Source: Pirellula sp.
Lineage (GTDB): Bacteria; Planctomycetota; Planctomycetia; Pirellulales; Pirellulaceae
Direction: 5' to 3'
Length of the DNA: 47,838 nucleotides
NCBI GenBank assembly: GCA_021300155.1
Contig: JAJTID010000113.1
Span: forward strand, 1-47,838
The stretch's first letter is position 1, and each line of letters starts with the position of its first letter. Shown here piece by piece: positions 1 to 47,838 of the stretch. Made by a program: the position numbers and the translations under genes. The notes beneath the pieces are model-generated. The model had not been told where the DNA came from, made no database searches, and saw nothing but the letters and a program-made list of their open reading frames with translations.

Positions 1-3000
1 GAGTCATTGCTGGCAGAGCTCAAGGGACGCGCGGAAAACGAGAAATTCTACAAAGAACTCTTGGCGGCATATGAAGCGGCCCCCATCGCAACAGCAGAAG
101 CAAAAAAGCGAAAAGACAATCCTTCTCCAAAAATAATCTTCTCGGAAGACCTGCTCCCCTCCGCCAGCATCGAGACATTACAGTCCTTTCAGCTCGAGTT
201 GCAAGCGCAACTTCAAGGAGCGATCGACGGGCGAGCCCGAATTGAAGCTGCAACCGTAAGTCGCGATGCGCAGAAGAAAGAACTGCCTCGACTAATCCTC
301 GAATCAAAGGCTTCAACAAACAAGATCAATGAGGAACTCAATGCTCCTGCAACAGAAGGCTCAGACCCTCGTCTACGTGAAGCAACCATGCTGCTCCTTC
401 GAGCTCGATTGGTCTCGTTGAATGAACGCGTTCGACGGATGGAACAAGAGCAGCGAACGTATGATGCCGAGAACGAATTGCTGTCACTCCAGAAAGCGAT
501 TTTCATCTCGGACGAAAAGTACTATCAATCCAAAATCAAAGAGGTTACCGAGGAGCTAAACAAACGGCGAGAAATCCTCATTGCAAACCAAAAGAGACTC
601 GCTGAACGACTTGCCCAACAATCGGTCCCGGAGTGCAAATCGCAAGCGGATCAAATCGTGAAACGCACGGACAGTTGGCTGACTCTTGCCAAACAGAATT
701 CGCAACTCCGCGTCGTATCCGATGCTTCGAAATTAGAATTGAAACTGTGGTCAGACCGGTTTCGTATCATGACAGAAAGGATCTCGCCCGACAGCGCGAA
801 GCATGTAACCAATTTTAATAGTTGGGTCGGCTTGATGCTGCGAAAGCAAAGGAACGAGCTTCCCGATGTCGGTGAATTGCAACAGAAGCTATATGATTAC
901 CAGCAGAAGATTTTTGCGACCGAGACATTGATCCTCGAATTAGATGACTGGAAAACCGCATCAAACGCCCCCAACGAACCGAGCAACCTGAACTCGGAAG
1001 CCATCAGTCAATTCGCCAACTCGAACTACCGCGATCAAGTTCGATTGCTGGACACCATCGAGCACAAAGTGGTGGACGAATTTCGAGTCGATGCCAATAG
1101 CCACTTTGATTCGCTCTTCAACTTGGCCGAGACAACACAGCAGACAATAGACCAGGTCAAAAAGTACCGGGCCTTTATCGATGAACACGTTCTCTGGATT
1201 CGTTCCAGCGAAGCGATGGCCGCTAGTGACGCCAAACAAATCTGGCCCAGCCTGCAATGGTTGTTTCATATCCACAATTGGTCGGAAATTCCGCGTATCC
1301 TTGCCAATGATGCTCAAAAGCATGCTTGGATTTACGGAATCGGAACCATTGTCTTTTTGGTGATGGTTTTCAATCTTCGCCTCATTAAGAATGAAGAATA
1401 TCGCCAAGGAGAGTTGGCAACTCGACCAAATTGCATGACCTTTAGCCCAACGCTCAAGACGATCATCGCTTGTTTGATACTCTCAACACCGCTAGCACTG
1501 CTTCATCTCGTAGCGGGCTGGCGACTTCATAATGCATCCGATGGCAAGTCCTTTGCAGAAGCGATCGGCATGGGGCTGCTAGTCAGTGCCAGATACTTTT
1601 TCCCTCTAGAACTCTTGCGACAGATCTGTCGAGCAGGCGGACTTGCTGAGAATCATTTCAACTGGTCCCCAACATCGACTCAGCTACTTCGGAAGAATCT
1701 TCGTTGGTTTATCGACTTGGCAATCCCCTGCGTGTGCGTTGTTGGAGTCCTCTCGCACTTTGGCGAGAGCAAATTTGAGAACTCGCTCGGACGAGTCACT
1801 TATTGCGTCCTCATGGGTTTGTGTACCGTCTTTCTATCGATAACACTCCATCCGCATCGAGGCGTGTTTCGCGAGTTTCTGCTTCGCAACGCCAATGGAT
1901 GGATCGATCGGCTCAAGTACTTGTGGTACGTCAGTCTTGCAGGAAGTCCTGTTGCGCTGATCGCCATGAGCCTGTTAGGCTACCACTATACGTCGATCCG
2001 ATTATCAATGCATTTGCACACGACATTTGTCACGTTGATCGGCATATTGCTCCTTTCAAACATTATCCACCGCTGGTTGCTTCTCCGTCGGCGGCAGATT
2101 CTGGTATCGCAAGCAAAGCAACGGATCGAAGATGCAAGAAAACGGGACCCCGACAGTGTTCCAATGAACATACTGGTCTTGGATAATCAAACGGACCTCA
2201 GCGAGATCAATGCGCAAACCATGCGTCTCGTGTCCAGCACTCTGATCTTTGCATCCATCGCTGCCATCGCATTCATTTGGTCCACTGTTCTGCCGGCAGT
2301 CGGTGTTCTTGATACCGTGAAACTGGGATGGTCCGTAGAAGGAGCAAGTCCCAATCAACAGATTCCTATTACCTTGACTCACTTATTGATTGCGATTCCA
2401 ACCTTCGTGATGACGGTAGTAGCTGCCCGAAATCTACCGGGGCTCTTGGAGATTGCCTTGTTGCAACATCTTCCTTTGGAGAACGCCGTTCGTTACGCCA
2501 TCTCTTCTATTTCGAGATACGCCATCTTGATCCTGGGACTGCTGATGACATTCAATAGTATCGGTGTTCGATGGTCTAGCATTCAATGGTTGGTGGCTGC
2601 TCTGGGTGTGGGCTTGGGCTTCGGTTTGCAAGAGATCTTCGCCAACTTTGTATCGGGTCTGATACTGCTTTTCGAACAACCGGTACGCGTCGGCGATGTG
2701 ATCACGCTAGGAGAAACTACGGGGACTGTTTCGCGAATTCGTATGCGAGCCACGACAGTCACCAATTTCGACCAACAAGAGCTCATTATCCCAAACAAGG
2801 ACTTAGTCACAGGCAGACTATTGAATTGGACTCTTTCGGATTCGACCAACAGAATCGTGATCCAAGTTGGAATAGCCTACGAATCCGACCCAGAGCTAGC
2901 ATGCTCGCTCATTCGAGAGGTTTGTCTCAGTCATCCGAACGTGATGCAAGAACCAGCACCGACTGCGTTCTTCGAACAATTTGGAGATAGCACGCTCAAT

Positions 3001-3237
3001 ATCAATGTTCGCTTCTTCTTGGCAAAGCTCGATTTGCGACTACCGACCAGGCATGAACTGTTGGTAAGCATTCGGAACAGATTCGCTGAATCTGGAATCG
3101 AAATAGCATTCCCACAAAGGGATTTGCACATCAAATCGATCCCACCCTCGTTTGCTGCAGCGCTTCAAACAAACAACACTACGCCAAATGCTCCGGATCA
3201 AACCGAGAGCAGACAATCCGATGAGCGAGTTGCCTAA
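1..3237 (+). CDS. Large mechanosensitive ion channel (MscS family, MscK/KefA-like), 5' partial
   Basis: The reading frame is already open at base 1 and the first possible start (TTG at 7) is not convincing, so the true N-terminus lies outside the window. The visible ~1,078 residues begin with a long charged, Gln/Glu/Lys-rich, probably coiled-coil region (to about residue 420), as in the periplasmic sensor part of MscK/YjeP channels. Several hydrophobic segments follow (about 435-850). The C-terminal MscS pore domain (about 860-1045) shows the Gly/Ala-rich pore helix GVGLGFGLQEIFANFVSG, then FEQPVRVGDVI and the beta-domain stretch IPNKDLVTGRLLNWT. The family opens in the inner membrane under tension and releases solutes on hypo-osmotic shock. 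The tail after residue 1045 is polar and low-complexity. MscS-superfamily membership is secure; the exact subclass is inferred. Confidence 0.93.
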   Translation, partial: ESLLAELKGRAENEKFYKELLAAYEAAPIATAEAKKRKDNPSPKIIFSEDLLPSASIETLQSFQLELQAQLQGAIDGRARIEAATVSRDAQKKELPRLILESKASTNKINEELNAPATEGSDPRLREATMLLLRARLVSLNERVRRMEQEQRTYDAENELLSLQKAIFISDEKYYQSKIKEVTEELNKRREILIANQKRLAERLAQQSVPECKSQADQIVKRTDSWLTLAKQNSQLRVVSDASKLELKLWSDRFRIMTERISPDSAKHVTNFNSWVGLMLRKQRNELPDVGELQQKLYDYQQKIFATETLILELDDWKTASNAPNEPSNLNSEAISQFANSNYRDQVRLLDTIEHKVVDEFRVDANSHFDSLFNLAETTQQTIDQVKKYRAFIDEHVLWIRSSEAMAASDAKQIWPSLQWLFHIHNWSEIPRILANDAQKHAWIYGIGTIVFLVMVFNLRLIKNEEYRQGELATRPNCMTFSPTLKTIIACLILSTPLALLHLVAGWRLHNASDGKSFAEAIGMGLLVSARYFFPLELLRQICRAGGLAENHFNWSPTSTQLLRKNLRWFIDLAIPCVCVVGVLSHFGESKFENSLGRVTYCVLMGLCTVFLSITLHPHRGVFREFLLRNANGWIDRLKYLWYVSLAGSPVALIAMSLLGYHYTSIRLSMHLHTTFVTLIGILLLSNIIHRWLLLRRRQILVSQAKQRIEDARKRDPDSVPMNILVLDNQTDLSEINAQTMRLVSSTLIFASIAAIAFIWSTVLPAVGVLDTVKLGWSVEGASPNQQIPITLTHLLIAIPTFVMTVVAARNLPGLLEIALLQHLPLENAVRYAISSISRYAILILGLLMTFNSIGVRWSSIQWLVAALGVGLGFGLQEIFANFVSGLILLFEQPVRVGDVITLGETTGTVSRIRMRATTVTNFDQQELIIPNKDLVTGRLLNWTLSDSTNRIVIQVGIAYESDPELACSLIREVCLSHPNVMQEPAPTAFFEQFGDSTLNINVRFFLAKLDLRLPTRHELLVSIRNRFAESGIEIAFPQRDLHIKSIPPSFAAALQTNNTTPNAPDQTESRQSDERVA

Positions 3238-3265
3238 GCCGGTACCGGTCGATAACGACTCTGTA

Positions 3266-3290
3266 GGGTGAAGGCTTGTTACCTTCACCC
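3266..3290. repeat. 9-bp perfect hairpin after the channel gene
   Basis: The arms GGGTGAAGG (3266-3274) and CCTTCACCC (3282-3290) pair perfectly around a 7-nt loop, 28 bases after the stop codon of the channel gene. No T-run follows on either strand, so this is not a canonical intrinsic terminator, though it could still act as a transcript end or stabiliser. It merges into the degenerate repeat cluster to its right. Confidence 0.5.
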
Positions 3291-3433
3291 CAACCCAAAG
3301 CGCAATCGAGGGACTCTTGTAGGATTCTCCATCCCTCGCTCACGTGCTTGTTGATTTAATCCTAACCCGACGTGTAAGCGAGGGATACTTTCGGATTGTA
3401 CGCCCCTCGGCTCACGCTTCGGGCTGGGATGGT
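3284..3433. repeat. Degenerate copies of a dispersed inverted-repeat element
   Basis: This non-coding stretch holds at least three decayed pieces of the element that is intact at 30069-30133. Positions 3286-3313 resemble its left arm (CCCAACCC, then AAGCG, then CGAGGGAC). Positions 3331-3344 and 3371-3386 form an imperfect palindrome around ATCCCTCGCT. Positions 3404-3432 match the right arm closely (GCTCACGCTTCGGG then TGGGATGG). The related pieces in both orientations suggest nested or repeatedly inserted hairpin elements that have drifted. The ORF through it (3396-3638) is repeat sequence, not a credible gene. Confidence 0.6.
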
Positions 3434-3560
3434 TCCTTTACCAGCGGCAAATCCATTACATCAACAAACCGTTACACTTCGGTTCGGGACAGGTCCTTTG
3501 CTGTTCGGTAGATCCGTGAGAGAAATTTGCTGCGATTCGGGAATTGGGCTGCAATGCCAG

Positions 3561-3597
3561 CCAAAAGAAAACAGGGTTAGTCTTGTTGACCAACCCT
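3561..3597 (-). terminator. Intrinsic terminator of the Gly-rich periplasmic protein gene
   Basis: Read on the minus strand, a 10-bp stem (AGGGTTGGTC pairing with GACTAACCCT, one G-T wobble) with a 5-nt loop AACAA is followed by GTTTTCTTTT. It lies 37 bases past the stop codon of the minus-strand gene ending at 3635. This is a textbook Rho-independent terminator. Confidence 0.88.
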
Positions 3598-3634
3598 ATT
3601 CGCGTTTCTTCAGTCTTTCTCGCCTGGTGAATTT

Positions 3635-4423
3635 CTAGTTCGGACGGCGATCACCACCGCGTCCACCGCCAGGTCCACCGAACTGAGGGCGGGGGAATTC
3701 GAACTTCTCACCCTTGATTTCTTCAAACTTCTTCTTTTGAGTCTCATTCAGAGCGCCGAAGGCTTTCTCTTCAGATTCCTTTCGAATTTCGCCCATCTTG
3801 GTCATGTTCTCGGGATTAAATCCTCCCGACATCAGTTCTCGGAATTTTGCACCGGCCGCTTCTTCGGCGTCCTTCATTTTCGTTTCTTGCTCTTCCGTTA
3901 TCGGGCAGTTTGCTGCCTTCATTTTTTCCGCGACAAGGCGATGCCGAATCGCTTGCATAGGGTTCTGTTGGGCGAACAAACCGACTAAGCGATCAAATTG
4001 TGTTGGATCCAGAATCGCGCTGATTTTGTCCTCGGTGTTTTTGTTGAACTCCTCCATCTTTTTTCGCATTTCATCGGTCATCCCACCGAACCCGCCACGT
4101 CCCCCCTGGCGTCCACCACCTGCATCTCCACCTCCACCACCGCCGGCTGGACGCATACCTTCAAATAGCTTACGCATTTCGTCGCCCATGGATTGCTGAA
4201 CATCTTTCAGTTCGTTCTTCTGAGTTTCGTCTAACTTCAAGTGCTCAACCACTTCAGGAACTCGTAGAAGGCCAGCAACTCCGCCCATCCCCCCCATGCC
4301 GCCACCCATCATCCCACCGCGACCACCGCCACCTGGAGGTTGTGCCATGGCAAGAGGAGAAAACGTGGCAGCGATAAAGGTCGACGCCAGGGAAAGAACA
4401 CTTAAGAAAGCTCGCGATCGCAT
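3635..4423 (-). CDS. Gly-rich secreted protein with LTxxQ-like repeats (Spy/CpxP-like)
   Basis: A 262-residue protein with a clear Sec signal peptide (MRSRAFLSVLSLASTFIAAT, predicted cleavage after LAMA). A Gly/Met-rich linker follows, then helical, charged sequence. Four copies of a motif close to the LTxxQ signature of Spy/CpxP periplasmic proteins are visible: LDETQKNEL, LDPTQFDRL, ITEEQETKM and LNETQKKKF. A second Gly/Arg-rich tract ends the protein. The family binds unfolded proteins or metals in the periplasm; here that role is inferred from the repeats only. The ATG at 4423 has an AGG-containing site about 10 bases upstream, and an intrinsic terminator follows the gene. A generic planctomycete secreted protein without chaperone activity remains possible. 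Confidence 0.8.
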   Translation of the reverse strand: MRSRAFLSVLSLASTFIAATFSPLAMAQPPGGGGRGGMMGGGMGGMGGVAGLLRVPEVVEHLKLDETQKNELKDVQQSMGDEMRKLFEGMRPAGGGGGGDAGGGRQGGRGGFGGMTDEMRKKMEEFNKNTEDKISAILDPTQFDRLVGLFAQQNPMQAIRHRLVAEKMKAANCPITEEQETKMKDAEEAAGAKFRELMSGGFNPENMTKMGEIRKESEEKAFGALNETQKKKFEEIKGEKFEFPRPQFGGPGGGRGGDRRPN

Positions 4424-4581
4424 TTTCGAACCTCAGGGAGAAGAGTAAATAGTTTGAACACCTAATGGTACAAGTTTCTGGCCATTGGTGTGATAACACT
4501 CCCAGAATTAGATCGTTTCGATTCCCGCTCGTTTTTTTTAAGATTCTTTTAAATATTTATCGACAAAAGTGAGGATGCCAA

Positions 4582-5181
4582 TTATTGACTGTTTCCGCCA
4601 CTGCTTGCCGTTCCCGATTGACTCGCATTCGGAGCGACTGTCGTAGATGGCGGCGCATTGACGCCAGAGAATGCCCCAAGTCTTGGGGTTGGCGTGGTGG
4701 TGATGAGGGCCCGCTGAACGGTCGTTTGATAAACACCGGACGAGGTGTTCGGCTCAATGTGTGTGACCAGGATTTGAGGCAACGGCCCAACAGGAACCAG
4801 CCTAGAAACCGCCAATTGTGTACTTTCAACTCTAGCGTCGGTTTCTTCTTTGCGAATCGACGACTTCACATAAATGATTTGCTGGCTCGAAGGCGACTGA
4901 GTCAAGATCTGCTCAATTTTCAGATTTCCCGCTTCGCTCAAAACATTTTCTTTGGTGAAAACGGCAGAACCCAATGTGTTGCATTCCCGCCATCCATTGT
5001 TCCGCATGACTTCGAAGGGAGCGACTACGGAGTTTGCATCGGCAGCTCGAAATGGTTGTGGCCAACTGTTGTTTCTTGTTGCAACCACACTGCTCTTGTG
5101 TTTCCATGGCCAGTCCGCATGTGCATGGCTAGAGATCATCCCGAGCCCAACCGCCAAAACACCAGGAACAAGTCTGCGCAT
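4582..5181 (-). CDS. Small secreted planctomycete protein of unknown function
   Basis: The open frame extends up to 5355, but the ATG at 5181 is the better start. It is preceded by AAGGGA about 8 bases upstream and begins a good signal peptide (MRRLVPGVLAVGLGMISSHAHA, cleavage before DWPW). The mature part (~177 residues) contains NNSWPQPF, a VVAPFEVMRNNGWRECNTLG block and LSEAGNLKIEQILTQSP. I associate this pattern with secreted proteins recurrent in planctomycetes whose function is unknown. The C-terminal ~40 residues are Thr/Ser/Pro/Asn-rich and probably disordered. The gene is divergent from the BBP7 gene, which suggests a shared promoter region (5182-5490) but not a proven shared role. 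Confidence 0.75.
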   Translation of the reverse strand: MRRLVPGVLAVGLGMISSHAHADWPWKHKSSVVATRNNSWPQPFRAADANSVVAPFEVMRNNGWRECNTLGSAVFTKENVLSEAGNLKIEQILTQSPSSQQIIYVKSSIRKEETDARVESTQLAVSRLVPVGPLPQILVTHIEPNTSSGVYQTTVQRALITTTPTPRLGAFSGVNAPPSTTVAPNASQSGTASSGGNSQ

Positions 5182-5490
5182 TGTAAATCCCTTTACTTTT
5201 ATTGCTGGCCCTGCGGCTTCGCATTCCATGCGATTTTTCACCTGAGCTGCATCCTCAAGGGTTGGTATCGGACGTTGAAGGGCTTTTTGATGGAGGTTGA
5301 ATCGCGGATGCCCAAAACCGGCAAAATCGGAAAACTCGATGCGACTTTGCTCCACCCCGGCTAAATGGCAGCATTCGCCATGCCGTTAAATTCAACCAGC
5401 TTTACTCAATTTCCGCATCCGGAAGAGCCGATTCAATTGATACGAATCCTTTAATCATCAAAGTCCACGCGATTTCCCGCTGAGGCCAAA

Positions 5491-7044
5491 ATGTCACCAG
5501 CCAAGATTTTTCTTCGTATCCAGTTTGCATCTATGCTGGCTTCCTCCCTGCTTTTTGCTGGTCCGGGATTCGCGCAAGAAAGCCCCAATCGATCCAATGT
5601 TCCACCGAATAACATAAAGCGGGGAACGACACCCGCGCCATCCAGCAAGCCAAAGGCCTCGCCGAACAACGGGCGCAAAGCGACTGTCGCTCAGCCTTCA
5701 CGAACTCAGCCGGCGAGGGTTTCGACTGCGCAACGAGCTCCGATGAAAATCGATTCCGTCCCTCAAGACTCCGAAGATGAAGTCGTACAGGCTTCGTGCA
5801 AGAACTGCGCGGCGGTTCAGATCGCCGCCACCCCAATTGCAATGGAGCATGAGGAGCCTGTTTCAGTCCTCAATCCATCGCTGAAAGATCCAGAGACCCT
5901 TCGATTTCAAGGAAACAACTGCCATACCTGCAGCCCTTGTGGCCTCCATCAAATCGCCCCATTCAGCATCTTTGGCGGTATGCTTAGAAACATGCAACTT
6001 AGAGTCGAAGCCGCAACCTTTTGGGGTGATGGCCAAGTGCTCCAACCTTTGGTCACGACACGGAGACCTGCAAACGATCCTGCAACCGACGGCTTGATTG
6101 GCAGAGCGGACACGATTGCCCTTTTCGGTGGCCGAGAGCAATTGGCCGATTCCCAGCAAGGAATACGTGGAGAGCTCGGATTGTTTTTTGATCCTTGCCA
6201 ATCGCGAGGTCTGCTTTTTCGTTACTTTGATGTCTCTACCGAAGTGGACAGGTTTAACAGCGCAGGATCGATTGACCCCGTGGTGATGCGACCATTTTTT
6301 AGCACGGCCGACAATGCGCAGTCCACCATCGCAATCAATTACCCAAATAGTACATCGGGTTCCGTGAATGCTTCACTTTCGAGTGATGTTTACGGAGGCG
6401 ATATTCTGTTTCAGAAATTGTTGCGAAGCGATTGCTCTAGCAAAGTAGAGTTCTTGGCTGGCTACCAAATGGCGAGACTCGAAGAGCAATTAACGATTGC
6501 TTCGACAACAACCGCACTGACAAACACCCCAGCACCCGCCGGAACGGTCTCTCAACTTACTGACGAGTTCACAACCTCCAACAGACTGCACGCGACCGCA
6601 TTCGGCCTGAATACGATGCTTCGTGAAGGTTGTTGGAGCCTTAATGGCATGTTCAAATTGGGCTTTGGAAACCTGGAGCGGCAAGTCCATATCCGAGGAA
6701 GCTCGCTGGTAACCGTTCCCGGAACTCCGCCAACGACGAATGCAACTACGAACGGATTACTGGCTCGAAGCACGAACGATGGCCGCTACCAATTGGACAC
6801 CTTTGTCGTTTCTCCTGAGGTAGCACTGACGCTGGGATATCGTTTTACCAGAAATTTGGATGCTACGCTGAGTTACACTTATTTGGGTATTCCCAAGGTC
6901 GCACGAGCCGGGGAGCAGCTTGATCCGCAACTCGCATCCAACCTGAGTGCACCCCTCAATGGCCAACTCACCCCAAGATTTTCCCTAGCGGAATCCAATT
7001 TCTCGCTGCATAGCCTGAGTTATGGTTTGCAGTGGCAATACTGA
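5491..7044 (+). CDS. BBP7-family outer-membrane beta-barrel protein
   Basis: 517 residues with a signal peptide (MSPAKIFLRIQFASMLASSL..., cleavage near GFAQ). A Pro/Ser/Lys-rich linker follows, then a Cys-containing segment (SCKNCAAVQ; CHTCSPCG) and an amphipathic beta-rich barrel from about residue 165. The block WGDGQVLQPLVTT, then IALFGG and GIRGELGLFFDP, matches the start of BBP7 barrels, a family named from planctomycete outer-membrane proteins. The C-terminus ends SLSYGLQWQY, with the aromatic last residue typical of BAM-inserted barrels. The ATG follows a GAGG site at a suitable distance. The likely role is an outer-membrane pore or structural barrel; its ligand is unknown. Confidence 0.88.
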   Translation: MSPAKIFLRIQFASMLASSLLFAGPGFAQESPNRSNVPPNNIKRGTTPAPSSKPKASPNNGRKATVAQPSRTQPARVSTAQRAPMKIDSVPQDSEDEVVQASCKNCAAVQIAATPIAMEHEEPVSVLNPSLKDPETLRFQGNNCHTCSPCGLHQIAPFSIFGGMLRNMQLRVEAATFWGDGQVLQPLVTTRRPANDPATDGLIGRADTIALFGGREQLADSQQGIRGELGLFFDPCQSRGLLFRYFDVSTEVDRFNSAGSIDPVVMRPFFSTADNAQSTIAINYPNSTSGSVNASLSSDVYGGDILFQKLLRSDCSSKVEFLAGYQMARLEEQLTIASTTTALTNTPAPAGTVSQLTDEFTTSNRLHATAFGLNTMLREGCWSLNGMFKLGFGNLERQVHIRGSSLVTVPGTPPTTNATTNGLLARSTNDGRYQLDTFVVSPEVALTLGYRFTRNLDATLSYTYLGIPKVARAGEQLDPQLASNLSAPLNGQLTPRFSLAESNFSLHSLSYGLQWQY

Positions 7045-7138
7045 TCAGTCAATCGCTTTGACTTTTCCGATGGAACGAATGCCAACGGCCCTCGATGGCA
7101 TTTGGAAAGGTACTTTTTCACAAATCGACGGTTCGCAC

Positions 7139-7166
7139 TTGCGGCAGTCCAAGGGATTTCTATAAT
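7139..7166 (+). promoter_or_regulatory. Candidate sigma-70 promoter for tRNA-Gly and tig
   Basis: A perfect -10 hexamer TATAAT lies at 7161-7166 with a partial -35 (TTGCGG, 7139-7144) 16 bases upstream. Transcription would start near 7173, about 90 bases before the tRNA. The -10 sits inside a short GGGAT/ATCCC dyad. This is the best promoter match seen between 7045 and 7260. Confidence 0.5.
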
Positions 7167-7260
7167 CCCGTCTCTTCAACTGTCTAGTTGATTCCTCTCG
7201 GAGTCGGTGGACGCTTGAGAATTTGGTAAATCGCATCGGGCACGACTTGACAGAGTCCAT

Positions 7261-7333
7261 GCGGGTGTAGCTCAGTTGGTAGAGCACAACGTTGCCAACG
7301 TTGTTGTCGTGGGTTCGAATCCCATCACCCGCT
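7261..7333 (+). tRNA. tRNA-Gly (anticodon GCC)
   Basis: The acceptor stem GCGGGTG (7261-7267) pairs perfectly with CACCCGC (7326-7332), with discriminator T at 7333. The D-arm GCTCAGTTGGTAGAGC, a perfect anticodon stem CAACG/CGTTG and a TTCGAAT T-loop are all present. The anticodon GCC is at 7294-7296 within the loop TTGCCAA, which makes this glycine. CCA is not encoded. The gene lies 51 bases upstream of the trigger factor start in the same direction, so the two are probably co-transcribed and separated by tRNA processing. Confidence 0.97.
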
Positions 7334-7384
7334 CTTGCTGTCATTTTGTGCCCTTTTTTCATCTTCGATAGGACGTTTGCAGAC

Positions 7385-8857
7385 ATGTCAGTCGTTGACG
7401 CACAGGCAACAGATTCAAAAATTCAATTGACGGTCAAGGTTGACAAGCCATCTAGCTGTCTTCGACACGTCGTGGTCACGATTCCTCGCGTCGAGATCGA
7501 TCGTTACTTCCGCAAAACGTTTGATGAGATCGCTCCTCGAGCAGACCTTCCCGGCTTCCGTGCGGGCAAAGTGCCTCGAAAGCTTTTGGAAAGCCGATTC
7601 CGACAAACCGCCCAGGATCAAGTAAAGAGCAGCTTGGTCATGGATTCGCTCCAGCAAATCACAGAAGGTGGTGAATTCTCGGCAATTTCTGAGCCCGATA
7701 TGGATTACGGAGCTGTTGAAATCCCGGCGACGGGTGATTTTACCTACGAATTCAAAATCGAAGTCCGTCCGGAATTCGAGTCCCCCAATTGGAAGGGACT
7801 AGACATTACCAAGACAGAGTTCGAACTTACGGACGAAGAAGTTGAAACACAACTGACCCGCACGCTCGAGCGAGTCACCCAAGGTGAAGCCTGCGACGGC
7901 GAAGCTCGAATCGGCGACCGATTGGTCGTAACCATTAAATTCTCTCACGATGGACGGCAAGTTAGCACCATCGAGGAACAACTGGTAACTTTGAGGCAAA
8001 AGCTCAGTCTGGCTGATTCCTTCATTGAAGATTTCGGCGCGCAACTAGTCGGCGCGAAAGAGGGTGACGTCCGGACCACCAAGGTTAAGGTTTTGGACAC
8101 CTCTCTGAATGAATCGTACCGCGGTGTTGAAGTCGATGCCGAAGTGAAGATCATTGAGATTCGCCGAGTAAATCCCGAGGGATTGAGCCAAAGCGTTCTT
8201 GAATCTCTCGGATTTGATACCCCAGAAGAATTGAAGAACTTCGTACGTGAAGAACTTCAACGTCAGTGCGAATACCATCAAAATCAATTGATTCGCGAAC
8301 AAGTCACTTCGAAATTGACCGAAGGAGCAGATTGGGAACTTCCTCAGGCCCTCGTTCGACGCCAAGCAGATCGAGAGCTACACCGTCGAGTCCTGGAATT
8401 GCGACGAAGCGGCTTCACAGACGACCAAATTCGCTCTGTGATCAACAATGTTCGTAGAAATATCGAATCGGAAACTCAGGTTGCTCTCCGACAGCACTTC
8501 GTGCTGGAAAAGATCGCTGAAGATCTTTCAATCGAACCTACCGAAGCAGAGTATGATGCCGAAATCGAACTCATCGCCCAACAAGGAGACCTGACCGTTC
8601 GACAAGTTCGCACGAAACTCGAACGCGGCGGGCAAATGGATGCACTTCGAAACCAGATCTTGGAAAGAAGAGTGATCGAGCAAATAGTTGCCGAAGCCAA
8701 GGTTTCCTCGATCAAAGGCGGTTCCATTCTCAAAGCAGAACCAGATGAATACGCTATCGAATTCTTAGTAGCCCCCGTATCACAAGTCTTGCCTGAAGCG
8801 AAGTACGACGAAAAGCCTGAGGATGGTTCACAAGACAAAACGGTAAAGCCTAGTTAA
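7385..8857 (+). CDS. tig: Trigger factor, ribosome-associated chaperone
   Basis: 490 residues from the ATG at 7385. The frame is open back to 7292, but that part translates the tRNA and gives the familiar spurious peptide MPTLLSWVRIPSP, so it is excluded. The N-terminal ribosome-binding domain carries the signature GFRAGKVPRKLLESRF (GFRxGKxP in the family). A divergent FKBP-like middle domain (about 160-250) and the helical C-terminal substrate-binding domain follow. An Asp/Lys/Gln-rich tail ends the protein. Trigger factor binds L23 at the exit tunnel and shields nascent chains. AGGACG about 10 bases before the ATG is a plausible ribosome binding site. No clpP gene follows, although it often neighbours tig. 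Confidence 0.95.
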   Translation: MSVVDAQATDSKIQLTVKVDKPSSCLRHVVVTIPRVEIDRYFRKTFDEIAPRADLPGFRAGKVPRKLLESRFRQTAQDQVKSSLVMDSLQQITEGGEFSAISEPDMDYGAVEIPATGDFTYEFKIEVRPEFESPNWKGLDITKTEFELTDEEVETQLTRTLERVTQGEACDGEARIGDRLVVTIKFSHDGRQVSTIEEQLVTLRQKLSLADSFIEDFGAQLVGAKEGDVRTTKVKVLDTSLNESYRGVEVDAEVKIIEIRRVNPEGLSQSVLESLGFDTPEELKNFVREELQRQCEYHQNQLIREQVTSKLTEGADWELPQALVRRQADRELHRRVLELRRSGFTDDQIRSVINNVRRNIESETQVALRQHFVLEKIAEDLSIEPTEAEYDAEIELIAQQGDLTVRQVRTKLERGGQMDALRNQILERRVIEQIVAEAKVSSIKGGSILKAEPDEYAIEFLVAPVSQVLPEAKYDEKPEDGSQDKTVKPS

Positions 8858-8968
8858 TTGGATAGTCAAAGCAGTCTGGGGCTATAGTCCGGGACAGAAT
8901 TGCTTCGCAAATCACCAGAAACTCGGGATGATAGTGCCAAGCTACATAATAGGGGGCTCAAGCGACTG

Positions 8969-9021
8969 AAAAGCCTTGGAGTGGTTAAAGAGATTTTCTC
9001 TGTATCCGCTTCAGGGCTTTT
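8969..9021 (+). terminator. Probable intrinsic terminator after tig
   Basis: AAAAGCCTTG (8969-8978) pairs with CAGGGCTTTT (9012-9021) with one G-T wobble. A smaller AGAGA/TCTCT hairpin (8989-9001) sits inside, and the right arm runs into TTTTT. It lies about 110 bases after the tig stop. The A-tract on the left arm means it could work in both directions. The rest of 8858-9313 holds no gene I can support. Confidence 0.55.
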
Positions 9022-9313
9022 TGCTTGAATGCGCTCGATTTGCGAAAAAGGAAAAGGGGCCATTTGGGTGTTTTTTACCCTTTCTATCCGTTTCGGCAGA
9101 GAAGAAAGCGAACTTGGAAGCCGATAACAACGACCGTAGCGCATAAGCGACCGGAACTCAATCTGAGGATTTTTCTAGGTTAGCGAGGGCGATTGCAGCG
9201 TAGCAAGATAAAATGGCAACAAGTCCTTTTTCTTGACCGCGTACGAGTTTGGTTACCGACTTTCTCCTCGTTCGTTGTCTTCCCTGTATATGATTGCACT
9301 GAGTTTCAGCGCG

Positions 9314-10165
9314 ATGCCAAAGACGCAAAGCGATACCAGCCTGCTGCGCGCTAGACAGCGACTAGGCAAGTATCGAATCGAACGAAGAATAGCGCAAGGA
9401 GGATTTGCGCACGTCTACCAAGCGCTCGATACTATCGAGGGTGTTCGCGTCGCGCTTAAAATGCCTCACCAATACAATGTGACCGCGAGCATGCTCGACA
9501 CATTTCAACGTGAAGCGCGACTGGTTGCCAAACTGGACCATCCAAACATCTTGCCACTAAAAGATGCCAGCTTCATCGATGGCCGCTTCGTCATTGCTTG
9601 CAAACTCGGTGAAAAGACGCTCTCGGATCGACTTAGAAATCGAGTCTCGTTCGAAACTGCCCTGTATTTGATCGAGCAAATGATCGACGGTGTTGGATAT
9701 GCGCACCGAAACAAAATCATTCATTGCGATATCAAGCCTGACAACATGATTTTGTTGCCAGACGGTCGGTTGCAGCTGATGGACTTTGGTATTGCAAAGG
9801 TGGCACAACACACCATCGTAAAGACGATGATCGCGAGCGGTTCCGGGACCGTCGGATACATGGCACCTGAACAAGCGATGGGGCGTCCGAGCGCACGATC
9901 CGATGTGTTCGCGCTCGGACTCATCATGTACAGAATCCTGACCGGCACTCTCCCGGAATGGCCGTTTGATTGGCCACCAGCCGGGTACACTACCCTTCGG
10001 CGCAAAGCTCACCCTGATTTGATCGGTGTGATTCGCAAGTCGCTCGAACTGCGACCTTCGAAACGATACCGAGATGCCAATGAACTCTATCGCGCCTTCA
10101 AAGTCGTGAAGGCTAGGTCACTCAAGTTTGCTTCTAAGAAGCGTGCGCGAGGCGCTGTGACTTGA
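9314..10165 (+). CDS. Hanks-type Ser/Thr protein kinase with altered HRD motif
   Basis: 283 residues from the ATG at 9314. The frame is open from a TTG at 9233 and another ATG lies at 9290, so the start is uncertain; the kinase domain begins ten or more residues into any version. Visible motifs are the Gly loop IAQGGFAHVY, the ATP lysine VALKMP (K49), the catalytic loop HCDIKPDN (137-144), DFG as MDFGIAK, and YMAPEQAM before a DVFALGLIMY helix. The residue before the catalytic Asp is Cys rather than Arg, making this a non-RD kinase that may not need activation-loop phosphorylation. Asp, Lys and Asn catalytic residues are intact, so it should be active. There is no transmembrane or sensor domain; it stops right after the kinase domain with a basic tail. 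Substrate unknown. Confidence 0.88.
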   Translation: MPKTQSDTSLLRARQRLGKYRIERRIAQGGFAHVYQALDTIEGVRVALKMPHQYNVTASMLDTFQREARLVAKLDHPNILPLKDASFIDGRFVIACKLGEKTLSDRLRNRVSFETALYLIEQMIDGVGYAHRNKIIHCDIKPDNMILLPDGRLQLMDFGIAKVAQHTIVKTMIASGSGTVGYMAPEQAMGRPSARSDVFALGLIMYRILTGTLPEWPFDWPPAGYTTLRRKAHPDLIGVIRKSLELRPSKRYRDANELYRAFKVVKARSLKFASKKRARGAVT

Positions 10166-10392
10166 ACCGGCGAAGCAACCGAGCGCGATTACAAGTTGTT
10201 TGTTGGTTGCCATTGTATCTTTGGGTTAGTCCATGGACAGTTGCTGTTTCGGTCCTCTTGATACCAAGATTAGGCAGACGAAACATTAGGTTCCATCGGG
10301 ATCTTTGCCCCGGTGTTGAAAAGCTAATGAACGTAAACCCGGTCGATATCACCTGGACAAACGATTCGAAGAGCAAGCCCGCAAATACGAGA

Positions 10393-10833
10393 CTACGATT
10401 TGATCTCGAAGATTGCTTCGACTTCGACCGCCGAATTCGTAGGAATCTGAGCGAAGCCCAAGGCGCTACGCGTATGGTATCCGTCGGTTGTTTTACCAAA
10501 CACCTCGTGCAACAGATCGCTACAACCATTGATGACCAAATGTTGCTCATGAAATTCCAAGGTGGAATTCACACACCCCAAGACCTTTAATACTCGTAGC
10601 CCATCCAGCGTACCATGGGCATTCCATATGGAGTTTAGAATCTTAACCGCGCATTCTCGGGCAGCCGCTTTGCCCTCGTCTAGGGAAACTCCTGCACCCA
10701 CCTTCCCCTTGATGTCGCTTACATGGCCTGAGGTGATGAGCAAGTTTCCCGTCTTGACGACCATCGCGAGGTAACCAGGCTCTTGTTTCGAAAACTTGAT
10801 GCCGAGAGACTCGGCTTTCTTTTGTGCTGACAT
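10393..10833 (-). CDS. RidA family (YjgF/YER057c/UK114) protein
   Basis: 146 residues, ATG at 10833 with AGGA six bases upstream. This is the longer RidA subfamily: MVVKTGNLLITSGHVSDIKGKVG, AARECAVKILNSI, VLKVLGCVNSTLEFHEQHLVINGCSDLLHEVFG, then HTRSALGFAQIPTNSAVEVEAIFEI. The Arg in TRSALG corresponds to the conserved RidA arginine that contacts the substrate carboxylate. RidA enzymes deaminate reactive enamine/imine intermediates from PLP enzymes; whether this subfamily shares that activity is not established by sequence. The gene converges on the upstream kinase gene, leaving 10166-10392 without another gene. An overlapping plus-strand frame (10162-10590) is its shadow. Confidence 0.9.
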   Translation of the reverse strand: MSAQKKAESLGIKFSKQEPGYLAMVVKTGNLLITSGHVSDIKGKVGAGVSLDEGKAAARECAVKILNSIWNAHGTLDGLRVLKVLGCVNSTLEFHEQHLVINGCSDLLHEVFGKTTDGYHTRSALGFAQIPTNSAVEVEAIFEIKS

Positions 10834-10874
10834 GTTGGTCCTAGGGGAAATGGAGTGAGACGAACGGTATGTAA

Positions 10875-10908
10875 AATCGTACTGTATTCTGAATCGTACT
10901 GTAGTCTG
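10875..10908. repeat. 17-bp tandem duplication upstream of the RidA gene
   Basis: Two adjacent 17-bp copies (AATCGTACTGTATTCTG and the same with one base changed) lie at 10875-10891 and 10892-10908. They sit in the 99-base gap between the RidA start (minus strand) and the end of the downstream PQQ gene, so they fall in the probable RidA promoter region. Confidence 0.7.
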
Positions 10909-10932
10909 GGACCAGCGCCCCGGACCGAGGAG

Positions 10933-13900
10933 CTAATTCTTTCTCAGCAACATTCCGTGCACCATTGGTAAACCGTTCTTTGAAACCAATCGCACGACCA
11001 CTTCGTCGCTGGCTTTGATCTGCTCGATCTTCCGAACATATGGAGCTATCGTTTCTTGGGTTATCTCGATTCCCTCTTCAATAAGCTGCCCTTGGACATA
11101 CAAATCGAACACAACCGACCTTGAATCTCCATTTGCCGCTCCTGCGTTGTCGGGGCCAATTCCCGCATCCATTCGGTCCGTACCCGCGGAGAGAAACAAC
11201 TCGATGTCATAGCGATGTACTGGTCGAATAGGCTTTGGTACTGCTGCTTCAGCGACTTGCAGTTTGCTTGTTCCACCCCCAGCATCCTCCTTAGGTATTG
11301 CTACCTTCTTGTCCTTCTTTCCATCGTCATCATCGTCTTTTTTGCTGACGACTTCTTTCTTGACTTCGATCGTATAGAGGCCGACCTTCAGTTCGCTCAA
11401 GTTCTTGAAGCCCGAGGACAGCAACCAATTCTTGTCGTTGCCCCCAAAAGCTGAAACATGCCGTCGAACCGCTTTCGCTTGCTCGTTCGTTTGAATCGAA
11501 ATCGGTGCAGGATCTCCGGCTAACGATGGGTACTCGATCCAGAGCTCGCCACTGGCATCGCGGCGATCTCCCGGCGCACCAAAGTTCACGGCCAAATTCT
11601 CCACCAACGAATCCTTGGGAATCGAATTCGTGCTTGGGTGAACACTCCACAACTCAACTTCTGGCATGTGAATCAGTGCAATCGACGTCTGATTCTGATA
11701 CGAACAACTGCATGTCCGCGTGTAATCGGGCGCATTCAGAACCCCTCCCGCAGCGATTAGGTTCGCAGTGCAGCCCGATCGGAATCCACCTAAATTCCCA
11801 GTCCCTGAGTCCGTATTCAAATCATAGTAGGCTGCGGCTCCAGAACGAAACGTTAACATGTTCTCGCTGGCGATAATGCTGTTGCAACCATATGACCGAG
11901 TGATTTTCCAAGGTTGCATTTGGCCCGTGATCGGGTTTTGTGTCATCTTTTGTTCGCCCGTCAAAAGATCGAATGCACCTGCAGATTCTGTATACGAATT
12001 GACATTCGTGATAATGAAATCGCGATGCAAGATGCAGGGACCAGAGTACTTGAGCGTGTCTCTTTCCCAAGATAACATGCCGTCCTTTCCGTGATAGACC
12101 CGCATCCCTGTACCGATTTCATCGACTAATCGATCGCTCGCTTGCGAACCCGCTTGCAGAAGCAAATCGTGCTTCTCACAATAGCTTAGCCAGGTACCGA
12201 ATATCTTTTCCTTGACTTCCCAAAGCTCTTTGCCAGTCGCTGCATCGAAAGAGACGATTCTGTAGGTGGCTGGCGTTTTGATCCCGCGTCGCTTCATAGC
12301 TTCTGCAACTGAGTTTGGATCGCGATCCAAGCAATAAACACGTCCTCCTCCCGCGACGATCCCGTTGTGCCAAAAACTATGCTTCGCATCCATTCGCCAT
12401 AGTTCTTTTCCCGAGTGTCGATCAAAAACAACAATCGCTTTGCTCGCTGCTTTGTCCAAGCTCTTTGAACCAAATCCTTTTTTGGAATTGCTCAATAACT
12501 TATCGGCAGGGAAGTCGATACCTCGACTCTCGCGGTAGTTTGCGAAACCAACGCCGCCCAGAAGATAACGATCATAAACACCAATGAAGCCCCACTCCGG
12601 TTTGCTTCCATCTGCGTTTGCAGGTAGTTCAATCATCCCTTTATCATTACCAGTCGCTGGATCCAGCATCATACATTGGTCTCCAACGACCAAGTAAATA
12701 CACTCGGGCGTAACCACGTAGTTGGTGCCGCGCCCATTTGCTCCTGGAATGTGCACTTGGTTGTACTTCGGATCTAGCGGAGTATCCTCGTAAGTATTGT
12801 CAAAGTAGACGTCGAAAGTCCCTAAGTCACCGAACTCACGCTTCCATAGAAGCCTCCCTGTATACACGTCGCGAGCACTTAAACTGCTCATACCTTCAAT
12901 GAACACGCGACCATTCACGATCTGCTCCGGTGGGCCATGACCGTGGCGTGGAAGCACATCAAGGTTGCTTGTTCCACCAAACCACAATACTCCCAACGGA
13001 AGCTTGACACGTTTGTCATTCGACTTCATCGTGTTTGCGATGTCTCCATACTGATGCGTCCAATCCGCAGCACCAGGCAACGCACCTTCGCGACGCACGA
13101 GGACACCTTCGGGAACGCTCTCAACTTTCGCTTGTTCCAAATTCATGGCTCGAATGGATTCCGCCAACTTCTCTTGATCCGAACTGAGCAAAAGCATCGC
13201 TCCACCATACGGTCGAACTGCTCCATACATCGACAGCACATCATTCGCTGTTGCGCTCTGCGAGATCTCGTTCGCAACGAACACCATATTGGCAACATAC
13301 TGCGGCGGACGAAACATCAAAGGAGTGCTTACATGGCAAGTTGCTTCGCCATACACACCGACTTCATCCAAGCCATTTCGCAACTGATTGACTCTCTGTA
13401 CATCGTTGTCGACGATCGCCAACTGCTCAAACGATCTGCTCTCAGCTAGCGCAATCGCCACGGAAGCTTCGCAAGGCCCAAACCAAAAAGCATAGCCACA
13501 TGCATCGCCGTACGATAACAACTTGCGTGCAACATCCGTGTTATCCGCTTGCCGATCGTCTCTACCTTTTTCTTGCTTCAACCTGGCGGATCTCTTGGAT
13601 GAGGCTTCGATTGTACTTTTCCCAAAAGCGGTGATGCTTCCATTTTCCGAAATACAAAAGAGCTTTCGATTTGCAACCAGTACACGTCCAATGGGCGATT
13701 CTGTCGGGATGGTTGAAACCACTTGTCCACCAGTCATGGTGCCAGCATCGAAGTTGGGACGGCGAATGACGCTTAGTGTTTTGCTACCAGCGGCGATCAA
13801 ATGATCACCCGCTAATATCAGATCGTTGGTTCCATCCGCATCGATAGACCAGAGTGGCTCTCTAGCTTTGTCATCCTCCAACGATGCGGGATAAGCTCGG

Positions 13901-14925
13901 ATGACGGCCCGACCGTTAGCCATTTCCGCAGAAAACAAGTAGTCGCCAACGATAACCGGTTCGTTGGGTGTAAATGCTGTCTTGAGCCCGGTCCCCAAAT
14001 GAAACGCGCGCGTCCCTTTCAAACGTGTGTGAACGTAGAAATGGGTTGCATCTGCCGTAATAAACGCACCTCCGTTTCCTTTGCCTCCCGCGTTCAACTC
14101 AAAGTACTTCATCTCCCCATTCGCACGGTCAAACACAGCAGGAACACTCCGTCCGCCTGGCACGATCAACAGTCGGTCGGTCGCTACCAAGGCTCCTTGT
14201 GGTGCTACGCCTGCAAACGCGGGTGCGCTGTGCGGCTGCTTCATATACTGAGAACCAGTGTTGTCATTCACCCATTTGATTCTTCCCGATTCTGCATCCA
14301 ATGCGTAAAGAAATGTTCCCATAAAGGGCCAAATACTCGCAGCATAATAAACAGTATCGCCCTTGATTACCGGGCCACCTCGCGCGGGCCATGCAGAAGT
14401 CAAACGACGATTCCCAATCGCATGCTGACTATTCGGTGCGCCCTGGTGCTTCCATACAACTTTGCCGTCGGACGCATTCAAGCAATAAAGGTATCCGTCA
14501 TCGCTACAAACGAAGACTCGATCTCTCCACCCAACGGGCGCCAGTCGAATCGGGGCTTCAGCAAAGAAAGCCCACAGGTTCTCCCCGGAATTCGTATCCA
14601 TGGCGATCAGTTTATCTTGATCGTTGAAACCCACAATCAACCGGTTTCCCAAAACAATCGGTTCGAAGAGACGATCGTAGGACATCAAATCTTGGTTAAG
14701 CGGATCGTCCCAGACCGGCATCCTTGGAGAAAATGTTCGCGTCCACAATGGCGTTATCGATTCGGGGATCTTGTTCGGTGATGCAGCAGACCTAGACGCA
14801 TCGTAACGCCACATCGGCCAGTCTTCTCCGCCGAATAAGCGAGAGTCCTGCAAAAGCAGAGATACGCCGATCAATCCGACAAACAAAACTCGCGACCGTA
14901 ACAACACTTTTCGTAAAACGTTCAT
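10933..14925 (-). CDS. Secreted PQQ-like beta-propeller protein with methyltransferase-like insert (second copy)
   Basis: 1,330 residues with an N-terminal signal or anchor (VLFVGLIGVSLLLQ). The first propeller (about 35-440) has PQQ-type blades such as DQDKLIAMDTNSGENLWAF and DGYLYCLNASDGKVVW. Residues about 465-600 interrupt it with a Rossmann-like segment (FGPCEASVAIALAES, LAIVDNDVQRVNQLRNGLD) like a SAM-dependent methyltransferase fold but lacking a clear glycine motif. A second propeller starts at LPGAADWTHQYGDIANT, shared almost word for word with the paralogue at 15998-19927. Near the C-terminus come NFGAPGDRRDASGELWIEYPS, a Lys/Asp-rich linker and a malectin-like carbohydrate-binding stretch (YDIELFLSAGTDRMDAG; VVFDLYVQGQLI). 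It is the last gene of a three-gene operon, 68 bases after its predecessor. No enzyme activity can be assigned. Confidence 0.85.
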   Translation of the reverse strand: MNVLRKVLLRSRVLFVGLIGVSLLLQDSRLFGGEDWPMWRYDASRSAASPNKIPESITPLWTRTFSPRMPVWDDPLNQDLMSYDRLFEPIVLGNRLIVGFNDQDKLIAMDTNSGENLWAFFAEAPIRLAPVGWRDRVFVCSDDGYLYCLNASDGKVVWKHQGAPNSQHAIGNRRLTSAWPARGGPVIKGDTVYYAASIWPFMGTFLYALDAESGRIKWVNDNTGSQYMKQPHSAPAFAGVAPQGALVATDRLLIVPGGRSVPAVFDRANGEMKYFELNAGGKGNGGAFITADATHFYVHTRLKGTRAFHLGTGLKTAFTPNEPVIVGDYLFSAEMANGRAVIRAYPASLEDDKAREPLWSIDADGTNDLILAGDHLIAAGSKTLSVIRRPNFDAGTMTGGQVVSTIPTESPIGRVLVANRKLFCISENGSITAFGKSTIEASSKRSARLKQEKGRDDRQADNTDVARKLLSYGDACGYAFWFGPCEASVAIALAESRSFEQLAIVDNDVQRVNQLRNGLDEVGVYGEATCHVSTPLMFRPPQYVANMVFVANEISQSATANDVLSMYGAVRPYGGAMLLLSSDQEKLAESIRAMNLEQAKVESVPEGVLVRREGALPGAADWTHQYGDIANTMKSNDKRVKLPLGVLWFGGTSNLDVLPRHGHGPPEQIVNGRVFIEGMSSLSARDVYTGRLLWKREFGDLGTFDVYFDNTYEDTPLDPKYNQVHIPGANGRGTNYVVTPECIYLVVGDQCMMLDPATGNDKGMIELPANADGSKPEWGFIGVYDRYLLGGVGFANYRESRGIDFPADKLLSNSKKGFGSKSLDKAASKAIVVFDRHSGKELWRMDAKHSFWHNGIVAGGGRVYCLDRDPNSVAEAMKRRGIKTPATYRIVSFDAATGKELWEVKEKIFGTWLSYCEKHDLLLQAGSQASDRLVDEIGTGMRVYHGKDGMLSWERDTLKYSGPCILHRDFIITNVNSYTESAGAFDLLTGEQKMTQNPITGQMQPWKITRSYGCNSIIASENMLTFRSGAAAYYDLNTDSGTGNLGGFRSGCTANLIAAGGVLNAPDYTRTCSCSYQNQTSIALIHMPEVELWSVHPSTNSIPKDSLVENLAVNFGAPGDRRDASGELWIEYPSLAGDPAPISIQTNEQAKAVRRHVSAFGGNDKNWLLSSGFKNLSELKVGLYTIEVKKEVVSKKDDDDDGKKDKKVAIPKEDAGGGTSKLQVAEAAVPKPIRPVHRYDIELFLSAGTDRMDAGIGPDNAGAANGDSRSVVFDLYVQGQLIEEGIEITQETIAPYVRKIEQIKASDEVVVRLVSKNGLPMVHGMLLRKN

Positions 14926-14993
14926 GCATTCATCTCAAGAGAATCATCACGCAGCAGCTAGAAAAGACTCGACTACGTGTTCAGAAACAGAGT

Positions 14994-16001
14994 CTAGTTT
15001 TTATCAGTCTTCGCTTTGCTTCCTGGCGGTATTGTCAGAAGCTTTGGAGCTGCACCGGTGCCCGGTATCGGTTGGCTAATCAAAGTGTCACCCACCGCGC
15101 GATCCCAATCAAAATCCAAAAGCAAATCGAAACCAGGGTTTTGCTCTTTCACTTGGCACGAACAAGGCCCCGCGATGAACGACGATGCTGCCCGTATGGT
15201 ATCGGAAGCGATCCCTTTGCCAACCAATCCGTACAGCACTAGCCCTCGACCAAAGACAGGAAACGCCATAGGTTCATCGTATTCACGAAGATCAGGTTCG
15301 CTTCCCAACAAACTTTGAACTAGTAGTTGCTCCTTCGGATCATCTCGCTTCACGCGCAACACGGAAAACTTGATCTGAAGCCTTATTTTGACGCGTTCGA
15401 GCACGTCCGCTTTGACTTCAAGCTCCTCAGGCGTTGGGACCTTTAGCCATGGTGCGTCCATAGCCAATTGATGCTCTAGCGATTGAAACGCTTCCTCATC
15501 TTTTGCCTTATTCCCAGACTCTAGCAGAATCCATACCGCAGAATCACCACTAGACAGGCGTGTGGCAATCTCATTTCTCGCTGGTGATGTGATCAGAAAC
15601 TGGCTCGACTCTTTGGTCAGTGGAGCAACATAAGCAACTTGATCCCGCAAAGCCGTAGCCTTCGAGGGGTAAAGTGCAATTGCAAGCGGATGATTCCCCG
15701 ATCGTTTCGTTGACCACAACTGTTTGAGTCGATCATCTTTCACTTTCGCCATATCGACATACTCGACATCCACGCGGCTCGTCGTGTTCGTGCTTGATTG
15801 CAAAGGCTTGACCAACTGTCGGACTTCGTCCCCCGCTTCGCTCTCGGTTAGAACGAGCAGTTTGTAGCGATCCGGATTCCATCTCTCGAGCGCGTATCGA
15901 AAAACGGGAACCTGACATGCGATGGCTGTCGAAGTAAACGCAACGGCAATGCAAACTGCATACACCGTGGATCGATTCCAGTGTGATGTCCTAGTTTTCA
16001 T
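14994..16001 (-). CDS. Secreted or lipid-anchored planctomycete protein of unknown function
   Basis: 335 residues whose ATG overlaps the stop of the upstream PQQ gene as ATGA, a strong sign of translational coupling. A signal peptide ends in AFTSTAIAC followed by QVPVFRYALERWNPDRY. The Cys could be a lipobox cysteine, although Ala at -3 is atypical. The C-terminal part contains PVFGRGLVLYGLVGKG, then AGPCSCQVKEQNPGFDLLLDFDWDRAV, a paired-Cys block. I recall the CxVPVFRYALERW start as recurrent in planctomycete secreted proteins but know no function. Its position between two PQQ-propeller genes suggests that the three products act together outside the cytoplasm. This is inference. Confidence 0.78.
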   Translation of the reverse strand: MKTRTSHWNRSTVYAVCIAVAFTSTAIACQVPVFRYALERWNPDRYKLLVLTESEAGDEVRQLVKPLQSSTNTTSRVDVEYVDMAKVKDDRLKQLWSTKRSGNHPLAIALYPSKATALRDQVAYVAPLTKESSQFLITSPARNEIATRLSSGDSAVWILLESGNKAKDEEAFQSLEHQLAMDAPWLKVPTPEELEVKADVLERVKIRLQIKFSVLRVKRDDPKEQLLVQSLLGSEPDLREYDEPMAFPVFGRGLVLYGLVGKGIASDTIRAASSFIAGPCSCQVKEQNPGFDLLLDFDWDRAVGDTLISQPIPGTGAAPKLLTIPPGSKAKTDKN

Positions 16002-19000
16002 GGGATCTTCGCTGACGCATCCTCGCGTGTAATTTCGATGGCGGCTAAGGTAGGAAGTGTGCCGACGGTGGGTTGGAATTCCAATACTAGATTATTCTCC
16101 ACAGGCACAGATGAAAAGGTTCGACTGACAACGGTTGTCACAGAATCGGCATTTACATTCGCCTTTTGGGTCAAACTATCCAACGTCTGGCCATTCAATC
16201 GAATCGTAACTCCAGCAACTTGCTCGGGAGTCATTTCCGAAAAGAGGAGCTTGACGCTGTAGTTTGCTGGCCTGTCGTCTTTTCCTAGCAAAGGAATTGA
16301 ACAGTACTCTAGCCCCTTCGAGCCCGATGCTACAATCCAATCCATCTCTTTCGAGCCCGTTTGAAGCGAGTCTGGATTGCGGCTGTACCAACCACCACCC
16401 TCGACAAATCGCGCCTGAATATCGAATACGAACTCAAGCCGCTCTACAGCCTTGGGTCTTGGATACCCCAACCACTCTTGACGAGCAGCGTCTTTCCGGT
16501 CCCCGGGTGCACCTAGATTGATGCCCATCCGCTTCACTGGAGTCGGATCCCCCACAGCACTGAAGATTCCCCAGGATTTGCTCTCGGACTTTGGCTCGAG
16601 CACAACCGTCGATGCGATTGAAAATTGACATACGCATCCTGCACTCGCTTCCGGAATCATGACCAACCCATTGCCTGGAATCGCATTGACCCAACATCCC
16701 AAACGCTGACCAGCAAAGTGCTTGGTCCCGCTGTCTTGATAGATATCGTAGTATCCGATGAAACCCGATCGAAAGAACATCATGTTCGGCGTCGCGGTCA
16801 CAATACCACAGTGGTGGCCAGGTCGGCTGAATCTCCAATCGCTCTCCTCTGCGGTCAGTGGATGCGGTCGTTTGATCGTCTCGCCTGTTGTTAACTCAAA
16901 AGCCCACGGCTCCGCAAAGACCTTTCCTTCGACGATCGTTGGCCGGTTCATGTAATTTGCATTTTTTGTCCAAAGCTGTTTTCCATCGGTCGCATCGAGA
17001 ACCAATAACTTACGCTTCTCGAACTCACCAGCAAGAAACTGTTTCCAATAGTGGCCATTCGCATTGGCCCCGCACAACAGCAACTTGCCATCAGCATACA
17101 TCACGGTCAAACTGCCACCACCCGCACTGACATTCGTTGTGTCGGTGACATCCACAGGACGTTCCCAAACTTTTTCTCCGGTCTTGCGATCCAAAGCGAC
17201 CGCCAATCGGACATCCAACGCCTTCATCTCTCGCTCTGCCTTCAATGCGTCGGCTTCCGAAAGATTCTTTAACTCCCCTTTGTCTCGTCGATAAAGTTCT
17301 TGTCTCGCTTCGGGGGTAATCGAACTATCGATAAAGTAAACATGCTCGGGCCCCAAGGCGATCGTCGTGTGCAAAACATTTTTGCCACGATACGTCCACA
17401 ACAATTCATGAGTTGTCGTGTCGTATGCAAAGATGCCGTCGGTTTGACTCGTGACAGTCAACCCGCGACGACGCATCTTCTCCTCCAACTCTTGTCGGAT
17501 CGTGCTGGTTCCAAACAATTGATTCCGATCGCAGGCGACGTAAGCCCAGTTGCGCTCAATTCCATCCGGTGACGAAGGAGTTGTGTACTCGTGAACAAGC
17601 TTACCACTGGCTCCATCCAACGCTTGGCATACCTTTCCGATCGCCATGAAGAGAACGTCATCTGTGGCTGCTAGATTATGCGTTTCGCGATTATTGAATA
17701 CACCCGTTCGAATCGCGCCAGGGTTCTTCACATCCCACAGGAAATTGCCGTTGTAAGCATCGTAAGCCATGATGCTGTCGGTCCCCTGAATAAACATCCT
17801 TCCGTTCGTCGAGAGTGGAGCACCAGCGGCTTCGTGTCGGTTGATCATCGCACTTGGCCCTGGATCGCCATACCATAGAACACCCAACCCATCGCGGATG
17901 CGTTGATCGTTAGCAAAGGAAGTGTTCGCGGCATTGCCGTATTGATGCGTCCATTCGCCAGCCCCAGGCAATTTGCCTCGCCGTTGCAGCTTCCAGCCTT
18001 GCACCGAGCTGACTTCCCCTTCATGCAAACGATACAAACGGTCTATCCAATCGGCCGTCGCATTTTGATTCATGGGTCTTTGCACTTTGGTGCTAGAGGG
18101 TTGCCCCAACATGGCAACTCCGCCGCATGGCTTCAGAAAACGAGCCACGAATTCAGCATCACATGGCACTTCACCCGTTGTCAAATGCGTGTCCGAGACG
18201 ATTAGATTTGCGAAATAGTTCGAGAAAGGCAATTGATCGAACTGACAATGAACGATAGTCGCTTCGGTTGCATGCAACCCAGCTCTCTCGAGTGCGAGCC
18301 GAGATGATCGAACCTTCTCCGCGTTTGCCTCGACCCCAATGACCATAAGATCACTTTGTTTTGCTAGTTCGTAAGCGAGTCGCCCATCCTCGCTACCGAG
18401 GACCAAACAATAGCCTGTGCGTTGTCCAGAAACACGGAGAATTTCTTGGACCGTTTGTTGATAGTACTCCGACACCTCGTCCTTCGCAAATGCTTCGGTG
18501 AATGGCAACGGCCATTGCTTCGACTCGTTAACGCCCTTCGAAGAGAAACAATAAATGTATCCCTCGTCGGTGCTGACGGTTAGGTATTCATTGGTAGCAG
18601 CGAGCCCCATCGCGTTCCCTTGAACCTGCATCTCGAAGACCAACTCGCCACTGTTGCGATCGATCGCTAACACTTTGTCTTTACCGCCGACAACAACTAA
18701 ATTCTCTGTAGCAATCATGGTGCCATCCAGCTCGCATGGGTACTCCCAAAGGACTCCGACGCCTGCATACTCCCTCATCTTGCCTTGAGCTTCAGCCAAT
18801 TGATTAGGATCTTTTGCGACTTCCCTCGCTTTCAAAAACCATTCTTGTTTCTTCTTGCTTGCCTCGGCGTGTTCTGCTCGATTGACACTAAAAACTTTGG
18901 TGCCATCCAATAGAAATGCATTGCTGTCCGCCAAAACCATGAGCCGACCGCCAATGTAGCCTGCACCAAGGCTGCCATCGTTTTCGTCCATTGCAAGGAA

Positions 19001-19927
19001 ATGGTGAGGTCCGCCCGCGTAAACTTGACCGTCACCCAAAACAGCCTTGGTGCCACCCACCACACCACCAGCGTCTGTCCGCCAAGAATATTTGCGTTGG
19101 AATACGATCTCTCCCGTTTCTTTCGAGAAAGCGACCGGAAGCGATCGCCCTGATGGAACATACAGATGCTTGTCATTGCCTAGCAAGTAACCTTGGGGAG
19201 AAAGATCATTCCTCCCAGCATCTTCTTGACTGATGCGGTCATTCTTCCAATACAGCTTTCCAGTCAAGGCATCGGCCGCGCAGAGATACACCGACTCGTG
19301 CGGAAATACACCGGCCCCGAAATAAGCAGTGTTTCCGTCGATGAGCACGCCGGTGCGAACGGGCCAACGCGAGATCATTTCGCCTCGCGAAAGCAATCGA
19401 TCGTCTTTCGGGCCGACTCGCATACTCCAACGCAGCGCACCGTCAATCGCGTTCAAGCAATAGACATAACCGTCGTCTGAACCAATGTAGACGTTTCCGT
19501 GCGCAAGTGTCGGTGCCAACCGTATCGGACCGTCTGTGTAAAATGACCAAACGGGTGTTCCTGTTGCTGCATCGAAGCAATGCAATTTGTGATCGACGGT
19601 ACTTCCGAAGTAGACTTTATCCTTGGAGATAATCAATTGGGGAGAAGCGTCGAAGGTGACGCGTGGCAACATGATGTGCCCCTCGATGGGAGCTGTTCGC
19701 GAACCAGACCAGGCTTTCTCAGGCTTGGCTTGCGATCGATAGGTCCATGCCAATTTCAAGTCTTTTGGCAACGCCGCTTTTGTCGCCCCAGCTCGATCAC
19801 TTCCGTTCAAGTACGAAGTCCATTCCGCCCCTGTCGAGTCGGTGCCATACGAACGACGCTGAAAAAAACACGAACCTGCTCCAACGAACAGCAATAGGGC
19901 AATCCGAGTCCAGTGTGTGGTTACCAT
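15998..19927 (-). CDS. Secreted PQQ-like beta-propeller protein with methyltransferase-like insert (first copy)
   Basis: The frame opens at 19996, but the ATG at 19927 gives the signal peptide MVTTHWTRIALLLFVGAGSC directly and has GGA nine bases upstream; this yields 1,309 residues. The first propeller has blades such as DHKLHCFDAATGTPVWSF and DGYVYCLNAIDGALRW. Residues about 490-620 hold a better-preserved methyltransferase-like fold: CLVLGSEDGRLAYELAK (motif I-like), VIGVEANAEKVRSSRLAL (acidic end of beta-2) and NLIVSDTHLTTG. The second propeller begins LPGAGEWTHQYGNAANT. The C-terminus has NLGAPGDRKDAARQEWLGYP and a malectin-like segment (YSVKLLFSEMTPEQVAGVTIRLNG). The gene leads the operon and is a tandem-operon paralogue of 10933-14925. 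It may be a quinoprotein-like or sugar-binding surface protein; the substrate is unknown. Confidence 0.86.
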   Translation of the reverse strand: MVTTHWTRIALLLFVGAGSCFFQRRSYGTDSTGAEWTSYLNGSDRAGATKAALPKDLKLAWTYRSQAKPEKAWSGSRTAPIEGHIMLPRVTFDASPQLIISKDKVYFGSTVDHKLHCFDAATGTPVWSFYTDGPIRLAPTLAHGNVYIGSDDGYVYCLNAIDGALRWSMRVGPKDDRLLSRGEMISRWPVRTGVLIDGNTAYFGAGVFPHESVYLCAADALTGKLYWKNDRISQEDAGRNDLSPQGYLLGNDKHLYVPSGRSLPVAFSKETGEIVFQRKYSWRTDAGGVVGGTKAVLGDGQVYAGGPHHFLAMDENDGSLGAGYIGGRLMVLADSNAFLLDGTKVFSVNRAEHAEASKKKQEWFLKAREVAKDPNQLAEAQGKMREYAGVGVLWEYPCELDGTMIATENLVVVGGKDKVLAIDRNSGELVFEMQVQGNAMGLAATNEYLTVSTDEGYIYCFSSKGVNESKQWPLPFTEAFAKDEVSEYYQQTVQEILRVSGQRTGYCLVLGSEDGRLAYELAKQSDLMVIGVEANAEKVRSSRLALERAGLHATEATIVHCQFDQLPFSNYFANLIVSDTHLTTGEVPCDAEFVARFLKPCGGVAMLGQPSSTKVQRPMNQNATADWIDRLYRLHEGEVSSVQGWKLQRRGKLPGAGEWTHQYGNAANTSFANDQRIRDGLGVLWYGDPGPSAMINRHEAAGAPLSTNGRMFIQGTDSIMAYDAYNGNFLWDVKNPGAIRTGVFNNRETHNLAATDDVLFMAIGKVCQALDGASGKLVHEYTTPSSPDGIERNWAYVACDRNQLFGTSTIRQELEEKMRRRGLTVTSQTDGIFAYDTTTHELLWTYRGKNVLHTTIALGPEHVYFIDSSITPEARQELYRRDKGELKNLSEADALKAEREMKALDVRLAVALDRKTGEKVWERPVDVTDTTNVSAGGGSLTVMYADGKLLLCGANANGHYWKQFLAGEFEKRKLLVLDATDGKQLWTKNANYMNRPTIVEGKVFAEPWAFELTTGETIKRPHPLTAEESDWRFSRPGHHCGIVTATPNMMFFRSGFIGYYDIYQDSGTKHFAGQRLGCWVNAIPGNGLVMIPEASAGCVCQFSIASTVVLEPKSESKSWGIFSAVGDPTPVKRMGINLGAPGDRKDAARQEWLGYPRPKAVERLEFVFDIQARFVEGGGWYSRNPDSLQTGSKEMDWIVASGSKGLEYCSIPLLGKDDRPANYSVKLLFSEMTPEQVAGVTIRLNGQTLDSLTQKANVNADSVTTVVSRTFSSVPVENNLVLEFQPTVGTLPTLAAIEITREDASAKIP

Positions 19928-20042
19928 GAGCATTCCATTATCAAATAGGGAGGCTAGAATACCTGGGCGGGGAGATACAATCCAATTTGCTTCCAATCGA
20001 ACCTGATCTCTTTCCGGATTTTACCAGATCGAAACGCCCTAA

Positions 20043-20068
20043 TGGTGAACCTGTATCCATGTTCACTA
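20043..20068. promoter_or_regulatory. Dyad in the divergent PQQ-operon/apbE promoter region
   Basis: GTGAAC (20045-20050) and GTTCAC (20061-20066) form a perfect 6-bp inverted repeat with a 10-bp spacer, extended by a wobble and an A-T pair. Total length and symmetry fit a dimeric-regulator operator, and it lies between two divergent transcription units. No regulator gene is adjacent, so the assignment is tentative. Confidence 0.35.
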
Positions 20069-20160
20069 AGAATTCACATCTCGCAGTTCGACTGGATCGC
20101 TGCAGCAGAACCGCTCCCAATACCGCTCCCGCTTCCAAGACATAGGACATTACTATTTCC

Positions 20161-21207
20161 ATGCAGATGACAAGGAATGTTAGTGATTACTGCGGCCGCA
20201 TCGTATTTTCGCTCTCGATCATCTTGACGTCCCATGGTATACCATCAGCACTGTTGCTCGCTCAAGAGAGGTCGCAAAAGCGATTTGAGTATTCTGCTCC
20301 ATCGATGGGTTCGAATCTGGATATCGTTGTCTACGCGTCCAGCGAGGAACAAGCGACGCAAGCGATCATGACATCGCTGAAGAAGCTGGAAGACCTCTCT
20401 GCGCCCCTCAATAACTATGACCCCACTAGCGAAGTGTCGAAGCTTGCTTCGTTGCCTGCAAACAAGCGAGTAAAACTAAGCCAACCATTATCTAACGTTT
20501 TGATCGAATCCGAACGATGGCTGGAGCTTAGCAATGGTAGGTTTGACATAACCAACGGCCGATTGATAGCTACATGGCGATCAGCGAGGAAAAGGAAATC
20601 GCTTCCGACAGAGTCCGAGACGACTGAGGCTAGGTCGATGTCTGGTTGGGCCAATGTTGACCTCCGTGTCGATGGCGACAACGGTCCATCTATTGCGTTT
20701 CGTCAATCCGGAATCGTATTGGATGTTGCAGGAATCGCTACTGGATATTTGCTCGATCGGATGATGGAAGTGTTGGTCGCCAACGGAATCCAGAGTGCTC
20801 TCATCGACGCAGGTGGGGACGTACTTGTCAGCGATCCACCACCGGGAAGAACCGGCTGGTCCATTGACGTTGCTGGAATTTCCAAGAAAGCTCCACCACT
20901 TTTGCGACTGTCGCTTCGAAACTGTGCGGTCACCACTTCGGGGGATTTGTATCAGTTCGTCGAAATCGAAGGGCGACGCTACAGCCATTTGATGGATCCA
21001 ACGCGAGGGACACCTGTCGAGGGAAGGCAGAGCGTGACAGTGATCGCTAAAAACGCGATTGATGCTGATGCTGGTGCGACAGCACTTGCAATCCTGGGTG
21101 CAGATACTTCATTCCATCATTGGTCTTCACTCCCAATCGATCAAGCGATATTCCTCACACATCCTGCCGATTCGGAGTTCCCCATCTACCGAAGCCTTAG
21201 TCGGTAG
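20161..21207 (+). CDS. apbE: FAD:protein FMN transferase (ApbE family)
   Basis: 348 residues with an N-terminal hydrophobic export segment (IVFSLSIILTSHGIPSALLLAQE). ApbE signatures appear in order: APSMGSNLDIVVYA, SNGRFDITNGRL, VLDVAGIATGYLLDRM, SALIDAGGDVLVSDPPPGRTGWSIDV, AVTTSGDLYQFVEIEGRRYSHLMDPTRGTPV and DADAGATALAILG. The last two carry the conserved metal and flavin contacts. ApbE enzymes covalently attach FMN to Thr/Ser residues of exported redox proteins. I saw no FMN-binding-domain protein with a DxxSGAT-type target site in the window, so the substrate lies elsewhere. No strong ribosome binding site precedes the ATG at 20161; the ATG at 20167 is an alternative. The gene is divergent from the PQQ operon. 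Confidence 0.92.
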   Translation: MQMTRNVSDYCGRIVFSLSIILTSHGIPSALLLAQERSQKRFEYSAPSMGSNLDIVVYASSEEQATQAIMTSLKKLEDLSAPLNNYDPTSEVSKLASLPANKRVKLSQPLSNVLIESERWLELSNGRFDITNGRLIATWRSARKRKSLPTESETTEARSMSGWANVDLRVDGDNGPSIAFRQSGIVLDVAGIATGYLLDRMMEVLVANGIQSALIDAGGDVLVSDPPPGRTGWSIDVAGISKKAPPLLRLSLRNCAVTTSGDLYQFVEIEGRRYSHLMDPTRGTPVEGRQSVTVIAKNAIDADAGATALAILGADTSFHHWSSLPIDQAIFLTHPADSEFPIYRSLSR

Positions 21208-21248
21208 ACAACGGTGTGTTAGCTCAGCACATGGATGCACTTTTCAAT

Positions 21249-22037
21249 TCAAGAGTAGTCTTGTTCAGGCTCAGCCCAGACTTCTGAGCCTCCATTGTCG
21301 TCGAATTGTACGTGAACAATGTTGGCGCGACAGCACACAGGACAGTCTTCCACGTACGATTGTGTCGATCCTTGCGTGAAATCAATTGGAATAACGATCT
21401 CTTCGCCACACGCATCGCAAATGTAGCTACCTTCGTCCGAGGTTGCGGATTGACCGTCGTCGCGTGGGAGGAATGACCGTTTCGGGCCTTCGTCGATTAT
21501 CGGTATCTTCTCACCTGAACGAAGCAAATCGCAAGCCCACAGCATCACAGCGAGTGAGGACTCATCCGCGAGTCGATGGTCCCGTCCGACATCCAGAAGC
21601 GTTTCCGACGGCAATTCGCTGTTGGACAGGAGTTCAACGGAATCTTCAAAGGGAATGACGTCATCTAGAGGCGAGTGCAGAATCAGAGCATTGGACTTGA
21701 GCTTTGTCACCTTTCCCCATTTTTTCCAAGCGGGACATAGCAACACCAAAGGCGTGTCTCCAGATTCGATATTCATCGCGACAGCACCACCACGAGAGCT
21801 TCCGACAACGACGTCGGGTTTGTGGAGATCGTAGGCTGCTTGACCGGTACGAACCGCATCATCAAAGTTATCGTTATCAAGTGGAGGGTCGATGACTACA
21901 TAACCGTGGTTCTTCAGGTACGTCGGCTTTACCCCACCCACCACGCTATTCCATCCGTGAAGAAACAATAGTTTCAAGCGTTCGCCTTTGCAAAAAACAG
22001 CGATAGAATTTGCTTCACAACGTCTCATATCATTCAC
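21249..22037 (-). CDS. Alpha/beta hydrolase fused to a C-terminal Cys-rich CPXCG domain
   Basis: 262 residues. The first ~190 form a small alpha/beta hydrolase: LLFLHGWNSVVGG (oxyanion-loop region), the nucleophile elbow VVGSSRGG (Ser81), HSPLDDVIPF (acid, Asp125/126) and GRDHRLAD (His154). A linker leads to residues 204-262, a CPXCG-type zinc-finger-like module with YICDACGEEI (Cys207, Cys210) and YVEDCPVCCRAN (Cys232, 235, 236). That module is normally a free-standing protein of about 60 residues, so this looks like a domain fusion. The start is GTG at 22037 or ATG at 22028. The DUF2200 gene is divergent, its start only 34 bases away. A serine hydrolase or esterase is likely; its substrate is unknown. 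Confidence 0.85.
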   Translation of the reverse strand: MNDMRRCEANSIAVFCKGERLKLLFLHGWNSVVGGVKPTYLKNHGYVVIDPPLDNDNFDDAVRTGQAAYDLHKPDVVVGSSRGGAVAMNIESGDTPLVLLCPAWKKWGKVTKLKSNALILHSPLDDVIPFEDSVELLSNSELPSETLLDVGRDHRLADESSLAVMLWACDLLRSGEKIPIIDEGPKRSFLPRDDGQSATSDEGSYICDACGEEIVIPIDFTQGSTQSYVEDCPVCCRANIVHVQFDDNGGSEVWAEPEQDYS

Positions 22038-22071
22038 TCGTCCGCATTACTGTGTAAATCGTAACAGGTCT

Positions 22072-22437
22072 ATGAAGAACTCCAGCGATCACGATAAAAA
22101 ATTTGCCGCGATGACCTTCTCTTCCGTTTACCCTTATTATGTTGCCAAAGTCGAGAGAAAAGGCCGAACCAAGGAAGAGTTGCATCAGGTCATCGAATGG
22201 CTGACAGGTTTCAAGGAAGCGAATTTAACGGAACTCATCGATACAAAAGCGACTTTTCTGCAATTCTTCCAAAAGGCCAAGCTGAATCCGAACGCACATC
22301 TCATCACAGGAGTAATTTGCGGTTACCGCGTGGAAGAGATCGAGAATCCATTGACCCAGCGGGTACGGTATCTTGATAAGCTTGTTGATGAATTGGCAAA
22401 AGGACGAAAAATGGAAAAGATCCTTCGGTCTGAGTAG
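22072..22437 (+). CDS. DUF2200 domain protein
   Basis: 121 residues from the ATG at 22072; an upstream extension to 21988 would run into the divergent gene and adds nothing conserved. The sequence AAMTFSSVYPYYVAKVERKGRTKEEL, then VIEWLTGF and NPNAHLITGVICGYRVEEIENPLTQRVRYLDKLVDELAKG, is the near-complete DUF2200 signature. The family comprises small cytoplasmic proteins of unknown function, often of this length. There is no signal peptide. Confidence 0.9.
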   Translation: MKNSSDHDKKFAAMTFSSVYPYYVAKVERKGRTKEELHQVIEWLTGFKEANLTELIDTKATFLQFFQKAKLNPNAHLITGVICGYRVEEIENPLTQRVRYLDKLVDELAKGRKMEKILRSE

Positions 22438-22525
22438 TCGCGCTGCCAATTTCCGTTGGAATCAAGGACTGTCTTGAGAAAGCCACCCAAGAGCAACAGA
22501 AGTCGAGATAAGCCTGTTCGCCTTG

Positions 22526-22531
22526 CTACAA
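22526..22531 (+). promoter_or_regulatory. Candidate -10 element for trxB-uvrA
   Basis: TACAAT at 22526-22531 is a good -10 hexamer about 105 bases before the trxB ATG. No strong -35 is visible at 16-18 bases, so the call is weak. A long leader would carry the hairpin at 22564-22582. Confidence 0.3.
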
Positions 22532-22563
22532 TTCGGGTAAAACCAGTGGAAGTTCAGTGAACG

Positions 22564-22582
22564 AGGAGGTGCATCACCTCTT
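22564..22582 (+). promoter_or_regulatory. Hairpin sequestering an AGGAGGTG sequence in the trxB leader
   Basis: AGGAGGTG (22564-22571) pairs with CACCTCTT (22575-22582) around the loop CAT, 8 bp including one G-T wobble. The left arm is a perfect Shine-Dalgarno core, but it is 64 bases from the trxB ATG and no convincing ORF follows directly. It may be a leader hairpin or simply a dyad. Confidence 0.35.
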
Positions 22583-22635
22583 CCCCATTTGTTTTCCCAT
22601 TTCGTCGAGCGGATTCCCCCCTTAGAACGACTTTC

Positions 22636-23706
22636 ATGAGCAACGTTGAAAATTGTGTGATCATCGGTAGTGGACCAGCAGGTTGGTCTGCGGCAATCTA
22701 TGCTGCACGAGCAAATTTGAAACCGCTTCTCTTCGAAGGTGCTATGACCGAGGAAAATCGTGTCAACGGTCGTTATCCTATGGGGCAACTGGCTCAAACC
22801 ACGGAGGTCGAAAACTACGCTGGCTTTCCATCAGGTAATCTTAAGCAGTTTTTGGAGTCTGCGATCTCGACCGATCGCCAGTATATGCTCCCACCGATTG
22901 AGGAGCACGCGCACGCAGTGACAGGTCCTGAACTGATGGAACTTATGCGACAACAAGCAGTCAATTTCGGTACTCGCGTCATTACGGATGACGTTACAAG
23001 TGTCGATTTCAGTGGCTCCCCACTCAAGCTTACAACGTCCGAGAATGGACCGTTTGAAACACACACGGTCATTCTTGCAACCGGTGCGAGTGCCAATTAC
23101 CTCGGATTACCGAGCGAAGAAAAGTTTAAAAACAAAGGCGTCAGTGCCTGTGCGGTTTGCGATGGTGCATTGCCACGTTTCCGTAACAAACCGCTTGTTG
23201 TTGTCGGCGGGGGCGACTCTGCGGTCGAAGAGGCGAGTTATTTAACGAAGTATGCATCCAAAGTTTATTTGATCCTGCGTCGTGGAGAGATGCGTGCTTC
23301 CAAGATCATGCAGGACCGTGCGTTTTCTAACCCAAAGATCGAGCTAGTGAAATTTTCGGTTGTCGACGAAGTCCTCGGCAATGCAGAAGACATGCGTGTG
23401 GGTGTGACAGGTGTTCGGCTTGCGAATGTAACAACTGGCGAGAAAACAGAACTGGAAGCCTCTGGCTTGTTTTTGGCGATCGGCCATACCCCGAATACTA
23501 AATTCCTTGGTGGGCAAGTGGAGACACATGCCAACGGATATATTCGTTGGACACAGCCGTATCGTACGATCACCAGCGTTCCCGGAGTTTTCGCCGCAGG
23601 CGATGTGGCAGACGACTACTACCGACAAGCGATCACATCTGCTGGTACCGGCTGTATGGCTGCACTCGATGCAGAGCGTTACCTCGGATCCGCCGGCATC
23701 CACTAA
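22636..23706 (+). CDS. trxB: Thioredoxin-disulfide reductase
   Basis: 356 residues. The FAD-binding motif [15 protein letters not shown] lies at the N-terminus, the redox-active pair is CAVC (Cys172/Cys175, usually CATC), the NADPH motif is [10 protein letters not shown], and the second FAD site is [30 protein letters not shown]. The enzyme uses NADPH to reduce thioredoxin in the cytoplasm. It is longer than the usual 310-330 residues, with an extra ~25-30 residues between FPSG and GPELMELM (about residues 67-97, containing [11 protein letters not shown]). The start has no strong Shine-Dalgarno. uvrA follows after 21 bases, so they are likely co-transcribed. Confidence 0.96.
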
Positions 23707-23727
23707 TCACTAGCAAGGCAAAAAGGA

Positions 23728-26700
23728 TTGGTCACAAGAGATCTGCCGATCGTTGTTCGTGGAGCGCGCGAGCACAATCTTCAAAACGTAGATCTAACGC
23801 TCCAGCGTAACCAGCTCATTTGCTTCACCGGTGTTTCGGGGAGCGGTAAGAGCTCGCTGGCCTTTGACACCCTTTACGCGGAAGGCCAGCGCCGCTACCT
23901 CGAAAGTTTGTCCACCTACGCAAGACAATTCGTTGGACAACTCCCAAAGCCCGATGTGGATTTCCTTTCCGGTCTCAGTCCATCGATTTCGATCAGTCAA
24001 AAGTCGACGGGTAACAATCCGCGATCTACAGTGGGGACAATTACCGAGATCCATGACTTTCTTCGTGTTCTCTTCGCGCGGATCGGTACCGGTTTTTGTC
24101 CCGCTTGCCAATGTGAGATCACATCGCAAACACGCGATCAGATGGTCGAGAAGATTCAACAACTTCCCAATCAACAGACATACCTTTTCCTGGCACCAAT
24201 TGTTCGTGAGCAAAAAGGGGAACACAAAGACCTGTTTGAGGATCTTCGCAAACAGGGTTTCAACCGAGCTCGTGTCGATGGCACTGTCTACTTGCTAAGC
24301 GAACCACCAGCCTTGGAACGGCTTATCAAACACAACATTGAACTCGTGGTTGATCGCATCCCGATCGAAACATCGAGTCGCCAACGGATTGCAGAAGCCG
24401 TCGATATGGCGATGAAGTTTGGGGATGGCATGATGCTACTGTCTCCCAGCACGGATCAACCTGCAACCTCAGTAACGAAGAAGAAAACTGCGACGAAGAA
24501 AGCAGCCCCCAAGCCAACCAAGAAAAAAAAATCGGCGTCCCTTGATCCTTTCGATGATGGCTCGGAGACAGAGAAAGCATTGATCGATGCGGACTCCGTC
24601 GATGGTGATTCGGCAACCGATTTCAATGGAGATGTATCGGGAAATGGGGCGACAGGCGATATCGTCTTCTCCTCGACTTATGCGTGCGCCAGTTGTGGGG
24701 TTTCTTATCCTCCGCCAACGCCGCAATTGTTAAGCTTCAACTCACCGCAAGGTGCATGCGCGACATGCGAAGGTCTGGGGGAGTCGTTCACTTTCGTCCC
24801 CGAGTTGCTCGTCACATTACCGGACAAGTCGATACGCAATGGAGCGATCGGGCTTATCGGTAAGCAGACGGAGATGACACGTTGGTATCGTCGCTCGATC
24901 ACGTTGTTTTGTAGTGTCGTTGAGAACTATTGTGGATTGCCGTTGGGCCATTTGCTTTCAACACCTTGGAGCAAATTGAACACGAAGGAGCAGGAGTGGC
25001 TTCTTTATGGTTACCAGGGGATCACGGTAAAGGCCAAAGGTCGAGCTTCGCATGGTGAAGATTTTGGCGGGATCATCAAGGAGCTATTGAGCACCTATCG
25101 AGCGAGCAAAAATCCGCTGATGCGGAAACAATACGAGAAGTACATGGAGGTAAGCCAGTGTAGCGAATGCCGCGGCTCTCGACTCAATGGCCAAGCGAGA
25201 GCGTTAAGGCTTCGCACGAGAGCCAAACGTTTTCAGGATTCGCCATGGCTATCCATCGATGGCGTATCCAATTTATCGATCGAAGAATGTGCGGCATTTT
25301 TTGAGGCCCTAGAGCTTTCCCCTTTGCAATGGCAAATCGGTGGCGAAGCGATCAAAGAAATCCGCGCGAGGCTTCAGTTCTTGTTGGATGTCGGGTTGGG
25401 ATATCTTTCGCTCGATCGAACGGCACCTACATTGTCAGGTGGCGAATCGCAGCGAATTCGACTCGCGAGCCAAATTGGTTCTGGATTGGTAGGAGTTCTG
25501 TATGTGCTCGACGAGCCGAGTATCGGATTGCATCCGCGAGACAACGATCGGCTCTTGGGTTCGTTGATTCGTCTTCGCGATCTTGGCAATACGCTCATCG
25601 TGGTGGAGCACGATGAAGATACGATGCGAGTCGCGGATACGATTGTCGATTTCGGTCCAGGCCCAGGGGTGCGCGGAGGGCGACTCCTTTCCTCGGGAAG
25701 CATGGAGGAGATTACCGAGAATGCCGAAAGCATCACCGGTGGTTTTCTCAATCGCACTCGCACCATTCGCCGACCGGAAGTGCGTCGTAAAGGAAATGGC
25801 AAGAAGCTGCGCATCGTTGGAGCGGAGCATAACAATCTCAAGAATCTAACCGTGGATATTCCACTCGGTTGTTTCGTGGCGGTGACGGGTGTTAGCGGCA
25901 GTGGCAAGAGCTCTCTCATCTCGGATATCGTGTCCCCCGCTCTGCGCAATGCATTGAACAAAGCGGAAGATAAGCCGGGCAAGCACAAACGAATCGAGGG
26001 CCTGGAATATCTCGACAAACTCATCGATATCGATCAAAGCCCGATCGGCCGAACGCCGCGAAGCAACCCAGCAACATACGTAAAATTGTTCGATGAGATT
26101 CGAGACTTATTCGCAGAGCTTCCTGAAGCGAAACGCCGTGGCTTCACCGCAGGGACGTTTAGTTTCAACACAGAACAGGGGCGTTGTTCCGCATGTGACG
26201 GACATGGTGCCGTTCGACTGGATATGGAGTTCTTGGCAGACCTTTGGGTCCCATGCGCGGTGTGTGAAGGAAAGCGATACGCGCGGCCGACGTTGCAAGT
26301 GGAATTCAAGGGAAAGTCGATCGCAGATTGCCTCAACCTGGACGTACAGCAAGCGATAGAGCACTTTAATGCCTTTCCGAAGATTGCGGAGAAGCTACAA
26401 ACGCTCAGCGATGTCGGCTTGGATTACCTGAAAATTGGGCAACCATCCCCGACCCTTTCCGGAGGCGAAGCGCAACGCATCAAATTGTCGAAAGAGCTAA
26501 GTCGACGTTCGACAGGCAAGACGGTATACGTCTTGGATGAGCCAACGACAGGTCTTCATTTTTACGATATCGATCTTTTGTTAGGCGTTTTGCAAAGCCT
26601 AGTCGATCGAGGCAATACAGTCATTGTGGTCGAACATAATCTCGACCTCATCCAGGCGGCCGACTGGGTCATCGACCTTGGCCCTGAAGGTGGCATGGCA

Positions 26701-29700
26701 GGAGGGAATGTTCTATGCAGTGGAACTCCAGAACAAGTCGCTGCACATAAGCAGTCGCACACCGGCAAGGCTCTCGCAAAATATTTTGAGACGCATCAGC
26801 CGGAAGGAGCTAAGAAAAAGAAAACCAAAGTTAAACAGAAACCAACAAAGACAAGTGTCCCCAAGACGCTAGAAGATATTCGGGTAACCGGAGCCCAGTT
26901 GCATAACTTGAAGAAAGTTGACTTGACATTGCAACGCAATCAAATGACCGTTTTTTGTGGTCAGAGCGGCAGTGGCAAGTCATCGATGGCAATGGATACG
27001 ATCTACGCAGAAGGTCAACGCCGTTTCGTTGAAAGCCTGAGTCCGTACGTTCGTCAGTTTGTGGGACAGATGCCCAAGGCGATTGTAGAGAGGGTCGAGG
27101 GATTAAGCCCTTCGGTCGCCATCGAGCAACGCAATCTTTCACACACCCCGCGAAGCACTGTCGGCACCGTTACTGAGGTATATGACTATTTCCGTGTGCT
27201 ATTCGCTAGGCTGGGAGAGATGCATTGCACTCAGTGCGATGCCGTAGTCACCACGCAAACGAGCGACCAGATTGTAAGTCGATTGCTAGACCTTGCTGGA
27301 TCGGAAGGGAAATCGGGGAACGGGGATAAAGAATCGCGAAGAACGGGGCGAGCTTTGTTGCTAGCACCAGTCGCTCCCGCGATGAGTCAAACACAATCGC
27401 AATTCTTGACAGGCCTCAAACAGCAAGGGTTCGTTCGTGTTCGCCTCAATGGCAAGACATATAACATTGATGAAACGCCTTCGCTGCAAAGCAAAAGCAA
27501 GAACGAGTTGCAGTTGGTGATTGATCGATTGCAATGGAACACGATCGAGCGCAAACGGTTGAGCGACAGCGTAAGTACTGCACTCACCATGGGCAACGGT
27601 GTTATTCAGATTGCACATGTGGACGAAGCGCGATCAGAGGTCCATTGGGATGTCGAGACTTATTCGTTGCAGTTGGCATGCAATGCATGCGGCATATCGT
27701 TTCAGCCACTGACTCCACATAGCTTTTCCTTCAACACAGGAGTTGGGTGGTGTGAGAGTTGCGAAGGGTTAGGCATACAGTCCGGCACCGACCCGTCCGC
27801 GGTTTTGGACGACACAAAAACACTCGAGCAAGGTGGCCTTTTGATTTGGCCCGCGTTAGATCTTCCGTTGGCTTTAGCCATGTTGAAGGCGTTTTGTCGA
27901 GAGACAGGACTGCCGATCGATCGCCCCATAGGTCAATTCACGTTGGGGCAACGTTCCATGCTTCTTCACGGACTGCCGAACCGCGAAATTGTTGTCTTTC
28001 GAAGCGATTTGCCTTCGGAAGAGGGGAATGGAAAAAAACAAGAGACTGGTGTCTTGATGTCGTTCCAGTACCGTGGCATTTACCCTGCGTTGGAGCTGGC
28101 GTCCAATTCCAACATTGGAGTCCGAATGCGACTGGCTAAGTACCTCACCAAGGGCCCATGCACAGTGTGTGGCGGATCGCGAGTGCGAGCCGAGGCGGCC
28201 CATACTCGGTTTAGAGAACTGACCATATCAGACATTGTGCGTATGCCAATCGGCGAATTGTTCGCCACGGTTAAGAGCTGGACTTTGGCCAAACGAGAAC
28301 AGAAAGTCGCTTCGGAATTGCATCGCGAGATTATTCAGCGACTTCAGTTTTTGAACGATGTCGGATTGGAGTATCTGTCGCTCGATCGTGGTGCCCATAC
28401 CCTGAGTGGCGGTGAATCGCAACGGATTCGATTGGCGAGCCAATTAGGTAGTGGATTAAGTGGTGTGCTTTATGTTTTGGACGAACCGACAATCGGATTG
28501 CATCCACGCGATAACCAGCGATTGATTCGTGCGATGAAGTCCCTTCGCGACCTTGGGAATACATTACTCATTGTCGAACATGATCGCGAAGTTATTGCTA
28601 GTAGCGACCAGCTCTGTGACTTTGGTCCAGGCTCTGGGCCTTTAGGGGGACAAGTGGTCGCGCAAGGATCGCCAGCCCAGATCAAGAAATCGAAGACGTC
28701 GATCACTGGACCGTTCTTGAGTGGTAAGCGAGGAATCTTGACTCCGAAGGAGAGACGGGTTCGCATTGTCGACGAATCCAGCAATAGTACCAACAATTGG
28801 ACGGATAAAGCAGAACCACCGAAAGGTTGGTTAACGATTCGCGGAGCACGAGCGAATACACTTCGTAATCTCGATGTATCGATACCGCTCGGTTGTTTTA
28901 CTGCCGTCACCGGTCCGAGCGGAAGTGGTAAGAGCAGTCTTATCAATGGCATCTTGTATCCAGCATTGGCCAGACAATTCTTCCGTGTCGAAGGTCCCCC
29001 GGGCCCACACGATCGGATCGAAGGCTTGAAGCAGATCAATAAAGTGCTGCGCGTAGATCAATCGCCGTTAGGGATGTCCCCGTCCAGCAATCCCGCTACC
29101 TACATCGGAGTCTTTGACCATATTCGATCGTTGTTCGCCAAGATGCCAGAAGCGAAGACACGCGGCATGTCGGCTGGATTCTTCAGTTTCAATATAGGGG
29201 GTGGGCGTTGTGAGAAGTGTGAAGGGCTAGGCCAGCAATGCATCCAAATGCATTTCTTGCCAGATGTTTGGATTCAATGCGACGCGTGTCATGGCAAACG
29301 CTATTCCGAAGAAGTGTTGGCCGTAAAGTACCGAGGGTATTCGATCAATGATGTATTGAATATGTCGATCGGGCAGGTTCGCGATTTGATGAGCGAGATC
29401 CCCAAGGTGCACCACATGCTCACGACGCTTTGTAATGTGGGTCTCGATTATCTCGCACTGGGACAAAGCGCACCGACCTTGAGCGGTGGTGAGGCGCAGC
29501 GAGTCAAGTTAGCCGCGGAGTTGTGTCGGCCTTCGACGGGCAATACGCTTTACTTGTTGGATGAGCCGACGACTGGGCTTCATTTCGAAGACATTATGAA
29601 GCTACTTGGTGTTTTGGATTCCTTGGTGAATGCCGGGAACTCAGTGGTGGTGATCGAGCACAATTTGGATGTGATCAAGTGCGCGGACTGGGTCATCGAT

Positions 29701-29943
29701 ATGGGGCCCGAAGCGGGTAAAGACGGCGGGCAATTGGTCTTTGCGGGAACGCCTGAGTTGCTCGTACAATACGCCTCCAATCGCGACTACGAAGCCCCCG
29801 CAAGCCAGCCGATGATAGTAGCGGAGCCGCAAAAGCGAACGCGAAAGAAAGCTACGACGAGCAAGGACACACGACCAGTTTCTGCTTCAACGCTGATTTC
29901 GCCGCGCAGTTACACGGGAGAAGCATTGAAAGACTTGCTTTAG
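23728..29943 (+). CDS. uvrA: Double-length excinuclease ABC subunit UvrA (tandem duplication)
   Basis: 2,071 residues consisting of two complete UvrA units (about 1-1020 and 1047-2071) joined by a Lys-rich linker. Four Walker A motifs are intact: GVSGSGKSS (35), GVSGSGKSS (720), GQSGSGKSS (1077) and GPSGSGKSS. Each half has two LSGGE signatures, LDEPxxGLH Walker B motifs, and Cys pairs of the zinc modules (CASC/CATC, CSAC/CAVC, CNAC/CESC, CEKC/CDAC). UvrA scans DNA for bulky lesions as a dimer and loads UvrB; a fused protein could form the dimer within one chain. Residues ~241-310 of half one carry a Lys/Ala- then Asp-rich insertion without a counterpart in half two. The start is TTG; no ATG or GTG exists between the trxB stop and this codon. 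Fused UvrA is known from chlamydiae, also PVC bacteria. Confidence 0.95.
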   Translation: MVTRDLPIVVRGAREHNLQNVDLTLQRNQLICFTGVSGSGKSSLAFDTLYAEGQRRYLESLSTYARQFVGQLPKPDVDFLSGLSPSISISQKSTGNNPRSTVGTITEIHDFLRVLFARIGTGFCPACQCEITSQTRDQMVEKIQQLPNQQTYLFLAPIVREQKGEHKDLFEDLRKQGFNRARVDGTVYLLSEPPALERLIKHNIELVVDRIPIETSSRQRIAEAVDMAMKFGDGMMLLSPSTDQPATSVTKKKTATKKAAPKPTKKKKSASLDPFDDGSETEKALIDADSVDGDSATDFNGDVSGNGATGDIVFSSTYACASCGVSYPPPTPQLLSFNSPQGACATCEGLGESFTFVPELLVTLPDKSIRNGAIGLIGKQTEMTRWYRRSITLFCSVVENYCGLPLGHLLSTPWSKLNTKEQEWLLYGYQGITVKAKGRASHGEDFGGIIKELLSTYRASKNPLMRKQYEKYMEVSQCSECRGSRLNGQARALRLRTRAKRFQDSPWLSIDGVSNLSIEECAAFFEALELSPLQWQIGGEAIKEIRARLQFLLDVGLGYLSLDRTAPTLSGGESQRIRLASQIGSGLVGVLYVLDEPSIGLHPRDNDRLLGSLIRLRDLGNTLIVVEHDEDTMRVADTIVDFGPGPGVRGGRLLSSGSMEEITENAESITGGFLNRTRTIRRPEVRRKGNGKKLRIVGAEHNNLKNLTVDIPLGCFVAVTGVSGSGKSSLISDIVSPALRNALNKAEDKPGKHKRIEGLEYLDKLIDIDQSPIGRTPRSNPATYVKLFDEIRDLFAELPEAKRRGFTAGTFSFNTEQGRCSACDGHGAVRLDMEFLADLWVPCAVCEGKRYARPTLQVEFKGKSIADCLNLDVQQAIEHFNAFPKIAEKLQTLSDVGLDYLKIGQPSPTLSGGEAQRIKLSKELSRRSTGKTVYVLDEPTTGLHFYDIDLLLGVLQSLVDRGNTVIVVEHNLDLIQAADWVIDLGPEGGMAGGNVLCSGTPEQVAAHKQSHTGKALAKYFETHQPEGAKKKKTKVKQKPTKTSVPKTLEDIRVTGAQLHNLKKVDLTLQRNQMTVFCGQSGSGKSSMAMDTIYAEGQRRFVESLSPYVRQFVGQMPKAIVERVEGLSPSVAIEQRNLSHTPRSTVGTVTEVYDYFRVLFARLGEMHCTQCDAVVTTQTSDQIVSRLLDLAGSEGKSGNGDKESRRTGRALLLAPVAPAMSQTQSQFLTGLKQQGFVRVRLNGKTYNIDETPSLQSKSKNELQLVIDRLQWNTIERKRLSDSVSTALTMGNGVIQIAHVDEARSEVHWDVETYSLQLACNACGISFQPLTPHSFSFNTGVGWCESCEGLGIQSGTDPSAVLDDTKTLEQGGLLIWPALDLPLALAMLKAFCRETGLPIDRPIGQFTLGQRSMLLHGLPNREIVVFRSDLPSEEGNGKKQETGVLMSFQYRGIYPALELASNSNIGVRMRLAKYLTKGPCTVCGGSRVRAEAAHTRFRELTISDIVRMPIGELFATVKSWTLAKREQKVASELHREIIQRLQFLNDVGLEYLSLDRGAHTLSGGESQRIRLASQLGSGLSGVLYVLDEPTIGLHPRDNQRLIRAMKSLRDLGNTLLIVEHDREVIASSDQLCDFGPGSGPLGGQVVAQGSPAQIKKSKTSITGPFLSGKRGILTPKERRVRIVDESSNSTNNWTDKAEPPKGWLTIRGARANTLRNLDVSIPLGCFTAVTGPSGSGKSSLINGILYPALARQFFRVEGPPGPHDRIEGLKQINKVLRVDQSPLGMSPSSNPATYIGVFDHIRSLFAKMPEAKTRGMSAGFFSFNIGGGRCEKCEGLGQQCIQMHFLPDVWIQCDACHGKRYSEEVLAVKYRGYSINDVLNMSIGQVRDLMSEIPKVHHMLTTLCNVGLDYLALGQSAPTLSGGEAQRVKLAAELCRPSTGNTLYLLDEPTTGLHFEDIMKLLGVLDSLVNAGNSVVVIEHNLDVIKCADWVIDMGPEAGKDGGQLVFAGTPELLVQYASNRDYEAPASQPMIVAEPQKRTRKKATTSKDTRPVSASTLISPRSYTGEALKDLL

Positions 29944-30068
29944 CCCCGGCTTGTCGTTGAATAAATACGTTTTTCGAGCTACTCTTTAGAGGAGCTAAGT
30001 CGAGAATCAGTTTCTCAACCTGGAAAGCAATGTCTTATGCTTTAAGGCATCTGTCGCAGGCAAAAGGT

Positions 30069-30133
30069 CCATCCCAACCCGAAGCGTGAGCGAGGGACGG
30101 GCCATTCCTCGCTCACGCTTCGGGTTGGGATGG
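30069..30133. repeat. Perfect 27-bp inverted repeat (hairpin element)
   Basis: The arms 30069-30095 and 30107-30133 are perfect reverse complements around an 11-base loop. The arm reads CCATCCCAACCC, then GAAGCGTGAGCGAGG. Decayed relatives occur at 3284-3433, so this is a dispersed element rather than a gene-specific terminator. No T-run follows. It sits 126 bases after the uvrA stop, in a gap (29944-30233) with no gene. Two small imperfect hairpins precede it (around 29975-30025). Confidence 0.85.
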
Positions 30134-30233
30134 GAACGACAGACCTTCACACCGTAAGGGCTGCGGTTTCCAGTTGCCTCTCGCTTTAGCGGTATGAACA
30201 TTAGTCTGCCCGTTCTTCCAAACCACCATATCA

Positions 30234-31424
30234 ATGAAAAAAACATTCGGATTCGCGATAGCCTGTGGGTTGATTTTTCTTAACACAGGACTTGCACAAG
30301 AAAAGACTGCTCAGCCCGCCCCATCGACTCTGGGGATGAGCGCAACAAAACCGGAGTCAGGGCCGTTTGTACAGGTGGTTGATGGATTTATGGTTCCATA
30401 TCTCCACAAATTCGAGAACACCAATATCTCGTTTGAAATGATTCCTGTTCCGGGTGGCGAAGTAACAATCGGCTCGCCCGCAGGAGAAACGGGACGAACG
30501 GAGGATGAAGGGCCACAATTCACCGTGGTACTTGAGCCGTTTTGGATGGCAAAAACCGAGCTAACTTGGGGTGAGTACAAGACGTTTATGCGGACATACG
30601 ATGTCTTCAAGAAACTTGGGGACAAGAAAATTCGCGTTGTGACCGAATCGAATAAAGCGGACGCGATTACTGTACCAACTCCCCTGTATGAACCCAGTCA
30701 TACGTTCGAGCATGGCGATGACAATAAACAACCTGCCGTGACGATGACTCAGTATGCTGCAAAGCAGTATACGAAATGGTTGAGCGGGATGAGCCAAGTT
30801 CAATATCGCTTACCGACCGAAGCCGAGTGGGAACATGCAGCTCGCGCTGGCTCGAAGAGTGCGTATGCATTCGGAGACGATCCTGCTGAACTGGAAAAAT
30901 TTGCAACGTTTTCCGACAACGCACCGGATGGCGCATCGAAAGTAGGAACGAAGCTGCCGAACGCTTTTGGGCTTCATGATATGCATGGAAACGTTTGGGA
31001 ATGGACGATCGATCAGTTTGATGCTAAAGGATTTGGCGATCGTGGAGGCAAGAAGTTAGCATGGAACGATGCCGTAGGTTGGCCGACGAAGTCTGAGTCT
31101 CGTTGCGTTCGTGGAGGAGGATGGCAGGATTCTGCGGATCGATTACGATCTGCAGCGAGGATGGGATCTGCCGACGAAGATTGGAAAGAAGAAGATCCAA
31201 ACGTTCCGTTGAGCCCATGGTGGTACACTTCGGATCCTTCTCGAATGGTGGGAATGAGACTGGTTCGTTCCAGTACACCGCTTTCAAAAGAGATGATTGC
31301 GAAGTTTTGGGAGTATGATCACGAGAGCATCGAGCAGGATGTCAGCTTCAGACTCCGCGAGGGGCGAGGCGCAACCGGGATTCCGGTTCCTGAGTTGATT
31401 GAGGATCTTCGACGACGGCGCTAG
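30234..31424 (+). CDS. Secreted SUMF1/formylglycine-generating-enzyme-like protein
   Basis: 396 residues with a signal peptide (MKKTFGFAIACGLIFLNTGLAQE). The SUMF1-type fold is clear: FEMIPVPGGEVTIGSPAGETGRTEDEGPQFTVVLEPFWMAKTELTWGEY, YRLPTEAEWEHAARAGS, FGLHDMHGNVWEWTIDQF, CVRGGGWQDSADRLRSAARM and VGMRLVR. Catalytic formylglycine-generating enzymes carry a Cys pair in the segment after the RGG(S/G)W motif; here it reads RGGGWQDSADRLRS with no Cys. It is therefore unlikely to make formylglycine and is more likely a binding or structural member of the family. ubiA follows after 23 bases. Confidence 0.9.
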   Translation: MKKTFGFAIACGLIFLNTGLAQEKTAQPAPSTLGMSATKPESGPFVQVVDGFMVPYLHKFENTNISFEMIPVPGGEVTIGSPAGETGRTEDEGPQFTVVLEPFWMAKTELTWGEYKTFMRTYDVFKKLGDKKIRVVTESNKADAITVPTPLYEPSHTFEHGDDNKQPAVTMTQYAAKQYTKWLSGMSQVQYRLPTEAEWEHAARAGSKSAYAFGDDPAELEKFATFSDNAPDGASKVGTKLPNAFGLHDMHGNVWEWTIDQFDAKGFGDRGGKKLAWNDAVGWPTKSESRCVRGGGWQDSADRLRSAARMGSADEDWKEEDPNVPLSPWWYTSDPSRMVGMRLVRSSTPLSKEMIAKFWEYDHESIEQDVSFRLREGRGATGIPVPELIEDLRRRR

Positions 31425-31447
31425 ACCAGGAATGCAAGAGGTGTCAC

Positions 31448-32419
31448 ATGCCTTCATGGAAAGATTGGGCTCAACTCGCTCGTATTCCGAATACGCTCAC
31501 AGCTTGCGCAGATGCCCTGGCTGGCTTTGCGTTAGGAGCTGGCGTTTGGTCATCCGAGTATTCGATTGCTCTTGTTCTGATTAGTCTCGCATCGATTAGT
31601 CTTTACTGGGCCGGAATGGTACTGAACGATGTGAATGACATTGATCAAGACACGAAAGATCGCCGACGAGGGCCACTCGTAGAGGAGCGAATCGACTGGA
31701 AGCTAGCACGACGCGTTGGGTGGGGGTTATTGATTGCTGGCGTGCTCTCTGCGATGTTTGCAGGATTTGTTCTCGGTCAAACGGCAAGCCCAGGGCGAGC
31801 AATGTTGCCCGGGTTGATGGCATTCGGCTTGGCTGTTGCGATTGTTGCTTACGATAGTCCGCTAAAGAAAACGGTCCTCGGTCCGTGGATTATGGGACTT
31901 TGCCGAGCATTGAACCTTTGCATGGGTGTTGCTCTGGCAACGGTACTACTCCCAGACTCGACCATGATGTTCGATCGGCTTACCCACGCGATTTGGATCA
32001 TTCCGTTAGGGCATGGACTTTTTGTCGTCGGGCTGACGTTGGCGGCACGAAAAGAAAGCAAACTGATGCAGTCCGGTTTCCGGCTTGCAATCGCATGGGC
32101 TGTCGGTGTTATTGGGATTGTTTGCATCGCAGCTTCGGTTCGGTTCGTTCCGGAGTTGACACCGTTGCGATTAGAACGAGGAACGATGTTTCCGATATTG
32201 GTTGGATTGCTTGCGACGCCCTGGGCTATCCGTGCGATTCGATCTGTGCGCGAGCGATCTGCGTTTTCGCTAGTCATGGCGATCAAACAAGCGATATTGA
32301 CGATCCTTTTCCTCGATGCAGCGATTGCATTGCAGTTCGCCGGAAACGTAGCTGGCTTGGTTGTATGTGCGATGGCTATCCCGACATTTGCACTCGGTCG
32401 CTGGTTTCGGATGACATAA
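31448..32419 (+). CDS. UbiA family prenyltransferase
   Basis: 323 residues, strongly hydrophobic with about eight or nine membrane segments. The first Asp-rich motif is NDVNDIDQDTKD (NDxxDxxxD type) after WAGMVLNDV; the second region reads IVAYDSPLKK, without the usual final Asp. The DRRRGPLVEERI stretch after motif I matches UbiA enzymes that transfer prenyl chains to aromatic acceptors (quinone, haem O, chlorophyll or lipid pathways). The acceptor cannot be told from sequence. The ATG at 31448 follows an AGAGGTG site at good spacing. The gene converges on the cytochrome gene, with only 18 bases between their ends. Confidence 0.88.
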   Translation: MPSWKDWAQLARIPNTLTACADALAGFALGAGVWSSEYSIALVLISLASISLYWAGMVLNDVNDIDQDTKDRRRGPLVEERIDWKLARRVGWGLLIAGVLSAMFAGFVLGQTASPGRAMLPGLMAFGLAVAIVAYDSPLKKTVLGPWIMGLCRALNLCMGVALATVLLPDSTMMFDRLTHAIWIIPLGHGLFVVGLTLAARKESKLMQSGFRLAIAWAVGVIGIVCIAASVRFVPELTPLRLERGTMFPILVGLLATPWAIRAIRSVRERSAFSLVMAIKQAILTILFLDAAIALQFAGNVAGLVVCAMAIPTFALGRWFRMT

Positions 32420-32437
32420 AGCTCAGAGCCTTCGCTG

Positions 32438-34939
32438 TTACTTCTTGCCACCGTAGATTTCATGCTTGGGATTTCCACCGGACTTCAGGTAGGCGAGCAG
32501 GTCGACGACTTCGTCAGAAGACAGCGTATCCAACAACCCAGTAGGCATCATCGAGACTTTACTGGCACGCATCTCTGCTATATCCCCCCGTTTGATGTTG
32601 GTGAAGTTACCTGGATCCAACATGTTGGTGGAAACCATGAGTACATCACCATTCAAATTGGCAACTCGTCCTACGATTACAGTATCATCTTCGAGTCGAA
32701 ACTGGGTTGCTTCATATTGATCGCTGATCTCTTTGGCTGGATCAACAATGGCAACGAGCATATCGCGGGTGCCGAATCGACCAGATGCAGCGGTAAGGTC
32801 CGGCCCCTGGATTCCCCCCTGTCCACCGAAACGATGGCATTTGTAACATTGTGCAACAGCAAACATTTGTTTGCCTCTTTCGAAATTGAAGTCTGATTTC
32901 TTTGTGTTCACCGCAGCATCAAGCTCGTCGACCGTCCATTGCTTGACCATTTTTCGGGGAGCAAGATCAGCCAACGGATCCTTGGCCGCAGGAGGTGCAC
33001 CGACTAGTTCACCTAGAGAAGCTTTCTCTTGGTCTGTTAGCCCCTTGATTGCCACCTGTCGAATGTTCTCGATGAACCCGCCGAAGGAAGCACCACCTCG
33101 GGCTGTCGCCACGTCATAGAACCATTGGAAATAACTCTTTCTTGTCGAGTCGGTCCAACCATTCTTCACCGCCCGCAGACAAAAAGCATAATGAATCTGT
33201 TCGTCCGCAGCGCCCGTAGACTTCATTCGAGCAACGCAACGGTCCACGATGCCAGGTGCCTCGAGATAGATCAATAATCTGGCCAACTCCCGGTCGACTA
33301 AACCATCTTCGTTCGAAGTAGGGAAACTCGAATCCAAGTGAGCGATGATTTTCTTGCGTAGCTCTGCCTTCCCTTCCCCCAGTCGTAGGAAACTCAACTG
33401 GTAGGCTCGCAACAACTCCAGTTTTTCAACTTGATTGAGTTTGCTCCAATCGAGCGTTAGCAACGACTCTTGGACCATCGACTGATCTTCTGACGTTCCT
33501 TTCCTGCAAAGTGCTACTGCTAAAGTAATCGTAGCTTGGGAATTTTGAGCCTTTGACAATTGATCACGCCATAGCTTTGCATCATGATGTTCTAATGCAA
33601 TGCGAGCCGCGGTTCGGAGTGCTCGATCGGGACTTCCCACTGCGAGCATCGCAGAATTCAAATTCAATTCACCGCGATGCATTTTTTCTAGCTCTCGACG
33701 ATTCGCACGCATTCGAGATGCTTCCGGAGAATCCGGATAGGTTGCGGGGGAAATGCTTTCAGTTCCGATATATCGAATACGGTACAAAGCCGATTGAACT
33801 TTTCGACCGCCGATCGCTAAGTAAATACAACCCTCTTTGGGATCGACAACGAGATCCGTGACCGGCATCGGAGAGGCGCTCACGAATGGCTCGACCGTCG
33901 CTTCGTACGATGCTCCGCTCGGCTTCATGGAAACAGCATAAACAACACCATAACTCCAATCGCTGATCAAAAGTGCGTTCTGGTATTTCGCAGGAAACTT
34001 TGCACCTGTTCCGAAAGCGATGCCGGTCGGCGAACCATAGCCGATATTGGCAACGGAACCGAAGCTATCTGCAAAGTACTCAGGCCATTTTCCTGTGCCG
34101 TTTCTCCAGCCAAATTCTGAGCCGCTGATAACATGATTCACACGCGTGGGACGATACCAAGGTGTACCGACATCCCATTCCATGTCGGCATCATAGGTGA
34201 ACAAATCTCCATGCGGATTGAAAGCGATATCATACTCGTTACGAAATCCAGTCGAGACGATCTCAATATCACTGCCATCGGGGTTGAAACTTAACACGAA
34301 CCCTCCTGGCGCCAGTACATTCGCCATAAAACCGCGAGCATCTGGCATGCGACCTAGCATATGATCTTCCGACCAGTGTCGTGGAACTCGAGAAGCATCG
34401 ATCTTTGCTGGGAGTGCTGTTTGGTTGCCCGCACACAAGTAAAGTCTGCCATCCGGGCCAGAAATGATCGCATGCGGCCCATGTTCCGCTCCTCCACTCA
34501 GTGGAATCAAGTGCTCCGATTTTTCAAATTTGTCGTCACCATCGAGATCTTGGAATCGGTACAGTCCACCACCTTCCTTTGCATTAACATCTACATACAA
34601 ACCATCCTTCGTATGCAGAAGCCCTTGTGCCATTCCAATCGAAATGTCGATCGGCTCGACTTTCGTTTGCTTTGAATCCGAACCAACGGGAGCGGGTTGC
34701 ACACGATAAACCTTGCCATATTGATCGGATGCTAGGATCCTGCCCTTCGGATCGATCGTCAAGCAAACCCAAGACCCTTGTTCCTGTAGGGGCACTTCGT
34801 AAACCAAGTCGACTTGAAAGCCCGCGGGAACTCGAAACGCAGAGGGGGAAGTCGCCCCGACATCAGCGTGCACTTGCACACCGAGAAGTGAAACGACGGC
34901 TAACGCACAGAAGGAAAAAAAGTCAAAAGAACGACGCAT
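32438..34939 (-). CDS. Secreted PVC-type beta-propeller/c-type cytochrome protein
   Basis: 833 residues with a signal peptide ending near VQVHA. A glucose/sorbosone dehydrogenase-like propeller follows (FRVPAGFQVDLVYEVP; GSWVCLTIDPKGRILASDQYGKVYRV; EHGPHAIISGPDGRLYLCAGN; GFRNEYDIAFNPHGDLFTYDADMEWDVG). A HEAT-like helical region lies at about residues 400-620. The C-terminal cytochrome c domain has one haem site CYKCH (Cys near residue 698) and the ligand-side segments IVDPAKEISDQYEATQF and LSSDEVVDLLAYLKSGG. This architecture is the common PVC-type haem-binding CxxCH protein of planctomycetes, thought to act in periplasmic oxidation of sugars or polymers. The substrate is unknown. Confidence 0.92.
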   Translation of the reverse strand: MRRSFDFFSFCALAVVSLLGVQVHADVGATSPSAFRVPAGFQVDLVYEVPLQEQGSWVCLTIDPKGRILASDQYGKVYRVQPAPVGSDSKQTKVEPIDISIGMAQGLLHTKDGLYVDVNAKEGGGLYRFQDLDGDDKFEKSEHLIPLSGGAEHGPHAIISGPDGRLYLCAGNQTALPAKIDASRVPRHWSEDHMLGRMPDARGFMANVLAPGGFVLSFNPDGSDIEIVSTGFRNEYDIAFNPHGDLFTYDADMEWDVGTPWYRPTRVNHVISGSEFGWRNGTGKWPEYFADSFGSVANIGYGSPTGIAFGTGAKFPAKYQNALLISDWSYGVVYAVSMKPSGASYEATVEPFVSASPMPVTDLVVDPKEGCIYLAIGGRKVQSALYRIRYIGTESISPATYPDSPEASRMRANRRELEKMHRGELNLNSAMLAVGSPDRALRTAARIALEHHDAKLWRDQLSKAQNSQATITLAVALCRKGTSEDQSMVQESLLTLDWSKLNQVEKLELLRAYQLSFLRLGEGKAELRKKIIAHLDSSFPTSNEDGLVDRELARLLIYLEAPGIVDRCVARMKSTGAADEQIHYAFCLRAVKNGWTDSTRKSYFQWFYDVATARGGASFGGFIENIRQVAIKGLTDQEKASLGELVGAPPAAKDPLADLAPRKMVKQWTVDELDAAVNTKKSDFNFERGKQMFAVAQCYKCHRFGGQGGIQGPDLTAASGRFGTRDMLVAIVDPAKEISDQYEATQFRLEDDTVIVGRVANLNGDVLMVSTNMLDPGNFTNIKRGDIAEMRASKVSMMPTGLLDTLSSDEVVDLLAYLKSGGNPKHEIYGGKK

Positions 34940-35223
34940 GGTTTTCTCAATGTCGAAGTGAATGGACAGGTCAGTTCATAATAACTGAAGCAGGAAAGGG
35001 AAGGGGAATCTTAACGAACTCATACGGTGCCCCCCCAAGTTTCGTAAATGGCCACGAAGAGACATTATATCAAACGAAATCCTCAGGAGAGCACCAAATC
35101 AAAATGAGAGCGATGCCTCCATTGATTGTACTTCTTCTCTGGATCGCAATTTGTTATTCTACACAGCGTCAAGAATACTGGGCTGGCGAATTTATGTTCC
35201 GATTCAGACGATTCCACGTATCA

Positions 35224-35251
35224 ACTAAGTCAACCTCTACTAAGTCAACCT
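35224..35251. repeat. 13-bp direct repeat right before the HUMPS-family gene
   Basis: ACTAAGTCAACCT occurs at 35224-35236 and again at 35239-35251, a 15-base period ending three bases before the ATG at 35255. It occupies the place where a Shine-Dalgarno would be expected, and none is seen. The larger gap 34940-35254 also has a short TTCGT/ACGAA hairpin near 35041-35058 but no gene I can support. Confidence 0.65.
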
Positions 35252-35254
35252 GCG

Positions 35255-35950
35255 ATGAAACCTATAGTTCAAATATCTCTCGATTTGACCAACATTGATG
35301 AAGCTCTCGAAACTGCAGAAATGGCGATGCGTGCGGGAGTGGACTGGCTAGAGGCAGGAACACCGTTGATTTTGGCGGAGGGACTCCACGGGATCAAAGC
35401 GTTACGCGCCCGATTTCCCGATACACCAATAGTTGCCGACCTAAAGACGATGGACGGCGGATATTTGGAAGCCGAGATGATGGCAAAGGCTGGTGCAACG
35501 CATGTGGTAGTGATGGCACGCGCTCATGAGGAAACCATTCGTTGCGTTGTCAAAGCAGGCAAAGAGTTTGGGGCGAAAGTGATGGGTGACAACATGATTT
35601 GCCCGGATATGGTCGCAGGGGCCAAATGGCTCGAAGATTTGGGGTGCGACTTTGTTATCCATCATATCGGTTACGATGAACGCCGAGGCATCGCGGCCCG
35701 TGGTCATCGAATGCCAAGCCCTCTGGATCAATTGCGGGAAGTGGTCAAGGCTGTGAAAATCCCAGTACAAGCGGTTGGCGGTCTTTCACTAGAGCAGGCC
35801 ATCGCATGTCCATCGTATGGTGCTCCTCTCGTTGTATTGGGAGCCCCTCTGACGATCGATGCCGATTCCTTCAAGACTGCCAGCGGTGATCTCGAAAGCT
35901 CTCTTCGTTTAATCTGCGAAAAAATTCATAGCCAATCGGTTGTTGTCTAG
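35255..35950 (+). CDS. HUMPS-family decarboxylase/synthase (3-hexulose-6-phosphate synthase-like)
   Basis: 231 residues from the ATG at 35255; the frame extends to 35126 but only the shorter version starts with the conserved MKPIVQISLDLT. The orotidine-decarboxylase-superfamily TIM barrel is clear: DWLEAGTPLILAEGL, VADLKTMDGGYLEAEMMAKAGATHV (DxKTxD catalytic motif), HHIGYDER and PVQAVGGLS. The motif and the EAGTPLI start match 3-hexulose-6-phosphate synthase (formaldehyde plus ribulose 5-phosphate) and the related 3-keto-L-gulonate-6-phosphate decarboxylase. No 6-phospho-3-hexuloisomerase gene is adjacent, so pathway assignment stays open. No clear Shine-Dalgarno is present. Confidence 0.87.
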   Translation: MKPIVQISLDLTNIDEALETAEMAMRAGVDWLEAGTPLILAEGLHGIKALRARFPDTPIVADLKTMDGGYLEAEMMAKAGATHVVVMARAHEETIRCVVKAGKEFGAKVMGDNMICPDMVAGAKWLEDLGCDFVIHHIGYDERRGIAARGHRMPSPLDQLREVVKAVKIPVQAVGGLSLEQAIACPSYGAPLVVLGAPLTIDADSFKTASGDLESSLRLICEKIHSQSVVV

Positions 35951-36167
35951 TTTTCGCTTTTCGTAGCGAGTTAATCTCGCAACGCACGAATGACTGTCAA
36001 TCGCGCGTTGCCGTCGATGTTTCGATCGCGGGACGTCAGTCCATTTCAACATGCGGGATCTTCAGCTTTGCAGTGGCCCCCGTTCGAATCGAAACTTGAT
36101 TCTTTCGCACCCCAAAATGTCCCGCGACCATTTCAATCAACCGAGGATTTCCGTCGGACGGTCTTCA

Positions 36168-36908
36168 CTACAAACCGCCAAAGCGGCGATGCCTTCGACT
36201 ATAGTCTGCAATGGCTTCCAGCATGTCTTCGCGGCCGAATTCAGGCCAAGCACGATTGGTGATCCAGATTTCACTGTAGCTGATTTGCCACAGCAAATAG
36301 TTACTTATGCGAAATTCTCCACTCGTTCGAATCAGCAAATCTGGGTCGGGTATCGCTGACGTATACAAATGCTGCGAAATCGTTTCTTCATTAATCTGAT
36401 CCGGATCAATGAGCCCAGACTTTGCTAGGTTGGCAATTTGCCGAACGGCATCGGTGATTTCTTGCCGACTGCCGTAATTGATAGCAAGGCATAGATGAAG
36501 ACCCGTCATCTCCTTGCTCTTATGGACGGCAATATCCATTTCTTGCAAAACATCTTCGGGCAATCCGTCGCGCCGGCCGATGATGGAAAGTCGAATATTC
36601 TTTTCGATCAGAGTTTTACTCTCGCTCACAAGAAATTGCTTCAGCAATCCCATCAAGAACTCGAGTTCTTCCTTCGGACGCTTCCAATTCTCATTGGAGA
36701 AACAATAAAGAGTCAAATGTTTAACCCCGAACTCAACGCACGATTCACAAGCTCTGCGAACGGATTTTGCCCCTTGACGATGCCCTTCGATACGTGGCAT
36801 GCCACGCTTCTGAGCCCATCTCCCATTTCCATCCATGATGATGGCAACATGATTCGGGGTGAGCAAGTCGGACGGTGCTATTTTTTTCTTGCGACGAAAG
36901 AGAGGCAT
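36168..36908 (-). CDS. uppS: Isoprenyl transferase (undecaprenyl diphosphate synthase type)
   Basis: 246 residues. All family blocks are visible: HVAIIMDGNGRWAQKRG (catalytic Asp26), GHRQGAKSVRRACESC, LTLYCFSNENWKRP, LCLAINYGSRQEITDAVRQ, PDPDLLIRTSGEFRISNYLLWQISYSEIW and WPEFG near the C-terminus. The enzyme adds cis-isoprene units to farnesyl diphosphate to make the C55 carrier for cell-wall and polysaccharide precursors. The N-terminus is short and basic. The gene begins 11 bases after the EEP protein gene, so they are probably co-transcribed. The common partners frr and cdsA are not next to it. Confidence 0.96.
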   Translation of the reverse strand: MPLFRRKKKIAPSDLLTPNHVAIIMDGNGRWAQKRGMPRIEGHRQGAKSVRRACESCVEFGVKHLTLYCFSNENWKRPKEELEFLMGLLKQFLVSESKTLIEKNIRLSIIGRRDGLPEDVLQEMDIAVHKSKEMTGLHLCLAINYGSRQEITDAVRQIANLAKSGLIDPDQINEETISQHLYTSAIPDPDLLIRTSGEFRISNYLLWQISYSEIWITNRAWPEFGREDMLEAIADYSRRHRRFGGL

Positions 36909-36919
36909 GCAATCGACCG

Positions 36920-38146
36920 TTATGGGAATTGAACATCGAGCCAGACCAAATGGTGGTCCGACGCATTCGATATGTCAATCTTGAATGCGCGTAGCTCTGC
37001 TTCGGTGGGCCAAAAGACTCCGCCGTCAACGACCTTGAGCTCTTTCGATGGAATCACAAAATCCACTCGCAAGTTTCCAGGCTCGCGATCGTTAAAGTCA
37101 CCGGTGTCATAAGCAGGATCCGCACGATGTGACTGGTTTGCTTTTCCTTGCTTTTCAGATGCTTCGACCGCACCTTTGCTCGACGGTTTGAACGATGCAT
37201 TCACACGAGCCGAGCCAAGTAAATTGGTGATTCCTGTAGGATTGCCGTTTCCGTCGGTTGGATCCGAATTCAAATCTCCGAGGATGACAAAGCGATCAAT
37301 ACTAGAAAGGCCCCCGCGAACGCCTTGATCGTCAACCATGTAGTCTCTGCCTTCAACATAGTCCTGTATCAATCGGATTTCGTCATTGTTCCGGCAACCG
37401 TTTCGGTCTTCAGGACCGTCGAATACTGGCGGCGTTGGATGCGAAGCGATCACATGCAAAACAGATTCTCCAATCTGAATTGGCACGTCCCAATGGGACT
37501 TCGAGCTAAGCCTCAATTGGTTCCAAACGGATTCGGAGTAGTAGGGTTTCCAGTTTCCAACGGACTTGTCACCTGAACCTGGCTGAAGTGCGTTTGGCAT
37601 ATCTTTCCAAAGAAAATGTTGAAACGTCCTAGCCTTGGTCGCGACGATCGGGAAGCGACTGAAGACGGCCATGCCGTACTGCCCCGGAAAGGTACCAAAG
37701 CCCCAAGCATCTTCAGGATCGGTCGTTCGGCCATTTCCATTGAGATCGAGGCCCGAGGGAACCCCTGTGTTGACTTCCTTCACGTACTGGAAATCGAAAA
37801 GACTTCGCGCTTCGGTCCCCAAGAGTTTCCCGACGTTGAGATATTTGGATCGAAGCAGCGTTGCAGACGTGCCGTTGTCATAGTCGACTTCATTGGCTAA
37901 CAAGATGTCGGGGCGGACCCATTGAACAATTGCTGCAATTTTCTCCGCTTGCGTATCCCCTCGCTCAAGGTCTCGAGAGAGTCTGCCTCTTTCCTTTCGA
38001 TTCAATGCCATGTTGAACGTAGCGATTCGAATGCAGCCTTCCTTGGGAGGGTCGATCGCCAAGCTCGACTGAATGGAGCTCATAGTTGAAACCGCCAGCA
38101 AACAAATGATTCGAACTAGAATGAGACTGCTCCCGATCGGCTGCAA
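36920..38146 (-). CDS. Secreted endonuclease/exonuclease/phosphatase (EEP) family protein
   Basis: 408 residues if started at TTG 38146, which gives a signal peptide (SSLILVRIICLLAVST..., cleavage near SSLA). The only nearby ATG (38083) would remove it, so the TTG is preferred. EEP motifs are RIATFNMALN, WVRPDILLANEVDYD, VIASHPTPPVFDG, FVILGDLNSDPTDG and the terminal ASDHHLVWLDV, covering the metal- and phosphate-binding residues. The family cleaves phosphodiester or phosphomonoester bonds; an exported form may degrade nucleic acid or lipid phosphate. Its start lies about 60 bases downstream of the intrinsic terminator of the RNA locus at 38207-38410, so read-through or attenuation could control it. 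uppS follows. Confidence 0.88.
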   Translation of the reverse strand: MQPIGSSLILVRIICLLAVSTMSSIQSSLAIDPPKEGCIRIATFNMALNRKERGRLSRDLERGDTQAEKIAAIVQWVRPDILLANEVDYDNGTSATLLRSKYLNVGKLLGTEARSLFDFQYVKEVNTGVPSGLDLNGNGRTTDPEDAWGFGTFPGQYGMAVFSRFPIVATKARTFQHFLWKDMPNALQPGSGDKSVGNWKPYYSESVWNQLRLSSKSHWDVPIQIGESVLHVIASHPTPPVFDGPEDRNGCRNNDEIRLIQDYVEGRDYMVDDQGVRGGLSSIDRFVILGDLNSDPTDGNGNPTGITNLLGSARVNASFKPSSKGAVEASEKQGKANQSHRADPAYDTGDFNDREPGNLRVDFVIPSKELKVVDGGVFWPTEAELRAFKIDISNASDHHLVWLDVQFP

Positions 38147-38206
38147 TCGACTGACGCAACCGATGAGGTTGCTGCGATTTCCAATGAAGATTTAGAAAAC
38201 AAAGGT

Positions 38207-38248
38207 ATAAAAAGAACCAGGCTTCGACGAACACTCGCCGAAGCCTGG
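38207..38248 (-). terminator. Intrinsic terminator of the 38.2-38.4 kb RNA locus
   Basis: On the minus strand, a perfect 10-bp stem (CCAGGCTTCG at 38248-38239, CGAAGCCTGG at 38226-38217) with a 12-base loop is followed at once by TTCTTTTTAT. The annotated minus-strand gene starts only downstream at 38146, so this terminator must end a separate transcript arising upstream. Confidence 0.88.
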
Positions 38249-38353
38249 CCTAAGATTCAAACCGCTCGAGGCGAACGCGAGATCGGCTAACCGTCACATG
38301 TTCGCAATCGAGTGGGGCAGAGGCTGCATGTCGTTAGCAGCCCGCCGGCAACG

Positions 38354-38395
38354 CTAGGACGCCTCACCCCCACGGCCAGTACAGATTAAATTCAC
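38354..38395 (-). CDS. 13-residue mini-ORF with perfect extended Shine-Dalgarno
   Basis: GTG at 38395 begins MNLICTGRGGEAS, ending in TAG at 38354. It is preceded at six-base spacing by AAAGGAGGTGA (38409-38399), an 11-base perfect complement to the canonical 16S rRNA 3' tail and far stronger than at any other gene in this window. Its codons 7-12 form the 5' arm of helix P1, so translation and folding should compete. It could be a leader peptide or the product of a dual-function RNA. Coding is unproven. Confidence 0.45.
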   Translation of the reverse strand: MNLICTGRGGEAS

Positions 38396-38504
38396 TAGTC
38401 ACCTCCTTTCAAAAGCAGCCAGACCATCCGAATCACTTAGCCAAGAAGCGGACTCGAATGGTACGGAAACATGCAGCTACGACGCGTTTCGCAGCACTAC
38501 CCTC

Positions 38505-38534
38505 ATTTTATTTCGAATCCCCCCAAGAAATCAA
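38505..38534 (-). promoter_or_regulatory. Candidate promoter of the RNA locus
   Basis: On the minus strand, TTGATT (38534-38529) and TAAAAT (38510-38505) are separated by 18 bases, a reasonable sigma-70-type pair. Transcription would begin near 38498, about 90 bases ahead of the extended Shine-Dalgarno. The remaining part of the gap up to 38684 carries no gene I can support. Confidence 0.4.
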
Positions 38535-38684
38535 CTGCGGGTTGGGCTATCATCTGAATTCCTCGAATATTTCTCTCCCTGTTCGTTGGTAAAGGTTCTG
38601 AACCTCTGTTAGTTTCCGTACCATCCGTATTTTTCCAACTTCCGCACCAGCTATTGCCAAAAGCTAGATAGTCTATTCGTTTCT

Positions 38685-41600
38685 ATGGGAATTCGAGTCT
38701 CGCTGAATCATCGCACGGAGTACGAGTATGACCGTGACGTGCAATTAGGGCCGCAGATTGTTCGATTGCGGCCCGCTCCTCACTGCCGAACCCCTATCCT
38801 CAGTTATTCGATGAAGGTGGTGCCTGAGGACCATTTTTGCAATTGGCAACAGGATCCGCAGGGGAACTACATCGCAAGACTGGTCTTTCCGAAGACCACC
38901 AAGAAATTCTCGATCACCATTGATCTAGTCGCGGACATGACGTCAATCAATCCGTTCGACTTCTTTATGGAAAGCTATGCGGAGAAGTTTCCGTTTCAAT
39001 ACGAATCCTGGCTGCTAAACGAGCTTGCACCGTATTTGGTGTTGAGCGATCTACCAGCGGACTTGAAAGAGATCGATAAACTCTTGTCAGATATCCCATT
39101 GGATGGTGTCCGAACCATCGATGCTGTTACCGAAATCAATCGCCGACTCCAACAGCATATTCGTTATGAAATTCGAATGGAGCCCGGAGTTCAAAAACCG
39201 AGCGAGACACTTAGTCGCCGCGCCGGTTCATGCCGAGACTCCGCGTGGTTATTGGTGCATATGCTTCGGCGATTGGGCTTGGCTGCTCGCTTTGCCTCCG
39301 GTTACCTCTTGCAGCTCACTTCCGATGTAAAGTCACTCGATGGCCCGTCCGGACCGGAAGCGGACTTTACTGATCTTCATGCATGGGCCGAAGTCTATTT
39401 GCCAGGAGCTGGGTGGATTGGCTTGGATCCCACGAGTGGGCTGTTATGTGGTGAAGGGCATTTGCCAGTCGCTTGTACTCCCGATCCGTTTACAGCCGCT
39501 CCGGTAACCGGTATGGTCGAGCCCGCCGAATGTAAATTTCATTTTGAAATGTCTATCAAGCGACTGGTCGAAGATCCGCGAACAACCAAACCCTATACGT
39601 CGGACCAATGGAGTCGCATCCATGCGCTCGGCTTGCGAGTGGATGAGCAATTACAACAGGATGATGTACGTCTGACCTTCGGCGGAGAACCAACCTTCGT
39701 CTCAATGGACGACATGGATGGCCCCGAATGGAATTCGGATGCAGTTGGTCCGAACAAGCGTGTGTTGTCAGGCAAATTGATCAAGCGATTGCGTGATAAA
39801 TTTGCTCCCGGCGCCTTTCTCCATTACGGACAAGGCAAGTGGTACCCAGGCGAGTCCTTGCCTCGATGGGCGTTGACTTGCATGTGGCGTCTCGATGGCA
39901 AACCAATTTGGCAAAATGCGGATTGGATCGCAGATGAGTCGCGAAACTACTGCTTCACCTTTAAGCATGCGAGATTGTTTGCAGAAAACGTCTCAGATCT
40001 GCTGGGAGTGGATTCGAAGTGGTTGATGCCTGCCTATGAGGACACCTATTACTACATGTGGCGAGAGCAACGGCTACCCATCAATGTGAAGCCGTGGGAC
40101 TCAAAACTCGAAGATGCGGAAGAGCGCGCCAGGCTTGCAAAAGTGTTTACGAACGGCATCAACAAACCTGCAGGCATCGTCATGCCAATTCGACGCCAAT
40201 GGTGGCAGGGAAATGCTCGGTGGCAAAGCGGTCCATGGCCCATTCGTCCAGAAAAGCTCTTCTTGTTGCCTGGGGATTCCGCTATCGGTCTGAGGCTTCC
40301 ATTAGACACTCTCCCATTCTCCACCAATCTCGCTAACAACGCCGTTGTGCCCGCAGACCCTTTTTCTCAACGTCCTCCCTTGCCAACGCCATCTCCTATC
40401 GTTCGGCAGAAATCGAGCGATCCGCTCCCTGCGTCGCGCCCTAATGTACTGGGATGGGGATCCGTTGTTCCGATCGATCTCGATGATGAAGTGTCGTGGT
40501 CTGAAAGACAGGCCGCACTGAGGCGCAAAGAAGAAATAGATCCGAACTCAACGATCCGAACTGCGATGTGTGTCGAACCACGAGAGGGTAGGCTCTATGT
40601 CTTTATGCCACCAACGGAGACACTTGAGGACTATCTCGATCTACTTTGGGCGATAGAACAAACGGCTATCGATTTGAACATGCCTATCGTAGTGGAAGGT
40701 TATTTGCCCCCACGAGACCATCGACTTCAAATGATCAAGGTCACACCTGATCCTGGTGTCATTGAAGTGAATATCCACCCTTGCTCCACTTGGAGTGATT
40801 TAGTTCAGAATACGACAGTTCTTTATGAGGAGGCACGGCAATGTCGGTTGGCGACTGAAAAATTCGACTTGGATGGTAAGCATACGGGAACCGGTGGCGG
40901 CAACCATATCGTCATGGGAGGCTCAACGCCTTGGGATAGCCCATTCCTGCGAAGCCCCCATGTATTGAAGTCCATGATTGCATTTTGGATCAATCATCCA
41001 TCTATGAGCTATCTCTTTAGCAATCGCTTTATCGGCCCGACCAGCCAAGCTCCAAGAGCCGACGAAGGGAGACACGATGCAATTTACGAATTGCAAACAG
41101 CTCTTGAGTTACTGCCGGGACGCGGACAAGACTGCCCGCCATGGCTGGTCGATAGAATATTGCGAAATCTTTTGATCGACCTGACCGGAAACACACACCG
41201 CGCAGAGATTTGCATCGATAAACTCTATTCGCCCGATAGTTCCACCGGGCGCCTTGGTTTGGTCGAGCTTCGTGGCTTCGAAATGCCACCACATGCTCAA
41301 ATGAGTTTATCCACCCAACTGCTCGTTCGATGTTTGATTGCTTCCTTTTGGCGACAGGAATACAAACAACCGTTGCAACGATGGGGGAACGATCTGCACG
41401 ATAGATTCATGCTACCCCATTTTGTATGGCAAGACTTCCGTTCGGTTCTGTACTACTTGCAGCAAACAGGCTGGGAATGGGAAGAGCCATGGTTCGCATC
41501 TCATTTCGAATTCCGATTTCCGGTCATTGGAGCAGTCGAATATGACAATGTTCAAATCCAGCTGAGAACCGCCATCGAACCCTGGTACGTGATGGGTGAA

Positions 41601-42059
41601 GAGTCTGGCGGGGGTGGCACGGTACGCTATGTGGACTCGAGCGTCGAGCGAATGGAAGTTAAGGTCGAAGGTCTAGATCCGTTGCGGCATCGCGTTCTGT
41701 GCAATGGTGTTCTGTTGCCTTTGCAGTCTGCTGGGGCACCCTCTACATTTGTTAGCGGTGTACGTTACCGGGCATGGCAACCCGCGAGTTGCTTGCATCC
41801 AACAATTCCAGTACATACCCCTCTCGTCGTTGAATTGTGGGACAACGCCGCAGGTCGATCGCTAGGAGGTTGCACCTACCATGTAGGCCATCCAGGTGGA
41901 AGAAACTACGCAACATTCCCAGTCAATGCACTTGAAGCAGAGGCGCGGCGAACGGCAAGGTTCCTCAAGTTCGGTCATACACCGGGTAGGTTGCATCCAA
42001 AAATGCCTCGCTCAAATCCAGAGTTCCCATGCACCCTCGATCTCCGTCGCGAGTTTTGA
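38685..42059 (+). CDS. Transglutaminase-like protein with C-terminal DUF2126 domain
   Basis: 1,124 residues. The N-terminal bacterial transglutaminase domain (SLNHRTEYEYDRDVQLGPQIVRLRPAPH) leads to a catalytic triad in the usual order: RAGSCRDSAWLL (Cys183), DLHAWAEVYLPG (His232) and GLDPTSG (Asp248). From about residue 325 the long DUF2126 region follows (DVRLTFGGEPTFVSMDDMDGPEW, HYGQGKWYPGESLPRWAL, GTGGGNHIVMGG, LVELRGFEMPPHAQM). This pairing is well known in bacteria, often with amidoligase-like genes nearby; none is seen here. A role in peptide cross-linking or amide processing is inferred. No signal peptide; no clear Shine-Dalgarno before the ATG. Confidence 0.93.
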   Translation: MGIRVSLNHRTEYEYDRDVQLGPQIVRLRPAPHCRTPILSYSMKVVPEDHFCNWQQDPQGNYIARLVFPKTTKKFSITIDLVADMTSINPFDFFMESYAEKFPFQYESWLLNELAPYLVLSDLPADLKEIDKLLSDIPLDGVRTIDAVTEINRRLQQHIRYEIRMEPGVQKPSETLSRRAGSCRDSAWLLVHMLRRLGLAARFASGYLLQLTSDVKSLDGPSGPEADFTDLHAWAEVYLPGAGWIGLDPTSGLLCGEGHLPVACTPDPFTAAPVTGMVEPAECKFHFEMSIKRLVEDPRTTKPYTSDQWSRIHALGLRVDEQLQQDDVRLTFGGEPTFVSMDDMDGPEWNSDAVGPNKRVLSGKLIKRLRDKFAPGAFLHYGQGKWYPGESLPRWALTCMWRLDGKPIWQNADWIADESRNYCFTFKHARLFAENVSDLLGVDSKWLMPAYEDTYYYMWREQRLPINVKPWDSKLEDAEERARLAKVFTNGINKPAGIVMPIRRQWWQGNARWQSGPWPIRPEKLFLLPGDSAIGLRLPLDTLPFSTNLANNAVVPADPFSQRPPLPTPSPIVRQKSSDPLPASRPNVLGWGSVVPIDLDDEVSWSERQAALRRKEEIDPNSTIRTAMCVEPREGRLYVFMPPTETLEDYLDLLWAIEQTAIDLNMPIVVEGYLPPRDHRLQMIKVTPDPGVIEVNIHPCSTWSDLVQNTTVLYEEARQCRLATEKFDLDGKHTGTGGGNHIVMGGSTPWDSPFLRSPHVLKSMIAFWINHPSMSYLFSNRFIGPTSQAPRADEGRHDAIYELQTALELLPGRGQDCPPWLVDRILRNLLIDLTGNTHRAEICIDKLYSPDSSTGRLGLVELRGFEMPPHAQMSLSTQLLVRCLIASFWRQEYKQPLQRWGNDLHDRFMLPHFVWQDFRSVLYYLQQTGWEWEEPWFASHFEFRFPVIGAVEYDNVQIQLRTAIEPWYVMGEESGGGGTVRYVDSSVERMEVKVEGLDPLRHRVLCNGVLLPLQSAGAPSTFVSGVRYRAWQPASCLHPTIPVHTPLVVELWDNAAGRSLGGCTYHVGHPGGRNYATFPVNALEAEARRTARFLKFGHTPGRLHPKMPRSNPEFPCTLDLRREF

Positions 42060-42182
42060 GATTGCCGGTCCTTATACCCAAAACTGATGCCAGCGTCTCA
42101 ATCCTTTGTCGAATCCATTCCTTTCTTTAGGAATAGACCTCCTTTGCCGCCATCCTACCGTCCCTGCCTCCAGCAGCAAGCG

Positions 42183-42214
42183 TCTGGTACTTATTGATCT
42201 GGTACTTATTGATC
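42183..42214. repeat. 15-bp perfect tandem duplication downstream of leuB
   Basis: TCTGGTACTTATTGA is repeated exactly at 42183-42197 and 42198-42212, followed by the first base or two of a third copy. It lies in the 193-base gap between the transglutaminase and leuB stop codons. A small ATTCCT/AGGAAT hairpin at 42117-42134 shares the gap but has no T-run. Confidence 0.8.
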
Positions 42215-42252
42215 CTTACTAACGAATCTTCGATCACGCGTAGGATGCCCAA

Positions 42253-43335
42253 CTATACTTTATCCAGGGATTCGAGCACTTTGTCAGTAATCGCGATCGT
42301 GCCGAGGGTTGGAGTTCCTTTGGGGGCAAGGTCCGCAGTACGGCACCCTTGGGCTAGTACCTTTTTGACAGCCGTTTCGATGGCGGCGGCTTCTGTTTCT
42401 AAACTCAACGAATGCCGCAAGAGCATGGCTGCTGCCAAAATCGTCGCCAAAGGATTCGCAATTCCTGTGCCTGCGATGTCTGGGGCGCTTCCGTGAATAG
42501 GCTCGTACAGGCCAGGTCCATTGCTACCCAAAGACGCGCTCGGAAGCATGCCTAGCGACCCCGGCAACATGGAAGCCTCGTCGGTGAGAATGTCTCCAAA
42601 CATATTGCTCGTCACCACGACGTCGAAGCTCTTGGGTCTGCTTAGAAGGTGCATAGCCATCGAATCTACCAAGACCACTTCGTATTCGAGATCTGGGAAC
42701 TCCTCCTTCATAATACGAGCGCTGGTTCGACGCCAAAGCCTTGACGCTTCGAGCACGTTGGCTTTGTCGACCATCGTGAGTTTTCTTCGGCGTTTGCGAG
42801 CCGCCTCAGCCGCCATGCGCACAATCCGCTCAACTTCGGAGGTGGTATAGACTGCCGTGCTATAAGCTCGCTGTTGTCCGTCGGGCAAATCTTCTGTTCC
42901 TGACGGTCCGAAATAAAGGCCGCCGGTCAGTTCACGAAAGAACAAGATATCTGTCCCTTCGATGATTTCTCTTTTTAGCGGGGATGCATCAACTAACTCT
43001 GTGAATGTCACAATCGGGCGAAGATTTGCGAAGAGACCTAGCTCCTTTCGAATCTTGAGCAGCCCGGCCTCGGGCCTTGTCTTTGCGTTTGGATCATCCC
43101 ACTTGGGGCCACCAACAGCTCCGAGCAATATCGCATCGCTCTTTTTGCAAGCGTCCGTTGTATCTTGAGGCAACGCATCGCCTGTTTCATCGATAGCGAT
43201 ACCACCGATCTTCTTGGATAGGAAAACGAAGTCGTGTCCAAACTTTCTGGCAATACTCTCTAGTACACGAACCGCTTGTGCGGTCACTTCAGGCCCGATG
43301 CCATCACCGGGCAACAAAACGATATTGGCTTTCAC
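42253..43335 (-). CDS. leuB: 3-isopropylmalate dehydrogenase
   Basis: 360 residues with a GTG start at 43335 (GTG AAA GCC, giving [17 protein letters not shown]). The conserved blocks are [12 protein letters not shown], the metal/substrate region [28 protein letters not shown] and the NAD-binding stretch [34 protein letters not shown]. It oxidatively decarboxylates 3-isopropylmalate to 2-oxoisocaproate in leucine synthesis. No leuA, leuC or leuD is adjacent, so the gene stands alone. No strong Shine-Dalgarno is visible. Confidence 0.96.
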
Positions 43336-43468
43336 AACGTTCGATTTCTACTCTAGAGGAGGCAATTAGGATCAGCGACTATCTGTATCGGAAGCATCCA
43401 AAGCACAGGCTGGCGGCCTATGCAACGTCCAGGTGTTCCGCTCATCGTTCACCCATAGATTTGCGATA

Positions 43469-44662
43469 CTACTTGCGGCAACGAGGATGATTCATCGGCA
43501 ACCAGCCACCGTTGGCGGAGCTGCTCGCAACGCACTGTTGGATGAAGTACATGCCTTCGACACCGTCGTGAACATTAGGATAGACGGTGTTGGTCCGTTC
43601 GATCTGTTTACCAGACTCGACATCGATCATCGCATCAAAAGCAGCACAATAAATGTTCGCAAAGGCTTCGAAGAAAGCTTCCGGGTGCCCACTGGGCAGT
43701 CGGCATGCGGCTCGTCCGCTGGAGTTCATGAACGGTGCGTTTGGATCGCGAGTGTAGAGTCGATGCGGTTGCCCATTTTGACGAACGACCATCACGTTTG
43801 GCTCTTCTTGTCTCCACGAAAGTGAGCCTTTCGTTCCATCGATTTCGATGGAAAGATCGTTTTCACGACCATGACTGATTTGGCTAGCAGTCACTGTACC
43901 CAAGCCGCCGTTTTGGTAGCGAACGATTGCCGTTCCGTAGTCATCTAGTTTTCTGCCTGGCTCAAAGGCTTTCAAGTGGCAACTGATTTCTGCGGGGAGC
44001 AATCCAGTCATGTATCGACCGAGGTTATAGGCATGGGTCGCGATATCCCCAAAGCATCCGGCGGCTCCACTCTGTTTCGGATCGGTCCGCCATGCCGCCT
44101 GCTTTTGATTATCTGCCTCCAGACGCGTTCGCAACCAACCTTGGATGTAACACGCTCGAACGGCTTGGATTTCGCCAAGCTCACCGCTAAGAATCATTTC
44201 TCGCGCCTGTCGCACTAATGGATAGCCTGTGTAATTGTGAGTCACAGCAAATACAGATTTCGTTGCATCGACGAGCTTCGCAAGCTCTTCGGCTTGTGCC
44301 AAGTCGAATGTCATGGGTTTGTCGCAGACCACATGGAAGCCTGCTTGCAAAGCCGCCTTGGCAACATCAAAGTGCATATGATTGGGAGTTGCAACAGAAA
44401 CAAAGTCGATTCGCTCGCCCTTTGGCTTCTTTGACTCTGTATCCAACATCGATTGGAAAGATGCATAAGCGCGATCTTCAGCCACGTCGTAGTCGGGTGC
44501 TGACGACTTGGAACGTTCTGCATTACTACTAAAGGCACCAGCAACCATCGTCGCGCGATTATCTAAGCATGCGGCAATCGAATGAACCTTTCCGATGAAC
44601 GAACCTTGTCCGCCACCCACGAGTCCCATCTTTAATTTTCGATTGAGCGGTCCGTTGGTCAT
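43469..44662 (-). CDS. Gfo/Idh/MocA family oxidoreductase
   Basis: 397 residues from the ATG at 44662, which has GGAG nine bases upstream; the open frame up to 44824 adds non-conserved sequence. The Rossmann motif MGLVGGGQGSFIGKVH is followed by DFVSVATPNHMHFDVAKAALQAGFHVVCDKPMTFD (EKP-type catalytic Lys in CDKP) and SGAAGCFGDIATHAYNLGRY (catalytic His). The family carries out NAD(P)-dependent oxidation or reduction of sugars and cyclitols. There is no export signal. The 341 bases upstream (44663-45003) hold the terminator of the next gene and presumably the promoter. Substrate unknown. Confidence 0.93.
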   Translation of the reverse strand: MTNGPLNRKLKMGLVGGGQGSFIGKVHSIAACLDNRATMVAGAFSSNAERSKSSAPDYDVAEDRAYASFQSMLDTESKKPKGERIDFVSVATPNHMHFDVAKAALQAGFHVVCDKPMTFDLAQAEELAKLVDATKSVFAVTHNYTGYPLVRQAREMILSGELGEIQAVRACYIQGWLRTRLEADNQKQAAWRTDPKQSGAAGCFGDIATHAYNLGRYMTGLLPAEISCHLKAFEPGRKLDDYGTAIVRYQNGGLGTVTASQISHGRENDLSIEIDGTKGSLSWRQEEPNVMVVRQNGQPHRLYTRDPNAPFMNSSGRAACRLPSGHPEAFFEAFANIYCAAFDAMIDVESGKQIERTNTVYPNVHDGVEGMYFIQQCVASSSANGGWLPMNHPRCRK

Positions 44663-44940
44663 GCTGGCTGACTCCATAGAAGAGAGGTAATGGGAAACGG
44701 TGGAGCAGCACAGTCTACCAAAGTTCGGATCGATTTCCAGTCTGCGCAGAGTGTCGCTCAACAACGACTTCGAATTGTTCCATTCTATGATTGACAGAGG
44801 AAGTTTGTTGGAGACAATCCCCATACTGAGGGAGCAGATTTGGCGGCAGGATGCCGCATTCTCTAGGCAGGTTTTTCTCTATGCAGTTTCTTCTCGATAC
44901 TGCCTGCGAATTGCAAGGATTGCCTACGTCTGGCGAAGTC

Positions 44941-44986
44941 AAAAAAAACGCAATTCGTTCTTTGCGAAACAAAGAATCGCAGTTGC
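44941..44986 (-). terminator. Intrinsic terminator of the intradiol dioxygenase gene
   Basis: On the minus strand, a long stem (GCAA/TTGC outer part, then CGATTCTTTG with CAAAGAACG around the loop TTTCG) is followed by GTTTTTTTT. It lies 18 bases past the dioxygenase stop codon. The stem has a small internal loop and one mismatch. Confidence 0.88.
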
Positions 44987-45003
44987 AATGATATAAAGCG
45001 TAT

Positions 45004-45702
45004 TCACATTGGTGATGTCGACTTGGTGTCAGCAAGTGATCCTAGAACGATCGTAAAGCTACCGGAGAGGATCGTTTCTCCAGTTTTTTTGGTTGAATCA
45101 ATCGGTGTCTTTTCCAACGTTGTAGTAACAGCGTCGCGTTGTCCAATGTTTAATGACATATAGATGTTGTCTTTTCGATTCAGCTCTTCAAGATGAGCGA
45201 AGTATAGTTGTGTTACTAGCTCGGGACGATCTTTGGAGACAACTCGGAAATGGATATGCGGCGTTCGTCCTGGGTACTTTCCGGGGAGAATGGTTTTGAA
45301 ACGAAACTTGGCATCTTCACCCGTTACGACTCGCCCCCAGTACTGAAAGTTTGGATCGATGGGTCGATTATTCTTGTCTTGAGAATGGTTGTAACGACCG
45401 GTTTCGCACGCTTGCCAAACTTCGACGACAGATCCTCCAAGCGGTCGTTCCGAATGCGATATGACGCTTCCCTCGATTGAGATCAATTCCCCAAGAGCCA
45501 CTGGAGAATCTGCGCTTTTTCGAGTCAGATCGAAATCGAAATGTTGCTGTTTTCCAATCTCAGGAACAGGATAAAACGGCCCTTTGGTTTGACTCGGAGT
45601 ATTCAATCGATCATGCCCAAAAGCAACGCTTCGACTCAAAACACTCAGTAAACCGCAACTCGAGGCGGCGTAAAGAAACAATCTTCGTGGTGCGTTAGAC
45701 AT
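45004..45702 (-). CDS. Exported intradiol ring-cleavage dioxygenase
   Basis: 232 residues. The N-terminus MSNAPRRLFLYAASSCGLLS has twin arginines before a hydrophobic stretch, fitting Tat export, which suits a metalloenzyme folded in the cytoplasm. The core shows TKGPFYPVPE, VVEVWQACETGRYNH, YWGRVVTGEDAKFRFKTILPGKYPGRTPHIHFRV. The predicted Fe(III) ligands Tyr104, Tyr143, His149 and His151 are all present. Intradiol enzymes cleave catechols such as protocatechuate between the hydroxyls. No aromatic-degradation operon surrounds it, so the substrate is unknown and a short exported member acting on plant or humic phenolics is possible. AAGGAA lies about eight bases before the ATG. Confidence 0.91.
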   Translation of the reverse strand: MSNAPRRLFLYAASSCGLLSVLSRSVAFGHDRLNTPSQTKGPFYPVPEIGKQQHFDFDLTRKSADSPVALGELISIEGSVISHSERPLGGSVVEVWQACETGRYNHSQDKNNRPIDPNFQYWGRVVTGEDAKFRFKTILPGKYPGRTPHIHFRVVSKDRPELVTQLYFAHLEELNRKDNIYMSLNIGQRDAVTTTLEKTPIDSTKKTGETILSGSFTIVLGSLADTKSTSPM

Positions 45703-45921
45703 TGAGCTATTCCTTGAAATATGATTGGGAACTTAGAAAGCTGGCGAAAAGCACATTAAACTAACTTATCGACCGTAAGCGATAACAAAATATTCGTATT
45801 GTAGTGAATTTTCCGAAACGATCGCAAATTCCCCGAGTTGCCGCTTGGCGTCGGCGCTCCCAATCATCGAATTTTGGTTTAATCTTACAAGCTAGCCCGA
45901 TTATATTTAGAGGAATCCTGA

Positions 45922-47109
45922 GTGCGCCCAAGCTCCAACCAAAAAGAAACGCCTGATGGTTCGATGCCTTCCGAAGATCGGCTGAAGCTTTCCTGGCAGT
46001 GGGTTGCTGCATCTAGCCGCCGGGAGCGATGTTTCGAAGGTTTGCTTTTGGGTTGTGCTGTCGGCGAGGCATTATCTGTTGCTAGAAATCGACTTTCCCG
46101 ACGAAGAGCACTCCGCATGTTCGGAAGAAAGCCGTTAAGGTATCAGTTCGCTGCAGGTAGCGGAATCCCTTCGGATCGAACGCATGCTTTGTTGCTCACG
46201 GTTCAGGCGATTTTGCAGTCGCGTGCAGATCATCGTTCGTTTGGCCGACATTTGCGTAAACGAGTAAGTTGGTATCGATTGGGCACACCCTTTCGTAGCT
46301 TGATCAGAGGGTTCGCCGACATTCGATCCAGTTCCCAAATAGTTTCGATGCCCCAGCAACTGACGGCTGATCCATTGATTCGTGCTGCCGCCATAAGCTT
46401 GATGATTCAAGGCAACCAGCACGCGAATCGCTGGATTGAGACAAGCACCAAGCAGTGTTCCACCAATGAGGTGGCAACCGAATTAGCGATGCTCGTCGGC
46501 AATGCGATTCAAATTGCTCAGCGTTTGGATTCGTCCGAATCAAACATCTCTCCAATGTCCGCCCTGGAGTGTTTGATCGCTGAAACCGAGTCCCAACAAC
46601 TGAAGGATCAATTAGCGAAACTGCGGCCCGCGTTAGGAAAAAGCAAAAGCATTGCCTCAACCGCTAAGTCGTTTGGATGGATTGACGGTGTTCCTTCAAG
46701 TATGGATGCGATTGCAATCATGGCAATCTATGCTTGGCTCAGGCACTTCTCGCGGTTGCGACTAGCAATTGAGCATGCCGTCCTTTTGGGTGGAGAATGC
46801 AGTGCAGTTGCTGCACTGACAGGAGCCTTGAGCGGCGCAACTCTGGGGAAACGTGCGATCCCGCCGGAATGGTTAGATAAATTGACTTTCTTTCCACATG
46901 ACAAGTCTTGGAGAAGGAGTCTCATGTCTCGCGTCAAGGATTGGCCGCATGGTGTCGAGGATATCCAACAAGCAAACGCTCAGCCTTCACAATTGGCCGG
47001 ACAAATTGCTCGCAATTGTGTTTTTGGATGCTTCTCCGCGTTGCACTTTTTGCTTCGTATCCCAACATACTTCATGCCGCTTCCGCCGCGCAAGATGTCC
47101 CGTGGATGA
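45922..47109 (+). CDS. ADP-ribosylglycohydrolase-like protein, probably inactive
   Basis: 395 residues with a GTG start at 45922 and AGAGGA at good spacing upstream. The fold relation rests on FEGLLLGCAVGEALSV, like the opening GxxxGxAxGDALG of DraG/ARH proteins, and on LLGGECSAVAALTGALSGATLGKRAIPPEWL, which aligns with the C-terminal GGDTDTxAAxxGAxxGAxxG block. In both places metal-binding acids are lost: the region usually (T/S)DDT reads SDRT (84-87), and GGDTDT reads GGECSA (around 290). Catalysis requires the di-metal site, so this is probably a pseudoenzyme. No export signal is visible. Assignment is moderate because only the motifs, not the whole length, can be matched by eye. Confidence 0.65.
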   Translation: MRPSSNQKETPDGSMPSEDRLKLSWQWVAASSRRERCFEGLLLGCAVGEALSVARNRLSRRRALRMFGRKPLRYQFAAGSGIPSDRTHALLLTVQAILQSRADHRSFGRHLRKRVSWYRLGTPFRSLIRGFADIRSSSQIVSMPQQLTADPLIRAAAISLMIQGNQHANRWIETSTKQCSTNEVATELAMLVGNAIQIAQRLDSSESNISPMSALECLIAETESQQLKDQLAKLRPALGKSKSIASTAKSFGWIDGVPSSMDAIAIMAIYAWLRHFSRLRLAIEHAVLLGGECSAVAALTGALSGATLGKRAIPPEWLDKLTFFPHDKSWRRSLMSRVKDWPHGVEDIQQANAQPSQLAGQIARNCVFGCFSALHFLLRIPTYFMPLPPRKMSRG

Positions 47110-47269
47110 CGAATTGCCATCACTCGGCAAAATAGGTAACATGGGCAAGGTTCGAGGTTTCTGCAAGAAAGTCTCGGATTACCGTTTGCATTGGACCGAA
47201 CTTCTAGGACGGCAATATTGATAATCGCGATTGTCACTCGATCGCATCCTCTTGCTCGAACCACACCAC

Positions 47270-47838
47270 ATGGCGTCGGACTTTAGACTTAAAGAACAAC
47301 TGCCTCGGCTCACCGATGCGATTGTACGTACCTATACGCCAACCGATCGCATCAACCATCTGGGGCATTGCCCGCTCCCCAAATACGAAGTCATTCTCGA
47401 TATTCTCGAAGACTTGAAGGATATCTTGTACCCAGGCTTTCGAAAGCGAGAAGGCTTGCACGCTGGTAATGTCAGCTATCACGTGGGTGATCTCATCGAC
47501 CGACTGCATGATCGGCTCACCACACAGATTGCCAGAGCATTGTTGCATGCCGATCGCGTGGAGAGCAAAGCGACACGCTCCAATCCATGCGATGAAAAAG
47601 TCGACTACGAAGCCAAGGGTCAGAGAATTGCCATCGCGTTCTTGGAAAGAATCCCAGTGCTCCGCGCAATGCTTTCCAAAGATGTCGACGCCGCCTACGA
47701 TGGCGACCCGAGCGTCACCAATCGCGACGAAATTATTTTCTGCTTCCCAGGCCTGGAAGCCGTAACGATTTATCGCATTGCGCATGAATTGGTCCATTTC
47801 GGCGTGCCCTTCATTCCTCGAATGATGACGGAATGGGC
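47270..47838 (+). CDS. Serine O-acetyltransferase (EpsC type), 3' partial
   Basis: An open frame from the ATG at 47270 runs off the window after ~189 residues. The N-terminal helical region MASDFRLKEQLPRLTDAIVRTY, then HCPLPKYEVILDILEDLKDILYPGF, DRLHDRLTTQIARAL, IPVLRAMLSKDVDAAYDGDPS and FCFPGLEAVTIYRIAHELVHFGVPFIPRMMTEW, is that of EpsC-like serine acetyltransferases. The hexapeptide-repeat catalytic half lies beyond the window. The enzyme makes O-acetylserine from serine and acetyl-CoA, the first step of cysteine synthesis. The long opposite-strand frame (47234-47797) is its shadow. Confidence 0.93.
   Translation, partial: MASDFRLKEQLPRLTDAIVRTYTPTDRINHLGHCPLPKYEVILDILEDLKDILYPGFRKREGLHAGNVSYHVGDLIDRLHDRLTTQIARALLHADRVESKATRSNPCDEKVDYEAKGQRIAIAFLERIPVLRAMLSKDVDAAYDGDPSVTNRDEIIFCFPGLEAVTIYRIAHELVHFGVPFIPRMMTEW

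Follow-up and report, generated by a model that had tools for sequence, protein, structure and literature searches.

A putative stand-alone regulatory RNA gene of planctomycetes, with a mini-ORF and mutually exclusive helices around its stop codon

On the minus strand of the Pirellula sp. DNA analysed here (a stretch of 47,838 nucleotides, hereafter 'the window') lies what looks like a stand-alone RNA gene, apparently undescribed, whose structure and open reading frame (ORF) are both well supported by sequence comparison. The mini-ORF itself looks translated, and its stop codon is spanned by three mutually exclusive, co-varying helices, an arrangement that is again well supported. From these features we infer that the element is most likely a regulatory RNA gene in which translation of the mini-ORF determines the fold, and which probably reports the availability of ribosomes. 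Its parts are listed in Table 1.

Table 1. Parts of the predicted RNA gene, in order of transcription (window positions).
Feature	Positions	Strand	Description	Basis
Whole RNA gene	38209-38534	minus	RNA of ~290 nt	predicted
Promoter-like pair	38505-38534	minus	-35 TTGATT, 38534-38529; -10 TAAAAT, 38510-38505	motif and conservation
P1	38476-38495	minus	5' hairpin GCTGCGA-AACGCG-TCGTAGC; conserved loop motif ACGC	7 bp by count
P2	38429-38456	minus	hairpin CGAGTC...GATTCG; loop GGCTA, 38442-38438	by eye from sequence
Over-long Shine-Dalgarno (SD)	38399-38410	minus	GAAAGGAGGTGA	complement of 12 nt of 16S 3' tail
Mini-ORF	38354-38395	minus	MNLICTGRGGEAS; GTG start, 13 codons, TAG stop	start, stop and frame kept; peptide neutral
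PK1 strand in ORF	38374-38378	minus	TGGCC; potential partner of P2 loop GGCTA (5 bp, one G-U)	sequence; covariation class-wide; short in this genus
Strand d	38358-38373	minus	last ORF codons; forms P3 with c	computed fold and covariation
P3	38358-38373 with 38312-38327	minus	these strands and nearby bases; 5' arm within ORF	computed fold
P4	38335-38356	minus	strand a (TAGC), conserved loop CCGGCGGG (38348-38341), strand b	covariation, loop conservation
Alternative hairpin b:c	38322-38342	minus	GGCTGC (38342-38337) with GCAGCC (38327-38322); excludes P3 and P4	covariation
Strand c	38312-38327	minus	GCAGCCTCTGCCCCAC; common to P3 and alternative hairpin	fold and covariation
Possible anti-SD mimic	38268-38274	minus	TCGCCTC; potential 7-bp pairing (one G-U) with SD bases GAGGTGA	long in many relatives, weak in this genus
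Intrinsic terminator	38209-38250	minus	hairpin and T-run	sequence

Much of this had been picked out in a preliminary description of the locus, and the promoter-like pair, the 13-codon GTG ORF and the terminator with its T-run are all present; so too is the helix (called P1 there, P3 here) whose 5' arm lies inside the ORF, such that ribosome and helix would compete for the same bases. Two further features stand in amended form: the upstream hairpin has seven base pairs by our count rather than nine, and the complement to the 3' tail of 16S rRNA, given as 11 bases, runs to 12 nt against the genome's own 16S gene. As a match, the promoter of this element is not above chance (one found, against a mean of 0.7 in shuffles); its support is conservation rather than match quality, with the -35/-10 spacing recurring across the genus alignment and a similar pair lying just 5' of P1 in 42 of 117 P1-bearing members, against 6.1 in base-shuffled sequence. 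Hairpins of the P1 type, with an ACGC loop, occur in 117/143 members (1.6 in base-shuffled sequence), and terminator-like hairpins in 119/142 (15 in base-shuffled sequence). P2 is a reading of the sequence only, as the computed fold, of 241 nt, starts inside it; that fold lies 3.6 standard deviations below its own shuffles, with none of 200 as good.

For the helices around the stop codon, as for the two longer-range pairings below, pairing was assessed by setting the complementarity of each sequence's own strands against that of permuted ones, with one representative per distinct strand and with statistics that, like the alignment counts and foldings that follow, ignore phylogeny. On this basis (142 sequences entered) a:b, b:c and d:c reach z-scores of 9.3, 8.8 and 6.1, respectively, with none of 10000 permutations as high for any of them, against -0.4 and -0.1 for the control strand pairs a:c and d:b; an unplanned comparison of a with d gave z 3.1 (19/10000), for which we have no explanation. 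In an alignment of 71 sequences (A4), P3 and P4 are 86.9% paired and 10 of their 11 pairs change on both sides, which none of 500 shuffles reaches, with a covariation of 0.261 against 0.184 when shuffled and at most 0.140 when slid. The alternative hairpin b:c is paired in 93.7% of cells of the same alignment, with a covariation of 0.328 against 0.216 shuffled and at most 0.111 slid; five of its six pairs change on both sides, a count that 21 of 500 shuffles also reach, which is not so for its other measures. Alignment column 89 changes together with both column 74 (a:b) and column 100 (b:c), as alternative pairing predicts. Free folding of 141 members gave d:c for 116 of them, a:b for 102 and b:c for 31, and with the ORF and a further 9 nt masked, b:c appeared in 136; with shuffled tails a b:c-like hairpin still formed in 97/141. 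The P4 loop motif is conserved within the class.

The sequences behind these counts derive from 170 matches, reduced to 145 distinct ones, and include 80 of the 99 stretches from the pattern scan described below. The alignments were hand-picked for diversity: A1 holds 22 of 25 loci, A3 44 of 49 listed loci (L090 and L118 having been left out of the list) and A4 71 of 73 listed sequences (L095 and L135 dropped, L096 entered without its SD, and L141 shortened).

Two longer-range pairings may join these helices to the 5' part of the RNA. The first, PK1, links the loop region of P2 to the ORF and, class-wide, reaches z 5.5 with 0/20000 permutations as high, against -1.8 for a neighbouring control region (55 types; 139 sequences entered); this significance appeared only after a post hoc change to the comparison, in which the anchor was moved to the codons preceding RGG and the upstream region narrowed to -62..-24, the first anchoring having given z 1.2 and 546/5000 permutations as high. 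The second, PK2, would join the SD to a stretch further downstream (in many members GGATCACC) and reaches z 5.0 with 0/20000, against a control of -0.3 (63 types; 142 sequences entered); in the genus of the window this pairing is weak. In one set of loci ('f7-type': L124, L130, L136-L139 and L142) the anti-SD is ACCACCT and sits directly after P3, not as GGATCACC in a later hairpin, so that strand c, the SD and ORF strand d could there compete for each other. Elsewhere, L160 and L161 have an insert beside P4, with 87 and 70 nt from loop to strand c as against 19-21 in L149 and L153.

An ORF of 10-18 codons follows the SD in 144 of the 145 distinct sequences, starting 6, 7 or 9 nt past GGAGG, and the sole sequence without one (L167) is a false match. 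Starts are GTG in 117 of these 144, TTG in 26 and ATG in one, and stops are TAG in 60, TAA in 45 and TGA in 39. From the start to GGTGG, near the end of the frame, the distance is a multiple of three in 126/128 (24, 27, 30, 33, 36 or 42 nt), a count biased upwards by an ORF caller that favoured starts giving RGG; from GGTGG to the stop it is 12 or 15 nt in 126/128, and when GGTGG was sought downstream of the chosen start, a stop trinucleotide stood at offset 12 in 116/128. The untranslated distance from stop to P4 loop spreads over 4 to 11 nt (with one at -2 and three not located). Among 81 distinct 13-codon ORFs, the 45 closest pairs never differ in their start codon and differ in their stop codon in 16 cases, the replacement always being a stop; the +1 frame is mostly open too (a stop in 10/81), and the +2 frame contains a stop in 70/81. 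Because start, frame and stop position are kept while stop codons interchange, the mini-ORF looks translated.

What the frame encodes appears to be of little consequence. The preliminary description had pointed to conservation of the peptide as a test, and although start, frame and stop are kept, the amino acids drift: in the same 81 ORFs, the closest pairs show 90 codon changes of one base each, 23 of them synonymous, where 21.5 would be expected without amino-acid selection, and for codons 2-6 the figures are 7/42 and 8.6. By this measure the peptide is evolving neutrally, and its N-terminal part varies between members in both length and sequence. These data bear on the proposal that the RNA is a small mRNA, or a dual-function RNA, with the short peptide as its active product. 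Indels in the ORF do fall nearly all in threes, and a sequence ...SQRGG.. stands near its end in most class members (RGG in 119/144); the conserved residues can nevertheless be explained by RNA pairing, SQ falling in PK1 and RGG in strand d, and in loci of other classes SQRGG is mostly gone although the ORF persists. Given this neutral evolution, the 'dual-function small RNA' of the preliminary description, if taken to mean a functional peptide, is unsupported, and we regard an active peptide product as improbable. Nor does the mini-ORF, whose peptide is neutral and N-terminally variable, hold a series of regulatory codons or an arrest peptide that is conserved. A stand-alone sensor of one amino acid, in which ribosomes stall at, for example, Cys codons, would draw on the Cys found at codons 4-5 in many members (within YCC or FCT), and we give it very little credence, as Cys is absent before the conserved end in others (MISNKLYQRGG and MSSSNSTTNQRGG, for example) and codons 2-6 look neutral.

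The SD is over-long: GAAAGGAGGTGA complements 12 nt of the tail of the genome's own 16S gene (...GGATCACCTCCTTTC). The 13-mer of this SD, GAAAGGAGGTGAY, occurs twice in the 6.46-Mb assembly: once in the element, and once antisense to the 16S 3' end. Complements of 14-15 nt to GGATCACCTCCTTTC are present in 84/144 members when G-U pairs are counted and in 21/144 by Watson-Crick pairing alone, with Watson-Crick complements of at least 11 nt in 121/144; in other classes 21 of 26 SD sites (25 loci) reach 14-15 nt with G-U. Binding of ribosomes through this anti-SD match, which the preliminary description had raised, may form part of the explanation. Taken to its limit, it would make the element a ribosome-binding or 'decoy' RNA that captures 30S subunits tightly (or factors at the 16S 3' end), with the switch only regulating that binding. 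The reach of the complement within and beyond the class and the double occurrence of the 13-mer speak for such a decoy, as might the loop sequence GRCGGG, which is also complementary to 16S CCCGUC, its variable R facing U (within CCGCCCGTC in the own 16S, a stretch that to our knowledge is universal). A six-base match easily arises by chance, however, and we consider pairing of GRCGGG with this decoding-site strand too short to claim; moreover, a pure decoy would need neither the conserved stop and frame nor the b:c, d:c and a:b alternatives, and we think this reading rather unlikely.

The element is widespread, and nearly always single-copy. By BLAST, one copy was found in 25 of 99 genomes, the window's own included, comprising 23 of the 27 of the genus and two genera beyond it. 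Successive covariance models extended this to 191 of 241 genomes of the family, in 49 of 68 genera (R1), to 178 of 396 genomes of the order and 42 of 392 of the phylum, one of the latter (L167) being false (R2), and to 293 of 397 genomes of the class, in 143 of 185 genera (R3, for which the consensus structure was named by hand, as the RNAalifold consensus for R2 was poor). Conservation and covariation, which the preliminary description had proposed to look for in related genomes, are thus both found. Across the phylum R3 matched 83 of 392 genomes, made up of 36 class-mates and 47 of the ~350 genomes of other Planctomycetota classes; the matches in these other classes are weaker, and E <= 0.01 would yield about four of them by chance, provided that the rough calibration is sound. 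A collection of 84,980 species, scanned for an exact pattern, gave 99 stretches, and the 80 titles listed are all planctomycetes or 'bacterium' bins. Two matches were seen in G234, at two contig ends, and, with R3, two also in G333. The covariance models gave no match in 4 of 27 same-genus assemblies and in several families of the order; the element may be dispensable, or the missing genomes may lie below the reach of the models.

Among the 47 matching genomes of other classes, 27 were inspected: L166, L168 and 25 that were checked base by base. All 25 have an SD and an ORF of 10-14 codons; complementarity between d and c is at least 14 in 24 of them (mean 20.9, against 13.9 shuffled), a terminator-like hairpin is present in 18 of 24, and the P4 loop is found as exact CGRCGGG in 18 of the 25 and as GRCGG after the stop in 24. 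Taking the first fitting start, 10 begin with TTG, eight with GTG and seven with ATG, so that ATG is commoner than within the class; these versions mostly lack SQRGG while keeping SD and ORF, and some ORFs (among L166, L168 and L268-L293) end in ..GLRx or ..GLHx.

The genes beside the element offer no constant partner. In the window, an EEP-family protein and undecaprenyl diphosphate synthase (uppS) are encoded downstream (36168-38146, minus strand), and the preliminary description had accordingly suggested a leader-peptide attenuator for that operon. Such an attenuator would account for helices and a terminator after an ORF; across the window and 24 related loci, however, EEP followed by uppS lies downstream in only 3/25, uppP (BacA family; one member checked) is downstream in 10/25, an ammonium transporter gene (one member checked) is upstream in 6/25, and the others sit beside unrelated genes. 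The flanking genes thus change between loci, even within the genus, so that the element can be rejected as a leader of EEP and uppS. In 39 further family loci, with three genes taken on each side, no cluster of neighbours exceeds four proteins, and the gene that follows the element shares its strand in 12/38. We therefore give an attenuator of a downstream gene next to no credence. The BacA/uppP gene that follows the RNA in 10 genus members does make for a curious repeat of undecaprenyl genes beside the element. Divergent from the RNA gene (38685-42059, plus strand) is a gene for a protein of 1124 amino acids, with transglutaminase N-terminal and core domains and a DUF2126 amidoligase, and a tRNA-Gly (gcc) lies at 7261-7334 (plus strand).

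Synthesising these findings, we propose a model for how translation might set the fold of this RNA. With no ribosome bound, the RNA would be 'closed': the SD covered, PK1 formed, and P3 (d:c) enclosing P4, with its loop CGRCGGG displayed. A 30S subunit that wins the SD would give rise to a ribosome running the 10-18 codons to the stop, which would open PK1 and P3 and cover strands d and a; strand c could then pair with b, and the anti-SD mimic and the P2 loop would be freed. As start and stop matter and the amino acids do not, the likely input is translation capacity (free 30S subunits, initiation and termination) rather than any one amino acid. The output is the least certain part of this scheme, and might lie in base-pairing in trans by the freed loop, in altered stability of the RNA, or in retention of the 30S subunit. 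More speculatively, the element could serve as a phylum-wide gauge of ribosome availability, in which the 30S subunit is captured by an SD whose match covers much of the 16S tail or all of it, one round of translation of an unimportant peptide unlocks the SD, the pseudoknot and P3, and the anti-16S-like strand so freed acts in trans together with the conserved loops, their targets being mRNAs or the 30S subunit, to tune translation or ribosome synthesis; it would then be an autonomous attenuator without an operon. We put this fuller version forward tentatively, as possible, if on balance doubtful.

That a structured RNA is kept in single copy across a class, and even outside it, points towards a general function rather than a niche one. 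If translation is indeed the input, the element would gauge translation capacity autonomously, as an RNA without a gene to serve downstream, and would offer a clear natural test of whether the passage of a ribosome can act as a signal whatever peptide is encoded. The covariance models also provide a ready means of annotating it in hundreds of genomes.

Known RNA families were considered with Rfam 15, which gave no match above gathering score for the element in the window or in 14 relatives, in keeping with the preliminary description of an unannotated structured RNA without a family; tRNAs at other positions in the scanned sequences were all that was matched, and under permissive thresholds the window gave only weak matches, the best of them, below threshold, being CC2171 (E-value 0.19; 17.9 bits, with a cut-off of 75). 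Transfer-messenger RNA (tmRNA; RF00023) can be set aside, as its model has no match in the window and, in 16 of 20 genomes, places tmRNA at a different locus; the element's own draft genome (G000) gives at best 32.7 bits against a cut-off of 47, and G001, G004 and G062 likewise have no tmRNA over the cut-off. The signal recognition particle (SRP) RNA is located elsewhere in the own genome. The 6S RNA model (RF00013) matched neither the window nor the own genome, though it matched only 5 of 14 control genomes. The literature searched holds almost nothing on regulatory RNAs of planctomycetes, and no such planctomycete RNA was found in the portions covered of PMC2864571, PMC11109978, PMC8632094 and PMC9029176. 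The Rhodopirellula-1 motif appears in a table of the first of these (Weinberg 2010; PMC2864571), where it is entered as cis-regulatory ('y') in Proteobacteria and Planctomycetes, with no Rfam accession given. With the reservation that Rhodopirellula-1 is covered by this table entry only, we regard the element as a new kind of RNA, because the context of an attenuator (a downstream gene and coded amino acids) and a selected peptide are absent, and it falls in no Rfam family.

Some likeness to known systems is nonetheless apparent. SgrS/SgrT, Spot 42 and SR1 are dual-function small RNAs that stand alone and carry a small ORF for a functional peptide; the element resembles them as a putatively stand-alone small RNA, judged here from sequence signals, with a small ORF, but its frame is kept while its amino acids drift. 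With tmRNA it shares a short reading frame within a single-copy RNA, and differs in having an SD and in lacking the Rfam match. The odc1 motif, in the portion covered of PMC8632094, is a structured RNA with its SD in a helix and a conserved ORF of 11 codons encoding a peptide of constant length, and uORF motifs, odc1 among them, precede a main gene; in the element, by contrast, the ORF varies between 10 and 18 codons and there is no main gene.

Close in logic are the leader-peptide attenuators, among which the rnTrpL RNA has a role in trans. The peTrpL peptide of Sinorhizobium, which derives from this mini-ORF-bearing attenuator RNA, acts apart from its operon, as far as the covered portion of the source goes (PMC7298713). 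The element is comparable as an attenuator-like RNA with a mini-ORF apart from an operon, and differs in that it has no link to a biosynthetic operon and no peptide conserved as such. Classical attenuators of the trp, his and ilv type combine a translated mini-ORF, exclusive helices gated by the ribosome and an intrinsic terminator. All three have their counterparts here, to judge from the comparative signs of a translated mini-ORF over an RNA helix, the exclusive helices and the terminator, which in the element is a separate hairpin beside the exclusive, co-varying ones. Set against these are the differences: no conserved downstream gene, no regulatory codon run, a neutral peptide, an SD whose complementarity extends over much of the 16S tail, and a single-copy gene present through the class and beyond. 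On the sequence evidence, the arrangement of the helices is that of attenuator logic without a downstream gene.
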